Positions 1 through 64,000 of a DNA stretch of 64,000 nucleotides are shown here, in pieces. Source of the DNA: Anaerocolumna sp. MB42-C2 (GTDB lineage Bacteria > Bacillota > Clostridia > Lachnospirales > Lachnospiraceae); the NCBI RefSeq assembly GCF_030913705.1, contig NZ_CP133190.1, forward strand, positions 620,001 through 684,000, given 5' to 3'. The notes below the pieces were generated by a model that made no database searches, was not told the DNA's origin, and was given only the letters and a program-made list of their open reading frames with translations. The stretch's first letter is position 1. Every line of letters starts with the position of its first letter. The position numbers were made by a program, and so were the translations under genes.

Positions 1-28
1 ACCAAAACCAATATTCTTTCTGTATCAT
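1..28 (-). CDS. dprA: Start of probable DNA processing protein DprA (partial)
   Basis: Only the first nine codons are inside the window; they read MIQKEYWFW and are preceded by a GAGG ribosome binding site about six bases upstream. In Firmicutes the single-stranded DNA and RecA loader DprA/Smf very often follows yifB/comM on the same strand, and an aromatic-rich start of this kind fits that family. The name is therefore inferred mainly from gene order and the rest of the gene lies beyond the left edge. It would be co-transcribed with the yifB gene, whose stop lies about 80 bases upstream. Confidence 0.45.
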
Positions 29-110
29 CTTTTTCCTCACTTATTATAAATTCCTTTATATACAAATCAATCTTGCTTATGTATATACTCTCGTAATGCT
101 TATTATTTAT

Positions 111-1646
111 CTAATCTTCCCAATATTTCCTGTCTAATGATCTATAACAGATAGCTTCACTTAAATGTTTTTCCTTAATATCCTCCGAACCATCCAAATC
201 AGCTATCGTTCTCGATACTTTTAGTATTCTGTGATATGCCCGCGCGCTTAAGTTCATCTTCGTAAAAGCTTTTTCTATCAGACTCTTTTCTTTTTTACCC
301 AGCTTGCAATAACGGCTTATTGTTTTAGGTGTCAATTGAGAATTAAAATAAAATATTTCATCCTTGTAACGTTCTAACTGTATATCTCTGGCTGCCATTA
401 TCCTCTTCCGGATATTTTCCGAAGTCTCTGACAGTTTATGATTCTCCAGTTCTTTATAGTTAACCTGCAGAGCTTCAATACAGATATCTATCCGGTCTAA
501 TAATGGCCGGCTTATTTTTCCTATATACCTCTTTACTTGATTTATGGAGCAGTTACATTTATTACGGTCCGGATAATATCCGCAGGAACATGGATTCATT
601 GCGGCAACCAGCATAAAATCCGCCGGATATTTGTAAGTTCCGTAAAGTCTTGCAATAGTAACTTCGTTTTCCTCCAGGGGTTGTCTTAAAATTTCAATGG
701 TATTACGGTTAAATTCAGGAAATTCGTCCAGAAACAGGACGCCGAGATGGGCTAAACTTATTTCACCCGGAATAGGAGTTCTGCCGCCTCCGGCTAGTGC
801 CGCAGCAGTGATTGTATGATGGGGAGAGCGAAAAGGTCTTTTTTTAATCAGGGAACAATTATTATTCAGCAAACCAGATACACTGTAGATTTTTGAAATC
901 TCTAAACTTTCTTCAAAGTTAAGTTCCGGCATAATCGTTGGAATTCTTTTAGCCAGCATAGTTTTACCGGCCCCGGGAGGACCGATCATTAGTAAATTGT
1001 GCATTCCGGATACTGCTATCTCGATAGCTCTTTTCGCGAGTTCCTGTCCGGTAACATCCGAAAAGTCCAGATTGTCCATGTCTTCTCTTATAAAAGACAA
1101 ATCTTCCGTATGAATAAAATATGGTTCCAAGATTGTTTCATTATTTAAAAATCTTACTGCCTCCTGCAGATTATTAACACCGTAAACATCAATACCCTGT
1201 ACCACTGCACCTTCCTTAACATTTTCAAAGGGAACGACACAACGTTTAAACCCCAGCTTATATGCATTATAAACGATGGGCAGTACACCATTAACCTTAT
1301 TAATTTTACCATTTAGACTCATTTCACCTATAAAAATTGTTTTATTCAGATTTTCTTGGGGAATATAACCGAAAGCGGTTAAAATTGCGATTGCAATAGG
1401 CAGATCAAATGCAGTACCCTCTTTTCTAAGGTCTGCGGGAGATAAATTAATGGTAATTCTCTTAGCCGGCAGCTGATAACCTGAATTTTTAAGAGAGATT
1501 CTGACTCTTTCCCTGGCCTCTCTTACTTCGGAACCCAGGTAACCAACCAGATCAAAAATTGGTAATCCGTCACTGACATCCGCTTCCACGGATACAATGA
1601 TGCCATCGATTCCGTTTACAGCAGCACTGTAAGCTTTACTAAACAT
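111..1646 (-). CDS. comM: YifB/ComM family Mg-chelatase-like AAA+ ATPase
   Basis: A 511-residue protein of the YifB/ComM family: a Lon-protease-like N-terminal fold (about residues 1-170), then a Mg-chelatase type AAA+ ATPase. Walker A GPPGAGKT lies near residues 222-229 and Walker B VLFLDE near 304-309, followed by an NPCSCGYYP segment and a cysteine cluster typical of the family. Proteobacterial ComM is a hexameric helicase promoting branch migration during natural transformation; the role in Clostridia is less clear. The start at 1646 (MFSKAYSAAVNG) is chosen because AAAGGAG sits six bases upstream and the family begins with this sequence; a longer frame would add 14 unlikely residues. Neighbouring dprA supports a DNA uptake or recombination role. 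Confidence 0.93.
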   Translation of the reverse strand: MFSKAYSAAVNGIDGIIVSVEADVSDGLPIFDLVGYLGSEVREARERVRISLKNSGYQLPAKRITINLSPADLRKEGTAFDLPIAIAILTAFGYIPQENLNKTIFIGEMSLNGKINKVNGVLPIVYNAYKLGFKRCVVPFENVKEGAVVQGIDVYGVNNLQEAVRFLNNETILEPYFIHTEDLSFIREDMDNLDFSDVTGQELAKRAIEIAVSGMHNLLMIGPPGAGKTMLAKRIPTIMPELNFEESLEISKIYSVSGLLNNNCSLIKKRPFRSPHHTITAAALAGGGRTPIPGEISLAHLGVLFLDEFPEFNRNTIEILRQPLEENEVTIARLYGTYKYPADFMLVAAMNPCSCGYYPDRNKCNCSINQVKRYIGKISRPLLDRIDICIEALQVNYKELENHKLSETSENIRKRIMAARDIQLERYKDEIFYFNSQLTPKTISRYCKLGKKEKSLIEKAFTKMNLSARAYHRILKVSRTIADLDGSEDIKEKHLSEAICYRSLDRKYWED

Positions 1647-1696
1647 ATTTGCTCCTTTCATTGTCTCTCCAATAAAAGGAAACATCATCCAGATTC

Positions 1697-1725
1697 AGTA
1701 TAACAAAGAACCTGAATTCTTACAA
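1697..1725 (-). promoter_or_regulatory. Candidate sigma-A promoter of yifB
   Basis: On the minus strand TTGTAA (1720-1725) and TATACT (1697-1702) are separated by 17 bases, about 50 bases upstream of the chosen yifB start. A perfect TTGACA also occurs at 1754-1759, with only a poor -10 (TAGAAA) after 16 bases, and may be a second promoter. Transcription would start near 1690. Confidence 0.45.
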
Positions 1726-1883
1726 GATAATTTTCTACAAAATATAAAGGTTTTGTCAAATATTAAATTATAAATTTACTGTATAATATGGTAAAACAAA
1801 AACATTTATTCCCATATTTAAATAATAAATTGTATAATTTAAGATTAGCAAAACCTATTATCCTGAAAGTATTATAATTCTTT

Positions 1884-2429
1884 TTACTGTGTAACTAATC
1901 CTAAAAGCCATTCTTCCTTTTTAATGGAGTAACATATATCGTCATATACCTTTCCATTATAAATCTGACTTCCCATTCGTAAAATCCCTTCATATGTAAA
2001 ACCGCATTTTTCTATTACCCGTTTGGATTGCACATTAAAAGGATAATGATAAATCGATAACAATGCCAAATCCAACTCTTCGAAAGAATAGCGGATTACT
2101 TCTCTTACCGCCTCCGGAATCAGCCCCATTCCCCAGTAATCTTCGGATAGCACATAACCAAGCATTTTAATATTAGCTGAATTTCTTTTACTGTCATTAT
2201 GCAGTCCGATAGATCCGATTACTTTCCGATTTACTCTATATACAACCGCCCAGACTTCCTCCCGCTCTATAAATGAATTTAGTATTTTCCGTGATTCGTC
2301 AAGACTTTCATGAGGTTTCCATCCGGCCATTGGCCCTACATTAGGATTTTTTGCATACTCATAAAAATCTTCCAAATCAGAAATCTCCCAGTTTCTAAGC
2401 AGTAACCTGTCCGTTTCCAATACTTTCAT
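1884..2429 (-). CDS. GNAT family N-acetyltransferase (RimJ/RimL type)
   Basis: A 181-residue acetyltransferase of the RimJ/RimL-like Acetyltransf_3 group. It opens with the typical ETDRLLLRNW strand, has a beta-4/alpha-3 acetyl-CoA binding region around LSEDYWGMGLIPEAV (near residues 91-106), and a C-terminal NVQSKRVIEKCGF segment in which family members place the Asn and the KxGF loop. These enzymes acetylate amino groups of proteins or small molecules; the substrate cannot be told from sequence. The ATG at 2429 is preferred over the adjoining in-frame GTG because it is about six bases after GGGGAG. The gene stands alone between nrdR and yifB. Confidence 0.85.
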   Translation of the reverse strand: MKVLETDRLLLRNWEISDLEDFYEYAKNPNVGPMAGWKPHESLDESRKILNSFIEREEVWAVVYRVNRKVIGSIGLHNDSKRNSANIKMLGYVLSEDYWGMGLIPEAVREVIRYSFEELDLALLSIYHYPFNVQSKRVIEKCGFTYEGILRMGSQIYNGKVYDDICYSIKKEEWLLGLVTQ

Positions 2430-2468
2430 CACTATCTCCCCTTATTACGAATTTTATAATTACATTTT

Positions 2469-2927
2469 CTAGTTGTCCTTGTCCAGTATCTTCTTTAATT
2501 CATTCATAAAAGTATTTACATCCTTAAATTCTCTGTAAACGGATGCAAATCTCACATATGCAACCGGATCCAAATCTTTTAGTTTATCCATAAGTATTTC
2601 GCCGATAATAGAACTGGGGACTTCCTTTTCTTCCAGATTAAAAATAGCATTTTCTACTTCATCCACTAAAGCGTTAATCTGGTCAACCGATATTGGTCTC
2701 TTATGGCAGGATCTGAATACACCCGCTTCAATCTTGGCCCTGTCATAAGGTTCTCTGTTATTATCTTTTTTAATAACTACCAACGGAATTGCTTCAACCT
2801 TTTCATAGGTTGTAAATCGTTTGGAACATTCATCACATTGACGTCTTCTCCTGATCGAACTGTTATCATCCGCAGGTCTTGAATCGATAACCCTGGTATT
2901 TTCTTTACCGCAAAATGGACACTTCAT
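2469..2927 (-). CDS. nrdR: Transcriptional repressor NrdR
   Basis: A 152-residue NrdR, the usual family length. The N-terminal zinc ribbon has Cys3, Cys6, Cys31 and Cys34, with the DSRP and RRRRQCDEC signatures, and residues about 49-139 form an ATP-cone that senses ATP/dATP. NrdR represses ribonucleotide reductase genes. No nrd genes are in the window, so it acts elsewhere on the chromosome. Conserved synteny with ymxH, sigG and sigE matches other Clostridia. The ribosome binding site is weak (GGGTG), and the 5' side contains a strongly foldable leader described separately. Confidence 0.96.
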   Translation of the reverse strand: MKCPFCGKENTRVIDSRPADDNSSIRRRRQCDECSKRFTTYEKVEAIPLVVIKKDNNREPYDRAKIEAGVFRSCHKRPISVDQINALVDEVENAIFNLEEKEVPSSIIGEILMDKLKDLDPVAYVRFASVYREFKDVNTFMNELKKILDKDN

Positions 2928-2957
2928 TGTTTACACCCATTGCAATCTGCAATTGCA

Positions 2958-3068
2958 TACCGCAGACAAACCTGCGGTACTGCCACATAATAAAATGTGA
3001 AACAAGTTTCACAGGTTGAAAGAATCTGTATGTGGCATCCTTTCTTTTCTTATATTTTCTTTCAACCT
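2958..3068 (-). promoter_or_regulatory. Foldable leader of nrdR with pseudoknot-like alternative stems
   Basis: This lies in the 367-base gap between nrdR and ymxH. On the minus strand a perfect 12-bp stem joins 3057-3068 to 3013-3024 (AGGTTGAAAGAA with its complement). An 8-bp stem joins 3029-3036 to 2982-2989 (GCCACATA with TATGTGGC). The arms interleave, so the two stems form a pseudoknot or exclude one another. An inner GTGAAAC/GTTTCAC hairpin and an ACCGCAG/CTGCGGT hairpin (about 2958-2979) follow towards the nrdR start. I do not recognise a known riboswitch class. The remaining upstream part (3069-3294) is AT-rich, with no feature I can name. Confidence 0.4.
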
Positions 3069-3294
3069 AATACTTCTTCTTTTTATCAATTTTGCTAATT
3101 AACCCTAAATTAACGTAAAATCCTTCCTATATTAATTTAGTTCTTTTCTTTCCAATATTTTAATATAATTATAGCTCGATTATATTGAAGTTTTGCCTTT
3201 TGGTCAAGTCATTTTCTACATATATCCATATTTTGAAACATATATTAAATAATAAATGCAGCTGCTTAACCGAATCCAGTGAGGTGTTAGCAAG

Positions 3295-3558
3295 ATGAGA
3301 ATGTGTGAATTAAAAGAAAAAGAAGTAATAAACTGCAGAGACGGTGAAAGACTTGGCTATATTTGTGATTTGGAAATTGATATCCATACCGGAATTGTTG
3401 TTCGTCTTATTGTGCCCGGTCCATGTAAGATATGGGGTATCTTAGGCAGAGATCAGGAATATATCATTGATTATACCTGTATAAAACAGATTGGTGCTGA
3501 TGTAATCCTTGTAGATATTGATGCGGAAAAAGCTCTTGTAAAATCCGCTTTTCTTTAA
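3295..3558 (+). CDS. YlmC/YmxH family sporulation-associated PRC-barrel protein
   Basis: An 87-residue protein with one PRC-barrel-like domain of the YlmC/YmxH family: CELKEKEVINCRDGERLGY at the start, IVRLIVPGP in the middle, and the IKQIGADVILVD segment at the end. The fold is a small beta barrel thought to mediate protein contacts. Family members sit beside sporulation genes in many Clostridia and Bacilli, but their biochemical function is not established. It is the only plus-strand gene in the first 39 kb and runs convergently to sigG, sharing a bidirectional terminator with it. A GAGGTG ribosome binding site precedes the ATG. Confidence 0.85.
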   Translation: MRMCELKEKEVINCRDGERLGYICDLEIDIHTGIVVRLIVPGPCKIWGILGRDQEYIIDYTCIKQIGADVILVDIDAEKALVKSAFL

Positions 3559-3562
3559 AATT

Positions 3563-3635
3563 GGTTGTCGCAAAATTTAGTAAATAATATAAATAAAATA
3601 GGATTTATATTTTAAAATTTTGCAACAACCTTTAT
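3563..3635. terminator. Bidirectional terminator between ymxH and sigG
   Basis: A 16-base arm at 3563-3578 (GGTTGTCGCAAAATTT) pairs with 3615-3630 with a single mismatch. A T-rich stretch follows on the plus strand and an AATTTTAAA stretch on the minus strand. It lies just after the ymxH stop and just before the end of the convergent sigG gene, so it can end both. Confidence 0.7.
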
Positions 3636-3653
3636 TATTTTATATTCTGAAAT

Positions 3654-4433
3654 TTATTGCACCAAATAATTTTTCATACTTTTTAATGCCGATTTTTCAA
3701 GTCTGGAAACTTGAGCCTGGGAGATACATATTTCTTTTGCTACCTCCATCTGTGTTTTACCTTCATAAAAGCGAAGTTCAATTATATTTCTTTCACGTTC
3801 AGATAATTTGGATAGGGCCTCTTTTAAAGAAATTTCCTCAACCCAGTTTTCTTCCTTATTTTTTTTATCACTGACCTGATCCATAATATAAAGTGTATCG
3901 CCGCCTTCCGAATAAACAGGCTCATAAAGTGAGACCGGGCTTTGTATTGCATCTAATGCAAATACGATATCCTCTTTGCTCAAGCCTATTTCATCAGCGA
4001 TTTCACAAACGGTCGGTTCTTTGTCATTCTTTTTTAATAAAGCTTCTTTTGCATAAATAGCTTTATAGGCGGTATCCCTAAGAGAACGGCTGACACGTAT
4101 GCTGTTATTATCTCTTAAATAGCGCCTTATTTCACCAATTATCATTGGGACAGCATAAGTTGAGAATTTAACATTTTGAGTAATGTCAAAATTATCAATG
4201 GCTTTCATAAGTCCTATACAGCCTATTTGAAATAAATCATCCACATTTTCATTACTATTGGAAAAACGTTGTATAATACTAAGTACTAACCGAAGATTAC
4301 CTTTTATATATAATTCCCTTGCTTCTTTATCCCCCTTTAATATACGCTTAAATAATTCTTCCTTTTCACTATTGTTCAATAATGGTAATTTAGACGTATT
4401 TACACCACATATTTCTACCTTATAAAGAGCCAT
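3654..4433 (-). CDS. sigG: RNA polymerase sporulation sigma factor SigG
   Basis: A 259-residue sigma-70 family factor closely matching Bacillus subtilis sigma-G: KVEICGVNTSKLPLL at the N-terminus, NLRLVLSIIQRF and DDLFQIGCIGLMKAIDNFD in region 2, KFSTYAVPMIIGEIRRYLRDN in region 3, and the helix-turn-helix QMEVAKEICISQAQVSRLEKS in region 4.2. Sigma-G drives late forespore genes after engulfment. The ATG at 4433 is chosen because GGGAGG lies seven bases upstream and the family starts there; five extra upstream codons are ignored. It follows sigE on the same strand at about 100 bp. That gap contains GTATA followed 16-17 bases later by TGAATCATTA, a weak candidate for a sigma-F type promoter. Confidence 0.96.
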   Translation of the reverse strand: MALYKVEICGVNTSKLPLLNNSEKEELFKRILKGDKEARELYIKGNLRLVLSIIQRFSNSNENVDDLFQIGCIGLMKAIDNFDITQNVKFSTYAVPMIIGEIRRYLRDNNSIRVSRSLRDTAYKAIYAKEALLKKNDKEPTVCEIADEIGLSKEDIVFALDAIQSPVSLYEPVYSEGGDTLYIMDQVSDKKNKEENWVEEISLKEALSKLSERERNIIELRFYEGKTQMEVAKEICISQAQVSRLEKSALKSMKNYLVQ

Positions 4434-4536
4434 ATTGAAACCTCCCAAATTATATTTCTAAATTAATGATTCACTATTTGGGTTCTCTTTATACGATAAA
4501 TTAGAATGTAATAATTTCCTTTTTTGGCAATAAATT

Positions 4537-5277
4537 TTATTCCAGCCTTAACATTTCTTTTTTCAACCTTTTTATTATTTTCTTTTCTAATCTGGAAATA
4601 TATGATTGAGAAATTCCTAAGAGATCCGCCACTTCTTTCTGGGTTCTCTCATTCCCATCCTCCGTGTTTAAGCCAAATCTTAACTGTACTATAATTCGTT
4701 CTCTTTCACTGAGTTTTGATAAAGCTTTTCCTAAAAGTTTCCGATCCACCTCTTCTTCAATATTTTTATAGATAACATCTTCTTCCGTACCTAAAATATC
4801 GGATAAAAGCAATTCGTTTCCATCCCAGTCCACATTTAAAGGCTCATCAATGGATACTTCCAGTTTTGTTTTATTATTTCTCCTTAAATACATTAATATT
4901 TCATTTTCGATACATCTGGAAGCATATGTTGCAAGCTTAATATTTTTGTCCGGATTATATGTATTAATTGCTTTAATTAAACCGATTGTACCTATGGAAA
5001 TCAAATCTTCCACCCCGACACCGGTATTATCAAACTTTTTAGCTATATATACTACCAACCGCAAATTATGTTCAACCAAAATAGATTTTGCCTCTGAATC
5101 ATATTCCGTTCCCAGTTTTGCAATTTCCTCCGCTTCCCTTTCTGCATCTAACGGTGCGGGAAGAACCTCTGCTCCACCAATATAATGTATATCTCCATGA
5201 CCGCTAAATAATATACTTCTAAAGTCAGGAATAACCCTAAATTGAATTTTATTTGGTATTGTAATTTTCAATAGCAT
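4537..5277 (-). CDS. sigE: RNA polymerase sporulation sigma factor SigE (pro-form)
   Basis: A 246-residue sigma factor with the long N-terminal extension of pro-sigma-E (about residues 1-30, before the [12 protein letters not shown] block). Region 2 includes [13 protein letters not shown] and [20 protein letters not shown]; region 4 includes the helix-turn-helix [21 protein letters not shown]. Sigma-E is the first mother-cell sporulation sigma factor and is held inactive until SpoIIGA removes the pro-sequence. spoIIGA lies immediately upstream (57 bases), as in Bacillus. A GGGAGG ribosome binding site lies about 11 bases before the ATG, slightly farther than usual. Confidence 0.96.
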
Positions 5278-5334
5278 TTTTTACTTTTCCTCCCTTTACA
5301 CTTTCACCCAATGCACCACTTCCGTACCTATCTG

Positions 5335-6297
5335 TCACATAATACCCCTATGTAAAATAACCTGATATTCCCGTCTTTTTGACAACTTTTCTTTGTTAAT
5401 GGCCGTATATACTTTCTCACTGTATATCTTTTCATCACCATTAAATATAACTACCCGATTCATCACTATTGCAGGTAACATACCGTTTTTTTTACCGATT
5501 GAATGATATGGAATCATCATAATATTAAAAAACTCCTCTTCCTGCTCCTGTAAACTGCTGTTTTGTAATGAATTTTCCCTATCATTTAAAAAGGTGCGCC
5601 CTCCATCTAAAGTATCTGACAGTATTTGCAGTCGATTCTTTTGATGTACCGTTAATAACGGTTCTAATGCAGCTAATTCTGCAATTATTACCGGCTTTCC
5701 ATAAATCGGATCATGTAAATCATTACCTGTATCTAACAATCCGATTATTCGAACACTCTTGTCTCCATAGGTTAATTCTGTCTCGTAAGTCTGTAATTCT
5801 TTGCTGCGTAAGTTTTTTAAAGTGAGAATAAAGATCTTCACTGCTAAAGTACCTACAAGGACCGCCAGGACAAAATAAGCCATGTTTTGATTCTGAAATA
5901 ATCTTCCATGAATTAACTCTGTGAAATAATATCCCAACATGGAATGATAATAAAGAGAATTTAATACTCCACCTAAAAAAAATGTGGTAATATAAAGTAT
6001 AGCAACCGCTTTTAATGTAGCTGCCAGGTTTCTAAACTGAAATGAAACAATTATCATAGCAAAACAAATTACGACATAAGCAGCTAAAAATTGTATCAGA
6101 CCGTTTAGCCCCTGTAAAACCGCCAGTATACAAGCTCCCAAGGCTCCTATTGCAGCTCCTGACAATAATCGGAATATTGAATTTTTATACTTTAATATTT
6201 TCCTTACTATCCATAGTAATAGGATATCCATGATAAAATTAATAATAAAAATTACATCTACATAAATCTCAAGGTACAAGTCCACCCCCGCTTCCAT
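5335..6297 (-). CDS. spoIIGA: Sigma-E processing peptidase SpoIIGA
   Basis: A 320-residue membrane aspartic protease that activates pro-sigma-E in the mother cell. About five hydrophobic segments fill residues 10-155. A cytosolic protease domain follows, with the signature LLDTGNDLHDP; the catalytic aspartate is near residue 189. SpoIIGA acts as a dimer and is triggered from the forespore through SpoIIR. The start is uncertain: the ATG at 6297 has no good ribosome binding site, whereas an in-frame TTG at 6279 lies five bases after a GGGGG run and would begin with LYLEIYVDVIF, closer to the Bacillus N-terminus. It forms an operon with sigE. Confidence 0.92.
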   Translation of the reverse strand: MEAGVDLYLEIYVDVIFIINFIMDILLLWIVRKILKYKNSIFRLLSGAAIGALGACILAVLQGLNGLIQFLAAYVVICFAMIIVSFQFRNLAATLKAVAILYITTFFLGGVLNSLYYHSMLGYYFTELIHGRLFQNQNMAYFVLAVLVGTLAVKIFILTLKNLRSKELQTYETELTYGDKSVRIIGLLDTGNDLHDPIYGKPVIIAELAALEPLLTVHQKNRLQILSDTLDGGRTFLNDRENSLQNSSLQEQEEEFFNIMMIPYHSIGKKNGMLPAIVMNRVVIFNGDEKIYSEKVYTAINKEKLSKRREYQVILHRGIM

Positions 6298-6316
6298 AAC
6301 TTGTATTTCTTTACCT

Positions 6317-6349
6317 ATTATAGCTTCTTTACCTTGTATAATTTGTCAT
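6317..6349 (-). promoter_or_regulatory. Candidate spoIIG promoter with Spo0A-type long spacer
   Basis: On the minus strand ATGACA (6344-6349) and TATAAT (6317-6322) are separated by 21 bases. In Bacillus subtilis the spoIIG promoter has an unusually long spacer (22 bases) and depends on Spo0A. The sequence TTTGTCATT on the opposite strand overlaps the -35 and is close to a 0A box. The position, just upstream of spoIIGA, fits. The rest of this 354-base gap back to ftsZ holds only the ftsZ terminator. Confidence 0.45.
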
Positions 6350-6573
6350 TTTCTGGTAATTAATTTCTCTTTTTCATTTACTCATACTTACAAAATAATA
6401 GTTATATATCACTTAGGTGCTTAAATATGTAATAATTTTACATTTTTTATCTTTTAATCGCAGCATATTATGTCCTGTCAGTTCCCTGTTACCGGAAACA
6501 GTATGCTGGTTCACTTCATCTGATGTATGTATAAATTGGTTAAAAATACATATAAATTCTTATTCTGTTACAC

Positions 6574-6614
6574 GAAAAAAAACCTGTCCCAACTTTATGA
6601 AAAGTTGAGACAGG
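6574..6614 (-). terminator. Rho-independent terminator of ftsZ
   Basis: On the minus strand a 14-bp stem (CCTGTCTCAACTTT paired with AAAGTTGGGACAGG, one G-T pair, four-base loop, 6583-6614) is followed by eight or more T residues (6574-6582). It lies about 40 bases after the ftsZ stop, so it separates ftsZ transcription from spoIIGA. Confidence 0.85.
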
Positions 6615-6651
6615 CTCTTATTAAATATTTATTTAATTATTTATTTATGAA

Positions 6652-7893
6652 TTATTTATGATTCCTATTTTTCTGAAGAAATTCCGGTATTTTTATTCCG
6701 CTTGGTTCTGCCGTACCGGTATTAAATGGACTACTGCCGGAAGAAACAGGACTTGAACCTGGGTAGTTTTGTGAAGGTGTTCTATTTATATTGTTGCTGG
6801 TACTTGTGGCTGCCACCTGTGATTGTGCTTTCGAATAAGAGGAGGAAGTATTTACTCCACTGTTAAATTTATACTCTGGCCTGGTATTGGGTTGTTTTAA
6901 AAAACTAGGTCCTGATACATGTTGTTCTCCTGCTGCTGATGTTTTACTGTCTAAACCCGTAGCAATAACGGTAATAGTAGCCTCATCCGGAGTCGTATCA
7001 TCATACATAGCACCAAAAATAATATTCGCTGCATCACCGGATAGTTCCTGAACCATTGTTGCAGCTTCATTGGCTTCAATAAGACTTATATCACCGGAAA
7101 TATTAATGATAACATGAGAAGCTCCCTTAATAGTAGTTTCCAATAATGGGCTGGTGATAGCCTGATTTACTGCATTCACGCACTTATCGTCACCTTTGCC
7201 AACACCAATACCGATGTGTGCTACTCCTTTATCTTTCATAACTGTCTGTACATCAGCAAAATCCAGGTTAATCAGACCCGGAACATTGATTAAATCCGTA
7301 ATTCCCTGTACACCCTGCTGTAATACTTCATCTGCTTTTCTAAGTGCATCCGGCATAGTAGTTCTTCGGTCTACAATCTCAAGTAATTTATCATTAGGAA
7401 TTACAATCAAGGTATCTACATGTTCCTTCAGTTTTTCGATTCCGCTTAATGCGTTGTTCATACGGGCTTTTGCTTCAAATTTAAACGGTTTTGTTACAAT
7501 TCCTACCGTTAAGATCCCCATCTCTTTGGCAATCTGAGCAACCACCGGTGCTGCGCCGGTTCCAGTTCCGCCACCCATACCACAGGTAACAAACACCATA
7601 TCCGAGCCTTTGATAATTTCAGTTAACTCTTCTCTGCTCTCTTCAGCGGCCTGGGCTCCGATTTCAGGCTGAGCACCTGCTCCTAACCCTTTCGTTAACT
7701 TTTCGCCAATTTGAACACACTGTGGTGCTTTACAATTTTTTAAGTGTTGTTTATCCGTATTAACACAAATAAAATCCACTCCGATAATATTCTCTTCAAT
7801 CATTCTATTAACAGCGTTATTCCCTGCACCCCCTACTCCAATAACAAGTATTTTTGCAGATGAATCAGCTTCATTTGTTCTTATCTCAAGCAA
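6652..7893 (-). CDS. ftsZ: Cell division protein FtsZ
   Basis: A 413-residue tubulin-like GTPase that forms the Z ring. The GTP-binding tubulin signature GGGTGTGAA lies near residues 107-115, the T7 synergy loop NLDFADV near 208-214, and a Ser/Thr/Pro-rich linker (about 320-398) ends in the conserved C-terminal peptide IKIPEFLQ that docks partners such as SepF. Translation starts at a TTG codon, preceded by AAGGAGG with a seven-base gap. It follows ftsQ after about 200 bases containing its own promoter and ends at a strong terminator. No ftsA accompanies it, so membrane anchoring probably relies on SepF elsewhere. Confidence 0.98.
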
Positions 7894-8048
7894 GGTACTT
7901 CCTCCTTCACTATACTAATCGTTCTAGACTATATTTCATAACCCTTATAAACTAATAACATATTCAAATGACAATTAATTTTTCCTTTTATATGCTTGTC
8001 CTACTTGTATGTATAATTAGACGAGTATATTCTTTAATCCTATAGTAT

Positions 8049-8077
8049 ATAATATCTTTAATTACTAAAATAATCAA
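8049..8077 (-). promoter_or_regulatory. Candidate promoter of ftsZ
   Basis: TTGATT (8072-8077) and TATTAT (8049-8054) are separated by 17 bases on the minus strand, in the 202-base gap between ftsQ and ftsZ. This gives a leader of about 150 bases before the TTG start. It would let ftsZ be expressed apart from the upstream dcw genes. Confidence 0.4.
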
Positions 8078-8095
8078 CCCTAAATTTATATTTTT

Positions 8096-8842
8096 TTACT
8101 CTAAGGGTTTGGCAATTATTTCATCTTGTTTCTCATTAAAGTCCGTCATATCCAAAATTATTTTTCTGCCTTTTGCTTTTGGTAGTACATTCTTTAATTC
8201 AGCAATCTGTTCATCATAAGTATCTCTTTTTCCTAATAAAATCTTAATATCTCCGCTGTATAACGTCACTTCTAAATTTGGATTAAATTGAATCGTATTT
8301 ATTTTTAATCCAAATTTCTTAATCAGCTGTGTAATATTAAGAATTATATGAAACATGGACTTTTTCTGAACGTCAAGTTTCTCATATAAAATAATCCGGT
8401 CAAAGCTTAATCCGGTTATAAACGGAACCTCGTCCAGTTTTTCATTCGAACTCTCCACAACAATACCATCTTTATCAAAATACATGTAACCACCCATAAA
8501 TTCTATGCAGCCGGTGACCACTTTCTCATATACATGGATTTTGACTGTATTTTTGTTAACCAGTTCAACATCTATATCTTCGACAAATGGAATACTCTCT
8601 ACCTTTCCGTATTTATATCGCAGATAAAGTAAGATTGTATTCCAATCTGTCTTTTTCGTAATCACTTTGTCTTGTAATTCTTCATCTGTATAATGATTGC
8701 TGCCTTCTACAATTACCGTATCCAGCCTGCAGGTTACAAACAGTATAAACGCAGGAATGATTATAACAAGGCAGAGAATCAGCAATTTCATGAAACCCAG
8801 TAATAAACCGTTATTATGATATTTTTCCCTCTGTTCCCTCAT
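8096..8842 (-). CDS. ftsQ: Cell division protein FtsQ/DivIB
   Basis: A 248-residue bitopic membrane protein. A short basic cytosolic tail is followed by one transmembrane helix (about residues 13-38), a POTRA domain starting at LDTVIVEGSNHYTDEEL (about 41-110), and a beta domain. FtsQ/DivIB joins FtsL and DivIC in the complex that activates septal synthases FtsW and FtsI. AGGAG lies five bases before the ATG. Its place between murA and ftsZ is standard for the dcw cluster of this group. Confidence 0.88.
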   Translation of the reverse strand: MREQREKYHNNGLLLGFMKLLILCLVIIIPAFILFVTCRLDTVIVEGSNHYTDEELQDKVITKKTDWNTILLYLRYKYGKVESIPFVEDIDVELVNKNTVKIHVYEKVVTGCIEFMGGYMYFDKDGIVVESSNEKLDEVPFITGLSFDRIILYEKLDVQKKSMFHIILNITQLIKKFGLKINTIQFNPNLEVTLYSGDIKILLGKRDTYDEQIAELKNVLPKAKGRKIILDMTDFNEKQDEIIAKPLE

Positions 8843-8890
8843 ATCAGCTCCTATCGTATTCCCTGTGCACTGTTTGCTGCTTTTGTTATA

Positions 8891-10144
8891 CTAGGCCAGC
8901 ATTTTAATATCTGCTCCTAACCCTCTTAAGTCTCTACATATATCCTCATATCCTCTTTCAATAAAATTAGGATTATATATAGTTGTTTTACCTTTTGCCA
9001 TAAGTCCAGCTATAACCAGTGCTGCACCACCCCTTAATTCGCTGGCATATACTTCACATCCCATAAGCTCAGGTACACCATTTATAGTAGCTTCCCTGCC
9101 TAAGATGCGAATATCTGCTCCAAATTTAATCTGTTCTTTTACATTTTGATATCTTCCCTCAAATATCTCTTCTACAATCTTGCTGGTGCCTGCAGCCATC
9201 ATAAGAACCGACATAAACTGTGACTGCATATCGGTTGGAAAACCAGGATAAGGCATAGTACGGATAAAAGGTATTGGTTTTGGTCTTCCCGAAGAAGCAA
9301 TAATAATATAGTTTTCTCCGGTTAATATACTACAGCCCATTTCTCGTAATAACTTAATAACAGTGTGAAGGCTGTCACCTCCAATCCCTGTTAATACCGC
9401 TTCTCCCCCTGTTCCGGCTACAGCGGCTAAATACGTGCCTGCCACAATTCTGTCAGAGCAAGCGGTGAATTCAATAGGATACAAAAATTCAACTCCCACG
9501 ATTTCAATTGTTTCCGTTCCTGCACCTCTGATCTTTGCTCCAGCGGAATTTAAAAATTTACATAATTCTGTTATTTCCGGTTCTTTTGCAGCATTAATTA
9601 TACTGGTTCTGCCTGAGGCCAATACTGCAGCAAGTATTACATTCTCTGTCGCCCCAACACTTGGGAATTTTAAGAAGATTTCATTGCCTTTTATACCGGT
9701 AGTAGTACATTTAATCAGCCCGTCCTCTTCTTCCAATGAGATGTTCATATCCTGAAAAGCGCTTAAATGATAATCAATTGGTCTCGCGCCAATGGTACAC
9801 CCTCCCGGATACGTAATGGTTACCGAATGTGTACGGCCTAACAAAGCACCCATTAATATGATGGAAGATCGCATCATTTTTACATATTCTTCCGGAACTG
9901 TCGATGTATTAAGCTTAGTAGTATCTATAATGAGTGAAGATTTTTCCCACCATACGATACAGCCGATTGCCTCTAATATTTTAATCATATGAAAAACATC
10001 CAATATTTTTGGGCAATTATTCAGCTTTATTATTCCATTTACCAGTACAGTAGCTGCCAAAATCGGTAATACTGCATTTTTTGAACCTTGTATGTTAACT
10101 TCACCATTCAGCTGCTTTCCTCCATTGATCTCTATAAATGCCAT
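8891..10144 (-). CDS. murA: UDP-N-acetylglucosamine 1-carboxyvinyltransferase MurA
   Basis: A 417-residue EPSP-synthase-fold enzyme that transfers enolpyruvate from PEP to UDP-GlcNAc, the first committed step of peptidoglycan synthesis in the cytosol. The family motif GSKNAVLPILAA with its lysine lies near residue 20, and the active-site cysteine, the target of fosfomycin, is in GGCTIGARPID (about residue 115). The start at 10144 (MAFIEINGG) is preferred over an upstream in-frame ATG because GAGGTG lies five bases before it and other MurA proteins begin here. It is located between ftsW and ftsQ. Confidence 0.96.
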   Translation of the reverse strand: MAFIEINGGKQLNGEVNIQGSKNAVLPILAATVLVNGIIKLNNCPKILDVFHMIKILEAIGCIVWWEKSSLIIDTTKLNTSTVPEEYVKMMRSSIILMGALLGRTHSVTITYPGGCTIGARPIDYHLSAFQDMNISLEEEDGLIKCTTTGIKGNEIFLKFPSVGATENVILAAVLASGRTSIINAAKEPEITELCKFLNSAGAKIRGAGTETIEIVGVEFLYPIEFTACSDRIVAGTYLAAVAGTGGEAVLTGIGGDSLHTVIKLLREMGCSILTGENYIIIASSGRPKPIPFIRTMPYPGFPTDMQSQFMSVLMMAAGTSKIVEEIFEGRYQNVKEQIKFGADIRILGREATINGVPELMGCEVYASELRGGAALVIAGLMAKGKTTIYNPNFIERGYEDICRDLRGLGADIKMLA

Positions 10145-10242
10145 GGTGCACCTCATCAAACCCTAATATATAATTACTATATGAAATATTCTTTGATTTG
10201 TGCCATCAGCCAAATGGTAATAGTAAATACCAATTATTCGTA

Positions 10243-11388
10243 CTATCGTTCGTATTTAATCTGATTTGAAACGCTGAGTGCAATACCCATTTCAAACAGT
10301 AAAACCATTAAAGAACTGCCTCCGTAACTAATGAAAGGCAGCGGAATTCCTGTGGAGGGAATCGTATTGGTAACTACGGCGATATTAAGTAATACCTGTA
10401 CCGCTATATGGGTCAACACCCCTGTAGCAATCAATCCTCCATACAAATCAGATGCATTAATTGCAATTACAAATAATCTCCACACCATTAAAACAAACAG
10501 CATAATTACGGCAACTGCACCAAAAAGGCCAAGTTCCTCACAAATTACGGAAAAAATCATATCATTGTGTGATTCCGGTATAAAACCCAGTTTTTGCATA
10601 CTTTCACCCAGACCTTTGCCAAAGATTCCTCCGGAAGCAATAGCATACAATCCCTGCAAAATCTGATACCCCTTCGGATGGGTTTCAACGTTCCTCCAAA
10701 CATCAATACGAGTGCTGCGGTAACTTACCCCAAATACAAAGGCAGCACCGATTCCTCCCATTATGATTCCCGATACGATAAAATATAATTTTTTTCTGCT
10801 GGCAACAAAACAAATTGCAACCATGATTGCCGACATAACTAATGCCGTGCTAAAGTTCGGAATTAAAACCAATACGATTAGTGGTGCAATAAATACCGCT
10901 ACCCTAATAAAACCTTTGAATTTATCCAGTTTCACTGGTGATAAATTTACTATGTACGCAGTAAATAAAATTACTGCTATCTTAGAGAGCTCCGAGGGTT
11001 GAAACCTGCCAAGAGAGCCCAAACTAATCCATCGTCTTGCACCATTAATTTTTTGTCCAAAAAACAAAACATAAGTCTGTAATAGAATACAGAGTATAAA
11101 TAATAAAGTAACTGGTTTCACTTTTAATACCGGTAATTTAGTAATGTAAATACGATAGTCTATTTTTGATACAATTAGCATAACCACCGTGCCAAGTATT
11201 GCAAATGCACCTTGTTTTTCCAAATAATACGCAGGGTTACCATAATCCCTGCTTGCATTATACGAGCTGGTGCTATAAATCATAACCAACCCAAAGCATA
11301 CCAGAAACAGCGTTAAGAACAGAAGACTGTAATCGTAATAGCTATGGAATTTTTTTAATTTTCCCTGATCTCTTTCTGCTCTTGTCAT
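10243..11388 (-). CDS. ftsW: Peptidoglycan glycosyltransferase FtsW/SpoVE (SEDS family)
   Basis: A 381-residue polytopic SEDS protein with about ten membrane helices. It carries the family signatures YSTSSYNA near the start, GARRWISLG in the middle, and IPLPFISYGGSS near the C-terminus. SEDS proteins polymerise lipid II into glycan strands together with a class B PBP; in this cluster the partners would be the two PBPs encoded upstream. Sequence alone does not separate vegetative FtsW from the sporulation paralogue SpoVE, and gene order is consistent with either. AGGAG precedes the ATG. Confidence 0.92.
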   Translation of the reverse strand: MTRAERDQGKLKKFHSYYDYSLLFLTLFLVCFGLVMIYSTSSYNASRDYGNPAYYLEKQGAFAILGTVVMLIVSKIDYRIYITKLPVLKVKPVTLLFILCILLQTYVLFFGQKINGARRWISLGSLGRFQPSELSKIAVILFTAYIVNLSPVKLDKFKGFIRVAVFIAPLIVLVLIPNFSTALVMSAIMVAICFVASRKKLYFIVSGIIMGGIGAAFVFGVSYRSTRIDVWRNVETHPKGYQILQGLYAIASGGIFGKGLGESMQKLGFIPESHNDMIFSVICEELGLFGAVAVIMLFVLMVWRLFVIAINASDLYGGLIATGVLTHIAVQVLLNIAVVTNTIPSTGIPLPFISYGGSSLMVLLFEMGIALSVSNQIKYER

Positions 11389-11484
11389 TGATTGCTCCTA
11401 TCTGTACGAGATGTACCTATATACTGCCGGTTTAACTTTATTTATATTCAGATGAAAGTAACTTTATTCTATTTTAGTGATTTA

Positions 11485-12843
11485 TTACACCAGATTTCTT
11501 ACATATTCTTTAAATAAACGTCCGCGTTCCTCGAAATTTTTAAACATTCCCCAACTTGCACAGGCAGGTGACAAAAGAACGGAATCACCTTGATTGGCTT
11601 TTATAGCACATACATCAACAGCTTCTTTAAGACTTTCTACTATAATAATGTTTTCAAAGCCATGACGTTTCGCTGTATCTGCTATTTTATCCCGAGTCTG
11701 ACCTAATAACACTAAAAAGCGGATCTTACCGTCAAAAGCTTCCAGCCACTCATCATAATCGGAACCTTTGTCATAACCACCGGCAATTAAAAGCGTCGGT
11801 GTCTGCATGGATTCAATTGCTTTCATGGATGCATCCGGATTCGTACCTTTGGAATCATTATAATATTTAACTCCGTGTTTCGTTGTAACATATTCGATTC
11901 GATGCTCCACAGCAACAAAATTCGTAATTGCAGTTTTAATTTTATCCATAGGAACACCAAGTGAAATTCCGCAGGCAACAGCAGCCATTACATTTTCATA
12001 ACTGTGACGTCCGAAGATATTTAACTCCTTTATATTACAGACTAAGATTTTATTCTGTCCGTTTTTGTAAATAATATTTTCGTCCTCCAGGTAAATTCCC
12101 TTATCCAAAATATGCAAACTGCTAAAATAGAACACTTTTGTTTTTAGTTCCTGACCAATTTTTCTTAAAACTTCATCTTCATAATTTAATATACAAACAT
12201 CCTTACTGTCCTGATTTAAGGTAATGTTTTTTTTCGCTTCTATATATTTTTCCATAGTATGATGTCTGTTTAAATGATCCGGCGTTATATTTAAGATAGC
12301 ACTTACATTAGGTTTAAAAGATTCAATGGTCTCTAATTGAAAGCTGCTCATTTCTGCAACGGTAACAGATTCTTCTGTAGTATTTAAAACCATTTCCGTA
12401 TAAGGCACTCCGATATTGCCAACAACAAATACACTATTAAAATAGGTTTTCATAATTTCGCCGACCAGTGTTGTCGTAGTTGTTTTACCGTTTGTGCCTG
12501 TAATACCTACAATTTTTCCCTTGGAAAAATAATAGGCAAGTTCTACTTCTCCCCAGATTGGAATCTTTTTATCCCTCATTTGATTTACTAAATTTAAATC
12601 AGTAGGTACACCAGGACTTAAAATCACCAAATCAAGAGTATTTATTAATTCTTCCGGAACAGCCCCCAAAAGAATGGTACCCTTAAAATCCTCAGGTAAT
12701 TTAGATTTTATTTCATCTTTATCTAACTTATCGTTGCCATCATATAGGATAATATCAGCTGCCGCTTTCTGTAACAATTTCGCAGCAGAAATGCCGCTTA
12801 TGCCGGTTCCAAATATTAAAATCCGTTTATCATTTAGTTTCAT
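11485..12843 (-). CDS. murD: UDP-N-acetylmuramoylalanine-D-glutamate ligase MurD
   Basis: A 452-residue Mur ligase that adds D-glutamate to UDP-MurNAc-L-Ala using ATP. An N-terminal Rossmann domain begins LIFGTGISGISAAKLL. The ATP-binding loop GTNGKTTTTTLVGE lies near residues 114-127, the metal-binding NITPDHLNRH segment around 205, and the C-terminal NDSKGTNPDAS motif near 328. It is separated from mraY by 21 bases, with GGGAGG before the ATG. Its position between mraY and ftsW is classic. Confidence 0.96.
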   Translation of the reverse strand: MKLNDKRILIFGTGISGISAAKLLQKAAADIILYDGNDKLDKDEIKSKLPEDFKGTILLGAVPEELINTLDLVILSPGVPTDLNLVNQMRDKKIPIWGEVELAYYFSKGKIVGITGTNGKTTTTTLVGEIMKTYFNSVFVVGNIGVPYTEMVLNTTEESVTVAEMSSFQLETIESFKPNVSAILNITPDHLNRHHTMEKYIEAKKNITLNQDSKDVCILNYEDEVLRKIGQELKTKVFYFSSLHILDKGIYLEDENIIYKNGQNKILVCNIKELNIFGRHSYENVMAAVACGISLGVPMDKIKTAITNFVAVEHRIEYVTTKHGVKYYNDSKGTNPDASMKAIESMQTPTLLIAGGYDKGSDYDEWLEAFDGKIRFLVLLGQTRDKIADTAKRHGFENIIIVESLKEAVDVCAIKANQGDSVLLSPACASWGMFKNFEERGRLFKEYVRNLV

Positions 12844-12864
12844 CGTCTTAAATCCTCCCAGATG

Positions 12865-13833
12865 TTATATTCCCATTAGAGCTATTAAGCAAAGAATTGC
12901 TGTTATAATAGAGAAAACTGCCACTACTCTTGTCTCCGCCCAACCGCATAATTCAAAATGATGGTGAATCGGGGCCATCTTAAAAATCCTCTTACCACCG
13001 GTTAATTTAAAATAACCGACTTGGAGTATAACTGACAGAACCTCAACCAGATAGATTAATCCTACAATTAGTATAAATAGAGGCATTCGTAGCATATAAG
13101 CCGAAGCCGCTACAAATCCTCCCAAAGCCAGGGAGCCTGTATCCCCCATAAATACTCTTGCAGGGTAAATATTAAATACCAGAAAACCTAACAAACTTCC
13201 AGCAACAGCACAGGTGATGGGAGAAATTCCGCTATGAATTCCAATTGCTACCACTGAAAAAAATGTAGCAATTAGAAGTGTTACGCTGCTCGCTAAACCA
13301 TCCAGACCATCTGTAAAATTGGCACCGTTTACAGTACCTAATACAACCAAAAATAATAAAGGAATAAATAAATAGGATGTATCTAAATACATACCACCTT
13401 TAAAACCTCCGGTAAAAGGTATAAGCATAGTCGAACCAACATCGGTATAATTTACTAAATAATAACCAAAAATTGCAGTAACCAATATCTGTCCTACCAG
13501 TTTCTGCCATGCCCTTAATCCCATAGATCTTTTCATCACAATCTTGATATAATCATCCAGTAAACCGATAATGCCAAATCCAACTGTTGAGAATAAGACC
13601 GGTATCATATCCGGAAAATTACCGATATAAATTAAAGAAGTTAGGGTAACACTAAGCAATATAATAATTCCACCCATCGTTGGTGTACCCGATTTCTTTA
13701 AATGACTCTCCGGCCCGTCATCACGTACAAACTGCCCAAATTTTAATCTTTTTAAAAAAGGTATTAAAATCGGACATAAAATTACACTGATGACAAATGA
13801 TATAATAACTGGCATTAATATTTTAAAATCCAT
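12865..13833 (-). CDS. mraY: Phospho-N-acetylmuramoyl-pentapeptide-transferase MraY
   Basis: A 322-residue integral membrane enzyme with ten predicted helices that transfers phospho-MurNAc-pentapeptide to undecaprenyl phosphate, producing lipid I. The catalytic aspartates sit in GLLDDYIKIV and NFTDGLDGLASS, and the cytosolic histidine loop reads MAPIHHHFELCGWAE. GGGAGG lies before the ATG. It lies downstream of spoVD and upstream of murD. Confidence 0.97.
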   Translation of the reverse strand: MDFKILMPVIISFVISVILCPILIPFLKRLKFGQFVRDDGPESHLKKSGTPTMGGIIILLSVTLTSLIYIGNFPDMIPVLFSTVGFGIIGLLDDYIKIVMKRSMGLRAWQKLVGQILVTAIFGYYLVNYTDVGSTMLIPFTGGFKGGMYLDTSYLFIPLLFLVVLGTVNGANFTDGLDGLASSVTLLIATFFSVVAIGIHSGISPITCAVAGSLLGFLVFNIYPARVFMGDTGSLALGGFVAASAYMLRMPLFILIVGLIYLVEVLSVILQVGYFKLTGGKRIFKMAPIHHHFELCGWAETRVVAVFSIITAILCLIALMGI

Positions 13834-13929
13834 CTTTTTTTCCTCCCAAGTGAATCCTCTTGTTATTTCTTTTGTAAAACCAACGTGACTATTAAGACAA
13901 TCGTTTCAAACCAACTTTCTTATTATATG

Positions 13930-15879
13930 CTATTCCAAATATAGAATCAAGTCACTATTTAGATTTATCTTCTCACCTGGTAATGGGAATTGTTCCTTGA
14001 TTGTTTCACCCTCACCTAAATAATAGATGTCACCATAATCGGTATCTTTTAAAATTTCTTTTATCTCATCTTTTTTCTTACCTACCAGATTGGGCATTTC
14101 TATGGTACCAACATTAAATTCTTTCGTTTCGGCTTCTGTATAATGGGGTTCAACGCCTAAGTAAGGAAGTACATTGTCAAATACCTCAGCAATAACCGGT
14201 GCTGCTATAGTACCGCCATAATAGATCCCGGTCGGTTCATCGATTAAAACGATTGCCATAACCTGTGGATTGTCTGCCGGTGCAAATCCTAGAAAGGAGG
14301 ATATGTATTTGTTGCTGCTGCGAGGTAATTTTTCTGATGTCGCTGTCTTTCCCCCGATTTTAAATCCGGGTAAATAAGCTCTTTTACCGGTACCCTCAGA
14401 AACAACTGCTTCCAATAATTTTTTCATGGTTTCCGATGTTTCTTTTGAAACTGCACCTGGCGCGCCTTCATATTTAAAGGTTTTTACTGTAGTGCCCTCT
14501 GGACTTTTTACCTGAACACCAAAATGAGGAGTTACGATATTGCCTCCGTTAACAACTGCACTTGCTGCAACCAACAACTGGAGCGGTGTTATCTGAAATG
14601 ACTGGCCGAAAGATATGGTCGCTAGTTCAACTGCTCCCACATTCTCAGGTTTATGCATGATTGATTTTGCTTCCCCTGGCAGATCTATACCTGTTTTATT
14701 GAAAAGTCCCAATCTGCCGAAATACTTATACATATTGGTGACACCAACCCGAGCTCCGATTTCCATAAAAACCGGATTACAGGAATTCTTTATGCCCTCT
14801 ACGAAAGTTTCACTGCCGTGACCGCCCACCTTATGGCACCGTATTCTTCGGTCTTCTACTATTTTATAACCCGGACAGAAGAATTTATCATCCAGCTTAA
14901 CGACCTTTTCTTCAAGTGCTGCAGTAGCTGTTACAATTTTAAAACAGGAACCCGGCTCATAGGTATCGCTGATACAGGCATTTCTCCACATATTATTCAA
15001 CAGATCGTTGGTTTGTTTACTGGTTAAAGAAGATGCATCGGCACCTTTTAGCATATTATCCGTTAAGGTATACGGATCATTTAAGTCAAATTCAGGAACG
15101 TTAACCATTGCATATAATTCACCATTCTGTGGATTCATCAGTATCATCTTTACATTATTTGCATTTTTGGCTTCCATAATTTTCAAAGCGGCCTGCTCTG
15201 CGTATTTTTGGATATTTACATCCAGGCTGATATATAGATTATTACCGGCTTTTGGTTCTATCCGGTCCTCTGCGGCATTGTCAATCTCCACACCATAAGC
15301 TGTAGTTAAAGTCAGAATCGTACCATCGATTCCTTTTAAATATTTATCATATGCAACTTCCAAACCAATAATACCCTGGTTATCGCTACCGGTAAAACCA
15401 ATTACTTTTGAAGCTAAACTGCCGTACGGATAATATCTTTTGTAATCCTCATCCACCATAACTCCGTCTAAATCATACTCACGGATCTTATCTGCAATTT
15501 CTTTATCTACATTGGATTTTATTCTTTCTATAGAAGATACTTTTTCAACCCTCTTCCTTACTTTTTCTTCACTCAGACCAAGTAAATCGCATAAAACCTG
15601 GATTACCCTTTCGGGGTCTTTGATCTGGCTATGTATAACAGAAATAGTACTGACAGGCTTATTCGTCGCAATAGCTATTCCATTTTTATCATATATGGTT
15701 CCTCTCTCCGCTTTGATTGCCCGCTCTCTTTCATGCAGATCTTCCGCACGTTGTGCATAGTCGGCTGATTTGAGAATCATCAGATAACCCAGTCTGACTG
15801 TCAATCCTATTGCTGCTATCAAAATTATGGCGGCAATAACGAGAACATTACGGCGGTTAAAGGTTTTATTACGTGCCAT
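13930..15879 (-). CDS. spoVD: Class B penicillin-binding protein, SpoVD-like, with PASTA domain
   Basis: A 649-residue class B PBP: one N-terminal membrane helix (about 11-33), a dimerisation domain, a transpeptidase domain, and a single C-terminal PASTA domain (about 590-649, starting EMPNLVGKKKDEIKE). The acylated serine is in SCFK (311-314) and the second motif is SCN (366-368). The third motif reads KTA (511-513) rather than the more common KTG. The single PASTA domain and position after a PASTA-less PBP match SpoVD, the transpeptidase for spore cortex. Assignment as SpoVD rather than a second vegetative FtsI is inferred. GTGAGG precedes the ATG. Confidence 0.88.
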   Translation of the reverse strand: MARNKTFNRRNVLVIAAIILIAAIGLTVRLGYLMILKSADYAQRAEDLHERERAIKAERGTIYDKNGIAIATNKPVSTISVIHSQIKDPERVIQVLCDLLGLSEEKVRKRVEKVSSIERIKSNVDKEIADKIREYDLDGVMVDEDYKRYYPYGSLASKVIGFTGSDNQGIIGLEVAYDKYLKGIDGTILTLTTAYGVEIDNAAEDRIEPKAGNNLYISLDVNIQKYAEQAALKIMEAKNANNVKMILMNPQNGELYAMVNVPEFDLNDPYTLTDNMLKGADASSLTSKQTNDLLNNMWRNACISDTYEPGSCFKIVTATAALEEKVVKLDDKFFCPGYKIVEDRRIRCHKVGGHGSETFVEGIKNSCNPVFMEIGARVGVTNMYKYFGRLGLFNKTGIDLPGEAKSIMHKPENVGAVELATISFGQSFQITPLQLLVAASAVVNGGNIVTPHFGVQVKSPEGTTVKTFKYEGAPGAVSKETSETMKKLLEAVVSEGTGKRAYLPGFKIGGKTATSEKLPRSSNKYISSFLGFAPADNPQVMAIVLIDEPTGIYYGGTIAAPVIAEVFDNVLPYLGVEPHYTEAETKEFNVGTIEMPNLVGKKKDEIKEILKDTDYGDIYYLGEGETIKEQFPLPGEKINLNSDLILYLE

Positions 15880-15952
15880 AAGGATAACCTCACTTATCTT
15901 ATCGTTTTATTTTATTACAAACTTTATGAGGTTATGATAATATATTTATAAA

Positions 15953-18097
15953 CTAATTGTTATTATCAGATTGTATATCCGACCCATTGTCGCTTTCTGA
16001 GGTATCCGGTATAAAATCAAGAATTTCACCATCTTCATCCGATTCCGGAAAAGTATTCTCATTGTTATATTCTAAACTGTCACCCTCTAATGAATCTGCA
16101 GTATTGACGGAATCTATATTATCTTTCTTATTTGTATCCTTATTATCTGCATCTGTAGTGCTCCCATCGGCATTATCTTCATTGGGATTCCCATTAGTCG
16201 TATCGGTATCCCCCAAGGTTTTCTTATCTGATTTTGCTTTTGTACCAGTACTGGGCAGGGCCGGAGTTGACTTCGATGTATTAAGCCCTTTTGTAGATTC
16301 GGTAGGATATATCTCTAAAAACGGCAATATATCTTTTAAGATTTCACCTGCAAATTTTGTAGCGATACCGCTTGATTGTGCTGAAGGCTCAATCTTCTGC
16401 GGATCATCAAGAACAACATATATAACCATTTCAGGTTTGTCTGCCGGTACGGCACCAATAAAGGATAACAGATGTCTTTTATCTTTTCTGGGGAATTTTT
16501 GCGCAGTACCGGTTTTGCCGCCTACTTTATAACCCGGAACCTTTGCTCCAGACGCAGTCCCGCCTTCCCCCTCTACGGTTAGATACATAGCATTTTTAAT
16601 AAAATTAGAGGTTTCACTGGAAACAGATTCCTTTACCAGTACTTTGTCGATATTTTGTAAAGTTGCACCTCCCTGATTAATTATTTGCTTAACAATATGA
16701 GGCTCATAATAATAGCCGCCATTTACCAGAGAGGAGAATCCACTTGCCATCTGGATCATAGTAACAGTAAAAGTTTGCCCAAAGCTACTGATAGCTAAAT
16801 CTACCGGACTTAATTTGTTTTCAGGAACTAAGATACCTACCGCTTCACCGGGGAGGTCTATTCCTGTCTTACGTCCCATCCCAAATGAATTCTGATAGTC
16901 ATAAAACAGTTTCTTTCCTTCTTTGGCTCCAATCTGCATCAGTGCGTCATTGCAGGATTTCATAAGTGCTTGAGTCAGGTCAACTGTACCATGTATATGG
17001 GAACACCCAATTTTAACTCCGTTAATGCTTTGCCCTCCATCACAAACATAAGTATCATTCGGATGAATAATATTTTCTTCCAGACCTGCGGAGACAGTAA
17101 ATGGTTTAAATGTAGATCCTGGCTCATACATATCACTGATAGTATAATTCCTCCAGATTGCATTCAGTGCATCTAATCTTTCCTTATCAGTCATTCTGTC
17201 AATTTCTTTTTTTGTGTAAAAAGAAGTCAGATCCGTTGGATTATTTAAATCATATTCTTCATTGGAGGCCATGGCTAATATCTCGCCGTTGTTTGGATTC
17301 ATTACGATAACGCCTATATTTAAACAATCCATATCCTTATTAAATTTTTTAATGTGTTCCTGAACGATACCCTGAACATTTGCATCGATGGTTGATACAA
17401 TGGTATTACCGTTTATTGCCGGTTTTGTCGTCTGTTCCAATTTTAATTCAGAATCAATATAACCATATTCAATGCCGTTTACTCCGTTCAACTGATCGTT
17501 ATAAAATTGTTCTATCCCCCAGTTACCTACATTACCGCTGGATGTGAAACCAATTACATCGCTTGCTAATGTTTTATACGGATATTTTCTCACATAATCC
17601 TCTTCAAACCAGACGCCTTTTATGTTATTATCTTTTTCTTCTTTGTCCTTAAATTGCATCATTTTCTCGTAATTGATACCTTTTTTCAGGATGACATATC
17701 TGCTTTCCGGTCTTTTATTCACCAAATCCATTACAGTCTCTTCTTTGATACTGTCATAACAATCGGTTAATGCTTTGATTGTTGGGGTCAAATACTTTTT
17801 ATCCTCCAACATAAATTTAACATCCAGAATAATATTATATACTTTCTCACTGGTTGCTAAAACAGTTCCTTTTCTGTCAAGAATACTTCCCCTTTGAAAA
17901 GGTATAACAGTACTTGTATACGTTTGCTGGGATAATACTTTTTTTGCGTATCGTTCCCCATCGGTACGGTTAATATGAACCAGCCTTACAATCAGGCCTA
18001 TCATTGTGATGATAATAATGCAAAATACAAGCAATAACTTTGCTTGCATTTTATTTGTAAATTTTTTTATTTTTTTTTCTCTTAACGCATTTCTCAT
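15953..18097 (-). CDS. Class B penicillin-binding protein (FtsI/PBP2B-like) with acidic tail
   Basis: A 714-residue class B PBP with one membrane helix (about 19-42), a dimerisation domain and a transpeptidase domain. Its motifs are STFK (328-331), SCN (381-383) and KTG (528-530). It lacks PASTA domains; instead about 105 C-terminal residues are low complexity and rich in Ser, Thr, Asp, Asn and Glu, likely a disordered extracellular tail. The position directly after ftsL fits the septal transpeptidase FtsI/PBP2B working with FtsW. Two tandem class B PBPs here probably serve vegetative division and spore cortex respectively. Confidence 0.9.
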   Translation of the reverse strand: MRNALREKKIKKFTNKMQAKLLLVFCIIIITMIGLIVRLVHINRTDGERYAKKVLSQQTYTSTVIPFQRGSILDRKGTVLATSEKVYNIILDVKFMLEDKKYLTPTIKALTDCYDSIKEETVMDLVNKRPESRYVILKKGINYEKMMQFKDKEEKDNNIKGVWFEEDYVRKYPYKTLASDVIGFTSSGNVGNWGIEQFYNDQLNGVNGIEYGYIDSELKLEQTTKPAINGNTIVSTIDANVQGIVQEHIKKFNKDMDCLNIGVIVMNPNNGEILAMASNEEYDLNNPTDLTSFYTKKEIDRMTDKERLDALNAIWRNYTISDMYEPGSTFKPFTVSAGLEENIIHPNDTYVCDGGQSINGVKIGCSHIHGTVDLTQALMKSCNDALMQIGAKEGKKLFYDYQNSFGMGRKTGIDLPGEAVGILVPENKLSPVDLAISSFGQTFTVTMIQMASGFSSLVNGGYYYEPHIVKQIINQGGATLQNIDKVLVKESVSSETSNFIKNAMYLTVEGEGGTASGAKVPGYKVGGKTGTAQKFPRKDKRHLLSFIGAVPADKPEMVIYVVLDDPQKIEPSAQSSGIATKFAGEILKDILPFLEIYPTESTKGLNTSKSTPALPSTGTKAKSDKKTLGDTDTTNGNPNEDNADGSTTDADNKDTNKKDNIDSVNTADSLEGDSLEYNNENTFPESDEDGEILDFIPDTSESDNGSDIQSDNNN

Positions 18098-18208
18098 AGA
18101 TACCCCTCAGCTAGATTAATTTATCAATTATGTCCGAAATATCTTTACTATCTTTATTATTTCATTAAGGCGGCTTAAGCAACATTCTCCTACAGATATA
18201 TCGGATAA

Positions 18209-18721
18209 TTATTTTAATATCCTATCTAGTAAATCAGAACCATTTTCTTCCGGTATATCTTCATATTGTCTTACATAATCGCTTAAATTACTTTTATATG
18301 ATATGATCTGGTTATCTTTTGGATAAACCATACCAAGCTCTTTTGTTGCAACTTTATAGATATAAGCTAAATCCAGTGAGGTATTCAGTTCTGATAAAGC
18401 ATCTTTGTTTTGATTCTGCAGTTTCAATAAACTGTGTTCTAATTCAGCTATTTCCTTATTTTGTTCCGTTAGACCCGTTTGAACCTGAAGATAATTAATA
18501 CAGGTATATAAGGTCACAATAATAGCAATGGTTAAAAAAAATACAGAAAATAAATCGATACCGATATCAGCTTTCGGTTTTCTTCTTTTTTCTCTAACCG
18601 GCAATTTTCTGGGGTCTAACTCTTCTGGTTCGTTGTAACACGGAATAACCTGTAATTTTCTCGCATTGTTTCCATCTATGGAATAATTATTATATTGATA
18701 ACGATGTCTTTTCGCCTCCAT
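18209..18721 (-). CDS. ftsL: FtsL-like cell division protein
   Basis: A 170-residue bitopic protein. A long basic cytosolic region (residues 1-52) is followed by a single membrane helix (about 56-78), then an extracellular coiled coil (about 82-112) and a short tail with AYIYKVATKELGMVYP, similar to the ends of FtsL/DivIC family proteins. Sequence is weakly conserved in this family; the call relies on size, topology and its place between rsmH and the first PBP. It would form a complex with FtsQ and a DivIC protein. GAGGGGAG lies upstream of the ATG. Confidence 0.78.
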   Translation of the reverse strand: MEAKRHRYQYNNYSIDGNNARKLQVIPCYNEPEELDPRKLPVREKRRKPKADIGIDLFSVFFLTIAIIVTLYTCINYLQVQTGLTEQNKEIAELEHSLLKLQNQNKDALSELNTSLDLAYIYKVATKELGMVYPKDNQIISYKSNLSDYVRQYEDIPEENGSDLLDRILK

Positions 18722-18740
18722 GCTTTTCTCCCCTCAATTC

Positions 18741-19700
18741 CTATAAATGTCTCTCAAAAACTCTAAGTTTTGAACTTTTTGATCTCTTGTTATCAATAAT
18801 CTCCTGATCCGTCGGTAAGATTGGTTTTCTGGTAATAACCTTTCCTTTTGATACATTTCCGCAAACACAAACAGGAAAGTTTGGTGGGCAAGTACAAGGA
18901 TCTTCATTATTTCTAAAACTGCTTTTTACAATTCTGTCTTCCAGGGAATGAAAGGTAATGATACATAATCTGCCATTATCCGCCAACATTCCGATCATAT
19001 CATCCAGTGATTTAATTAAAACTTCCAGCTCCCGATTTAATTCAATTCGTATTGCCTGAAATGTTTTCTTAGCAGGATGACCTGTATTTTTTCTGATTTT
19101 CATTGGAATAGCCGCTTTAATTGCTTCTGTCAGTTCATCTGTTGTCTCAATGGTTTTTTCTTCTCTCACACGAACAATATGCTTTGCAATGTTCTTAGCG
19201 AACTTGTCCTCACCGTAGTCTCTAATAATACGATACAGATCAAATTCACTATACCCATTTACAATATCTTTTGCTGTTCTGTCATACCTGGTATCCATTC
19301 GCATATCCAGCGGTGCATTTTCTTTATAAGAAAATCCACGTTCTATGGTATCCAGTTGATAGGAAGAAACGCCCAAATCCAGTAATATACCATCTACCTT
19401 GTGAATCCCAAGCTCAGTAAGTACTCTCTTCATATCGGAATAATTGCTTCTTACTATGGTTACTTTATCTTTATATTCTGCGAGTCGTTCGCTTCCGGCC
19501 TTTATAGCTGCTTCATCCTGATCAATGCCGATTAATCTACCGGTTCCTGACAACCGTCTGCATATTTCATAAGAGTGGCCGCCTCCCCCTAAGGTTCCGT
19601 CTACATATATTCCATCCGGTTTTATATTAAGTGCTTTAATTGTTTCATCTAATAGTACGGATTTGTGTTTAAAATTAAAATTTTCTGATAAAGTGTCCAA
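18741..19700 (-). CDS. rsmH: 16S rRNA (cytosine1402-N4)-methyltransferase RsmH
   Basis: A 319-residue SAM-dependent methyltransferase (MraW) that modifies N4 of C1402 in the decoding centre of 16S rRNA. Signature blocks are [24 protein letters not shown] (SAM binding, near residue 36), [14 protein letters not shown], and the C-terminal RIVKSSFR with a cysteine-rich segment. Translation appears to start at TTG (19698-19700), seven bases after AGGGGG; no suitable ATG precedes the conserved start. It follows mraZ by 11 bases. Confidence 0.96.
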
Positions 19701-19711
19701 TCTAAAACCCC

Positions 19712-20140
19712 CTAAAAGCTTAGTCCGAACTCCGACATGTGTTCTGCAATCTGATCCATATCATCATAATCATTATTGCTTTCCCATTTATCTTTGCTCC
19801 AAATTTCTATTTTACTTAAGACTCCGACAAACACAATATCTTTTTCCAAACCAGCCTGTTCTCTTAACTTGTTTGGAATCAGTATTCTTCCCTGCTTGTC
19901 CACTTCACATGTGGCAGCTCCGGCCATAAAATAACGCTGTAATTGTCTGGCTTCTTTACTTCCGGGGAGATTTTTAAGCTGAGTGACGAAGTTCATCCAT
20001 TCCTCATTAGGATATACAAATAAGCAGCCATCTAAACCTTGGGTAACAACAAATTCATCACCTAAAGCTTCTCTGAACTTGGATGGTATTATTATTCTAC
20101 CCTTGGTATCAATCGTATGATTGTATTCTCCCATGAACAT
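19712..20140 (-). CDS. mraZ: Transcriptional regulator MraZ
   Basis: A 142-residue MraZ with two tandem SpoVT/AbrB-like domains: [21 protein letters not shown] for the first and [17 protein letters not shown] for the second. MraZ is a ring-shaped DNA-binding protein that controls its own dcw operon by binding GTGG-type repeats near the promoter, and such repeats are present immediately upstream. The start at 20140 (MFMGEYNH) is the family start; AGGTGG lies eight bases before it. First gene of the dcw operon. Confidence 0.96.
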
Positions 20141-20148
20141 GGATCTCA

Positions 20149-20215
20149 CCACCTATCTACCACTTACTACCACTTCGCACCACTTTCCTCCACTTCTAAT
20201 GATATTTTATACCAC
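20149..20215 (-). promoter_or_regulatory. Probable MraZ operator: six GTGG/CCAC boxes
   Basis: On the plus strand CCAC occurs at 20149, 20160, 20170, 20180, 20190 and 20212, giving spacings of 11, 10, 10, 10 and 22 bases (GTGG on the minus strand). Known MraZ boxes are TGG-core repeats about ten bases apart in front of mraZ, so the helical phasing fits. The boxes overlap and follow the promoter, covering the 5' leader up to the ribosome binding site. Confidence 0.8.
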
Positions 20216-20232
20216 TTATGGGAATTTATCAA
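20204..20232 (-). promoter_or_regulatory. Promoter of the mraZ/dcw operon
   Basis: Minus-strand TTGATA (20227-20232) and TAAAAT (20204-20209) are 17 bases apart. The distal GTGG box sits inside the spacer and five more lie downstream of the start point, so bound MraZ would block polymerase directly. The promoter lies just after the second of two terminators that close the lgt operon. Confidence 0.7.
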
Positions 20233-20243
20233 GCATTTCTGCA

Positions 20244-20284
20244 TAAAAAAAAGACAAGCAGCCATGGTTATATTTGGCAGCTTG
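20244..20284 (-). terminator. Second terminator upstream of mraZ
   Basis: Arms 20255-20263 and 20276-20284 (CAAGCAGCC/GGCAGCTTG on the plus strand, one mismatch) are followed on the minus strand by a run of at least eight T (20244-20252). It is about 75 bases beyond the first lgt terminator. Between the two is a perfect 14-bp palindrome (20304-20317). Confidence 0.65.
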
Positions 20285-20358
20285 CAACTTTATACATAAC
20301 ATGTACAATATATTGTATAAAATAAGTAAATGTACTTTATTTCAACTATATCTAGGCA

Positions 20359-20391
20359 CAAAAAAAGGAATAGTCATTTGGTCCTATTCCT
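20359..20391 (-). terminator. Terminator of the lgt operon
   Basis: Arms 20366-20373 and 20384-20391 (AGGAATAG/CTATTCCT on the plus strand) are followed on the minus strand by seven T. It lies about 80 bases after the lgt stop and ends the long murE-to-lgt run of genes. Confidence 0.7.
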
Positions 20392-20469
20392 CAATGTCTT
20401 AACCTGTAAAAAGTTTGTCTCTATTATCGTGTTTTGATAATTTTAACAATATATATTGGTTAAATTAAA

Positions 20470-21408
20470 TTATTTTATTGTAATCTTCTTTTTTAAAGAA
20501 ATACGTTTGAAGATAATAACTGCTACAGCGGATATAACTAATAAACCGGATAATAACTGGGATACAGCAAATGGTGTATTCCACAAAAATAACTGATCCG
20601 TTCTTAAACCTTCTATCCAGACTCTTCCTAAACCATATCCTGCCAGGTATAATAAAAATATTTCACCATTAAATTTTTTATGTTTAGAATAGATTATCAA
20701 TAATATCAAAACACATAAATTCCAAACAGATTCATAAAGAAAAGTAGGATGAACCTGAATATACGTTATTCCACTAATAACTACCGGATTCTCCCTGATC
20801 TCCATGATTCGCTTCAGTGCATCCGGTTTGCCCGAATATTTTTCAGTCAGATACGATACGGGAGCCGTATAATCACTGCTTACGTCCTTAATATCCAAAA
20901 GCATGGCAAACGGATTATTGGTATATTTGCCAAATGCCTCGCGGTTAAAAAAGTTACCCCACCTGCCTATCATCTGACCGGTTATTAAACCAAGACATCC
21001 GGTATCGGCTAAAAGGGCAAAGGAATATTTTTTGATCCTGGTGTATACAAAGGCTGTGATAATAGCGGTGATTACACCGCCATAGATAGCAAGTCCTCCA
21101 TTCCTGATATTAAATATCTGTATCGGATCCGCCTTAAATTCATCCCAGGCAAAAATTACATAATATACTCTGGCTCCGATAACTGATAATATAATTGCAT
21201 ATAGTGCAAAATCCAGATACAAGTCTTTATCCTGACCGGTGCGTTTTGCCTGCCACTCCGCAACCAGATAACCAAGTGCCATTCCGCAGGCAATTACAAT
21301 ACCATAATAAGCGATTTCAAACCCAAAGACACTGATGTGCGAGCCCACATTTTTCAGTTCAATACCTAAATTAGGAAACCAGATACTAGTTGCAGCACTT
21401 ATTAACAT
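20470..21408 (-). CDS. lgt: Prolipoprotein diacylglyceryl transferase Lgt
   Basis: A 312-residue membrane enzyme with about seven helices that transfers diacylglycerol from phosphatidylglycerol to the lipobox cysteine of prolipoproteins. The signature GRWGNFFNREAFG (about residues 154-166) corresponds to the essential Lgt motif, and GGLAIYGGVI lies near 107-116. An insertion around residues 175-215 is typical of clostridial Lgt. It follows ychF by 17 bases and is the last gene of the operon. Confidence 0.94.
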   Translation of the reverse strand: MLISAATSIWFPNLGIELKNVGSHISVFGFEIAYYGIVIACGMALGYLVAEWQAKRTGQDKDLYLDFALYAIILSVIGARVYYVIFAWDEFKADPIQIFNIRNGGLAIYGGVITAIITAFVYTRIKKYSFALLADTGCLGLITGQMIGRWGNFFNREAFGKYTNNPFAMLLDIKDVSSDYTAPVSYLTEKYSGKPDALKRIMEIRENPVVISGITYIQVHPTFLYESVWNLCVLILLIIYSKHKKFNGEIFLLYLAGYGLGRVWIEGLRTDQLFLWNTPFAVSQLLSGLLVISAVAVIIFKRISLKKKITIK

Positions 21409-21425
21409 ATTAGTTCACCACTTTC

Positions 21426-22523
21426 TTATACATTAAAACGGAATAATACTACATCGCCGTCCTGAACTACGTACTCTTTGCCTTCCGAACGTACTAAACC
21501 TTTATCTTTCGCTAAATTATAACTGCCGCATTCTACAAGATTCGCATAATTTACAATCTCTGCACGGATGAACCCTCTCTCGAAATCCGTATGGATTTTG
21601 CCAGCCGCACCCGGAGCTTTGGTCCCTTTCACAATCGTCCAGGCTTTGGTTTCTTTCGGTCCGGCTGTTAAATAACTGATTAAACCTAAAATATGATAGC
21701 TCGCACGAATTAATTTTTCAAGTCCTGATTCCTTAAGTCCCATATCCTCTAAAAACAATTTTTTCTCATCGTCGTCAAGTTCAGCAATTTCTTGTTCAAT
21801 CTGGGCACATATTACAAAAACTTCAGAGTTTTCTTTTGTGGCAAATTCCTTAACCTTTTTAACAAAACCGTTTCCTGCACCATCATCAGCTAAATCATCT
21901 TCTTTTACATTGGCAGCATAGATCACCGGTTTATAAGTCAACAAATTATATCCGTTTAACAAAACAAGTTCTTCTTCATCGTCTGTCATAAAACCTTTAG
22001 CCATATTGCCTGCTTCCAGGTGTCCTTTCAGACGTTCCAATAAATCTAATTCCTTAGCAAGAGTTTTATCATTTTTAGATCCCTTGGATGTGCGGCTCAT
22101 TCTTCTTTCAATGATATCCAGGTCAGAGAATATTAATTCTAGGTTTATGGTCTCAATATCCCTAAGTGGGTCAATCGACCCGTCAACATGGATTATATTG
22201 GTATCTTCAAAACATCTTACAACATGAACAATGGCATCTACCTCTCTGATATTGGAAAGGAACTGATTTCCTAATCCCTCACCCTTGGAAGCACCTTTCA
22301 CCAATCCTGCAATATCCACAAATTCAATCGCTGCAGGTACTACCTTTTCTGAATGATATAAATCACCCAATACTTTCAATCTCTCATCCGGTACCGCAAC
22401 AATTCCTATATTCGGATCTATTGTACAAAAGGGATAATTGGCGGATTCAGCGCCGGCTTTCGTTAGTGAATTAAATAATGTGCTCTTTCCTACATTGGGT
22501 AAACCTACTATACCTAATTTCAT
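21426..22523 (-). CDS. ychF: Redox-regulated ATPase YchF (Obg family)
   Basis: A 365-residue OBG-family P-loop protein. Walker A GLPNVGKSTLFNSLTKAG is at the start, DIAGLVKGASKGEGLGN is the G3/switch II region (about 68-84), a coiled-coil insertion follows, and a C-terminal TGS domain ends in the VVQDGDVVLFRFNV strand. The specificity segment NVKEDD replaces NKxD, explaining ATP preference. YchF associates with ribosomes and is linked to stress responses. GAAAGGAAG precedes the ATG. Confidence 0.96.
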   Translation of the reverse strand: MKLGIVGLPNVGKSTLFNSLTKAGAESANYPFCTIDPNIGIVAVPDERLKVLGDLYHSEKVVPAAIEFVDIAGLVKGASKGEGLGNQFLSNIREVDAIVHVVRCFEDTNIIHVDGSIDPLRDIETINLELIFSDLDIIERRMSRTSKGSKNDKTLAKELDLLERLKGHLEAGNMAKGFMTDDEEELVLLNGYNLLTYKPVIYAANVKEDDLADDGAGNGFVKKVKEFATKENSEVFVICAQIEQEIAELDDDEKKLFLEDMGLKESGLEKLIRASYHILGLISYLTAGPKETKAWTIVKGTKAPGAAGKIHTDFERGFIRAEIVNYANLVECGSYNLAKDKGLVRSEGKEYVVQDGDVVLFRFNV

Positions 22524-22536
22524 ATGTGTCTTCCTT

Positions 22537-23193
22537 TCAATCTTTTGCTTCTATTACAATAAGTACGCCATCCTGCAATAAAATATCTGCTTGTTCCTCT
22601 ACTACTTCGTTACTGGTGCCTATACTGTCACCTTTATACATTGTATAATCTTTTAAGGGGTATTTAAATCCCCTTAATGTAATTCCTTTTACAACCTCTG
22701 TAAAAGGCTGAAGCGAAACAAATGGACCAAACAGCTTATCTTTATATATGGTTGTACTTCTATTAATCATATATATTTTATTATGTTCATCTATAATAGA
22801 AGCTTTTATATTTTTATTCAGAGGTAAATATAATAAATGAATATTAGCCAGCATATGGTCAATACGAGTACCTGTCGCTCCTAATATAACAATTTCACCG
22901 CCATTTAACTCTATCCCTAAGTTTAATGCAATATGTGTATCAGTAGCATCTTTCTCAGGATTATATTCTTTAATGATAACAGCATTATCACTTCGGTAAC
23001 TTTCTATTAATTCAGGCGGTACGGAATCAAAGTCACCTACTATATACTGTAGAGAAATTCCCAATTTACTGGCTGTAACCAGTCCGCTGTCAACAGCTAT
23101 TGTAATATCAAACTTATTCTCTTTCAAAAAACCCCTTGCAAATTCGATTGATATGACTCCGCCTGTAATGATCAGAATACGATTTTCTTTCAT
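22537..23193 (-). CDS. thiN: Thiamine pyrophosphokinase
   Basis: A 218-residue enzyme of the bacterial ThiN family that converts thiamine and ATP to thiamine diphosphate. The catalytic VGDFDSVPPEL block (about residues 52-62), NPEKDATDTHIAL (79-91) and the GATGTRIDHMLANI loop (104-117) are all present, with a C-terminal beta domain binding the vitamin. It sits between rpe and ychF in the same order as in many Clostridia; thiamine diphosphate is the transketolase cofactor, which links it loosely to rpe. Confidence 0.93.
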   Translation of the reverse strand: MKENRILIITGGVISIEFARGFLKENKFDITIAVDSGLVTASKLGISLQYIVGDFDSVPPELIESYRSDNAVIIKEYNPEKDATDTHIALNLGIELNGGEIVILGATGTRIDHMLANIHLLYLPLNKNIKASIIDEHNKIYMINRSTTIYKDKLFGPFVSLQPFTEVVKGITLRGFKYPLKDYTMYKGDSIGTSNEVVEEQADILLQDGVLIVIEAKD

Positions 23194-23214
23194 TTATTTA
23201 CCCGTACCTTCGAT

Positions 23215-23871
23215 TTAGAAGTTATTAAATATTTTTTTAAAGTCAGCGATATTTTTCTGAATATCACCTTTAAATACTGCGGTCCCGGCTACAATAACAT
23301 TCGCACCTGCTTCTATTACCTGTTCAACATTGGACGCAGATATACCACCATCCACCTCAATATCTATCTGGCAGTTTCTTTCACGTGCCATACTTTTTAA
23401 AGTACTTATCTTCTCAAGCATAAACGGTAGAAAAGTTTGTCCACCAAATCCCGGATTTACACTCATTAGTAGAATCATATCCACATCTTTAAGAACATAT
23501 TCAAGTTCGGATAAAGGAGTTGTCGGATTGAGAGACACGCAGGTTTTCACTCCGTTTTCTTTGATTTTAGACAAGGTACGGTTTAAATGTCTGCATGCTT
23601 CCGCATGAACAGTGATTAAATCTGCACCGGCTTTTGCAAACTCGTCAATAAAACGAATCGGTTCCTCCACCATTAAATGAACATCAAAAAAAAGCTTTGT
23701 AACAGGACGTATTGCCTGTATAATGGGAACACCAAAAGATATACTCGGAACAAAAGCTCCATCCATTACATCAATGTGAAGATAATCCGCTCCTGCCTTT
23801 TCTACCTGTAGAATATCATTACCCAGATTAGCAAAGTCTGCTGCCAGAATAGATGGTGCTAACTTAATCAT
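23215..23871 (-). CDS. rpe: Ribulose-phosphate 3-epimerase
   Basis: A 218-residue TIM-barrel enzyme that interconverts ribulose 5-phosphate and xylulose 5-phosphate in the pentose phosphate pathway. Signatures are IKLAPSILAADFANLG at the start, HIDVMDGAFVPSISFG (metal-binding His and Asp), MSVNPGFGGQTFLP, and EVDGGISASNV. The ATG at 23871 matches the family start; the nearest ribosome binding signal (GAAAGG) is about 13 bases away, longer than usual. It is located downstream of rsgA. Confidence 0.95.
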   Translation of the reverse strand: MIKLAPSILAADFANLGNDILQVEKAGADYLHIDVMDGAFVPSISFGVPIIQAIRPVTKLFFDVHLMVEEPIRFIDEFAKAGADLITVHAEACRHLNRTLSKIKENGVKTCVSLNPTTPLSELEYVLKDVDMILLMSVNPGFGGQTFLPFMLEKISTLKSMARERNCQIDIEVDGGISASNVEQVIEAGANVIVAGTAVFKGDIQKNIADFKKIFNNF

Positions 23872-23955
23872 AATAATAACCAAACCTTTCTCACGACCTG
23901 CAGACTTAAACATCGCAGTCAAATAGCCGTAAATTTAATTATCTGTCAGTTTTTC

Positions 23956-24834
23956 TTAATATCTCTTTTGATTCTTAATTTCTTCATATATTTCTGTATA
24001 ATTGTTATAACGGACTTTACTGATTTTTCCTAACTTTAATGCTTCTTTTACTGCACAGCCGGGTTCATTTAAATGGGCACAGCCATGAAACCTGCAATTA
24101 CCTTCATATTCATGAAATTCAGCAAAATAATCTTTTAATTCCTCTTTCTCCATATCCTGAATATACAGGGAACTAAATCCAGGGGTATCCATAATAAAAG
24201 TGTTACCCTGTATATAAAATAATTCGGAATGTCTTGTGGTATGCTTACCTCTTTGTATTTTTTCACTGATCCTACCGGTCTGCATATTTGCATCCGGATG
24301 AATATTATTAATAATAGAAGATTTGCCTACACCGGACGGCCCTGCCAGAACTGTCGTCTTATCTATTAACAGTTCAGACAGGGTTTTAATCCCATCCTCA
24401 GTATACGTACTGGTAAAAATAACTTTATAACCGCATTTAATATATGCATCTTCTAAAAGACTGATTTCTTTTTCCGTTACAATATCTTTTTTATTAAAAC
24501 AGATCACTGTTTCCACCTGTTGTTTTAACATTAAGATTAATAAGCGGTCCAATAAGTTCAGATTAGGGGCAGGCGCCGCAGCCGCAAAAATTATCAGTGC
24601 CTGATCCACATTAGCAACAGCGGGACGTAAAAGTTCATTCTTTCGTTCCAATATATCGCTAATATTACCTTTTTTCTCATTTTCATCAATTACATCAATA
24701 ATTACATTATCACCAACTAAAGGTTTTATCTTTTGATTACGAAAGATTCCTTTCGCTTTGCATTCATACAAACCGAACGTTTTTACATAAACATAGTAAA
24801 AACCTGCGATACCTTTTATAATCTTGCCTTCCAT
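23956..24834 (-). CDS. rsgA: Small ribosomal subunit GTPase RsgA
   Basis: A 292-residue circularly permuted GTPase (YloQ/YjeQ) that helps mature the 30S subunit. Order: OB-fold (1-65), G4 motif FNKKD (about 112-116), Walker A GPSGVGKSS (about 166-174), G3 DTPGF, and a C-terminal zinc knuckle with Cys and His in CRFHGCAHLNEPGC. Its ATG overlaps the stop of prkC by one base (TAATG), so the two are translationally coupled. The pairing with prkC and prpC is widely conserved, and RsgA is a known PrkC substrate in Bacillus. Confidence 0.96.
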   Translation of the reverse strand: MEGKIIKGIAGFYYVYVKTFGLYECKAKGIFRNQKIKPLVGDNVIIDVIDENEKKGNISDILERKNELLRPAVANVDQALIIFAAAAPAPNLNLLDRLLILMLKQQVETVICFNKKDIVTEKEISLLEDAYIKCGYKVIFTSTYTEDGIKTLSELLIDKTTVLAGPSGVGKSSIINNIHPDANMQTGRISEKIQRGKHTTRHSELFYIQGNTFIMDTPGFSSLYIQDMEKEELKDYFAEFHEYEGNCRFHGCAHLNEPGCAVKEALKLGKISKVRYNNYTEIYEEIKNQKRY

Positions 24835-27026
24835 TATTCTTCCACCGGTGTAAATTCAACTTGCCATGTTGTAGGATATTGTTCATATTTTATCAGCTTA
24901 CCATTCTCACTGACAGCTCCGTCATCACCGTCTGCCGCTTCCCTGCCGACATACATCTTAACAGTTCCTTTTGAGCCGCTATCACTGGGATAATCGCCTA
25001 TATTTAACGGGAAGCTGTCGTAATCCAGCTCTTCTTTTAAAAGCGTTGTTGTATTGCCATCCTGAATAAGCTGAATTTTAACAATTCCGCTGTCACCGGC
25101 ATAGTCAAACGGATTTTCATCTATCTCTATATGACCGATATAAGTCTGGTTATTATCCTCCGGCGGATCAACTACACCAGCACCTAAACTGACTACGAAA
25201 TCAATTGCCGTACCACTGTCTAATTCTGTTCCTTCTCCCTTACTTTGGGACATAACCTGACCTTTTGGATAGGTATCCGAATAATCCGTAGCAACTTCAC
25301 CTTTTTTTAGTCCTGCAGCTTCTAACTTCTGAATTGCTTTTTTCTCAGTAAGACCCAGAATAGCCGGCACTTTAACCGTTTTGATTTCCGGACCGTTACT
25401 GATAATAACCGTAATCGTATCCCCTTTAACCGCATCCGTATCTCTGGCCGGTTTTGTTTCAATTACTCTTCCCTCTTCTGTCTCATCGCTGTAAGCATAG
25501 TCATGCTGTACAACAAGTCCTGCATCTTGTAATTTAGTTACCGCCTGATTATCCGTTAAGTTATATACATTAGGAACCGGGAAAGGTTTCGATCCAAGGC
25601 TGACTACCAAGCTAACCTCAGCATCGGATTCTACTTCTGTATCCTGCACCGGATACTGTTTCATAACCATTCCCTTTTCATATTCGTCCGAATATTGTTC
25701 CGTGGAAGTTACTTTTAAGAATTCCGATTTCGCATATAACGTATCCTCAGCATCTTTTAATTTTAATCCGACTACAGGAGGGATAACGATAGTTTCACTG
25801 GTCGCTTCTTCCGTTGTGGTTGAGTCTATCGATTCCTCTGATGTTGTTTCTGTAGTATTAATAACAGGATTCTTATCCGAACCCGGGAATAACTTAAAGA
25901 AACGCACTACAAAGAAAATGATCAATATGGTTAGAATTACACCTGCTGCAATGGAACCTACTAAAATTATTTTCTCAACTCTTGGATCTACACTGTCAAG
26001 TTCTTCCTCTTCCTCGGTTTCCTCCTGGTTATAATTAGTATCTGCCATCCTCCGCCCATCCGTATTCTGATAGATATCTCTGGAAGTGTCATAACCGGCT
26101 CCTGACATTTTCGTTGCACTTTTGATGTGATTTACTTCATCGTCCGATATGGTAATGGTTGGTGAATCATTTACCGATGCATTCGGAATTACAACAAAAT
26201 CACCATTCGGATTGGAAATGGAACGTTTTAAATCTGCAATTAATTCCGAAGCAGAAAGATATCTGCGTTCCGGTTTTTTCTGCATACATTTCTGTACAAT
26301 CCGGTCTACACTAAGCGGTATATTCGGATCCAGTTCTCTAAGAGGAGCTGCCTCACCCTGTATATGCAAAAGTGCTACGGAAACCGTATTATCCCCGGCA
26401 AAAGGTACTTGTCCTGAAAGCATCTCATATAAAGTAACACCGAGGGAATAGATATCACTCTTTTCATCACTGTAACCGCCCCTTGCCTGTTCCGGAGACA
26501 AATAATGTACGGAACCCATGGCATTAGAGGTAATCGTATTGGAAGTAGTCGCTTTAGCTATACCAAAGTCTGTTACCTTTACTTTACCTTCTCTGGAAAT
26601 GATTATGTTCTGAGGTTTTATATCTCTATGGATAATATGATTCATATGCGCGGCTTCCATACCCATAGCAATCTGGATAGCAATACCGACAGCTTCCTTA
26701 ACCTCTAATTTACCTTTTCTTTCAATAAAATTTTTTAAAGTAATACCCTCAACCAGTTCCATTACAATATAATGAAGACCGTTGTCATCACCGACATCAT
26801 AAACATTTACTATATTCGGGTGGGATAAACCTGCCGCCGATTGTGCTTCCCCTCTAAACTTCTTAACAAAATTTTTATCATCACTATATTCAGGTTTCAG
26901 CACCTTAATGGCAACGAAACGATTTAACCTGTGACATCTGGCTTTATAGACATCTGCCATACCTCCAGAACCTACTTTATCAATTATTTCGTATCGGTCA
27001 CTAATAAACATACCCGGTTTTAACAT
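24834..27026 (-). CDS. prkC: PASTA-domain Ser/Thr protein kinase PrkC/Stk
   Basis: A 730-residue membrane kinase. The Hanks-type kinase domain spans about residues 10-270, with GSGGMADVYKA, the catalytic loop HRDIKPQNI and DFGIA. An acidic linker is followed by a single membrane helix (about 354-378), a Thr/Ser-rich stretch and three extracellular PASTA repeats (about 418-625). A further C-terminal beta-rich domain of about 95 residues is unlike PASTA. PASTA domains bind muropeptides and lipid II, so the kinase links wall status to translation and metabolism. prpC, the cognate phosphatase, lies immediately upstream. Confidence 0.95.
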   Translation of the reverse strand: MLKPGMFISDRYEIIDKVGSGGMADVYKARCHRLNRFVAIKVLKPEYSDDKNFVKKFRGEAQSAAGLSHPNIVNVYDVGDDNGLHYIVMELVEGITLKNFIERKGKLEVKEAVGIAIQIAMGMEAAHMNHIIHRDIKPQNIIISREGKVKVTDFGIAKATTSNTITSNAMGSVHYLSPEQARGGYSDEKSDIYSLGVTLYEMLSGQVPFAGDNTVSVALLHIQGEAAPLRELDPNIPLSVDRIVQKCMQKKPERRYLSASELIADLKRSISNPNGDFVVIPNASVNDSPTITISDDEVNHIKSATKMSGAGYDTSRDIYQNTDGRRMADTNYNQEETEEEEELDSVDPRVEKIILVGSIAAGVILTILIIFFVVRFFKLFPGSDKNPVINTTETTSEESIDSTTTEEATSETIVIPPVVGLKLKDAEDTLYAKSEFLKVTSTEQYSDEYEKGMVMKQYPVQDTEVESDAEVSLVVSLGSKPFPVPNVYNLTDNQAVTKLQDAGLVVQHDYAYSDETEEGRVIETKPARDTDAVKGDTITVIISNGPEIKTVKVPAILGLTEKKAIQKLEAAGLKKGEVATDYSDTYPKGQVMSQSKGEGTELDSGTAIDFVVSLGAGVVDPPEDNNQTYIGHIEIDENPFDYAGDSGIVKIQLIQDGNTTTLLKEELDYDSFPLNIGDYPSDSGSKGTVKMYVGREAADGDDGAVSENGKLIKYEQYPTTWQVEFTPVEE

Positions 27027-27042
27027 TCTTCCTCACCTCTTT

Positions 27043-27765
27043 CTATAGTTTAACAAGTACAATGGATATATTGTCATTCCCACCGTTTTCATTGGCTTTG
27101 TTTACCAACGTATTTGCAGCCATCTTAAGATCCTCGGGATATTCTCTGACAACCTCCAGGATATCTTTATCTTCCATCATATTCGTCAGTCCATCTGAAC
27201 ACATTAATACAATATCATCTTTATTTAATTCTACCTCAAAATAATCCGGTGTTACTGTCGCATTAGCACCCAAGGCTCTTGTAATAATGTTTTTATTCGG
27301 ATGAAACCTTACATCCTTCCTATCAATTTCACCGGTTTTTACCATTTCTTCTACAAGGGAATGGTCCTCGGTAATTTGTTTTATATTGTCACGGATGACA
27401 TAGAGTCTGCTGTCACCAACATTTGCCACATACATTATGTTTTCAATGATTGTTGCAAGTACGAACGTGGTACCCATCCCCTGAAGATCATTCTTCGTAT
27501 TGGCTTCTTCCAATAACAAGTCATTGGTATATTGTAAAGCTTCTGATATCATTCCAATTGGGGTTTTTTGCTGATTCGTTCTGATTTTCTCCGTAAAGAC
27601 TTCAACACAGAATCTAGACGCATAATCACCGGCATTATGACCACCCATTCCATCTGCAACAATAAACAGATTCGGAAGACCACCAATACTATTTTCCTCA
27701 CAAAAAACGTAATCTTGGTTAATTTGTCTTTTCTCTCCAATATCCGTTATTGAAAATGATCGCAT
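27043..27765 (-). CDS. prpC: PP2C-type protein phosphatase PrpC (Stp1)
   Basis: A 240-residue PPM phosphatase that reverses PrkC phosphorylation. Metal-binding aspartates lie in ADGMGGHNAG (about 36-45), MCSDGLTNMM (about 189-198) and GGNDNISIVLV (about 226-236). RQINQDY near the start is the usual PP2C entry motif. The start at 27765 is fixed by AAGGAGG seven bases upstream; the frame extends upstream but the added residues do not belong to the family. It is separated from prkC by 16 bases. Confidence 0.95.
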   Translation of the reverse strand: MRSFSITDIGEKRQINQDYVFCEENSIGGLPNLFIVADGMGGHNAGDYASRFCVEVFTEKIRTNQQKTPIGMISEALQYTNDLLLEEANTKNDLQGMGTTFVLATIIENIMYVANVGDSRLYVIRDNIKQITEDHSLVEEMVKTGEIDRKDVRFHPNKNIITRALGANATVTPDYFEVELNKDDIVLMCSDGLTNMMEDKDILEVVREYPEDLKMAANTLVNKANENGGNDNISIVLVKL

Positions 27766-27842
27766 GCTTACACCTCCTTGAATTTCAATACCAGGCAAAC
27801 CGACTGATTTGCTGGTTTCCATTTGAAATACAGAATTATTGC

Positions 27843-28886
27843 TTAACCAGAAGTTTTATCCATATAGCTTTTTCTTAATTGACCACAGGCAGCATCAATA
27901 TCGGTACCCATTTCTCTTCTAATAGTAACATTAATTCTATATTTTTCAAGTATATTTTTGAAATTTTGTATACTTTTCATTTGTGATTGCTTATAATTTC
28001 TCTCTTTTATAGGGTTAACCGGAATTAAATTTACATGGCAGTTAAGGCCTTTAATACGCTTATATAATTCAAGTGCGTGCTCGGGTAAATCGTTTAATCC
28101 TTCTACCATACTGTATTCAAATGTTATTCGCCGCCCGGTCTTTTCATAGTAATAAATACAGGCTTTTAATGCAGAATCCATATCAAATCTTTCCGCAATA
28201 GGCATTAGCTGCTTTCTTACTGTATCATTAGACGCATGTAAGGAGAGTGCAAGGGTAATCTGAAGGTTTTCATCTGCCAGGGCTTTAATTTTATCTACCA
28301 GTCCGCAAGTTGATACGGTAATGTTTCTCTGACTAATATTTAAACCGTTTTCATCCGATAACATGTGTATAAAACGAACGAGATTGTCGTAATTATCCAG
28401 AGGTTCCCCTGTACCCATTACCACGACATTAGATACTCTTTCTCCGGAAATCCTTTGAATACAGTAGATTTGATCCAGCATCTCGGATACGGTTAAGTTT
28501 CTTTCAAAACCTCCTATGGTAGAAGCACAGAATTTGCATCCCATCTTGCAACCAACCTGGGAGGATATACAGACGGAATTACCGTGATGATATTTCATAA
28601 GAACACTTTCCAAAACCTGTCCGTCCCATAAACGGAATAAAAACTTTGTGGTTTCACCGTCTTCTGAATCCAATTTCTTAACCACTGTAAGGTTGGTAAT
28701 TTCACTGATTTCATTTAACTGTTCTCTTAATTGTTTCGAAATATTAGTCATTTCGTCAAAATCAGAGACCAGCTTAACATGAAGCCATTCATAAATTTGC
28801 TTTGCACGAAACGGTTTGTCCCCTATTTGTTTGAGCAAATCCTTTAGTTCTTCTAAGTTTAATGCTTTAATATCAATTTTTGACAT
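27843..28886 (-). CDS. rlmN: 23S rRNA/tRNA adenine-C2 methyltransferase RlmN
   Basis: A 347-residue radical SAM enzyme that makes 2-methyladenosine at A2503 of 23S rRNA and at A37 of some tRNAs. The iron-sulfur motif is CKMGCKFC (CxxxCxxC, about residues 113-120), with GTGEPLDNYDN behind it, and the C-terminal catalytic cysteine is in DAACGQLR. The N-terminal accessory domain includes FRAKQIYEWLH. It lies between rsmB and prpC, continuing a run of ribosome-modifying genes. Confidence 0.96.
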   Translation of the reverse strand: MSKIDIKALNLEELKDLLKQIGDKPFRAKQIYEWLHVKLVSDFDEMTNISKQLREQLNEISEITNLTVVKKLDSEDGETTKFLFRLWDGQVLESVLMKYHHGNSVCISSQVGCKMGCKFCASTIGGFERNLTVSEMLDQIYCIQRISGERVSNVVVMGTGEPLDNYDNLVRFIHMLSDENGLNISQRNITVSTCGLVDKIKALADENLQITLALSLHASNDTVRKQLMPIAERFDMDSALKACIYYYEKTGRRITFEYSMVEGLNDLPEHALELYKRIKGLNCHVNLIPVNPIKERNYKQSQMKSIQNFKNILEKYRINVTIRREMGTDIDAACGQLRKSYMDKTSG

Positions 28887-28969
28887 ATTACTTCCTTTGT
28901 CTGATATAGTTCAAAAATGCCGCAGCATTTTTTGATTATTTATATTATGATAGTTGTGATAACTCAAAA

Positions 28970-30334
28970 TCAATTTTTTCTTCGCAATTTTGCAATAAAA
29001 AAACCATCCGTATTATGAATTCCAGGCAGCAGCTGAATATAACCTTCCTTAGAAGTGTCACATAATAGGGATGACGGAAGAAATTCATCTATACTTTCCA
29101 TTCTATAATCAAAATGTTCTGTAAACCATCGAACATTCTCAAGGTTTTCTTCTATATTTACCGTACAGGTACTATATAACAAGGTACCGCCTTTTTTCAC
29201 ATATTGCTGCACCACTGTTAGAATGTCCCGTTGCAACTTTACCAGATTCTTTTGTTTTTCCCTGGTCATATTATATTTAATATCCGGCTTTTTACTGATC
29301 ACTCCCAGGCCGGAACAGGGTAGATCTGCTATAACAATATCTGCTTTTTCAATGCTTTCTTCATCAAGAATAAGAGCATCCGTTACGTAAGCTTTTATGT
29401 TGGTGTATCCGTTACGTAAGATATTCTCATTTATTAAGTTAACCTTAGCCTCCGATACATCTCTGGAATCCACGTGCCCGCTGGATTTTAACAACTCAGC
29501 AAGATGAAGAGATTTTCCGCCGGGTGCGGCACATACGTCTATAATGTAATCACCGCTTCTTACACCGGAAACAGCTCCTACTAACATTGAACTCTCATCC
29601 TGTACCTGAAAATACCCCTTTTTAAAGGCATTAAGCTGTCCCAGAAAGTTATAATCCCAGATCTTAAGTGCATAAGGAAGATATGTTCCAGGTTCCACAG
29701 TTACCTTATTCTGTTTCAGTAAAACTGTTAAATCTTCGACTGTTATTTTATCGGTATTACAGCGTATGATTGTCTTCTTATCCTGAAAAGAAGCCTCTAA
29801 CATACTTTTAACCAAAGTATAATCATATTGGGAAAGAAAGTGTTTCACCAGCCATTCCGGTACGGAATAAACCACGCTTAAGAAAAACTCTTTTTCGGTT
29901 TCTTCATTGGGAAAGCTTACCTTTTTGGTATCCCGGACAATATTTCTTAAAACACCGTTTACAAATCCGGACAAATTCCCAAAACCTCTTTTTTTAGCTA
30001 ATTTGACAGCTTCATTACAGGCTGCGGAATCAGGAATCTGATCCATATATTTAACTTGATATAGACTCATTCGGAGAAGGTTACGTATCAAAGGTTTCAT
30101 TTTATTCACTTTAACACTGGAATACTGATTTAAAATATAGTCCAAGGTCAGCATTCGTTCTATAGTCCCCTCACAAAGCCGGGTAATAAAAGCTCTGTCC
30201 TGTTTTTCAAGGTATTGGTACTGATTCAGAGTACGACTCATAACCGTGTGACTGAAATTACTGTTCTGAACGATATCCATTAATATACCCAGTGCAATTT
30301 CCCTGGCGCTTATTTGCTCCTTTTTATCAGTCAC
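28970..30334 (-). CDS. rsmB: 16S rRNA (cytosine967-C5)-methyltransferase RsmB
   Basis: A 454-residue enzyme with an N-terminal NusB-like domain (about 1-145) and a C-terminal Rossmann methyltransferase. SAM binding is at VCAAPGGKSLHLAE, and the two cysteines of m5C methylases are in LPCSGLGVI and YSTCTVN. Translation is assigned to a GTG at 30334, eight bases after GGAGG; this start overlaps the end of the upstream yugP gene by eight bases, so coupling is likely. Confidence 0.94.
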   Translation of the reverse strand: MTDKKEQISAREIALGILMDIVQNSNFSHTVMSRTLNQYQYLEKQDRAFITRLCEGTIERMLTLDYILNQYSSVKVNKMKPLIRNLLRMSLYQVKYMDQIPDSAACNEAVKLAKKRGFGNLSGFVNGVLRNIVRDTKKVSFPNEETEKEFFLSVVYSVPEWLVKHFLSQYDYTLVKSMLEASFQDKKTIIRCNTDKITVEDLTVLLKQNKVTVEPGTYLPYALKIWDYNFLGQLNAFKKGYFQVQDESSMLVGAVSGVRSGDYIIDVCAAPGGKSLHLAELLKSSGHVDSRDVSEAKVNLINENILRNGYTNIKAYVTDALILDEESIEKADIVIADLPCSGLGVISKKPDIKYNMTREKQKNLVKLQRDILTVVQQYVKKGGTLLYSTCTVNIEENLENVRWFTEHFDYRMESIDEFLPSSLLCDTSKEGYIQLLPGIHNTDGFFIAKLRRKN

Positions 30335-31022
30335 GATTTCTTCCTCCAAACAGAATTAGCAGTCTTAAAAGCTGCAGTATGGAAGCCGCCGCTGCCGCAA
30401 CATAAGTTAAAGCGGCTGCACCTAATACTTTCTTGGTATGAGACACTTCTTCTCCATATAATATACCCGTTTCATCTAATATCTTCACCGCTCTGGCAGA
30501 AGCATTCAGCTCCACCGGCAGGGTAATAAGCTGGAATAATACCGCACAGGAAAATAAGATTATACCTAAATAAATTAATGTTTGTGATCCTCCTAAAAAT
30601 ATGCCAATAAGAATCAACGGCCAGGATATGGTAGCACCGATATTGGCAACCGGGACAAAGGCGGTTCGTAAACGTAAAGGTACATAACCTTTGTCATGCT
30701 GGATGGCATGCCCGCATTCATGAGCTGCAACCCCAATGGCTGCAACAGATGTTTGCCCATATACATTATCCGACAATTTTAAAGTTTTATCTCTGGGATC
30801 ATAATGATCTGTTAAATTTCCGCTTACATGCTGTACGGATACGTCATAAATACCTGCTGAATGCAGAATTCTCTCAGCGGCCTGTGCACCGGTCATTCCC
30901 GACAAGCTTCTGACCCTGTTATATTTGGCAAAGGTTGTTTGAACCATTGCAGAAGCACCTAAAGACAGAATGATACCAATGATAACCAGAATGTATGTTG
31001 GATCAAAAAATGGATAATACAT
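30327..31022 (-). CDS. yugP: YugP-family membrane zinc metallopeptidase
   Basis: A 231-residue predicted membrane protease. An N-terminal helix (about 10-30), the zinc motif HECGHAIQH (about 102-110), and two or three C-terminal helices (about 125-185 and 210-225) match the YugP/neutral zinc metallopeptidase family. Its substrates are unknown. The family sits beside fmt, def and rsmB in many Clostridia, as here. AGGAGG precedes the ATG and the 3' end overlaps rsmB. Confidence 0.9.
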   Translation of the reverse strand: MYYPFFDPTYILVIIGIILSLGASAMVQTTFAKYNRVRSLSGMTGAQAAERILHSAGIYDVSVQHVSGNLTDHYDPRDKTLKLSDNVYGQTSVAAIGVAAHECGHAIQHDKGYVPLRLRTAFVPVANIGATISWPLILIGIFLGGSQTLIYLGIILFSCAVLFQLITLPVELNASARAVKILDETGILYGEEVSHTKKVLGAAALTYVAAAAASILQLLRLLILFGGRNRD

Positions 31023-31160
31023 AAGTTCCCTCCTATCTGTAAACTGTTAGCTGTTAGTAGACTCTAACCTTATTTGTTTAATACAAACGTTATTACTTCC
31101 TACCGATTGTTATTTGGGTTACAATTTCCGATTTAATTCAATTTGTTACTATTATATTCC

Positions 31161-32102
31161 TTACATGTTTTTATTATTTAGTATTTTTCCCGTATCAATA
31201 GAATAACCTCTTAAAAAAGCCTCCACCGTCATTCGTTTCTTACCCTCTAATTGAAGTTCTTTCATAGCCAGACTTCCTTTAGAAGTTTTAATTACTATAG
31301 TATCCTTTGTTACCTTTACGATTTCACCCGGAATTCCTGCAGTTTCCTCTGCAATTACATCCGCATCCCAGATTTTAAGAGTTTTTCCGTCCAAAAATGT
31401 ATAAGCACTTGGCCACGGATTTAATCCTCTTATGAGACGTTCCAGCTCAATTGCCGGACGGTTAAAATCAATCAATCCCATGGATTTGTCCAATATTTTA
31501 GTATGGCAGGACTCTTCATCCTTTTGCTTTTCTCTGGGTGCAGTACCATCTTCAATAGCCTTTAAAGCTTCTAACAGTAATTCACCGCCGCATTCCGCTA
31601 ATTTATCGTGCAAACTTCCACCGGTTTCTTTTAAATCTATTGGAACTTCTGCTTTCATAATCATATCACCGGTATCCACACCTGCATCCATATGCATAAT
31701 AGTAACTCCGGTCTTATCTTCGCCATTTATAATGGACCATTGAATCGGTGCAGCACCGCGATATTTGGGTAAAAGTGACGCATGTACGTTTATACATCCA
31801 TACCTGGGAAGCTCTAAAATTGATTTTGGTAAAATCTGTCCAAAAGCTGCAACCACGATTGCTTCCGGATTTAACTCTTTTAATATTGGAAGAAAACCTT
31901 CTTCTTTCACCCTGTTAGGTTGTAATATCGGGATATTATACTGTAATGCCAGTTCCTTAACCGGTGTAAATTGGACCTGCTTTCCTCTTCCTTTCGGTCT
32001 ATCTGGTTGAGTTACCACGGCAAGAATGTCGTGCTCCGAATGAATTAATTTATCTAATACGACTGCCGCTAAATCGGGTGTTCCCATAAAAACTATATTC
32101 AT
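31161..32102 (-). CDS. fmt: Methionyl-tRNA formyltransferase
   Basis: A 313-residue enzyme that formylates Met-tRNA-fMet from 10-formyl-THF. Signatures are MNIVFMGTPDLAAVVL at the start, TQPDRPKGRG (loop 1), and NVHASLLPKYRGAAPIQWSI containing the catalytic Asn-His pair; a C-terminal OB-like domain recognises tRNA. The start at 32102 is the family start, with AGGAGG nine bases upstream. def, encoding the enzyme that later removes the formyl group, lies immediately upstream. Confidence 0.96.
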   Translation of the reverse strand: MNIVFMGTPDLAAVVLDKLIHSEHDILAVVTQPDRPKGRGKQVQFTPVKELALQYNIPILQPNRVKEEGFLPILKELNPEAIVVAAFGQILPKSILELPRYGCINVHASLLPKYRGAAPIQWSIINGEDKTGVTIMHMDAGVDTGDMIMKAEVPIDLKETGGSLHDKLAECGGELLLEALKAIEDGTAPREKQKDEESCHTKILDKSMGLIDFNRPAIELERLIRGLNPWPSAYTFLDGKTLKIWDADVIAEETAGIPGEIVKVTKDTIVIKTSKGSLAMKELQLEGKKRMTVEAFLRGYSIDTGKILNNKNM

Positions 32103-32289
32103 GTATGAATGCCTCCTGTTACACAAAATCTGTCGTAAGGGACTGCTTTAAAAATCAAATGGTTATTATTTAACAACCCCTACGCTCATTATATAAGAAT
32201 AAAAAAGCAAAATCTACAGATTAAGAAAGACTTTATATTATTTAAGAGTTTTTTAATCTTTATTCGTGACTGGTTTTTGACTAACTATA

Positions 32290-32769
32290 TTATTCTTCTT
32301 TCTCTTCGTTAGAGTGTAAACCTCCGATTACTTTATCCACATATAAGATACCATTTAAGTGATCAATCTCATGACATAGTGCTCTGGCCAACAGTTCAGT
32401 ACCCTCCACAATGATCTCTTCAAAATTTTCATTCAGTGCCTTCACCTTAGCATAATTAGGTCTCGTTACCAGTCCTGATTTTCCCGGAACACTTAAACAG
32501 CCCTCTTCTCCTGTTTGTTCGCCGCTTGTTTCAAGTATCTCAGGGTTAATTAATATAATAGGACTGTCACCCTCCGGTGATACATCTATTACAACCAGTC
32601 TTTTTAATATACCAATCTGAGGAGCTGCAAGTCCAACCCCTTCTGCTTTATGCATGGTATCGATCATATCGCCGATCAGTATTTTCAGTTTAGGTGTCTT
32701 CTCTGTTATTTCTTTGGATTTCTTGGTTAATATATTATCTCCTATCAATCGAATATTTCTAATCGCCAT
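32290..32769 (-). CDS. def: Peptide deformylase
   Basis: A 159-residue metalloenzyme removing formyl from nascent proteins at the ribosome. All three motifs are present: [10 protein letters not shown] (about 43-52), EEGCLSVPG with the metal cysteine (about 88-96), and [14 protein letters not shown] with the two metal histidines (about 132-145). GGGAAGGA precedes the ATG. The gaps to priA (232 bases) and fmt (187 bases) are AT-rich and may hold promoters; the gap upstream contains a GTTACA/TGTAAC hairpin around 32918-32948. Confidence 0.96.
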
Positions 32770-33001
32770 GTTATCTGTCCTTCCCGTTAAAATTAATCAT
32801 TTATTTCATAAACGGCTGATTTAATGAATATATCTATAAAATTCTGCCGAATAAATAATCATATCCTTAAATTCACATTATGTCAATCAGTGGATTTAAA
32901 AATTACAGTCTTATTGTTACAAATTAGCCACAGGCCAAGCTGTAACTTTTCGTTTTTACTGATAAGTTAATTATATGAAAAGAGAATTAATGTTGCTAAT
33001 A

Positions 33002-35269
33002 TCAGTAACTGTTCATAGGGTTAAAATCAAATTGTACATTGCATGTTTCAAAATGTTCAGAAAAATTAATATAACCCTCCAGGTAGTTTTTTAATAGAAT
33101 TAAATAATTATAATTAGATTGTTTTACATATATCATATAGCGATAAAAGTCATTTGCTTTGGATAAAACTGCCAAAGCCGGTCCTATAATAATAGTTTCT
33201 TCGGATATCTGCTCCGTTTTTACCCATTCTTTCGCCGCACCGCCAAGAAGTTTGGCTGCAAAAATTGCTTTATTTTCGTCTTTTGAAGTTATAAGTACCG
33301 CAAGAATATGAGCCGCCGGCGGATATTTTAGTAAATCCCTGTAGTTCATCTCCTGATTGTAAAAACCATCGTAGTCATTATTACTGGCCGCAGATATACT
33401 GTAGTGCTCCGGCTGATAGGTCTGTATCACAACCTCCCCGGGAAGTCTTCCGCGGCCTGCCCTGCCCGACGCCTGAACTAAAAGCTGATAGGTTCTCTCA
33501 GCCGCCCGGTAATCCGAAGCATATAAAGATAAATCAGCCGCAAGAATACCAACTAATGTAACCATGGGAAAATCATGGCCCTTTACAATCATCTGTGTAC
33601 CTACTAAAATATCCGCCTCCTGATTAGCAAAGGCTGACAATATTTTCTCGTGCCCATCCTTTGTTTTAGTCGTATCCGTATCCATCCGTAATACCCTGGC
33701 CTCCGGAAATTCACGTTTCACCAGTTCTTCCACCTTCTGGGTACCGGTCCCAAAGGCAGCAATATACTTGGATCCACAGCTTGGACATTTCGTAGGAATC
33801 GCTTCTTCATGTCCGCAATAATGACATACAAGTGTCCCATTATTATGTGCTGTCAAAGAAACATCGCAGTGCGGACATTTCATTACATAACCGCAACTTC
33901 TGCAGGAGACAAATCCTGCGTAACCTCTTCGGTTAATAAATAATATTATCTGTTCTTTCTTATTGAGTCTATCCTTTATTAAATCTTTTAGATGCAGACT
34001 AAAGATTGATTTATTTTTTTTCTTTAATTCTTCCCTTAAGTCTTCAATCCAAATCTTCGGCATTCTTCCTTCCCCGTTTCGGGAGGGTAATGTAAATAAT
34101 TTATATTCACCCTGCAGTGCTTTCTTATACGACTCCAGGGACGGTGTCGCTGATCCTAATATAATACTGGCTCCGGATAATTCCCCGCGTTTTATAGCTA
34201 CTTCCCTGGCATGGTATTTGGGCGGATTCTCACTTTTATAACTGCCTTCATGCTCTTCATCCATAATAATTAATCCCAAGTCTTTAAAGGGAGTAAATAA
34301 CGCGGATCTGGGACCAATCATAATATCAATGTCTCCATTCTTAGCCCGCATGAACTGATCATAACGTTCACCCTGGGATAACCTGGAATTCATAATGGAT
34401 ATACGGCTGCCAAATCGTTTATAAAATCGCATTACAGTCTGGTAAGTTAATGCTATTTCCGGAATCAGCATTATTACTTTCTTTCCCTGTTTTATAACTG
34501 AAGATATTATCTCTAAATAAACTTCGGTTTTCCCACTTCCCGTAACACCGTGAATCAGATAAGTTTTTCGTTTTCCGGCATTATAGTCACGAATTATTTC
34601 CTCTGTAACAAACTGCTGTTCCCTTGACAATATTACCGATTCTTTTTCAGATTCTTTATTGTTTAAAGGATTCCGGTATAACTTTTCTACTTCTGTAGTA
34701 ATAACACCCATCTTTTCTAAATCCTGAATGGTAGTTCTTGCAATATTTAACTTATTTACTGCCAGCTCATATTCAAGCTCATCGATACCCTTAGACTGTA
34801 CGGCCGAATCACCGAGGAAAGCTTCTAGCAAACGGACTCTGCCTTTATTATTTTTCTTCTTAAATACTTCCAGATAGTTTTCGGCTTCTTCGACTGAGAC
34901 TGCCAGTCTGATTGTTTTCTTTTCTATGGATTTCACTGATTTTTTAACCGGAATAACCGTTTTCAGAGCATCATTCATAGTAGCTCCAAAGGTCTCCTTA
35001 ATCCAATATGCCAGACTGATTAACTGACTTTCTATTACCAGACCACCGGGTACGATTTGGTGAATCGGCTTAATTAATTCTACTTTCCATTTTGGTGTTT
35101 CTGATAAACCGACGATATAACCATTTATAAATCGGTTGCCCTTTCCAAAGGGAACAATTACTAAAGCTCCTATTACTGCTTCCTCCCTGAATTCCTCAGG
35201 TATGGAGTATTGGTATGATTTATCTAAGTTTTCATGAGAAATATCTACTATAATATCTGCATAAGACAT
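33002..35269 (-). CDS. priA: Primosomal protein N' (replication restart helicase PriA)
   Basis: A 755-residue superfamily 2 helicase that restarts stalled replication forks. An N-terminal DNA-binding domain (1-100) and winged helix are followed by Walker A HGVTGSGKTEVYL (about 241-253), Walker B MDEEH, and the zinc cysteines CRSCGYVMKCPHC with CHYCGH and KCPSCGS. The C-terminal GRAGRG motif VI is present. Full length for the family. It lies between murF and def, which are not functionally linked to it. Confidence 0.95.
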   Translation of the reverse strand: MSYADIIVDISHENLDKSYQYSIPEEFREEAVIGALVIVPFGKGNRFINGYIVGLSETPKWKVELIKPIHQIVPGGLVIESQLISLAYWIKETFGATMNDALKTVIPVKKSVKSIEKKTIRLAVSVEEAENYLEVFKKKNNKGRVRLLEAFLGDSAVQSKGIDELEYELAVNKLNIARTTIQDLEKMGVITTEVEKLYRNPLNNKESEKESVILSREQQFVTEEIIRDYNAGKRKTYLIHGVTGSGKTEVYLEIISSVIKQGKKVIMLIPEIALTYQTVMRFYKRFGSRISIMNSRLSQGERYDQFMRAKNGDIDIMIGPRSALFTPFKDLGLIIMDEEHEGSYKSENPPKYHAREVAIKRGELSGASIILGSATPSLESYKKALQGEYKLFTLPSRNGEGRMPKIWIEDLREELKKKNKSIFSLHLKDLIKDRLNKKEQIILFINRRGYAGFVSCRSCGYVMKCPHCDVSLTAHNNGTLVCHYCGHEEAIPTKCPSCGSKYIAAFGTGTQKVEELVKREFPEARVLRMDTDTTKTKDGHEKILSAFANQEADILVGTQMIVKGHDFPMVTLVGILAADLSLYASDYRAAERTYQLLVQASGRAGRGRLPGEVVIQTYQPEHYSISAASNNDYDGFYNQEMNYRDLLKYPPAAHILAVLITSKDENKAIFAAKLLGGAAKEWVKTEQISEETIIIGPALAVLSKANDFYRYMIYVKQSNYNYLILLKNYLEGYINFSEHFETCNVQFDFNPMNSY

Positions 35270-35316
35270 ACCAAATCACCGCCTTTAATTCATCCCGACT
35301 GCCTTTGTGCAGCCTT

Positions 35317-36777
35317 TTATATTGTCCCTTTACTGATTGCTTTAACAATCTCATCCGTTTTCATTCCTCTGGAGCCTTTAATTAAGACACCGTCTCCGGC
35401 TTTTAAATGTTCTGACAAATATGTTATAACCTCTTGATTATTAGAAAATGTATGAGTTACAATATCCGCCTTTTTATCCTGAATCGCTTTGGCAATATGA
35501 TAAGCCTCTTTACCAATGGTAATTACCTCATCGATTTTCTGGTCCGCAATATAAGCTCCCACATCATAATGCAGTTGTCCTGATAGCTCGCCCAATTCCC
35601 AGACATCGGCTAATACAGCGATTCTTCTTGTTATACCGTCTAATTCCAGTAATACATGAATACCGCTTTTCATAGAATCCGGACTTGCATTATAAGAATC
35701 ATCAATAATTTTAACCTGATTCGCTTCTATAATCTGGCCTCTCATGGCGATTGGCCGGTACTCATAAAGACCTGCTTTGGCAATAGAAACCGGAATATTA
35801 TATTGCTCAGCAACAGCTAATGCTGCCAAGGCATTAAATACATTATGCATTCCCAATACAGACAGTACTATTTCTTCGCCGTCACCATATAAACCCGAAT
35901 CCTTGTCTTGTTTCTTCCTTAATATAAAATGAGTTTCCCCATTCATTGTCTGTATGTTCTCTGCTCTATAGTCACAGAACTCTTCCGTTCCAAACGCTGT
36001 TACTTTGGCGGTCAAGTATTTTTCCCTTGTCTTTTCACAGAGATTAAGATTGGTTAAAGGAGTATTATTATCTTTATATAATTTACTCAACAGATCATCA
36101 TTACCATTTATAAATAAAACCGAGTCTTTCTGGAAACAGTTAATAATATTTAATTTCTCCCTACGGATATTTTCCCTTGTTTTAAGTTGTGCTATATGAG
36201 AAACTCCGATATTGGTCATAATAGCCGTCTCCGGTTTAGCAATAACCGCCAGTTTCTCCATTTCCCCCTCTTCACTCATACCCATTTCAATTACTGCAAT
36301 ATCATGCTCGGCATTTATACGAAGCATCATAAGAGGAAGCCCCACCTGGCTATTCATATTGCCATCTGTCTTTAGAACATTGTATTTTGTAGCTAATGCC
36401 GCGGCAACCATTTCTTTTGTAGTAGTTTTACCAACACTGCCGGTTATTCCGATAACCGGTATATCAAATCTACTTCTGTAGAATGTTCCTAACACCTGTA
36501 ATGCCTTTAAGGTATCCGCTACTTTTATATATACTTTATCCGTCTTTTCTACCGTATCCGTATGCCTGCTGGTAAAACAGGCTGCTGCACCATTAGCAAA
36601 GGCATCCTCAATAAAATCGTGTGCATCTACTCTTTCCCCTGCAATTGGGACAAAAAGAGCTTTCGATTCCATATTCTTAGAATTGGTACTCACTGAAGTG
36701 ATTTGAGTATTTTCATCACCACTTAAAATTATCCCGTCAACTGCCTTTGCAATTTCTCTTACACTTAATGCTTCCAT
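35317..36777 (-). CDS. murF: UDP-MurNAc-tripeptide D-alanyl-D-alanine ligase MurF
   Basis: A 486-residue Mur ligase adding D-Ala-D-Ala to the UDP-MurNAc-tripeptide, the last cytosolic step. The ATP loop GITGSVGKTTTKEMVA lies near residues 113-128, EMGMSEEGEM near 167, and the C-terminal IDDSYNASPDSMKS motif near 356. It follows murE by 37 bases. AGGAA lies before the ATG. Confidence 0.95.
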   Translation of the reverse strand: MEALSVREIAKAVDGIILSGDENTQITSVSTNSKNMESKALFVPIAGERVDAHDFIEDAFANGAAACFTSRHTDTVEKTDKVYIKVADTLKALQVLGTFYRSRFDIPVIGITGSVGKTTTKEMVAAALATKYNVLKTDGNMNSQVGLPLMMLRINAEHDIAVIEMGMSEEGEMEKLAVIAKPETAIMTNIGVSHIAQLKTRENIRREKLNIINCFQKDSVLFINGNDDLLSKLYKDNNTPLTNLNLCEKTREKYLTAKVTAFGTEEFCDYRAENIQTMNGETHFILRKKQDKDSGLYGDGEEIVLSVLGMHNVFNALAALAVAEQYNIPVSIAKAGLYEYRPIAMRGQIIEANQVKIIDDSYNASPDSMKSGIHVLLELDGITRRIAVLADVWELGELSGQLHYDVGAYIADQKIDEVITIGKEAYHIAKAIQDKKADIVTHTFSNNQEVITYLSEHLKAGDGVLIKGSRGMKTDEIVKAISKGTI

Positions 36778-36814
36778 TTGATTCCTGCCTTCTTACTTCT
36801 ATACTTTTTTAAAC

Positions 36815-38296
36815 TTAGATGATCTGGATTCCTTCTTTTTTTAAATCGTCCAATACCTCCTTAATTAAATCCCTTTCATCCATTTTATATTTTACACCTT
36901 TTATTTCCTGATAATCTTCATGCCCCTTACCTGCCAGAATGATTACATCACCGGTTTGTGCATTTTGGATGCAGTAACGAATTGCTTCTTTCCGGTCAAT
37001 AATTGATATATAGTTTCCCGGACCCTTTTTCACTCCGGTTATTATATCATCAATAATATCCTGAGGTTCTTCATTTCTTGGATTGTCTGACGTAACCACG
37101 GTAAGATCTGCCAGTTTTGATGAAATTTCTCCCATCTCATATCTTCTTAATTTAGAACGGTTGCCGCCACATCCAAACAAACAGACCAGTCTTTTGGGAT
37201 TATATTCTTTTAACGTTGTTAGCAGGCTTTCCAGACTCATGGCATTATGGGCATAATCAATCATTAAGGTAAAATTATCTGATATCGTTATCGGCTCAAC
37301 TCTGCCTTTTACCTTTACAACCCTTAAAGCTTTTTGTATGATTTCTGCCGGAATTTCAAAATGCCTGCAGATGGCAATGGCTGTTAAAGAATTATATACA
37401 CTGAATCTTCCGGGTACATTCATCTTCACTTCAAAATTCATCAGCCCTTCTGCCCTGTATTTGACACCCAGGCTTCCACCCATACTGTGTAAATCTATGT
37501 CTGCCGCACGTAAATCTGCATTAGCTGACAAACCATAGGTCTCCAATAAACAGGTGTGGCCCTCAAGCACTTTCCATACATGATTGTCATCCATATTAAC
37601 GATACCGACTTTGCAGTTCTTAAATAACAGCCCTTTACAAAACATATATTCTTCAAAATCTTTATGCTCATTGGGCCCGATATGATCCGGCTCGATATTG
37701 GTAAAGATACCGAAATCAAATGTAAAACCTGCAACACGATTCAGCATTAACCCCTGTGAAGAGACTTCCATAACGACACAGGTACAACCGGCATCTGCCA
37801 TCTTACGGAAATACTCCTGAACTACATAGGATTCCGGAGTTGTATTATTTGCAGGCATCACTTCATCACCAATAATTGCCTCAATCGTTCCGATTAAACC
37901 GGTTTTAATTCCTGCTCCCTCTAATATAGAACGTACCATATAAGTTGTTGTTGTTTTACCCTTTGTACCGGTTATACCGATTGTTTTAAGCTGTTTTGCC
38001 GGATATCCAAAATAAGCCGCCGACATCTGGGCTAAAACAAGCCTGGTATCTGTCACACGAATTACAGTAATCTCTTCCGGTACAGAAACTTCTTTTTCTA
38101 CAACAACTGCCGTGGCACCTTGTTTTATTACTTCCGGAATAAATTCATGACCATCTCTTACAGCTCCTGAAATACAAACAAAGACAGAACCCGGAATTAC
38201 CTTTCTGGAATCATAAACCAAGGCCGTTATCTCTCTCTTAAAATCACCTTGAAGACATGAATACTCTGCTTTTTCAAGCATATACTTTAAATTCAT
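36815..38296 (-). CDS. murE: UDP-MurNAc-L-Ala-D-Glu:meso-diaminopimelate ligase MurE
   Basis: A 493-residue Mur ligase adding the third stem-peptide residue. The ATP loop GITGTKGKTTTTYMV lies near residues 104-118. TSDNPRNEEP (near 397) contains the DNPR motif that marks the meso-diaminopimelate-specific enzymes, so this organism should have A1-gamma type peptidoglycan. The ATG at 38296 follows GGAGGG by about five bases and gives the normal N-terminus; a longer frame upstream is ignored. It is the first gene of the murE-murF-priA run, about 300 bases downstream of an MBL gene and its terminator. Confidence 0.95.
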   Translation of the reverse strand: MNLKYMLEKAEYSCLQGDFKREITALVYDSRKVIPGSVFVCISGAVRDGHEFIPEVIKQGATAVVVEKEVSVPEEITVIRVTDTRLVLAQMSAAYFGYPAKQLKTIGITGTKGKTTTTYMVRSILEGAGIKTGLIGTIEAIIGDEVMPANNTTPESYVVQEYFRKMADAGCTCVVMEVSSQGLMLNRVAGFTFDFGIFTNIEPDHIGPNEHKDFEEYMFCKGLLFKNCKVGIVNMDDNHVWKVLEGHTCLLETYGLSANADLRAADIDLHSMGGSLGVKYRAEGLMNFEVKMNVPGRFSVYNSLTAIAICRHFEIPAEIIQKALRVVKVKGRVEPITISDNFTLMIDYAHNAMSLESLLTTLKEYNPKRLVCLFGCGGNRSKLRRYEMGEISSKLADLTVVTSDNPRNEEPQDIIDDIITGVKKGPGNYISIIDRKEAIRYCIQNAQTGDVIILAGKGHEDYQEIKGVKYKMDERDLIKEVLDDLKKEGIQII

Positions 38297-38395
38297 TGGA
38301 ACCCTCCATATTTTATTACATATTAATTTCATTACTTATTCAAAAATTACTTTTATACTCCTGATAAAAAAAGTGCTTTTTACTATTCTATATTA

Positions 38396-38428
38396 CAAAA
38401 TCCCATCCAAAATATTCTCCGGATGGGA
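38396..38428 (-). terminator. Terminator of the MBL hydrolase gene
   Basis: An 8-bp stem (TCCCATCC/GGATGGGA, 12-base loop, 38401-38428) is followed on the minus strand by ATTTTGT. It lies 170 bases after the MBL gene and ahead of murE. The remainder of the 301-base gap (38297-38597) shows nothing else I can support; a 93-codon frame there lacks coding character. Confidence 0.55.
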
Positions 38429-38597
38429 ATGAATCAAAACAATAATACAATATGCCAAATAGAATATATGGTTTCCATAGTTTACTTTCACTTGGTATAT
38501 TTCTCCGTTTATTATATAACAGGATATATGGCTTGTCAAATTTCTTTTCCTATTTGAACTACTGATTTTTCCTAAATATTTGGCACAATTAACAGAC

Positions 38598-39446
38598 TTA
38601 TAGATGTATCCGCATATTATCATAAGCAAAAAAAACATTCTTGTAGTTCTTTTCCATTGCTTGATAATCCTCATAAGTTTTACCCCAATCTTCTTCCAGA
38701 TGGGTAATTATTACTTTTTTAATGTTATAATAATTTTGCAGTTCCAATATTTCATCCAGAGTAAAAAGTTCCTTACGTAACCCATTGTCTTTTTCTAAAC
38801 GGAATCCATCTTTTAACATATCACCGACAATCGTATTACCGATAATTAAATAGTCTGCCTTATCAAACAATTTATTTTTAGGAAAAGGCTTAACATCACA
38901 AGGTGCATAAATTAATTTTTTATTATTTTGCTCAAATAAAAATATAGTTACATCTGCCTTACTATTTACCGGAAGTAACGTAATTTTAATATCCTCAATT
39001 ATAATAGCGTCACTGATCTGTTCACGGACAATCAAATTCATGGACTTATAATACTCCATAATAGAGCCATATTTGGTATGTATTGCATTAATATCCTCCA
39101 TAACAATAGGTAATGCCATAACTTTAATGGGATCTTTACACCGGATACCCACAGACATAGAAAGCCAGTCCAGTCTTAGCTGCTCGATTACTCTTAATCC
39201 CAGTGTATGGTCCGGATCTAAATGACTATATAAAATATAATCAATGGCATTAATATCACAATGATTTAAACCATGGACAATATCCTCCGGCGTATCGATT
39301 AATAAATTAATATCCTTTAATACCAGACTACAGCCGCATCTGGCATAAGGGTATCCCTTTAACCTTGCTTCCTTACATACCTTGCAGCCGCATAACGGTC
39401 TAGGCGTACATACACAACCTCCGGAACCTGTTATAATAAATTCCAT
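38598..39446 (-). CDS. MBL-fold metallohydrolase (PhnP-like)
   Basis: A 282-residue metallo-beta-lactamase-fold protein. The N-terminal ITGSGGCVCTPRPLCGCKVC block with paired cysteines resembles the zinc-binding entry of PhnP-type phosphodiesterases. The metal motif SHLDPDHTLG (HxDxDH form) lies near residues 74-83, and the C-terminal ITHLEEDWG supplies a further histidine. PhnP-like enzymes hydrolyse cyclic phosphodiesters; the substrate here is unknown and no phosphonate genes are nearby. AGGAGG precedes the ATG. Transcribed divergently from the zinc-ribbon gene. Confidence 0.8.
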   Translation of the reverse strand: MEFIITGSGGCVCTPRPLCGCKVCKEARLKGYPYARCGCSLVLKDINLLIDTPEDIVHGLNHCDINAIDYILYSHLDPDHTLGLRVIEQLRLDWLSMSVGIRCKDPIKVMALPIVMEDINAIHTKYGSIMEYYKSMNLIVREQISDAIIIEDIKITLLPVNSKADVTIFLFEQNNKKLIYAPCDVKPFPKNKLFDKADYLIIGNTIVGDMLKDGFRLEKDNGLRKELFTLDEILELQNYYNIKKVIITHLEEDWGKTYEDYQAMEKNYKNVFFAYDNMRIHL

Positions 39447-39609
39447 ATAATCTCCTCCTATGCCATTTACTATTATGCTATTTCATCATATTTTATTACA
39501 ATCAATAGTATCATATTATGGAATTTTGTGGAATAATAAATTTACAGATTAGCGTTTGCTTTTTTATATTATAAGATTTAAATAAGTAGAAAATATTATT
39601 TCGCTGTGC

Positions 39610-39642
39610 TATACTTGACAAGTATACAAAATCAAGTATATT
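39610..39642 (+). promoter_or_regulatory. Promoter with a perfect palindrome over the -35
   Basis: TTGACA (39615-39620) and TATATT (39637-39642) are 16 bases apart. The -35 is embedded in a 17-base palindrome, TATACTTG-A-CAAGTATA (39610-39626), and a third half-site TCAAGTATA overlaps the -10. This has the form of a repressor operator. The downstream gene is the zinc-ribbon protein. Confidence 0.6.
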
Positions 39643-39671
39643 TAAAAATAAGGCATACAGAGGTGAATATT

Positions 39672-40046
39672 ATGTTTTTTATTATGGGGATATCCTCCGG
39701 TCAGAAAAAGTTAGAATTTGTACAGACTATATTTTGTTCAAAATGCAGCCAATTCGGAAGGTTAGAACTTTATATCACATATACTTCTTTTACTTTATTT
39801 TTTATCCCGATTTTTAAATGGAATAAAAAATATTATGCTAAGGCTGCCTGCTGCGGCGCCCTGTATACAATAGAGGCAGAAATTGGTAAGAAAATTGCAA
39901 ACAAAGAAACCATAACATTAACAGAACAGGATTTACATTTAATAAATAATCCGAATTCCTATACAAATGATAATCCATGTCCAAACTGCGGATATGCATT
40001 ATATCCTGATTATTCATATTGTCCAAAATGCGGTTTCAGGCTTTAA
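39672..40046 (+). CDS. Zinc-ribbon protein of unknown function
   Basis: A 124-residue protein with two zinc-ribbon elements. An internal pair CSKC (about residues 24-27) goes with a CC doublet near 60, and the C-terminal CPNCGYALYPDYSYCPKCGFRL is a complete double CxxC zinc ribbon of the type found at the ends of many small Firmicutes proteins. Between them is a hydrophobic stretch (LYITYTSFTLFFIPIF) that may be a membrane segment or buried strand. The ATG at 39672 is chosen because AGAGGTG lies six bases upstream. I do not know its function. It has its own palindromic promoter and is followed by the GntR-RCK_C regulator. Confidence 0.75.
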   Translation: MFFIMGISSGQKKLEFVQTIFCSKCSQFGRLELYITYTSFTLFFIPIFKWNKKYYAKAACCGALYTIEAEIGKKIANKETITLTEQDLHLINNPNSYTNDNPCPNCGYALYPDYSYCPKCGFRL

Positions 40047-40145
40047 ATAACTGAGATAACATGATAAAATTATATGTCGATTATAATAAAGTAACGGAAA
40101 TACTAATTATTAAAACGGAATATCGGACAAAAGACAGGAGATAAA

Positions 40146-40781
40146 ATGGAAAAAAAAACCCAGATTACTAATCCAAGATATCAGCAGATAGCTATGGATA
40201 TCGCATCGAAAATTGTAGATAAACATTACAGCATCGGTGATAAAATATATGCCAGGTCATCAGTGGCAAGCCAATACGGAGTATCTTCCGAAACAGCCAG
40301 AAGAGCTATGTGCATACTTTCGGACCTAAATATTGTGGATACCACCAAGGGAAGCGGAGTGCTTATAAAATCTTATGAGAATGCATTAAAATTTGTACGG
40401 CAATACAATGATATTCAAACCATCACCAATCTGAAGAAGGAAATAATGGACAGTGTTAATCGTCAATCAAAAGAAATTGATTACTTTAGTCAATGCCTTG
40501 AGAAATTAATCGATTATACCGACCGTTTTCGCTCAATTAACCCATTTGTACCATCCGAACTGGAGATTACCTCCAAATCTCCCTTTCTTAATAAAACGAT
40601 TGAAGAAGTTAATTTCTGGCATAATACCAGTGCTACTATTATTGGAATAAAAAGAGACGTTTCGTTAATTTTATCGCCGGGTCCTTATGCTGTATTCTTA
40701 GAACATGATATATTATATTTTATCGGTGATGAAAACAGCTATGATAGAGTACGAAACTTTATGTATCCGCGCAAGAGTTAA
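40146..40781 (+). CDS. GntR-type winged helix regulator with RCK_C domain (BusR-like)
   Basis: A 211-residue regulator. Residues about 8-75 form a GntR-type winged helix (YQQIAMDIASKIVDKHYSIG, then VSSETARRAM). Residues about 80-130 are helical and probably coiled coil, and about 140-205 match an RCK_C/TrkA_C domain (FLNKTIEEVNF, IIGIKRD, LSPGPYAVFLEHDILYFIGD). The same architecture is found in BusR, a c-di-AMP-binding repressor of the osmolyte importer BusAB in streptococci and lactococci. c-di-AMP sensing here is inferred from that domain match. No transporter is adjacent, so its targets would be elsewhere. A strong terminator follows. Confidence 0.8.
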   Translation: MEKKTQITNPRYQQIAMDIASKIVDKHYSIGDKIYARSSVASQYGVSSETARRAMCILSDLNIVDTTKGSGVLIKSYENALKFVRQYNDIQTITNLKKEIMDSVNRQSKEIDYFSQCLEKLIDYTDRFRSINPFVPSELEITSKSPFLNKTIEEVNFWHNTSATIIGIKRDVSLILSPGPYAVFLEHDILYFIGDENSYDRVRNFMYPRKS

Positions 40782-40843
40782 AAGCTTATTAAACAACAGC
40801 ACTGACCTGTTGGAATTCTATTTTTTATATCCCATGAGATAAG

Positions 40844-40880
40844 CCTTATACAAGTCAAACCGATTTGTATAAGGTTTTTT
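40844..40880 (+). terminator. Terminator of the GntR-RCK_C gene
   Basis: A 10-bp stem CCTTATACAA/TTGTATAAGG with an 11-base loop (40844-40874) is followed by six T on the plus strand. A clear intrinsic terminator 60 bases after the gene. Confidence 0.8.
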
Positions 40881-41037
40881 AATGGTTAATTTGACAAAGT
40901 ATCAACTTATAATTTTTGTTAAGTTATTACTTCCGAATAATCTCTTTATTACAAAAGGCTTCCGCATATCCTTTCAATTGCTTAAATATATATTGATATT
41001 TAATAAATTATTCCTTGAATAATTTAAAATAATCACA

Positions 41038-41088
41038 AATAATTTAGTATTTTTAGATTAATATTAAGATACTAAATTATTTTTTTTA
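41038..41088 (+). other. AT-rich perfect 13-bp inverted repeat with T run
   Basis: AATAATTTAGTAT (41038-41050) is perfectly complemented by 41069-41081 with an 18-base loop and is followed by eight T. It has the form of a terminator, but no gene ends nearby apart from one already terminated 160 bases upstream. It lies in the middle of the 584-base gap 40782-41365, which is otherwise very AT-rich. Confidence 0.5.
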
Positions 41089-41160
41089 TTCATATATTAA
41101 TTTACATTCTTTTCGTTTCGAACTTATAGAACTCCAAATTTTATATAATAATTAATAAAA

Positions 41161-41213
41161 TCTATGCAAAAAAAATAAAACTCATACAAAAACATTAAAA
41201 ACTTATACAAAAA
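41161..41213 (+). repeat. Three direct repeats spaced two helical turns apart
   Basis: The motif (c)TnATnCAAAAA occurs at 41161 (TCTATGCAAAAA), 41181 (CTCATACAAAAA) and 41202 (CTTATACAAAAA), with spacings of 20 and 21 bases. They lie about 150-200 bases ahead of the ArsR-type gene. The phasing on one DNA face is what a multimeric regulator would need; autoregulation by that gene is only a suggestion. Confidence 0.35.
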
Positions 41214-41365
41214 GTATTAACATTATAAAATAATTATTTTATTATTTTAAATTTATCTATATTAAATTTATCAGGTATAACAGGAACCACTCTTGCTTTA
41301 TTTTAGATATTGCTTTATAATAATTTATAGGAAAAATATACAAAAAGAAGAGGGAGGTGTCCTAC

Positions 41366-42316
41366 ATGTTGCATATAAAAACATTGGATGAAGGCTTGGA
41401 CGTATTCAAAGCTCTTGGTTCGGAGATCAGGATATCTATCATTAAGTTATTATTAAAAAATAAAGGTATGAATATGAACGAACTGGCCAGCAGTTTAAAC
41501 ATTACAAACGGTGCTCTTACCAGTCACATAAAAAAATTGGAAGATTGCGGAATCGTCACAATTGTAAGTGAATCAGCAGGACACGGCAATCAAAAGAAAT
41601 GTATGGTACATCTGGATAAAATATTAGTCGAATTTGACAGCGAAGAACAAAAGAAAAATATCTATGAAACCGAACTTAAAATCGGGCATTATTCCGATTA
41701 TAAGATATATCCCACCTGCGGTTTAGCAACTGTTAATCAACTTATCGGTGAAGTGGATGATGCCAGATATTTTGCTCATCCAAGCCGCATAGACAGTGAT
41801 ATATTATGGTTTACAAAAGGGTATGTGGAATATATTATTCCAAACTTTTTACCGGTGCAGCAAAAAATAGACCAGATAACTATCTCTGCAGAATTAGGTT
41901 CAGAGGCACCTGGAGTTAATGATATATGGCCCTCCGATATCCACTTTTTCTTAAATGAAAAATGTCTCGGAATGTGGACCAGTCCCGGAGATTTCGGTGA
42001 CGTAAAAGGAATTTTTACACCTGATTGGTGGTATCCTAACTGGAATCAATATGGATTACTTAAATTAATTGTAATTAATAATGCCGGCACATTTATCGAT
42101 GGGCTGCAAATATCAGGTGTATCCCTAAAGGATCTAAATCTTGATTACAGAAGTACGCTTAAATTCAAATTTGCTGTACCGGACGATGCGGAACATGTAG
42201 GCGGTTTAACTATATTCGGACGTAATTTCGGTAATTATAATCAAGATATTAAAGTGCGTATCCATTACAGTCCTATTGACGATAATTCTAATCAATCTAA
42301 TATGGATTCCTTGTAA
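41366..42316 (+). CDS. ArsR-type winged helix regulator with unknown C-terminal domain
   Basis: A 316-residue protein. Residues about 5-85 form an ArsR-type winged helix (DVFKALGSEIRISIIKLLL, then NMNELASSLNITNGALTSHIKKLEDCGIV). The remaining 220 residues are beta-rich and aromatic (IWPSDIHFFLNEKCLGMWTS, DWWYPNWNQYG) and end in a jelly-roll-like segment with GGLTIFGRNFGNY. Similar fusions occur in Clostridia and Bacilli near carbohydrate genes, so the C-terminal part may bind a sugar; this is inferred, not shown. The ATG at 41366 is six bases after GGAGGTG. It is a single gene with its own terminator. Confidence 0.75.
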   Translation: MLHIKTLDEGLDVFKALGSEIRISIIKLLLKNKGMNMNELASSLNITNGALTSHIKKLEDCGIVTIVSESAGHGNQKKCMVHLDKILVEFDSEEQKKNIYETELKIGHYSDYKIYPTCGLATVNQLIGEVDDARYFAHPSRIDSDILWFTKGYVEYIIPNFLPVQQKIDQITISAELGSEAPGVNDIWPSDIHFFLNEKCLGMWTSPGDFGDVKGIFTPDWWYPNWNQYGLLKLIVINNAGTFIDGLQISGVSLKDLNLDYRSTLKFKFAVPDDAEHVGGLTIFGRNFGNYNQDIKVRIHYSPIDDNSNQSNMDSL

Positions 42317-42322
42317 ATATAT

Positions 42323-42364
42323 AGGTATATAATTCAAAACATACTTTGAACTATATACCTTTTA
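42323..42364 (+). terminator. Terminator of the ArsR-type gene
   Basis: AGGTATATA-A-TTCAAA pairs with TTTGAA-C-TATATACCT (42323-42360, one mismatch, six-base loop), followed by TTTTATT. It lies directly after the stop codon at 42316. Confidence 0.75.
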
Positions 42365-42437
42365 TTAATATGACTTCTGAGCCCATATTTAATGAAATAC
42401 ACCTTTTGCGGTTCATACGCATCACCGGCCAGGTTTT

Positions 42438-42508
42438 TATTTCATAGGAGAATTTCCAATGAAATAAAAGACAGTTACACATTGTGTTTCAACCAATCTG
42501 TAACTGTT
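42438..42508 (-). terminator. Tandem hairpins ending the signal peptidase genes
   Basis: The first minus-strand hairpin has ACAGTTAC/GTAACTGT arms (about 42471-42508) and is followed by CTTTTATTTC. A second hairpin follows at about 42438-42468 with TTATTTCAT..ATGAAATAA arms. Together they close the convergent space between the ArsR-type gene and the signal peptidase. Confidence 0.5.
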
Positions 42509-42530
42509 TCCTACCATATTTTAATTATTA

Positions 42531-43184
42531 TTATTTTTGATTTAATAGGCCAAATTTTTTAAGAGGCCATATTCGAAGAATTGCACGTCCGCCGATGTTT
42601 TCTTTCGGAACAACTCCTACTTCCTCATAGCGGCTGTCTAAGCTTACTTCCCGATTATCTCCCATAACAAAATATTCATCGTCTCCTAATGTCAGCGGTT
42701 CTTCTGCTGTACCGGCAAAGGTAATCGGTTCTTTTCCGTAATTTTCTTTCAGAATTTCACCATTGATATAAATATCGCTGCCTTTTATCTGTATCGTCTC
42801 TCCCGGCAAACCAATAATTCGCTTTACATAATACTCTTCGTTCTTCCTGCCATGAGGATAAAACACGACAATATCAAAACGTTTTAACTTATCTAAATGA
42901 TAACTGATTTTTTCTACCATAAGGTGTTCCCCGTTATGCAACGTGTTTTCCATTGATGGACCATCTACTATAGTTCTTTGTATTACATAAGTCGGAATCA
43001 AATAAATACATGTATATATTATAATTGCATATATAATAATATCTGTCAGGATAGACAAGCGTTTCCGCTTTTTATCTTCTTTCTTTGTTCCCGTTTGGTC
43101 AATTGCATTATAAGGCTCGAATTCTTCTATATTCTCTATACCGTTTTCTTCTTCGTAATCTTCTGTTTTTTTCTCTCCGCTCAT
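42531..43184 (-). CDS. lepB: Signal peptidase I (first of two)
   Basis: A 217-residue type I signal peptidase. An acidic cytosolic N-terminus (about 1-38) precedes one membrane helix (about 42-64). The catalytic serine is in GPSMENTLHNGEHL (near residue 75) and the lysine in YYVKRIIGLPGETIQI (near 119). The GDNREVSLDSRYEEVG box completes the fold. It cleaves signal peptides outside the membrane. The ATG at 43184 follows GGAG by nine bases. It is 30 bases downstream of a paralogue of similar length. Confidence 0.93.
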   Translation of the reverse strand: MSGEKKTEDYEEENGIENIEEFEPYNAIDQTGTKKEDKKRKRLSILTDIIIYAIIIYTCIYLIPTYVIQRTIVDGPSMENTLHNGEHLMVEKISYHLDKLKRFDIVVFYPHGRKNEEYYVKRIIGLPGETIQIKGSDIYINGEILKENYGKEPITFAGTAEEPLTLGDDEYFVMGDNREVSLDSRYEEVGVVPKENIGGRAILRIWPLKKFGLLNQK

Positions 43185-43214
43185 TATTCTAATCTCCAAT
43201 CAGCTTTCAGTAAT

Positions 43215-43841
43215 TTATTGATGCTCCAATACACCAAAATTCTCAAATGGCCAGATTCTTACCCATGCACGTCCGATGATAGCTTTTCTATCTACGGTGC
43301 CAATACTGGAATCCCGGCTGTCCTTACTGTTATTTCTATTATCTCCCAATAGAAAGTATTCATTTTTTCCTAAAACAATAGGTTCTTTCGCTATACCACC
43401 GTCTGCTATGGGGTTATTTCCATAATCTTCATTAAGGAGTTGATCATTAATATAGATATCACTTCCGATTATTTGAACCGTCTCTCCGGGAAGTCCTATT
43501 ACCCTTTTTATATAGTAAGTATCTTTATCCTCCTGATAAGGTCTGAAGACAACAATATCAAAGCGCTTTGGTTTATTTATTTCATAAGATACCTTTTCCA
43601 ATATTAAATGATCTTCGTTATGTAGCGTACTCTCCATGGAACTGCCGCTAACTTCTATCTGCTGCCCCACAAATTGATGTATTAACAACACAGATACAAT
43701 GACCACAACAAAGTATAGAATCATTTCACTAATTTCTTTTCCGTAATTTATCTGTTTTTCCTTTGATTCCTCTTCCTGGCCATCCGTCGTATTTGTCTCT
43801 TCCGATACCCTTAACCAGGATCTATCCTTATTGTCTTCCAT
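43215..43841 (-). CDS. lepB: Signal peptidase I (second of two)
   Basis: A 208-residue type I signal peptidase very similar to its neighbour: a charged N-terminus, one membrane helix (about 34-56), the serine motif GSSMESTLHNEDHL, the lysine motif YYIKRVIGLPGETVQI, and GDNRNNSKDSRDSSIG. The start at 43841 has GGGAG six bases upstream and avoids an upstream hydrophobic reading that lacks a signal. The pair probably arose by tandem duplication; several signal peptidases per genome are common in sporulating Firmicutes. Confidence 0.92.
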   Translation of the reverse strand: MEDNKDRSWLRVSEETNTTDGQEEESKEKQINYGKEISEMILYFVVVIVSVLLIHQFVGQQIEVSGSSMESTLHNEDHLILEKVSYEINKPKRFDIVVFRPYQEDKDTYYIKRVIGLPGETVQIIGSDIYINDQLLNEDYGNNPIADGGIAKEPIVLGKNEYFLLGDNRNNSKDSRDSSIGTVDRKAIIGRAWVRIWPFENFGVLEHQ

Positions 43842-43878
43842 ATAGATCTCCCATCTTAGGCTAAGGCTTATTAAGCCA

Positions 43879-44030
43879 AAGCATAATATATGATAAAGCA
43901 CTCTCGCAGGATACCTTATTATTTTATGATGATTCTATAATTCTGCTATAGAATCTCAAATAATAATAAAGGATCACACGAAAGTGCTCATGAGAGCTCA
44001 TCTAAATCATAACGAGCTAATATTATGCTT
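43879..44030. repeat. Large imperfect palindromic element at the rpoZ 3' end
   Basis: About 150 bases form a nested inverted repeat. The outer arms AAGCATAATAT (43879-43889) and ATATTATGCTT (44020-44030) are perfect complements. The inner arms, about 43 bases each, from AGCACT (near 43898) to ATTCTATA and back from TATAGAAT to AGTGCT (ending near 43988), match at most positions around a short loop. The outer right arm overlaps the end of rpoZ. It could be a miniature inverted-repeat element or a strong processing or termination structure between rpoZ and the signal peptidases. Confidence 0.6.
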
Positions 44031-44268
44031 CTTTTGTTTCATCGTCATTCACTATTTTTACTTTTGACTGATATAATTCTTCCACTGCTATGGACAATGG
44101 TTTTGCGGAAGTTGCACGTACCAAAGGGTCAACTCCGTTAATCAGCTGCCTGGCTCTTTTAGCGGTTGCTAAAACGATGGAATATCTGCTATTTACTACA
44201 GGTTGTTCACCTGGCTCTACCTCACTGTTTACTACTTTCATTAAATCTGTATATGATGGATGTAACAT
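44023..44268 (-). CDS. rpoZ: RNA polymerase omega subunit
   Basis: An 81-residue omega subunit, a typical short clostridial length. MLHPSYTDLMK at the start, SRYSIVLATAKRARQL (the conserved core) and PLSIAVEELYQSKVKI match the family. Omega binds the beta-prime C-terminus and helps assemble polymerase. GGAAGGAG lies six bases before the ATG at 44268; a slightly longer frame upstream is not used. In most Clostridia gmk lies directly upstream between remA and rpoZ; here that space holds only 164 AT-rich bases. Confidence 0.93.
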   Translation of the reverse strand: MLHPSYTDLMKVVNSEVEPGEQPVVNSRYSIVLATAKRARQLINGVDPLVRATSAKPLSIAVEELYQSKVKIVNDDETKEA

Positions 44269-44386
44269 AATAATCTCCTTCCGCAAGCTATAAGCTTCCT
44301 AAAAAATATTTAAATATGATATCTATATTTATCAATTTATATATAATAAATATAATTGTATACTTTTGTTTTATTTGTATACTTTT

Positions 44387-44428
44387 ATTTATATATTTTC
44401 ATTTATATATTCTTATTTATATATTTTT
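44387..44428. repeat. Three tandem 14-bp AT repeats between remA and rpoZ
   Basis: ATTTATATATTTTC, ATTTATATATTCTT and ATTTATATATTTTT follow one another at 44387-44428. Just to the left, TTGTATACTTTT occurs twice about 19 bases apart. This is the place where gmk is normally found. The sequence may be simple slippage, or the scar of a lost gene. Confidence 0.55.
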
Positions 44429-44432
44429 ATCT

Positions 44433-44705
44433 TTAATCATTGTAATATACAGTTGTTTCAGTTTCTTCTTTTATATTTATGCGGTTTGCTATGGTTTCAG
44501 GCAACAAGGCAGATAATACCAGATGCCCGCTGTCTGTTACAATAACGGCTTTTGTTTTCCTGCCGCAGGTTGCATCTATAGCTGTCCCTGCATCCTTGGC
44601 ACTTTGTACCATTCTTTTAATCGGTGCCGCTTCAGGGCTAATGATTCCAACTATTTTGTTCGAATTGACTACATTACCAAATCCAATATTAATTAATCGA
44701 TTCAA
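44433..44705 (-). CDS. remA: Extracellular matrix/biofilm regulator RemA (DUF370)
   Basis: A 90-residue RemA family protein. [28 protein letters not shown] and [24 protein letters not shown] are the conserved blocks. In Bacillus subtilis RemA is a ring-forming DNA-binding protein that activates matrix and osmoprotection genes. Translation probably starts at TTG (44703-44705), eight bases after GAGG. It follows yicC as in other Firmicutes. Confidence 0.92.
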
Positions 44706-44728
44706 TTTCTGTACCTCATTTCGACATG

Positions 44729-45607
44729 TTATTCTATGTTCTGAATCTGTTCTCTTATTTTCTCAATTTCGGTTTTTAAATCTATCGCTTTATTCGTTAT
44801 ATGAATATCATTTGCTTTTGATAATATCGTATTAGCCTCTCGATTCATCTCCTGAGCAATAAAATCCAGTTTGCGGCCTATTTCTTCTCCGACTTCCAAC
44901 GTATTTTTCATATTCATAATATGACTTCTTAACCTTACGGTTTCTTCATCCACACAAATCTTATCTGCAAATACAGTAACTTCGGTTGCAAGGATACTTT
45001 CCTCTAATTTGGTATCACCTAATAATTCATATACTTTAGCAGTAAGTTTTTGTCTGTATTCCGAAACAATCTGAGGTGATCTTTCTTCAATATAATTGAT
45101 GTAATCAACCATGCCATCTAATTTAACGTATAAATCATTTTTCAGATTCAAACCTTCCGCAATTCTTGCCTCTACCAATTGCTCTGCAGCAGCTCTAACT
45201 GCTTTCTCAACTAATTTCCACAATTCCTGCTCATCTATGGTTTGTTCTTCCAGGGTAAATATATCCGGAAATCTGGATAAATTTGATACTCTTATATCAT
45301 TCTCAATCTGAAAAGTTTCACTCATTTGAGACAGATATTTTAAATATTCTTTTGCAATGTCTTCATTATATTTTACACAAACATTATTCTCAGTAAAATC
45401 TTCATACGTGATAAATACATCCACTTTACCACGTCCAATATATTGTTTTAAAACATTTCGTATACCTGCTTCAAAAAAGCTAAGTTTCTTGGGCATCTTA
45501 ATAGAAATGTCACAATACCGGTGGTTCACTGCCTTCATTTCAACAATTATCTTTCGTTCTACTCTTACTTCTTCACATCTACCGAAGCCAGTCATACTTT
45601 TTAACAT
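44729..45607 (-). CDS. yicC: YicC family endoribonuclease
   Basis: A 292-residue YicC/YloC protein. It begins with [12 protein letters not shown], has the middle [18 protein letters not shown], and ends in the conserved block [24 protein letters not shown]. Bacterial YicC members have been shown to be endoribonucleases acting on small RNAs. The ATG at 45607 gives the family start, but no good ribosome binding site is visible; a TTG six codons upstream is no better. First gene of the yicC-remA-rpoZ group. Confidence 0.9.
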
Positions 45608-45753
45608 ATTCGCACGTTCTTTCAATATAAAGTTTATAATGCCTGGATTTACAATGATTCATCCCACCTTGTAATCTTTTACAGGCATTTGAATTTATTA
45701 TAGTTGATATACTACGACAAGTCAAGACTGGTTCATAAAATATGTCAGAAAAA

Positions 45754-45787
45754 TGTTACAATTCAGCCTTACGACTGAATTGTAACA
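45754..45787 (-). terminator. Terminator of the unknown gene pair
   Basis: A perfect 13-bp stem (TGTTACAATTCAG/CTGAATTGTAACA, eight-base loop) is followed on the minus strand by ATTTTTC. A second inverted repeat CCCGGGT/ACCCGGG (45832-45838 with 45868-45874) lies between it and the last gene. Both occupy the gap before yicC. Confidence 0.7.
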
Positions 45788-45882
45788 AAAGACGCACTGC
45801 ATATATGTCTTAGATTTTTAAGTGAGTTATACCCGGGTCAATTTATTCTGGAATAGATTAAATCAAAACCCGGGACGTACAG

Positions 45883-46398
45883 TCAACTATCTGACTCAGT
45901 TCTGCTGAAATTTTTAAAAAGCTTTATATTGTTTATGGCATCAATAATCTCCCAGCAGTTTGCACTTGCAAAACTCTCCATTGGATATGCTCCTCCCTGA
46001 TTATTGCGTTCCCAATACCAACCGTTTGCATTTACCTTCCATACATTAAGCTCCTTAAGTCTGCTGGTCATCTTATCAATCTGCCATTCAAGTTCTTTCG
46101 ACATGATTTCCTCGTTACCCTTATAATATACGCTGTTGGGCGATTTGATAAAAAAAGACGGTCTTCCGCACCAGCCGGTCCATTTAAGAGGTTCTCTCTC
46201 CATATATGTATTAACAGCCACCGTTAAACTATCTTTAACAGGTTTGATATCAAAACGTGACGTTAGATTATACTTTTCTATTTTACTGACCAAATCGCAA
46301 TAACTTGAAATAGTAAAAAAATCGGTAAGAGCATCACTGAATCTACTAATAATACTCTCTAATAACGCTGCTGCCTTTTTACATATTTCAGTGTTCAT
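45883..46398 (-). CDS. Conserved-looking hypothetical protein, second of an overlapping pair
   Basis: 171 residues, not recognised. It is helical and aromatic, with no signal peptide or membrane segment; notable segments are KWTGWCGRPSFF and VNANGWYWERNNQGGAYPMESF. The ATG overlaps the stop of the upstream gene by 11 bases (ATGAACACTGA), so it has no separate ribosome binding site and must be translated by coupling, or the two frames are one gene broken by a frameshift. Protein-like composition in both halves favours real coding sequence. It is followed by a strong terminator. Confidence 0.6.
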   Translation of the reverse strand: MNTEICKKAAALLESIISRFSDALTDFFTISSYCDLVSKIEKYNLTSRFDIKPVKDSLTVAVNTYMEREPLKWTGWCGRPSFFIKSPNSVYYKGNEEIMSKELEWQIDKMTSRLKELNVWKVNANGWYWERNNQGGAYPMESFASANCWEIIDAINNIKLFKNFSRTESDS

Positions 46399-46810
46399 TT
46401 AGAATATGGTATACAGCGTTAAAAAGATTATGGTTATCCATAGTATTTAAATATTTTTCTAAAAGAAACTTTTCTGTTAAACGAATCCGGTCACTGATGT
46501 TTCGGTTACGAATAAGCATATCTTCAAAAAAATTTTTCCAACCTTTAAAATAAACATCCATATCGCCGAAAACTCCATAGCTGTCTCTCATGTGACAGCT
46601 CGTAAATAAATGAGCCGACCAAAAATAGAACTGTATGGCAAACCGGGAAATATTGCTTTCGGACTTAATGGAGGCAGCGAGTGTCGGTTTGTCATAGATG
46701 CCGCAATAACCGCAAGAGGTATGTACCTTTGACGAAATAAATGGCTGTGCAGTTATCGGTTGATAAAAAAAATTCAGTTGAACCAATGGTTTTCCCTTTC
46801 TCAGCCTCAT
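46388..46810 (-). CDS. Conserved-looking hypothetical protein, first of an overlapping pair
   Basis: 140 residues, not recognised. There is a Cys-rich spot HTSCGYCGIYDKP (about residues 30-42) and a second cysteine/histidine pair in LFTSCHMRDSYG (about 68-79), possibly metal-binding. No signal peptide or membrane helix. A promoter with 17-base spacing lies 70 bases upstream. The 3' end overlaps the next gene by 11 bases. The lack of a clear ribosome binding site (AGG about 12 bases away) weakens the start call. Confidence 0.6.
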   Translation of the reverse strand: MRLRKGKPLVQLNFFYQPITAQPFISSKVHTSCGYCGIYDKPTLAASIKSESNISRFAIQFYFWSAHLFTSCHMRDSYGVFGDMDVYFKGWKNFFEDMLIRNRNISDRIRLTEKFLLEKYLNTMDNHNLFNAVYHILNEH

Positions 46811-46880
46811 AAATCAGGATACCTGTTTCAGTAATTGGTATAGTAAATTCAGATACTTACATAATTTTCTACTTTTTTAT

Positions 46881-46909
46881 ATTATACCATGTGCAGTTAT
46901 TTCTGTCAT
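46881..46909 (-). promoter_or_regulatory. Promoter of the overlapping unknown gene pair
   Basis: ATGACA (46904-46909) and a perfect TATAAT (46881-46886) are 17 bases apart on the minus strand, giving a leader of about 65 bases. The 301-base gap 46811-47111 also contains a plus-strand TATAAT (47072-47077) ahead of rqcH, but without a convincing -35; I see nothing else in it. Confidence 0.55.
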
Positions 46910-47111
46910 TGTTTACCTCATATGGATTATCGTTATAAAATTATTGCTTCTCATTCTGTCTAATGTTATACTATTTGGTATTAATTACTGTTTTATGAAG
47001 TTGTTCTATCATCAATAGAAGTATTACAAATCTTCTGTACTTACTCATAAATAAACATGGAGCAATTTTTATATAATAAGTTGTATCCACTTAATATAAA
47101 GGAGAAATAAC

Positions 47112-48869
47112 ATGGCTTTAGATGGACTTGTCCTATCCAACTTAATTTATGAATTAAAAACAAAACTCATAGACGGCAGAATCAGTAAAATCTCCCAGCC
47201 TGAGAAAGATGAGTTAGTTCTTACTATAAAAAATAACCGGGATAACTACAAACTGTTTCTTTCTGCAAACGCAAGTTTACCGTTAGTTTATTTAACGGAA
47301 GAAAGCAAACAAAATCCAATGACCGCACCGGGATTCTGTATGCTGCTCAGAAAACATTTAAACAGTGCAAGAATTTTAGATATTACGCAGCCGGGGCTTG
47401 AGAGAATTATGAGGTTTAAAATAGAACATCTCAATGAAATGGGTGATTTATGTATCAAATACCTCGTCCTTGAGGTAATGGGTAAACACAGTAACATTAT
47501 CTTTCTGGATGACGAAGATATGATTATTGATAGTATAAAACACATTTCCCATTTAGTAAGCTCTGTACGTGAAGTACTTCCGGGCAGAGAATATTTTCTA
47601 CCCTTAACCGGAGAGAAAAAAGATCCATTGACCTTAAATCAAGAAGATTTTAAGGAATCTGTTTTAAATAAGCCGCTTCCAATCGGCAAAGCGATTTATA
47701 CTTCACTTACCGGATTCAGTCCGTTAATGGCTAATGAAGTCTGTTACCGTTCATCCATTGATTCGGAAGCTTCCACCAGCTCTCTTTCAGAGTCAGAGGG
47801 ATTGCATTTATATAAGAATCTGGATCGTTTAATTTCTGATATTAAGAACCATAATTATAACCCTAATATCGTATTAGAGGACGGAGTTCCAATTGAATTC
47901 TCCTGTTTTCCCCTGACTTGTTATGATGGGCTTGAAAAGAAAGAATTTGAATCCATTTCAGAGGTTTTAGAATCTTTTTTTGCCGCTAAAAATACAGTTA
48001 CCCGTATCCGCCAGAAATCTGTGGATTTGCGTAAGATTGTAGCCAATGCAATTGAAAGGAATACAAAGAAATACGAGCTTCAACTAAAGCAATTAAAAGA
48101 TACGGAAAAAAGAGATAAATATAAAGTATACGGCGAACTGATTAATACCTACGGATACAGTTTGGAACCGGGTGTCAAGTCATTGACTGCTCTGAATTAC
48201 TATACCAATGAAGAGATCACGATTCCTTTAGATCCAACAATTACTCCGGCCGAGAACGCCAAACATTATTTTGAAAAATACAACAAATTAAAACGTACCT
48301 ATGAAGCGTTGTCAACTTTTATAGAAGAAACCAAGATGGATCTGGTTCATTTGGACTCTATACGAACTTCTCTGGATATCGCACTGGCGGAAGAAGATTT
48401 AGCCCAGCTAAAAGAAGAACTCATGGAATATGGATATATGAAACGTAAATACACCGCTGGCAAACCAGGTGCTAAAATTAAAAAACAAAAAATTACCAGT
48501 AAACCGTTTCACTATATTTCATCTGATGGTTATCATATCTATGTGGGAAAAAATAATTACCAGAACGACGAGTTGACTTTTAAGTTTGCCGTGGGTGCCG
48601 ATTGGTGGTTTCATGCTAAAAAAATTGCCGGTTCTCATGTTATTATACAGACCGGAGGTAACGAGATACCGGACAGGACGTTTGAAGAAGCCGCAAGACT
48701 TGCCGCATATTACTCAAAATCCAGAGATGCAGACAAGGTAGAAATCGATTATACGGAAAAGAAAAACGTTAAAAAACCAAGCGGCGGAAAACCTGGTTTT
48801 GTAGTATATTATACGAACTATTCCATGCTGGTATCACCTGATATTTCCGGAATTGTTCAAATCTCATAA
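47112..48869 (+). CDS. rqcH: Rqc2 homologue RqcH (NFACT family)
   Basis: A 585-residue NFACT protein. The NFACT-N domain starts MALDGLVLSNLIYELK and includes FCMLLRKHLNSARI. It is followed by a helix-hairpin-helix part, a coiled-coil M domain (about 285-445), and the NFACT-R domain containing DGYHIYVGKNNYQNDEL and ADWWFHAKKIAGSHVII (about 465-515). RqcH binds stalled 50S subunits and adds alanine tails to nascent chains, marking them for degradation; older literature calls the family fibronectin-binding. The C-terminal VEIDYTEKKNVKKPSGGKPG stretch is a family hallmark. GGAG precedes the ATG. Confidence 0.95.
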   Translation: MALDGLVLSNLIYELKTKLIDGRISKISQPEKDELVLTIKNNRDNYKLFLSANASLPLVYLTEESKQNPMTAPGFCMLLRKHLNSARILDITQPGLERIMRFKIEHLNEMGDLCIKYLVLEVMGKHSNIIFLDDEDMIIDSIKHISHLVSSVREVLPGREYFLPLTGEKKDPLTLNQEDFKESVLNKPLPIGKAIYTSLTGFSPLMANEVCYRSSIDSEASTSSLSESEGLHLYKNLDRLISDIKNHNYNPNIVLEDGVPIEFSCFPLTCYDGLEKKEFESISEVLESFFAAKNTVTRIRQKSVDLRKIVANAIERNTKKYELQLKQLKDTEKRDKYKVYGELINTYGYSLEPGVKSLTALNYYTNEEITIPLDPTITPAENAKHYFEKYNKLKRTYEALSTFIEETKMDLVHLDSIRTSLDIALAEEDLAQLKEELMEYGYMKRKYTAGKPGAKIKKQKITSKPFHYISSDGYHIYVGKNNYQNDELTFKFAVGADWWFHAKKIAGSHVIIQTGGNEIPDRTFEEAARLAAYYSKSRDADKVEIDYTEKKNVKKPSGGKPGFVVYYTNYSMLVSPDISGIVQIS

Positions 48870-48910
48870 GCCGTGGTATAAATTCCCCTAAATTTCCCTG
48901 GATTTGCGTA

Positions 48911-48939
48911 TTGATTTTTCGAACATTTGTTTGTATAAT
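48911..48939 (+). promoter_or_regulatory. Promoter of the 96-residue orphan gene
   Basis: TTGATT (48911-48916) and TATAAT (48934-48939) are exactly 17 bases apart. Transcription would begin near 48946, just ahead of the ribosome binding site of the small gene. Confidence 0.65.
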
Positions 48940-48971
48940 ATATAACAACTACTTTAAGTGAGGTATATATT

Positions 48972-49262
48972 ATGTCATTTTTCGAACCGGATCGGACTAC
49001 GGAATATAAAATTGATTACAATAACCGTCAACCGGTGTCTGTGATTGCCGCCTTTAATCCCATGGGCGATTTTAAGCCGGTGAACTTCGGTATTATGGAT
49101 TTATATGGTAATATTTGCAAAGTTAAAATCGAGGGGATTAAATATGCGAAAGAGGTGCGCGGCGGTAAGTCTTTCTGTTGTGTCTACCGGTCTTCCGATC
49201 AGCAAAAGGAATGTATATTGACTTATTATGTTTCGGATCACAGATGGGTATTGGGAATTTGA
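48972..49262 (+). CDS. Small hypothetical protein
   Basis: 96 residues, not recognised. The composition suggests a small beta-rich cytosolic protein (TTEYKIDYNN, PVSVIAAFNPMG, KVKIEGIKYAKEV, ILTYYVSDHRWVLGI). It has its own promoter with ideal spacing and a GTGAGG ribosome binding site seven to eight bases before the ATG, so it is very likely expressed. No signal peptide. Confidence 0.72.
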   Translation: MSFFEPDRTTEYKIDYNNRQPVSVIAAFNPMGDFKPVNFGIMDLYGNICKVKIEGIKYAKEVRGGKSFCCVYRSSDQQKECILTYYVSDHRWVLGI

Positions 49263-49382
49263 AATTGTTCACATTAACTTAACATTATTATCAAACCCTG
49301 TACACATATGAACGATATACTAAGTTCATAAGATAACAACAAGGTTCCCCGCCTTGCTAATATAAATCTTTTTTCATAAAAC

Positions 49383-49407
49383 GGCCAGCAGGACAGACCT
49401 GCTGGCC
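49383..49407. other. GC-rich perfect 10-bp hairpin in a 486-base gap
   Basis: GGCCAGCAGG-ACAGA-CCTGCTGGCC stands out in very AT-rich DNA between the orphan gene and hisJ. The T content after it is modest on both strands, so it may be a weak terminator of the upstream gene or an unrelated repeat element. The rest of the gap (49408-49588) shows nothing I can assign except a short protein-like frame that is too short to call. Confidence 0.5.
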
Positions 49408-49588
49408 CCTCCTCTTGTTTGGAGTTAATTTTATTTTATTAGATTCTCTAGATCCATTAATCTGTCGTACCGGGATACGATATGGAAAAATTTTGGCTTT
49501 ACATCCTACCGATATTGATTTAAAATTAAAAATTATACCAGTTTATACATTAACCAGAGATTGATATAAATGGGCACACTACTTACTT

Positions 49589-49610
49589 TCGTTTAGCGCA
49601 AACTAAACGA
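49589..49610 (+). promoter_or_regulatory. Operator-like palindrome upstream of hisJ
   Basis: TCGTTTAG (49589-49596) is perfectly complemented by CTAAACGA (49603-49610) around CGCAAA. It lies about 140 bases before the hisJ start. The form suits a dimeric regulator; no regulator for it can be named. Confidence 0.4.
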
Positions 49611-49748
49611 CCCATGTAATATTTAACCATTTTTCAAAATTAATATGAAAGTTTTTAAGATAAAGACCTATTACATACAGTAAAGAAGCAGTTTAACAGA
49701 TATAAATACGGTGCACATACTCTAAACACTGCTTTATAGGAGGTTAAA

Positions 49749-50561
49749 ATGATTATAGCCGATTACCATGTACATTCCTCTTTCTCAAGTGATTCTACTG
49801 CTTCCATGGAAGCTATGGTTGAAAAGGCCATCTCTCTCGGAATGAGTAAAATATGCTTTACTGACCATATGGATTATGATTTTCCCTCTTCCTATGGTCT
49901 GCCCTTTCTATTTAATCCGGAGGAATATTTTAAGAAATTAGCTGATATCACCCAGCAATATAAGTCAAAAATTAAGGTTTTAAAAGGAATCGAGCTTGGA
50001 TTGCAGCCATACCTTGCTCCCAGGTACGAAGAATTAATCCAGAAGTATGATTTTGATTTTGCTATTGGTTCTTCTCATCTGGTTAACGGCTTGGATCCTT
50101 ATTATCCCGAATATTGGATGAAACAATCACCGGAAGAAGGGGTTGACATGTACTTTCAAAGTATTATTGATAATACGAAAGCTTTCTCCGGGTTTCAAGT
50201 ATACGGACATTTGGATTATGTTATCCGTTATATCCCTGATAAAGCTCTGATACAGACTTATTCTTATAAAAAACATGCAGATATTATTGATGAGGTACTA
50301 AGAACCATTATTCAACACGGTAAAGGAATCGAAGTAAATACTGCCGGCTATAAATACGGTCTTGGATTTGCTCATCCCCATAGTGATATTTTAATCAGAT
50401 ATAAAGAATTAGGAGGTGAGATAATCACCATAGGTTCTGATGGTCACGCTCCCGAACATCTGGGATATGACTTTCCAAAAGCTGAGGAATTATTACACTC
50501 CCTTGGTTTTAAGTATTATGTAACTTTTGAAAACAGAAAACCTATCTTTGAGAAACTATAA
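49749..50561 (+). CDS. hisJ: Histidinol-phosphatase of the PHP family (HisJ-like)
   Basis: A 270-residue PHP-domain phosphoesterase. Metal ligands are visible in DYHVHSSFSSDS (residues 4-15), FTDHMDY (about 38-44), KGIELGL (about 79-85), GSSHLV, GHLDYV and GSDGHAPEHLGYD near the C-terminus. HisJ dephosphorylates histidinol phosphate in histidine synthesis in Firmicutes; no other his genes are in the window, so another phosphoester cannot be excluded. AGGAGG lies six bases before the ATG. The 3' end overlaps the next gene. Confidence 0.88.
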   Translation: MIIADYHVHSSFSSDSTASMEAMVEKAISLGMSKICFTDHMDYDFPSSYGLPFLFNPEEYFKKLADITQQYKSKIKVLKGIELGLQPYLAPRYEELIQKYDFDFAIGSSHLVNGLDPYYPEYWMKQSPEEGVDMYFQSIIDNTKAFSGFQVYGHLDYVIRYIPDKALIQTYSYKKHADIIDEVLRTIIQHGKGIEVNTAGYKYGLGFAHPHSDILIRYKELGGEIITIGSDGHAPEHLGYDFPKAEELLHSLGFKYYVTFENRKPIFEKL

Positions 50562-50931
50562 TTACCGTCCCTTTTCTGAAGAACAGACAATTCGTGCGCT
50601 TGAAAATAGTCTTTATAATATCATAGCCGTTGATGATAAAGATGTTGTCGGTATGGGCAGATTAATCGGTGACGGATTGTATTTTACTGTTGTAGATATA
50701 GTTGTAGCCCCAGAATATCAGGGTAAAGGGATAGGGAGCGAGCTAATAAAAAGGATATTGAATTATGCAGATAGCCAAACACCTCCCGGTGGCCGAGCCA
50801 GTGTTCAATTAATTTCCGAAAAAGGGAAAGAGTCTTTTTATGAAAAAGCGGGATTTAAAAAGATTCCTCACCAATATTGTGGTTTTGGAATGAGAAAAGT
50901 CATACATAAGGAAAACCGAATACAAATTTGA
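50527..50931 (+). CDS. Small GNAT family N-acetyltransferase
   Basis: A 134-residue GNAT with the core fold complete: GMGRLIGDGLYFTVVDIVV (strand 4 region), the acetyl-CoA loop PEYQGKGIGSELIKRIL, and FYEKAGFKKIP. The substrate is unknown. No ATG or ribosome binding site is seen at the 5' end; the reading frame opens at a TTG inside the last 35 bases of hisJ (another TTG is at 50548), so translation is probably coupled to hisJ. Length is normal for the single-domain group. Confidence 0.78.
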   Translation: MKTENLSLRNYNYRPFSEEQTIRALENSLYNIIAVDDKDVVGMGRLIGDGLYFTVVDIVVAPEYQGKGIGSELIKRILNYADSQTPPGGRASVQLISEKGKESFYEKAGFKKIPHQYCGFGMRKVIHKENRIQI

Positions 50932-50958
50932 CTTAGTTAGGTCTATCATAATATCATA

Positions 50959-50995
50959 AAAGCAGATAATCAACATTGGATTATCTGCTTTGTTT
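50959..50995. terminator. Bidirectional terminator between the GNAT gene and mnmA
   Basis: A perfect 13-bp stem AAAGCAGATAATC/GATTATCTGCTTT with a seven-base loop (50959-50991) is followed by TTTGTTT on the plus strand and TTTTATG on the minus strand. It lies between the convergent ends of the two genes. Confidence 0.8.
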
Positions 50996-51065
50996 ACTAT
51001 CATTCTCTAAATTATTAAAGCAAATACCTGCATCTTAATATTGTAAATATACATGCAAATACAAA

Positions 51066-52148
51066 TTATGCCCGGACAATTGTACCTCCGCCGACAACAT
51101 AATCACCATCGTAAAATACAACAGCCTGTCCGGGGGTTACTGCCCTTTGCGGCTCTTCAAAAGTACATTCTATTTTATTCTCATCCACTTTACGGATAAT
51201 ACATTTTGATCCTTTATGACTGTAACGAATCTTGGCAGTCACTTCCATATCCCCTGCTAAATCCTCGATGGACATAAAATTCAGATTATCAGCATACAAC
51301 TTATTGCAGAAAACTTCTTCACTGTTACCAATTACAACTTCGTTTGTCTCGGGACGTATAGCGAGAACAAATACGGGATGTCCCATAGCAAGGTTTAATC
51401 CTTTTCGCTGCCCTACGGTATAATGTATGATTCCTTTATGTTTGCCGATAACCTTCCCATCCGCGGTAACAAAATTACCTTCCTCCGGTGCTTTACCGGA
51501 ATATTCCGTAATGAATTTAGCATAATCATTATCCGGGATAAAGCAGATTTCCTGGCTGTCCGGTTTATTGGCAACTCTTAGATTAATATTAGTGGCAATA
51601 CTACGAATCTCATCCTTCGTGTATTCACCCACCGGCATCAGGGTATGTGCAAGCTGATACTGTGTCAGGTTATACAAGGCATAGGTCTGGTCTTTTTCTG
51701 ACGTTGCAGATTTTTTTAAAGTATATCTCCCATTATCCAATTGTACCACTCTTGCATAATGACCGGTAGCAATATAATCGGCACCTATATCCAAGGAACG
51801 TTTTAAAAGGGATTCCCACTTCACATAACGGTTACATGCGATACATGGATTCGGTGTGTTGCCTTTTACATATTCCTCAGCAAAATAATCTATAACAGCA
51901 TCTTTAAATTCATTTTTAAAATTCATTACATAATAAGGTATATCCAGGGCAAAAGCTACCCTTCTCGCATCATCTACTGCACTTAATCCACAGCAGCCTC
52001 CGCTCTCTTCCTGTGCCGCCACCTCTTCATCCTGCCAAATCTGCATGGTAACACCAATTACATCGTAACCGGCATTTTTAAGCAGATATGCTGCAACAGA
52101 AGAATCAACTCCACCTGACATGCCTACTACTACTTTCTTTCTATCCAT
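51066..52148 (-). CDS. mnmA: tRNA-specific 2-thiouridylase MnmA
   Basis: A 360-residue enzyme that makes s2U34 in tRNA-Lys, -Glu and -Gln. The PP-loop [15 protein letters not shown] lies at residues 9-23, the first catalytic cysteine is in [12 protein letters not shown] (near 102), and the second in SQEICFIPD (near 199). Sulfur is passed from a cysteine desulfurase, and iscS with iscU lie directly upstream in the same operon. AGGAGG precedes the ATG. Confidence 0.97.
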
Positions 52149-52156
52149 TAAACCTC

Positions 52157-52594
52157 CTAGTAGACTTCCTCTTCTTCCTCTTCACTGATATCTGATTTGG
52201 GCTTTTCCAATCCTTCAATCTCAATGTTATTCTTAGTCGCATAATCCCATAAAGCTGCATGAATGGCTTCTTCTGCTAATAAAGAACAATGAACTTTTAC
52301 TGCCGGCAAACCATCTAGTGCATCCATAACCGCTTTATTGGTTATCTGTAGTGCTTCCTGAACATTTTTACCTTTTACTAATTCTGTAGCCATACTGCTT
52401 GTAGCTACAGCTGCACCACATCCAAAGGTTTTAAATTTAACATCATCGATAATTCCATCTTTATTAATATCCAGGTATATTCTCATAATATCACCGCATT
52501 TTGCATTACCGACAGTACCAACACCGCTGGCATTCTCTATTTCTCCAACATTTCTGGGGTTAGTAAAATGATCCATTACTTTCTCACTATACAT
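52157..52594 (-). CDS. iscU: Iron-sulfur scaffold protein IscU/NifU-like
   Basis: A 145-residue scaffold of the clostridial IscU type. The three ligand cysteines are in GNAKCGDIM (near 34), [11 protein letters not shown] (near 60) and [11 protein letters not shown] (near 103). It accepts sulfur from the desulfurase upstream and builds [2Fe-2S]/[4Fe-4S] clusters for transfer. A very acidic tail ends the protein. AAGGAGG precedes the ATG; eight bases separate it from mnmA. Confidence 0.95.
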
Positions 52595-52654
52595 CTCAAT
52601 TCCTCCTTCATTATAAGACCATCACCAAATGGTGCAATTTTTATTTATACAAAA

Positions 52655-53839
52655 TTACTTGTTGCTGCTTTTAACAAAATCCTCATATAGAGGTGACATA
52701 GATCGTAATTTCTCTACAATCTCTTTAATACGTTCGACTACATAATCCATCTCGTCTTCCGTATTATCTTCGCATAAAGTCAGCCTTAAAGAACCATGTG
52801 CAATTTCATGAGGTAGTCCAATTGCTAATAATACATGGGACGGATCCAGGGAACCGGAAGTACAGGCTGAACCACTGGACGCACAAATATTCTGCATATC
52901 AAGCATAATCAGAAGAGATTCTCCCTCGATAAACTGAAAACTAAAGTTTGCATTATTGGGAAGACGTTTCGTTCTGTGTCCGTTTAAACGTACATAAGGT
53001 ACCTCTGATAAAATTCTCTTAATCAGCTTATCCCTTAATTCAATTTCTTTTTGCTGACGGTCTTTTAGAGTTTCCATAGCAATTTCAACTGCTTTACCAA
53101 ATCCGACGATGGCTGGAACATTTTCAGTTCCGGCTCTTCTATGTCTTTCCTGTGCGCCGCCGTGTACAAAAGATTTTAATTTTAAGCCTTTACGAATATA
53201 AAGAAACCCAATGCCTTTTGGACCGTTTAATTTATGTCCGCTGGCGCTTAACATATCTATATTTAATTCATTCACATCAATAGCTAGCTGACCGAATGCC
53301 TGGACAGCATCTGTGTGAAATAATATATTATTTGCTTTTGCTATTTCACCGATCTCCTTGATCGGTTGAATGGTACCGATTTCATTATTGGCAAACATAA
53401 CAGAGATTAAGATGGTAGTCGGACGGATTGCTTTCTTTAACTCATCTAATTTAATAACACCATTCTCGTCCACATCAATATAAGATACTTCCATACCATG
53501 TTTCTCCAGGTATTCGCAGGTATGCAAAATGGCATGATGCTCAATTCTGGAGGTAATAATATGATTGCCTTTTGAAGCATAAGCTTCTGCGGTAGCCTTT
53601 AATGCCCAGTTGTCAGATTCCGTACCGCCAGCCGTAAAATATATATCTGATATTTCCGTATTCAGAGCTTTTGCAATAATACCCCTGGCCTCATCTACTG
53701 CCTTTTTATTCTGTGTTGCAAGTTCGTACACGCTGGAAGGATTGCCAAAGCTCTCCGTAAAATATGGGAGCATAGCTTCCACTACTGCCGGACGTGTTTT
53801 TGTCGTAGCTGCATTATCTAAATAAATCTTTTTCTCCAT
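52655..53839 (-). CDS. iscS: Cysteine desulfurase NifS/IscS
   Basis: A 394-residue PLP enzyme that releases sulfur from cysteine. It starts MEKKIYLDNAATT. The PLP lysine is in SASGHKLNGPKG (near residue 203) and the persulfide-forming cysteine in SSGSACTSGSLDPSHVL (near 326). The second ATG (53839) is used because AGGAG lies nine bases before it, whereas the first ATG touches the ribosome binding site. It serves both iscU and mnmA. Confidence 0.96.
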   Translation of the reverse strand: MEKKIYLDNAATTKTRPAVVEAMLPYFTESFGNPSSVYELATQNKKAVDEARGIIAKALNTEISDIYFTAGGTESDNWALKATAEAYASKGNHIITSRIEHHAILHTCEYLEKHGMEVSYIDVDENGVIKLDELKKAIRPTTILISVMFANNEIGTIQPIKEIGEIAKANNILFHTDAVQAFGQLAIDVNELNIDMLSASGHKLNGPKGIGFLYIRKGLKLKSFVHGGAQERHRRAGTENVPAIVGFGKAVEIAMETLKDRQQKEIELRDKLIKRILSEVPYVRLNGHRTKRLPNNANFSFQFIEGESLLIMLDMQNICASSGSACTSGSLDPSHVLLAIGLPHEIAHGSLRLTLCEDNTEDEMDYVVERIKEIVEKLRSMSPLYEDFVKSSNK

Positions 53840-53866
53840 CTGTGTCATCTCCTATTATAAAATTTA

Positions 53867-54346
53867 CTATTGCCCGCAGGTCGGTCTTTTACGGCTATCA
53901 CTTTCTAAAACTCCATGTTCGGATCGAATCTTTTCACTTTCTTCCATTAATTCAGATAGTTTCATGGTATCAACGGTATTGTTTATACTATCACTAATAC
54001 GCATCCAAACATATTTTGTTACACAAAGATCCGCACCGGTGCAAGATGATCCACTGCCTATAATTTCGGCACAATCTACGGGATTTAAATCCCCTTCCAA
54101 GGCTCTTAGTATATCACCAACGGATATTTCTTCCGGCTTCTTAGCCAATACATATCCGCCCTGTGCACCTCTGATACTGTTTACGATCCCTGCTTTTTTC
54201 AATTTGGCGATTAATTGTTCCAAATAACTAATGGAAATATCCTGGCGCTCCGCAATTCCGCTTAAAGCAACTGCTTCATTTTTCCCATTGACCGCTAAAT
54301 CCAAAACTGCGCGTAATCCATATCTACCCTTTGTAGATAGTTTCAT
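53867..54346 (-). CDS. iscR: Rrf2 family iron-sulfur regulator (IscR-like)
   Basis: A 159-residue Rrf2 protein. The winged helix begins MKLSTKGRYGLRAVLDLA and includes ISISYLEQLIAKLKKAGIVNSIRGAQGGY. Three candidate cluster-binding cysteines lie in VDCAEIIGSGSSC and GADLC (CX9CX5C). IscR-like repressors sense Fe-S supply and control the isc genes; first place in the operon fits this role. A set of three 15-base direct repeats lies in the leader. Start at the second of two ATGs, six bases after GAGGT. Confidence 0.93.
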   Translation of the reverse strand: MKLSTKGRYGLRAVLDLAVNGKNEAVALSGIAERQDISISYLEQLIAKLKKAGIVNSIRGAQGGYVLAKKPEEISVGDILRALEGDLNPVDCAEIIGSGSSCTGADLCVTKYVWMRISDSINNTVDTMKLSELMEESEKIRSEHGVLESDSRKRPTCGQ

Positions 54347-54382
54347 CATACCACCTCACTTTTATCCATTTCGGGAGTTTAA

Positions 54383-54418
54383 TTCCTACTATTTCATTTC
54401 CTAGCATTTTATTTCCTA
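54383..54418 (-). promoter_or_regulatory. Three 15-base direct repeats in the isc leader
   Basis: TTCCTA on the plus strand occurs at 54383, 54398 and 54413, in the wider pattern TTTnATTTCCTAnnA, exactly 15 bases apart. On the minus strand these read TAGGAAnnnAAA, downstream of the isc promoter. They may be binding sites for the IscR-like protein, or simply a tandem duplication. Confidence 0.5.
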
Positions 54419-54443
54419 CTAAAACAGTGCACTTTCTTGTTAC

Positions 54444-54472
54444 ATATTATCATCACAGTTCCAATTTGTCAA
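54444..54472 (-). promoter_or_regulatory. Promoter of the iscR-iscS-iscU-mnmA operon
   Basis: A consensus TTGACA (54467-54472) and TAATAT (54444-54449) are 17 bases apart on the minus strand. The leader to the iscR start is about 90 bases and includes the direct repeats. The -35 overlaps the -35 of the divergent flippase promoter. Confidence 0.75.
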
Positions 54473-54495
54473 TAGATTAGGAATTGTTTTATACT
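54466..54495 (+). promoter_or_regulatory. Divergent promoter of the flippase gene
   Basis: TTGTCA (54466-54471) and TATACT (54490-54495) are 18 bases apart on the plus strand. The -35 hexamer occupies almost the same bases as the minus-strand isc -35, so two polymerases could hardly bind at once. Confidence 0.6.
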
Positions 54496-54543
54496 CTCCG
54501 AATATATTTAAATAAGTTCTATTATTATCGGCAGGAAATATAC

Positions 54544-56082
54544 ATGACCAGAAATAAGAGCAATTTAATTAAAGGTACCGCAGTACTCACATTAGCGGGT
54601 CTGGCCACCCGTTTTATCGGTTTTTTTTACCGCATTTTTTTATCCAACGCGATGGGTGCTGAGATCATGGGAATCTATCAGCTGATATTTCCGATTTATA
54701 TGATCTGTTTTACCATATTTGCTTCCGGCATTCAGACAGCCATATCAACCTTGGTGGCCAACGAACTAGGTAAAAAACATTATAAAAATCTACAGAACGT
54801 ACTGAAGATCGGCATTATTATGTCATTAAGTGCAGCTATAGTATTAGCCTTTCTTGTATTCCGCTATTCCAATACGATTGCAGCCAATATACTAAGAGAA
54901 CCAAGCTGTGCCTCCTCTTTACGGATACTTGCTTATGCTTTCCCTTTCTGCGGTATAACGGCCTGCATTAATGGTTATTATTATGGTTTAAAAAAAGCAG
55001 GAGTACCCGCAACTACTCAATTATTAGAACAAATAATACGTGTGATTTTTGTTTATATCGTTGCCACATATGTTGGAAAGGGAGATATAAAAATCACCAG
55101 CGAATTGGCAGTCTTAGGTGTTGTAATCGGGGAGATTGCATCACAGGTTTATAATATAGCGTCCCTGTATTGTACCAGCACTCCAAGGGAGTTATCACAC
55201 CTTGCTAAATCTGCACCAACGTCGGCTTATAAAAACGAAAAAATAACCGGCCGTCTGTTTCGATTGACTGTTCCTCTGACGGCAAACCGGTTGCTAATTA
55301 GTATATTACATAGTGTGGAGGCTATTCTTATACCGAATATGCTGAAAAAATATGGCTTAAGCAATTCGGAAGCATTAAGCATTTACGGTATCTTAAACGG
55401 TATGTCCATGCCTTTTATTATGTTTCCCTCAGCAATAACAAATTCCTTATCCGTATTACTGCTTCCAACCATTTCAGAAGCCAGGTCCTTAAGTAATGAT
55501 AACATGATTAAAAAAACTACTGCAATTTCTATTAAATATAGTATGTTAATCGGTATTTTAAGTGCCGGAATTTTTGTCAGTTTCGGCCAGGAATTAGGTA
55601 ATATCATATTTCATAACGAACTTGCCGGAAGCCTGCTTACTATCTTAGCCTGGTTATGTCCGTTCCTGTATATTACCACAACATTAAGCAGCATTATTAA
55701 TGGTTTAGGATTGGCCCATTTAACCTTTGCCAATTCCGTAGTCGGTATGTCCATCCGTATATTACTGATACTTTATCTGGTACCGAAACAGGGTATGAAT
55801 GGTTATTTAATCAGTCTCTTAATCAGTCAATTAGTAATTACAGCCTTTGATGGTTTCATCGTAATTAAAAGAATAAAACCTCCTTTTGATGCAGCGGATT
55901 TTATATTAAAACCGGGAATTATTGTAGCCTTAAGCGGTTACCTGTTATACAGGTTATATGAATATATAGCACCGGCGGCTGGAAGTCTTTCCTTTGTGTT
56001 AGGATGCTGTTTTTTAGTCTGCGTATCTTTTATATTATTACTTGGCATAACAAAAGCTGTTTCCTTAAAAGATTTTAAGTAA
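54544..56082 (+). CDS. SpoVB/MurJ-like polysaccharide flippase (MVF/MATE superfamily)
   Basis: A 512-residue polytopic protein with about 14 membrane helices, from KGTAVLTLAGLATRFIGFFY at the start to two hydrophobic helices at the end. The LSNAMGAEIMGIYQLIFPIY segment and GYYYGLKKAGVPA are characteristic of the SpoVB/YtgP group, which moves undecaprenyl-linked precursors such as lipid II across the membrane. Which member it is (SpoVB, Amj-like partner or another exporter) cannot be decided. The start at 54544 has AGGAA six bases upstream. The 3' end overlaps the convergent cyclase gene by eight bases. Confidence 0.86.
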   Translation: MTRNKSNLIKGTAVLTLAGLATRFIGFFYRIFLSNAMGAEIMGIYQLIFPIYMICFTIFASGIQTAISTLVANELGKKHYKNLQNVLKIGIIMSLSAAIVLAFLVFRYSNTIAANILREPSCASSLRILAYAFPFCGITACINGYYYGLKKAGVPATTQLLEQIIRVIFVYIVATYVGKGDIKITSELAVLGVVIGEIASQVYNIASLYCTSTPRELSHLAKSAPTSAYKNEKITGRLFRLTVPLTANRLLISILHSVEAILIPNMLKKYGLSNSEALSIYGILNGMSMPFIMFPSAITNSLSVLLLPTISEARSLSNDNMIKKTTAISIKYSMLIGILSAGIFVSFGQELGNIIFHNELAGSLLTILAWLCPFLYITTTLSSIINGLGLAHLTFANSVVGMSIRILLILYLVPKQGMNGYLISLLISQLVITAFDGFIVIKRIKPPFDAADFILKPGIIVALSGYLLYRLYEYIAPAAGSLSFVLGCCFLVCVSFILLLGITKAVSLKDFK

Positions 56083-57604
56083 ACAGCTTAAATCCATCCT
56101 TGCCTTGGTCTTTCACGTCATATAAAGCTTTATCTGCACAATTTAGCAATTGGTTATAATTTATTCCGTCCCTTGGATATAAGGAAACTCCAATACTGCC
56201 GGAAACGGATATTTCATACTCTTCTTCCCGATAAACAGATCTTAATGCACGCTGCAGCAAATCTGCTTTTATAAAAACTGTTTCTTTATTGGAGATATCT
56301 CCTATAAACACTGCAAATTCATCTCCGCCGATTCTTCCTATGATTTCACCTGAAGTAAAAATCATCTTTACCTGATTAATTACAAAAGATAATATCTTAT
56401 CTCCCTGCAAATGCCCATATCTATCATTAATGCTTTTAAAATCGTCAATATCCACGATCATAAAAATGTGTCTTGTATCACTGTGTTTTTGTATGTAATG
56501 GTCAATTAAATCCTTTGTAGCACTTTTGTTGTATACACCGGTTAATGGATCCCTTTTTGCTTTGTATTCTAATGTCTGCAGTTCTTTTTTGTGTAAATCA
56601 ATATTAACTATCTTACCGATAACCCGGGTGGCACGTTTATAATCATCATAAATTGTTTTACCTCTGGTATGGCACCATACATAATCACTTTTAATGTCCT
56701 TGATACGAAATTCTGATTCAATCATCTCTTTACCGCTGCGCAGTGCCCTGCAATACTCAGAAAATACCCCCATATCTTCCGGATGAATCATGATTTCCGC
56801 ATTGGTCTTTAGATCTGAAAAATGAGGTATTACCGGGGCCCTGCCATATAGCTCCTTATATTTATCTGCAAAGGTCATCAAGTCCTCATCAATCTCATAT
56901 TCAAATAAAATGTCATTGGATATTTCGGCTGCTACCCGATACCGTTCCTCTTCCAATAAAAGTCTTTCCTGCATTAATTTTGATTCCGTTATATCGATCA
57001 GTACAGCGGATACGGTATGTTTTCCGTCTTTATCTTCAATATAATTACCATTTAATAATATCCAAATGATATTACCGCTTTTGGTTTTCATCCTGATTTC
57101 CTTTTGAATGTATTCCCCATTAAGGAAGTCATCTTTCAGTGCCGTAAATTTATCCAAATCATCCTGACAGACTAATGTTGTAACACTGTTCTCTAATTCC
57201 TGTTGTATTTCTTCTTTGCTGTAGCCTATAATATCATAATAACCGTTACTTGCATAAATTATCTCATAATTATGCTCCAAATTAAAATTAACAAAACCTG
57301 CATGAATACTGTTGGTTATATGCCTTAACTCCAGGGAAGCTTCTTTTACTTTTTTTTCACTGGTATACTTTAATCTTAAAATAATAATAATCGCCAGTAT
57401 ACACAATAAAACTAAGCAGAAGCAAAATACAGCAAAATAAACGGTATTCGAATACATATAAGAATCTTCCGTTAAATTTTCCTGAGCGTTAACTATTTTC
57501 GAAGAAAAAAATAAGACCAGTATAATATTTACGAATAAAATTGAGACAAATCTGCTACGCAAAGCTTTGTGAAAAATACAACATAATGTTGTCCCTTTTT
57601 TCAC
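56075..57604 (-). CDS. Membrane diguanylate cyclase with two PAS domains
   Basis: A 509-residue protein. Two hydrophobic helices (about 20-37 and 55-77) are followed by a PAS domain (about 95-210, ending VLIDITESKLMQ), a second PAS/PAC domain (about 220-340), and a GGDEF domain (345-505) with DPLTGVYNK and the active signature RIGGDEFAVF (GGDEF at 426-430). It should make c-di-GMP from two GTP. The residues where the inhibitory I-site RxxD would stand (417-420) read TSGE, so product inhibition at that site is absent. Start at GTG, six bases after AAGGTGG. The long leader contains a c-di-GMP-I riboswitch. Confidence 0.94.
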   Translation of the reverse strand: MKKGTTLCCIFHKALRSRFVSILFVNIILVLFFSSKIVNAQENLTEDSYMYSNTVYFAVFCFCLVLLCILAIIIILRLKYTSEKKVKEASLELRHITNSIHAGFVNFNLEHNYEIIYASNGYYDIIGYSKEEIQQELENSVTTLVCQDDLDKFTALKDDFLNGEYIQKEIRMKTKSGNIIWILLNGNYIEDKDGKHTVSAVLIDITESKLMQERLLLEEERYRVAAEISNDILFEYEIDEDLMTFADKYKELYGRAPVIPHFSDLKTNAEIMIHPEDMGVFSEYCRALRSGKEMIESEFRIKDIKSDYVWCHTRGKTIYDDYKRATRVIGKIVNIDLHKKELQTLEYKAKRDPLTGVYNKSATKDLIDHYIQKHSDTRHIFMIVDIDDFKSINDRYGHLQGDKILSFVINQVKMIFTSGEIIGRIGGDEFAVFIGDISNKETVFIKADLLQRALRSVYREEEYEISVSGSIGVSLYPRDGINYNQLLNCADKALYDVKDQGKDGFKLFT

Positions 57605-57724
57605 CTGATTCCACCTTCTTTAATTCACATTAATATTTATCATTACTGTTCTCTTTTGTAAATAAAACTCTGCAACATTCATTAGCATAAACCGGAAGAA
57701 ACATTATGATTTATTTCTTCGGTT

Positions 57725-57843
57725 CGCGTGTGCACTTACATTCCTTAAAGCTTGCTTGCAAATGCTAGTTTTACCAACGCGTAATAATGACGCCCACTTG
57801 TTGAACGTCTTTAAATTAAACGCTATCCGCTCAAGTGAACGTC
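57725..57843 (-). ncRNA. Second folded leader RNA of the diguanylate cyclase, class unknown
   Basis: Lies between the riboswitch terminator and the cyclase gene, beginning at the start point of its own promoter. Two domains can be drawn on the minus strand. The first is a 12-bp stem GACGTTCACTTG (57832-57843) with CAAGTGGGCGTC (57789-57800), closed by G-U pairs, around a 31-base loop that can fold again. The second is a CGCGT/ACGCG closure (57777-57781 with 57725-57729) enclosing GCATTT/AAGTGC. A further hairpin, CCGAAGAAA with TTTCTTCCGG, follows nearer the gene. AAGACGTTCA occurs twice. I do not recognise the family; it could be a riboswitch, a small RNA or a repeat element. Confidence 0.45.
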
Positions 57844-57851
57844 TTATGCAA

Positions 57852-57881
57852 ATTATAACATCGGTTTAGAGCAGATGTTAA
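57852..57881 (-). promoter_or_regulatory. Second promoter upstream of the diguanylate cyclase
   Basis: TTAACA (57876-57881) and TATAAT (57852-57857), the latter in an extended TGnTATAAT context, are 18 bases apart. This promoter starts just after the T run of the riboswitch terminator, so transcription from it would bypass c-di-GMP control. Confidence 0.6.
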
Positions 57882-57883
57882 AT

Positions 57884-57913
57884 TAAAAAAAGCCCTGTGA
57901 ATAACACAGAGCT
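57884..57913 (-). terminator. Terminator of the c-di-GMP riboswitch
   Basis: A 9-base stem AGCTCTGTG/CACAGGGCT (one G-U pair, five-base loop, 57891-57913) is followed by seven T. It lies 33 bases after the aptamer. UUGCA in the 3' strand of aptamer stem P1 can also pair with UGCAA at about 57917-57921, close to the terminator, which offers an alternative fold. Confidence 0.8.
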
Positions 57914-57945
57914 TAAATTGCATAGAAACAGTAATCTAAATTACC

Positions 57946-58032
57946 TTTGTGCAACCGGCTGTCGTATCTGTAATCAGATTTAGACCCTAAGCTTTGCGTC
58001 CTTATCTTTCGATAAGTTTGCCCTTACCAAAT
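57946..58032 (-). promoter_or_regulatory. c-di-GMP-I (GEMM) riboswitch aptamer
   Basis: The minus strand carries the class I c-di-GMP consensus in order: GGGCAAAC, a stem capped by a CGAAAG tetraloop (UUAUCGAAAGAUAA), GGACGCAAAGC, then a second stem with GGGUCUAAAUCUGAUUACAGAU, and ACGACAGCCGGUU. A flanking P1 stem UUUGGUAA with UUGCACAAA closes it with one bulge. The GAAA tetraloop and receptor are diagnostic of the class. It precedes a terminator and then the diguanylate cyclase gene, so the cell's c-di-GMP level should control cyclase expression. Whether ligand turns expression on or off is not certain from the sequence. Confidence 0.9.
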
Positions 58033-58040
58033 ATAGGAAT

Positions 58041-58069
58041 ATTGTACTACATATTCCCATCTTATGCAA
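58041..58069 (-). promoter_or_regulatory. Promoter of the riboswitch leader
   Basis: TTGCAT (58064-58069) and TACAAT (58041-58046) are 17 bases apart on the minus strand and would start transcription within a few bases of the aptamer. The upstream DNA 58070-58297 is AT-rich; apart from a weak CCCCGAG/CGAGG inverted repeat near 58262-58277 it holds nothing I can name. Confidence 0.55.
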
Positions 58070-58297
58070 CACCTTTTATTAATTTAAAACAAAATATTAA
58101 CGACATACATTCGCATATTTAGCTTTAAAATCATTTTATTTTCATAACTTTTTCATATTAACACTAAATGATAATTTTTACAACTCATTTTTATACCATT
58201 TGAGTAATATTTTAAACAAGCTGCTTGTCTTATCCTCTTATCTTTCAAACATAAAATAACCTCGAATGGCTCGGGGTCAAGTCTGTTTAAAAAATAA

Positions 58298-58450
58298 CTA
58301 TCTGCCAGCGATTATTTTTTCAATCTGTACTCTTTCCGGCATTGACCGAATAGCACCTTTTTTCGTTGTTACCAGATATGCAGCAGCGTTAGCAAAAGTA
58401 AGCATATACTCTAAATCATCTTTATCTAAATTGTGTAGCCCGTTTATGAC
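58298..58450 (-). pseudogene. C-terminal remnant of a PfkB-family sugar kinase (fructokinase-like)
   Basis: About 50 codons on the minus strand read VINGLHNLDKDDLEYM, then LTFANAAAYLVTTKKGAI and RSMPERVQIEKI before a stop. This is the typical last segment of fructokinase-like PfkB enzymes (the FANAAAALTTTKKGAI block). An in-frame stop precedes it, and the ATP-binding GAGD motif and substrate domain are missing, so only the 3' end of a lost gene is left. A plus-strand frame over the same bases is its shadow. Confidence 0.75.
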
Positions 58451-58529
58451 TCAAGTTGGTGAAACTTTTAACTTCTGAATTATAAACTTTCTTTTGTTCT
58501 GAATCTTATCCGCATATTCTAATATAGTT

Positions 58530-59759
58530 TTACTGAAACTGTGCGAGTATCTTGCCGTCAGAATCAGCGATATACCAGGTAACACTAACACACCTGCCTC
58601 TCCATCCATTGTTGGCATTATAATCCATACATGTCACGGGAATAAGTAGATAATCGCCATATTTTTTCACATGTGCAATATAATCAAGTTCCTTTTCTTG
58701 CTTGAAAGTAATATTAATAAACGATTTAATCAAATTGTTTTTGTTGGTTCCAGATGTAAAACAGGATATCAAAATCGATTCTTTACCGTCCGCTTTTGCA
58801 CAATAGGTTTTATCTCCCAGAATATTGAAAGATTCTGTACCAGTGGTTTTATAAATATAAGAAGAGGTTTTACCGGTTTTTGTGTTGAATTGATAATGTT
58901 TTTCGCTATTATCGGTTCCATTATAGAAGATAATGTTATCGTTATGATATATTTGCTCCTCATATAATTGCTTTTCAATCACAGTTTTTATATTTGTTCT
59001 GGTATCTAATTTTATTAATGTTCCGTACCAATAGTTTCCGGTCCCTTCATAGGTACCATATTGATAATAGATACCTCCGTTTATTTTTTTAATATCTGAC
59101 ACCTCCGGAGATGTCCGTTCACTTCCATCTAACGCAATCTTGTCTGTGGTCAAAACAGCAAGCTTTTTTCGCTTCGCCGTCAAAACGTATAATGTAAGTT
59201 TTGAAGAGGTTTCATTAAATTCAGTAAAATACAATGTGTTGTCTGAGTTTTTTACAAAACGAAAAGTCATGTTACCTTTATAAATCAAAGTACTTTTCTT
59301 GCTCTCATAATCTCTTTTATACAACTTACTCACTTTGCCCTTAGTAACGGTATAGTAAATACTGGTGTCATCAAGACATACAAAGCAGCCGTTACATATA
59401 GTTTTTTTATCTTTGCCATCATTGGAAACCGAATAAGTCCGATAGATGTCTTTTTCCCCATCATAACTGGTATAATACAGCGTCTCTTTATGAATATCCA
59501 TATTTATAATATCATTCTTTGACGATACCAGTTTAGTTTTATTACCCGAAGCAACCTCTAAGCGGTATATATCATATGAATATTCATCCCCCTCTATTGT
59601 CTGAATATAATAGATATCTCCTCCGTCCTCTAGCATGGGAGAATATTCGTAAACCATTGCGTTAGTGGCTGCACTGGTAATAAGGATATTCTCTGATTGT
59701 AAAAAGACAACTAAAAAGACTAAAATAAAACTAAGTATTTGTTTTGTTATTTTGTTCAT
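58530..59759 (-). CDS. Secreted beta-propeller-like protein (DUF5050 type)
   Basis: A 409-residue protein with an N-terminal signal peptide (KITKQILSFILVFLVVFLQS, cut probably after SAA near residue 30). The mature part consists of repeated strands of the type GDIYYIQT, ETLYYTSYDGEKDIYR, TSIYYTVT and NTLYFTEF, each followed by a turn, as in DUF5050/TolB-like propellers found in clostridial surface proteins. No catalytic motif or wall anchor is seen. AAGGAG lies before the ATG. Next to the kinase remnant downstream. Confidence 0.72.
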   Translation of the reverse strand: MNKITKQILSFILVFLVVFLQSENILITSAATNAMVYEYSPMLEDGGDIYYIQTIEGDEYSYDIYRLEVASGNKTKLVSSKNDIINMDIHKETLYYTSYDGEKDIYRTYSVSNDGKDKKTICNGCFVCLDDTSIYYTVTKGKVSKLYKRDYESKKSTLIYKGNMTFRFVKNSDNTLYFTEFNETSSKLTLYVLTAKRKKLAVLTTDKIALDGSERTSPEVSDIKKINGGIYYQYGTYEGTGNYWYGTLIKLDTRTNIKTVIEKQLYEEQIYHNDNIIFYNGTDNSEKHYQFNTKTGKTSSYIYKTTGTESFNILGDKTYCAKADGKESILISCFTSGTNKNNLIKSFINITFKQEKELDYIAHVKKYGDYLLIPVTCMDYNANNGWRGRCVSVTWYIADSDGKILAQFQ

Positions 59760-59885
59760 TCCATTCTCCTTATTCTGAAATAGTATATATATAATAGTAT
59801 TTATTTAGCAGTTTATGGTATTGACCTGGATTTACTTCAATTCATAGTTTTCACATATTAATTTCATAATCAATATATTCACCAG

Positions 59886-59907
59886 AAAAAAAGAATATCT
59901 TTATTCT
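59886..59907 (-). terminator. Weak terminator after the MBL gene
   Basis: A 6-bp stem AGAATA/TATTCT with a four-base loop (59892-59907) is followed by seven T on the minus strand, about 75 bases after the MBL hydrolase stop. Confidence 0.4.
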
Positions 59908-59982
59908 CTCTCCTTTGATGAAGATTAAATCCAGAACTTTCAAAAATATGTTGAGCAGGAACTAATTTTGAATCTTTACGAA

Positions 59983-60801
59983 TTAATCCTCAAGATTGAT
60001 TACCAAACCTACCGAAAGTTGATGAACCATTTCTCCCAATTCTTCCTGTAAGATATTAAATGAACGGTTACCTGTGCAATGCCCCGTATAAATGTCCTCT
60101 ACTCCTGTCATTTTAATTCTTCTAGCCAGCTCCCTGACTTCATCTTTTGACTTATTAAAAATATGAAGACCACCCACCAAAGCTTTAATTTTTTTATCAG
60201 GATAGGTTGCTGAGACTTCATTAATAATGTTATCCGCTCCTCCATGACAACAGCTATTGAAAATAATGAGCCCTGATGGAGTTTCAAAAACAAGACTTTG
60301 CTCATGGGAAAAATCATCCGGTATCCAACCTTTTTCATTACGTATGTACATCATGTTTTTCTTACCGATATCTGAAAGGCTTTTTGTCTTATGTGGAATC
60401 AATGATGCTCCAGGGAACATAGTGTAATCTCCCTCTGCATAAACAATACGCTCTTTATATTCATCCAATATATTCTTTGGAATACCGATATATTTACGAA
60501 TAAACCATTTCTTCATATAACAATTTTCACCACAGCCATATCGTAGATAAAATTTAGCCCTGTTATTTGTTATGAAAAAATTCTTCATGCCATCTGCATG
60601 GTCATAATGCGCATGAGATAAAACAGCATAATCTATATTCTGAATATCAATTCCAAGTTTTTCTGCATTATCCAAAAACAGTCCTGATGCCCCAGTATCA
60701 AGTAAAATTTTCTTTTCACCATATTCAATAAATATACATAATCCCCATTCTCCTGATATATTTTCTTTTGAAATATTATCTACCACTACTGTAGCTTTCA
60801 T
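59983..60801 (-). CDS. MBL-fold metallohydrolase
   Basis: A 272-residue metallo-beta-lactamase-fold enzyme. The metal motif LSHAHYDHADG (HxHxDH) lies near residues 57-67, a further histidine in SCCHGGADNII, and VGGLHIFNKS near the C-terminus. The overall layout resembles the group related to archaeal dihydropterin-ribofuranosyl-aminobenzene phosphate synthase, whose bacterial members have no fixed substrate. The ATG at 60801 follows AAAGGA by nine bases and starts MKATVVVDN, the usual N-terminus. It is followed by a weak terminator. Confidence 0.83.
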   Translation of the reverse strand: MKATVVVDNISKENISGEWGLCIFIEYGEKKILLDTGASGLFLDNAEKLGIDIQNIDYAVLSHAHYDHADGMKNFFITNNRAKFYLRYGCGENCYMKKWFIRKYIGIPKNILDEYKERIVYAEGDYTMFPGASLIPHKTKSLSDIGKKNMMYIRNEKGWIPDDFSHEQSLVFETPSGLIIFNSCCHGGADNIINEVSATYPDKKIKALVGGLHIFNKSKDEVRELARRIKMTGVEDIYTGHCTGNRSFNILQEELGEMVHQLSVGLVINLED

Positions 60802-60912
60802 AAAAAATTTTCCTTTCATTACATTCATCAATATTTTTTTCTTCTTAAAAATTTAATTAAATAATACGATGTGATATTACAATTACCTCTTTGAAATCTA
60901 AATTCAGAAATG

Positions 60913-61407
60913 TTAATTTACATATACTGTTACCGGAATAATTTTTCCCTTAACATCATAGAGTTCAAAACTCTTACAATTATCTGGAAGAATGACAGCA
61001 AAGGGTTTTGCAGGATCAACTAATATTGGAGAAATATCTTTATTTCCAAAAACAATTTTTTCTACCTTTTTACGGTTCATAGACAAAAGTGCTGAACCGT
61101 AATATTCATAGGTATATTCTGCCACTCCATCCGTTATTGCCTCAACGGAACCACCTGCATAAAAGAAGTAACCAAAAGAAAATCCTTTCCTGTTCAGGTA
61201 AATAGAAAATATCGATTCATCCGGCTGTTTTCCATAAAAAAGCATTGCACCTATATTATCACTGACTGCTTTTTCAGCAGACCAGGATTTATCAATATGT
61301 TGACTGCTTCTGGCATCCGATTCTAATTTTGATGCTGTGACTCCTATTATATCGGTACTATAGAGGAGCAGGAATATAAAAATAGTACTCACGACAGCAA
61401 CAATCAT
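60913..61407 (-). CDS. Membrane-anchored hypothetical protein
   Basis: 164 residues from the ATG, not recognised. An N-terminal hydrophobic helix (VAVVSTIFIFLLLYS) is followed by an exported domain rich in beta strands (YLNRKGFSFGYFFYAGG, EYTYEYYGSALLSMN). The ATG has no ribosome binding site and lacks the basic residues a signal anchor needs. Seven codons upstream, in frame, an ATA codon (61426-61428) sits five bases after GGGGTGAG and would add IKKKVKL, exactly such a basic start. Either ATA is the real start or the ATG was mutated. It is upstream of the MBL gene. Confidence 0.65.
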   Translation of the reverse strand: MIVAVVSTIFIFLLLYSTDIIGVTASKLESDARSSQHIDKSWSAEKAVSDNIGAMLFYGKQPDESIFSIYLNRKGFSFGYFFYAGGSVEAITDGVAEYTYEYYGSALLSMNRKKVEKIVFGNKDISPILVDPAKPFAVILPDNCKSFELYDVKGKIIPVTVYVN

Positions 61408-61472
61408 TAATTTAACTTTTTTCTTTATAGCAACTCACCCCGCTTTGCTTCTAATTTATTTCCATGAAATAA

Positions 61473-62288
61473 TTAATTTTCTATTTCGTTGCAATACTTA
61501 TTTACCAATTCGAGCAGTATTTTCTTTTCATTTTCTGAAATCCATTCGCATAATCTTGCTGCTGCAACGGGTAATTCCCAACTATTAATATCCTCCATGC
61601 TTCTTTGCGATATTGTAAGATATTCTCTTATATATACTATGTAAATATGGTGCTGTATAAATGAAATTACCTTTCGTATAATCCAAGGTGCATGGGAAAC
61701 TTCGCCATATTTCAACAGTAAACATGTCCGTGCAACATCAGCGCATGCATCTCCCCTGCAAGCTGTCATCCAATCTAAAATAACCTCTTTATTATTTGCT
61801 ACCATCACATTTCCTGGATGAAAATCAAAATGGCACAGTTCATTGCCGTCAGGTAATTGCTTTAAGTATTTTCGAACAATTTCTTTGTTTTCATCTGAAA
61901 GTATATCAACACTATGTAAATCCGCTTCCAATTTTTCTTTTACAGTACATAGATTATCAATCACCGGCTTTTGTATGGATAAATGATAATGTGCTAATTC
62001 TTTAGCATAAACATTAATTTTCCATAAAGAACCCATCATGATTTTCAGCATGTCTTTTCCAAGGATTTCCTCATATATAATTCCATACCTGCCATTTATT
62101 TCAACCATTTCATATACTTTAGGCACACATTCCAAAACATTTTGTATGATAATACCGTTTTGATATTCTTTCTCAATAATACCCTTATTTAGCCCAATTC
62201 GAAACAGTTTCAGTATTTTGTTATCATCCAGTCTGTATATTTCAGCAGTATTTCCCTGACCTATCATTTGCTTTTTCCTTATTTCCAT
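61473..62288 (-). CDS. Aminoglycoside-phosphotransferase-like kinase
   Basis: A 271-residue protein of the APH/choline kinase fold. GQGNTAEIYRLDDNKILKLF forms the nucleotide loop (residues 10-29), HFDFHPGNVMV (about 153-163) is the catalytic Brenner loop with Asp155 and Asn160, and ILDWMTACRGD (about 168-178) supplies the metal-binding Asp. Clostridial genomes carry many such kinases; most do not act on drugs and the substrate is unknown. GAGGAG precedes the ATG. Confidence 0.85.
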   Translation of the reverse strand: MEIRKKQMIGQGNTAEIYRLDDNKILKLFRIGLNKGIIEKEYQNGIIIQNVLECVPKVYEMVEINGRYGIIYEEILGKDMLKIMMGSLWKINVYAKELAHYHLSIQKPVIDNLCTVKEKLEADLHSVDILSDENKEIVRKYLKQLPDGNELCHFDFHPGNVMVANNKEVILDWMTACRGDACADVARTCLLLKYGEVSHAPWIIRKVISFIQHHIYIVYIREYLTISQRSMEDINSWELPVAAARLCEWISENEKKILLELVNKYCNEIEN

Positions 62289-62376
62289 ATGGTACTCCTC
62301 ATATCTATAATAATTTAAACCGGAATCCTTATTGGATGAAAACTTTTATCGTGGTATGTGGGGACGATTGTGCATT

Positions 62377-63120
62377 TTATTTTTTAAGTATTCTCTTTAA
62401 GTAGGCGATATCTAACAAATTCACTGTCTCAAAACTCCCTTTATAAAACACACACCAGTTATTGAAAACACAAGGCAATTCCTTTGCTTTTTGTAGCGTA
62501 TCCACATGAATTAAAGATACAGGAACATCATTCAGCTCACAATACTGTTTTATCAGCATGGCCCTTTCATAGACAAAGGGGCATTGCATATCATAATAAA
62601 TTGTTAGCTCTTTGCTTTCAATTTCTTGCTTTTTAGCATTTTCTGCGAACTTTGGCCTTGTTCCGTCAAAAGAAAGTGCAAGCAATTCATATCCATTATC
62701 GGTAGAATCAACAACCTCAAAGCCGAACTTCTTCGCAAATGATTGGTTAGAAAGCCAAGCTTTTTGTTTTTTTGCTCCAAGCATACAAATACCAGATTTG
62801 CCACTTTCTTTGGCATCAGCCAAACAATACTCCATCAGTGATTTCCCATACCCTTTTCCTTTTTGACTACTCCATAAACAATACAAATAATAATAGTTGT
62901 CACCATTTATAGGAACCCAAGCTGTTTCAAGGGGAGCATATTCAATAAAAACCGGAGCCTTTACATTTAACTTTCTAAGGACATGACCTTCCTTTAGCCG
63001 GTCTGAAAGCCATTGTCGCTTTGCTTCAATACCTTGATGGGGCTTTTTACTGCGGATAATACAGCATAAATGCTCATTATCAAGGTTTTCTGCTGTTAGA
63101 TTTACAAAATCAGTACACAT
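62377..63120 (-). CDS. GNAT acetyltransferase fused to a YoaP thioredoxin-like domain
   Basis: A 247-residue two-domain protein. An N-terminal GNAT domain (about 1-150) has the acetyl-CoA loop SSQKGKGYGKSLMEYCL. A C-terminal YoaP-type thioredoxin fold (about 165-247) has LTIYYDMQCPFVYERAMLI with a single cysteine in place of a CxxC pair. Members of this fused family are widespread in Firmicutes; the substrate is unknown. GAGGAAA precedes the ATG. Confidence 0.85.
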   Translation of the reverse strand: MCTDFVNLTAENLDNEHLCCIIRSKKPHQGIEAKRQWLSDRLKEGHVLRKLNVKAPVFIEYAPLETAWVPINGDNYYYLYCLWSSQKGKGYGKSLMEYCLADAKESGKSGICMLGAKKQKAWLSNQSFAKKFGFEVVDSTDNGYELLALSFDGTRPKFAENAKKQEIESKELTIYYDMQCPFVYERAMLIKQYCELNDVPVSLIHVDTLQKAKELPCVFNNWCVFYKGSFETVNLLDIAYLKRILKK

Positions 63121-63149
63121 ATTTAAATTTCCTCTCTTACAATTCCTGT

Positions 63150-63227
63150 TTATCGCTTTCCAGTCTCAATAAATTTCATCAATTCATTTATATCATCAAA
63201 GCTATCATAATCACCATAAGTCTGCAT
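63150..63227 (-). other. Short frame, probable gene remnant
   Basis: A frame of 25 codons from an ATG (MQTYGDYDSFDDINELM then KFIETGKR) ends at 63150 and stays open upstream to an in-frame TAG at 63273-63275. AGGAGG lies at 63269-63274, too far from the ATG to serve it. The sequence looks like a protein C-terminus, but I do not recognise it. It lies among other broken genes. Confidence 0.25.
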
Positions 63228-63312
63228 CCATGAAGAATATAATAATTGTAAAAATATAATCTTAATGGCCTCCTAATCGTTATTTACCACTATGCCATCT
63301 TTCATTACAAAA

Positions 63313-63561
63313 TTAACACTTTGATAGTAGATATGGCATTTCATACGGATTTCCTTTTACTGCAATGAGGTCAGCGATACAATTTTCTTCTATTTTGCCG
63401 TAATCTTCTCGGTCTAATATTTTAGCCCCATCTAAGGTAGCAGGAAAATCGAGATTTTCTCTGGATACCTTTAGGATTTTCTTATCATCAGTTAATATGT
63501 GAACAGTTACTCTTTCTCCGCAGCTGTCAACAATCGTTGCATTTTTCAGTAAGCATCTCAT
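63313..63561 (-). pseudogene. Internally deleted amidohydrolase
   Basis: 82 codons: the first part (LLKNATIVDSCGERVTVHIL, DDKKILKV) is the N-terminal strand pair of an imidazolonepropionase-like amidohydrolase. The last part (DYGKIEENCIADLIAVKGNPYE) is the C-terminal strand that follows the catalytic barrel. The 300 or so residues between, including all metal-binding histidines, are gone at the join near AKILD-REDYGK. The ribosome binding site GAAGGT is intact. A simple in-frame deletion of a normal gene of about 400 codons explains it. Confidence 0.75.
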
Positions 63562-63737
63562 CTCTTTATTTACCTTCCATTTCTTGTATATACCAATGAA
63601 TAACTAAAAAAACCATGACAAATATTTGCACACAACAAAACAAAATAATTGTTTCTCCACTTTTCATATTCAAAAATGTGTGATTAACGCGAGACGGGAC
63701 CATAAATTGGATTTTTAATAAAAACCATTAAGTATTT

Positions 63738-63779
63738 TTAAATCAACTGACCTGTTGCACCATTTACCAAAACATTCAT
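63738..63779 (-). pseudogene. Truncated start of a Rossmann-fold NAD(P) reductase
   Basis: Thirteen codons read MNVLVNGATGQLI and then stop. They begin seven bases after a perfect AAAGGAG. The sequence is the entry of an NmrA/atypical SDR protein (VNGATGQLG dinucleotide loop), cut off after the loop. The rest of 63562-64000 contains nothing else I can identify, and the body of the gene is absent. Confidence 0.6.
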
Positions 63780-64000
63780 AATAGCTTCTCCTTTGCAAAT
63801 TCCTATTTGCTACCGAGTTATTATAAAATTGTTTTTCCTTGTCTAAAATAATATCGCACATTTAGTCACATTATATCATTACAGAATATGGATTTCTACC
63901 TTTTTTTACCATCAACTCTTATCCACCTGCAACCTCAATTATCCTATAGGCGGTAATTTACTACATATTCTGTTTGTTTGAATATTAATTATCCTTGAGC

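Follow-up and report, generated by a model that had tools for sequence, protein, structure and literature searches.

A predicted OFF-type c-di-GMP-I riboswitch in front of a diguanylate cyclase without an I-site in Anaerocolumna

An OFF-type c-di-GMP-I riboswitch in the leader of a PAS-PAS-GGDEF gene of Anaerocolumna sp. MB42-C2 probably places this diguanylate cyclase under feedback by its own end-product; in the same reading, the loss of the I-site (RxxD) from the cyclase seems older and the riboswitch a later acquisition, within Anaerocolumna. The sequence basis consists of a conserved promoter, aptamer and terminator together with complementarity between one terminator arm and the aptamer core, and from folding we infer how the pairing would change without and with c-di-GMP. 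Coordinates (Table 1) are those of the stretch of 64,000 nt that was analysed (the window), which belongs to a genome of 6.44 Mb in one contig (G000).

Table 1. Features of the cyclase gene and its leader (window coordinates).
Feature	Position	Strand	Basis or remark
c-di-GMP-I (GEMM-I) riboswitch aptamer	57947..58032	-	RF01051, 80.5 bits
Leader promoter TTGCAT-17-TACAAT	58041..58069	-	Kept across orthologous leaders
Aptamer strand ACGCAAAGCUUA (antiterminator strand), complementary to terminator 5' arm	57988..57999	-	Transcript folding
Terminator 5' arm UAAGCUCUGUGU, common to terminator and antiterminator	57904..57915	-	Transcript folding
Intrinsic terminator, 10-bp stem (57914-57890) and T run	57883..57914	-	Terminator scan, MFE folds
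Promoter-like site TTAACA-18-TGtTATAAT	57852..57881	-	11/12, extended -10
Diverged copy of ~100-nt palindromic repeat dispersed in A. sedimenticola (G004)	57685..57784	-	Repeat search
Diguanylate cyclase gene (PAS, PAS, GGDEF)	56075..57604	-	ORF, Pfam
Codons for TSGE (residues 417-420), I-site position	56345..56356	-	RxxD absent
Codons for GGDEF signature (residues 426-430), intact	56315..56329	-	Translation, ortholog alignment

The cyclase gene and its leader

A cmscan search of the whole window gave a single Rfam match above gathering, the RF01051 aptamer (E 3e-14), which spans model positions 1-87, that is its full length, and whose score is above the gathering score of 35 bits. This covariance-model search bears out the first-pass annotation, which had placed a class I c-di-GMP aptamer in the leader; judged by its sequence the element is a genuine c-di-GMP-I riboswitch, with ligand binding predicted. 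The aptamer lies between the leader promoter and the intrinsic terminator, 342 nt upstream of the cyclase gene. The promoter, TTGCA[A/T]-17-TACAAT with a variable spacer, is present in 10/10 orthologous leaders; it matches the consensus at only 8/12 positions (hand count) and was missed by a simple promoter scan. A search of plasmid DNA returned two records with short matches only, both within the aptamer region.

The cyclase reading frame starts with GTG and encodes 509 residues, in which Pfam recognizes PAS_3 in two stretches and one GGDEF domain (124.5 bits). Hydrophobic stretches are visible by eye at the N-terminus, and the protein is probably membrane-bound. The motifs DxDxFKxxND and GGDEF are invariant in 8/8 aligned full-length orthologs (the window's own included); the protein is, on these grounds, a diguanylate cyclase with intact metal and substrate residues and predicted enzyme activity. 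An I-site was counted where RxxD stands five residues ahead of GG[DE]EF. The window cyclase has TSGE at this position, as had been noted at first pass, and so carries no I-site by this definition.

Promoter, aptamer and GGDEF gene occur in the same arrangement in 10 of 15 genus genomes (relatives titled Anaerocolumna), and the full-length orthologs (n = 8, own included) have 49-81% identity to the window cyclase. Among the five remaining genomes, two, G001 and G009, have the gene itself. The leader of G009 lies off the contig. In G001 (L322/L331, G001:C35) the promoter is kept as GTACAATAGCCCTATAT; an aptamer is not recognisable in the leader, and Rfam returns nothing for it up to E 2. The other three (G008, G010, G014) are incomplete genomes (63-81%) and gave only weaker matches of at most 38% identity. 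Two orthologs look damaged, G004 having a broken frame and G007 reading GWDEF behind a weak terminator.

Terminator and start codon are separated by ~275 nt, which hold a promoter-like site and the diverged repeat, none of this having been mentioned at first pass. The site may permit a riboswitch-independent start that bypasses the switch: its 11/12 matches were reached in 4/300 shuffles, and 11/12 with the TG of the extended -10 in 0/300. Were this site to drive the gene, the riboswitch would be real and matter little in this strain. We regard that as unlikely, because the homologous place reads TATTAT in G004 and other sequence in the other eight leaders (by eye), whereas ten genomes retain the leader promoter, the aptamer and the strand that forms the antiterminator.

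The ~275-nt stretch folds better than its shuffles (z -3.9), and an Rfam search of it gave nothing close to a gathering score. Positions 57685-57880 are whole in only 2/15 genus genomes (G000 and G004); a shorter relative in G012 and a remnant in G007 were recognized by eye. The repeat copy is the sole match in the window's own genome; in G004 the ~100-nt repeat has up to 14 further matches (E 0.001), 15 with the orthologous leader. In G004 (loci L079-L093) the repeat, a palindrome of two hairpins, is often located just past a hairpin that resembles a terminator (by eye). We considered and rejected an intron or a second structured RNA in this stretch, given the lack of an Rfam match, its presence in 2/15 genomes and the repeat that makes up part of it.

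Terminator, antiterminator and predicted sign of the switch

The terminator that the first-pass annotation had read in the leader was recovered as a 10-bp stem with a T tract; it is the only one located in 57550-58250, a region for which shuffles give 0.2 terminators on average. It begins 32 nt past the aptamer end, and no strand is common to both elements. The 5' arm of the terminator, UAAGCUCUGUGU, is complementary, bar one mismatch, to the strand ACGCAAAGCUUA of the aptamer core. The pairing came to light when a truncated G004 transcript, ending before the 3' arm, was folded for its MFE structure. Partition-function folding of growing transcripts gives the antiterminator a mean pairing probability of 0.6-0.99 shortly before synthesis of the 3' arm and the terminator hairpin a probability of 0.8-1.0 once that arm is made, in each case in 9/10 orthologs, among which the leaders of G005, G011 and G013 are identical up to that point. 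The exception is G007 (L012), where neither antiterminator nor terminator is strong. For G006 (L011) folding does yield the hairpin, which lacks a U tract; at this locus (G006:C46:12774-15994) a long inverted repeat without mismatches now takes the place of the terminator hairpin, either as a real change or through an assembly fault.

The core-arm pairing was compared with several controls. For four of the ten leaders the arm was shuffled; pairing as strong as that of the native arm arose in 0/100 shuffles (own), 0/100 (G002), 2/100 (G011) and 2/100 (G003). The P3 strand GCUUAGGGU is present in 10/10 cyclase leaders against 0/59 other genus aptamers (60 over the cut-off, one of them not readable). 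When the own arm was ranked together with 24 arms of other switches against the cyclase core, it came 1, 1, 1, 2 and 3 of 25 in five cyclase leaders; conversely, with the own arm held against the cores of other families, the own core ranked 1, 1, 1, 6 and 6 of 25. Simple duplex energies against shuffled arms were marginal (p 0.02-0.30, six cyclase leaders). Covariation of terminator arm and aptamer core as a rule of the whole genus found no support: in 12 groups of genus switches, cognate pairs had no advantage over deranged ones (P 0.24), so the antiterminator is no general rule of the genus; the same test on four selected groups gave P 0.10.

In the full-length transcript without ligand, folding lets the terminator outcompete the antiterminator, and read-through must thus be kinetic. 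Without c-di-GMP the nascent RNA would pair ACGCAAAGCUUA with UAAGCUCUGUGU, which would break the aptamer and delay the terminator, so that polymerase would run past it; once c-di-GMP is bound, the aptamer would keep its ACGCAAAGCUUA strand, the terminator would form and transcription would stop. Such an OFF switch would exert negative feedback of c-di-GMP on expression of the cyclase. The terminator follows the aptamer and does not overlap it, as in Cd1-type switches, and an antiterminator that excludes both appears, by folding only, in 9/10 orthologs. With no strand common to aptamer and terminator, and with the aptamer disrupted by the antiterminator, ligand is expected to promote termination. 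The riboswitch therefore probably switches the cyclase off, in the manner of Cd1, when c-di-GMP is abundant, and the computation supports the first-pass proposal of negative feedback at the RNA level on a cyclase without RxxD, with the OFF sign predicted by folding.

If ligand promoted read-through instead, the cyclase would be self-reinforcing, with positive feedback and possible bistability. ON-type GEMM switches are known (pilM, in the sections of PMC9262584 available to us), and yet a folded aptamer is no hindrance here to a terminator 32 nt downstream with which it shares no strand, and the strong alternative pairing uses up the aptamer core. An ON switch is thus improbable, and the OFF reading is followed below.

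The I-site and the history of the riboswitch

The first-pass annotation had further suggested that RNA-level feedback may have taken over from allosteric product inhibition; losing the I-site and gaining the riboswitch would then be a single functional exchange. Protein searches of 397 family genomes and of 295 relatives of G267 supplied close relatives of the cyclase, and the comparison makes this exchange very doubtful.

The absence of RxxD is in itself unremarkable. The motif is found in 4/16 distinct GG[DE]EF domains of the own genome and in 25/87 of those in six genus genomes (orthologs 0/6, others 25/81), a count for which 30/120 distinct domains without GG[DE]EF and 3 from three further genomes were set aside and seven riboswitch-linked loci had been removed beforehand, to be treated separately. 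With RxxD in only 25/87, absence (62/87) is the common state, and the I-site contrast of this cyclase is not special.

Some observations do fit an exchange. Of the 54 tree rows of known state, all 11 that are led by a riboswitch lack RxxD, whereas the motif is present in 15 of the 43 without a riboswitch (absent from 28). The near relatives L245-L250, L333, L334 and L335 carry RxxD (RGDD, RGND, RDED, RSTD) and have no riboswitch match, and L337 (G258) combines a separate riboswitch of its own (79.5 bits) with KNGD at the I-site position.

Against it stands, above all, the sister genus g254, in which 27/27 orthologs lack RxxD (the position is xEGE-like) and 0/27 have a c-di-GMP-I match over the available flanking DNA, which for L359 and L382 extends only 220 and 532 nt upstream. 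The G001 ortholog has lost the aptamer, yet it too is without RxxD, and L296, a riboswitch-led REC-GGDEF protein outside the cyclase subfamily, reads RKTD and so keeps the motif. Likewise outside this subfamily, G014 and G001 each have a GGDEF gene that lies ~1.1 kb past an aptamer without being the first gene there, and that reads RESD or RETD.

The tree points the same way. The Anaerocolumna rows, L336 (VSGE, no upstream DNA) and g254 form a clade of 40 rows (support 99/96) with RxxD in none, inside which the riboswitch is found in the Anaerocolumna part only; the RxxD rows and L337 all fall outside it. The AU test does not reject the 12 Anaerocolumna rows as a monophyletic group (p-AU 0.438). 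Parsimony counts 3 riboswitch changes and 2 I-site changes, and independent events are few: of three independent pairs differing in riboswitch, the I-site agrees in 1 and does not differ in 2. The tree has 56 rows of our choosing, among which L334 is identical to L245 and L247 to L248; L249 and L347 were dropped, having been missed by the domain pattern. One protein search contributed 30 loci, of which 15 are in the tree and L347 was tried; L330 is a gene already present as L149. Distant loci left out comprise L350, L351, L352, L356, L358 and L347 with RxxD, L346, L349, L353, L354, L355 and L357 without it, and L342 and L345, which were not read; the left-out distant loci were only partly scanned for riboswitches.

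A riboswitch gain coinciding with I-site loss, with riboswitch-less relatives keeping RxxD, is not what the relatives present. Replacement of the I-site by the riboswitch was rejected on g254, G001 and L296, the larger sample having reversed the early impression in its favour that the first I-site-bearing relatives, L245-L250 and L333-L335, had given by their lack of a riboswitch. The simplest history is that the I-site loss is older and that the riboswitch was gained later in Anaerocolumna and lost again once. Looking at relatives has weakened an attractive causal story; it has also provided natural controls, namely g254 orthologs in which no riboswitch was found and a G001 ortholog with the promoter kept and the aptamer lost.

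Ligand, further switches and known systems

It is highly improbable that the aptamer is the cGAMP-binding GEMM variant, which we take to share the c-di-GMP-I fold and to owe its specificity to one position, given that the G at this position of the model consensus (AaGGCAAA), presumably indicating c-di-GMP where the cGAMP variant would have A, is kept in 10/10 leaders. That the G11-equivalent position of GEMM guides ligand specificity is described in the available part of PMC9262584.

The 15 genus genomes contain 70 c-di-GMP-I aptamers over the cut-off (71 listed). By motif, one of them precedes a PAS-GGDEF(degenerate)-EAL gene in each of seven genomes, G000, G002, G004, G005, G011, G012 and G013 (loci L006, L132, L133, L136, L140, L142 and L144), and the cyclase switch is present in 7/7 of these; one further motif match, L131, was taken for chance. 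The EAL protein of G000, the only one of the seven scanned, has a Pfam EAL match of 221.6 bits. In G007 an aptamer stands ahead of a fragment resembling the EAL gene. No terminator was found in 5/7 EAL-gene leaders scored, and the other two have a hairpin of only -1.8 kcal/mol; L133 was dropped from this scoring, its aptamer being the same as another's. The folds around the Shine-Dalgarno sequence vary between orthologs (7/8 leaders; L144 was unmatched by the pattern). The EAL-gene aptamers are perhaps translational switches. One may speculate, though we doubt it, that the genus has a two-armed RNA homeostat for c-di-GMP, in which a cyclase lineage already without an I-site later gained RNA feedback and the same class of RNA precedes the phosphodiesterase-like EAL gene in seven genomes. 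If this were true and the EAL switch were ON, the same signal would shut synthesis and turn on degradation.

Further targets in the genus, assigned by eye, include methyl-accepting chemotaxis-like proteins and a nucleotide-sugar dehydrogenase-like protein. A c-di-GMP-I aptamer of 79.7 bits (L002, G000:C1:969819-969905, minus strand) stands before a frame that by eye resembles a site-specific recombinase, and is possibly on a mobile element. In the family sample 32/80 genomes have an RF01051 match. The examination covered 68 stretches downstream of aptamers, a subset of those listed and including a few with tandem aptamers, and 28/68 extend only ~1.5 kb past the aptamer; a home-made profile found a GGDEF domain in 4/68, so that a cyclase target is unusual in the family sample. 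At the I-site position three of these read RKTD (L296), PEKD (L270) and NSGM with GGDEL (L276), and the fourth, L308, is degenerate with EAL. Tandem c-di-GMP-I aptamers of other genera of the family lie at G080:C10:55501-55750 and 9382-9599 and at G027:C3:47284-47496.

The kind of switch described here is known, since GEMM RNAs before c-di-GMP metabolic genes have already been reported: many of the genes associated with GEMM RNAs have to do with making or degrading c-di-GMP (Sudarsan et al., 2008, via the accessible part of PMC7266159). The likeness lies in a product-sensing RNA ahead of genes of synthesis or degradation. A 2019 review, in the portion at hand (PMC6366702), calls riboswitch control of c-di-GMP metabolic genes rare; here it would concern ten genomes for the cyclase and seven for the EAL gene, and the cyclase switch would be a conserved case in which the product feeds back directly, through a riboswitch class for which this is said to be rare. 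The switch-cyclase pair and c-di-GMP riboswitches of Anaerocolumna are not described in the available portions of PMC6366702, PMC6200980, PMC9262584, PMC11477304 and PMC7266159 or in limited library searches.

The closest parallel is Cd1 of C. difficile, an OFF switch in which, according to the text available from PMC9262584, aptamer and terminator do not overlap, can be present together, and are in competition with an antiterminator that forms at the expense of ligand binding; C. difficile class I switches are described as OFF in the accessible part of PMC11477304 also. Cd1 (flgB operon) and the Anaerocolumna switch have a class I aptamer and the same logic of aptamer and terminator against antiterminator. 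The antiterminator here uses the P3 5' strand and the GACGCAAAG junction, that of Cd1 residues 86-87 (PMC9262584, same portion). Cd1 controls a flagellar operon, whereas the Anaerocolumna switch precedes a cyclase. C. difficile also has a c-di-GMP-II riboswitch with a group I intron. This system, mentioned in the part of PMC11477304 available, resembles the present one in its c-di-GMP-sensing leader and in a long structured stretch before the gene; here that stretch has neither an intron nor a c-di-GMP-II match, is whole in 2/15 genomes and contains a repeat. With the GGDEF catalytic domain and product feedback on c-di-GMP synthesis, the system is also akin to PleD. Diguanylate cyclases of the PleD type are product-inhibited; in the Anaerocolumna cyclase, by contrast, the RxxD I-site is absent and the feedback is predicted to act on transcription.
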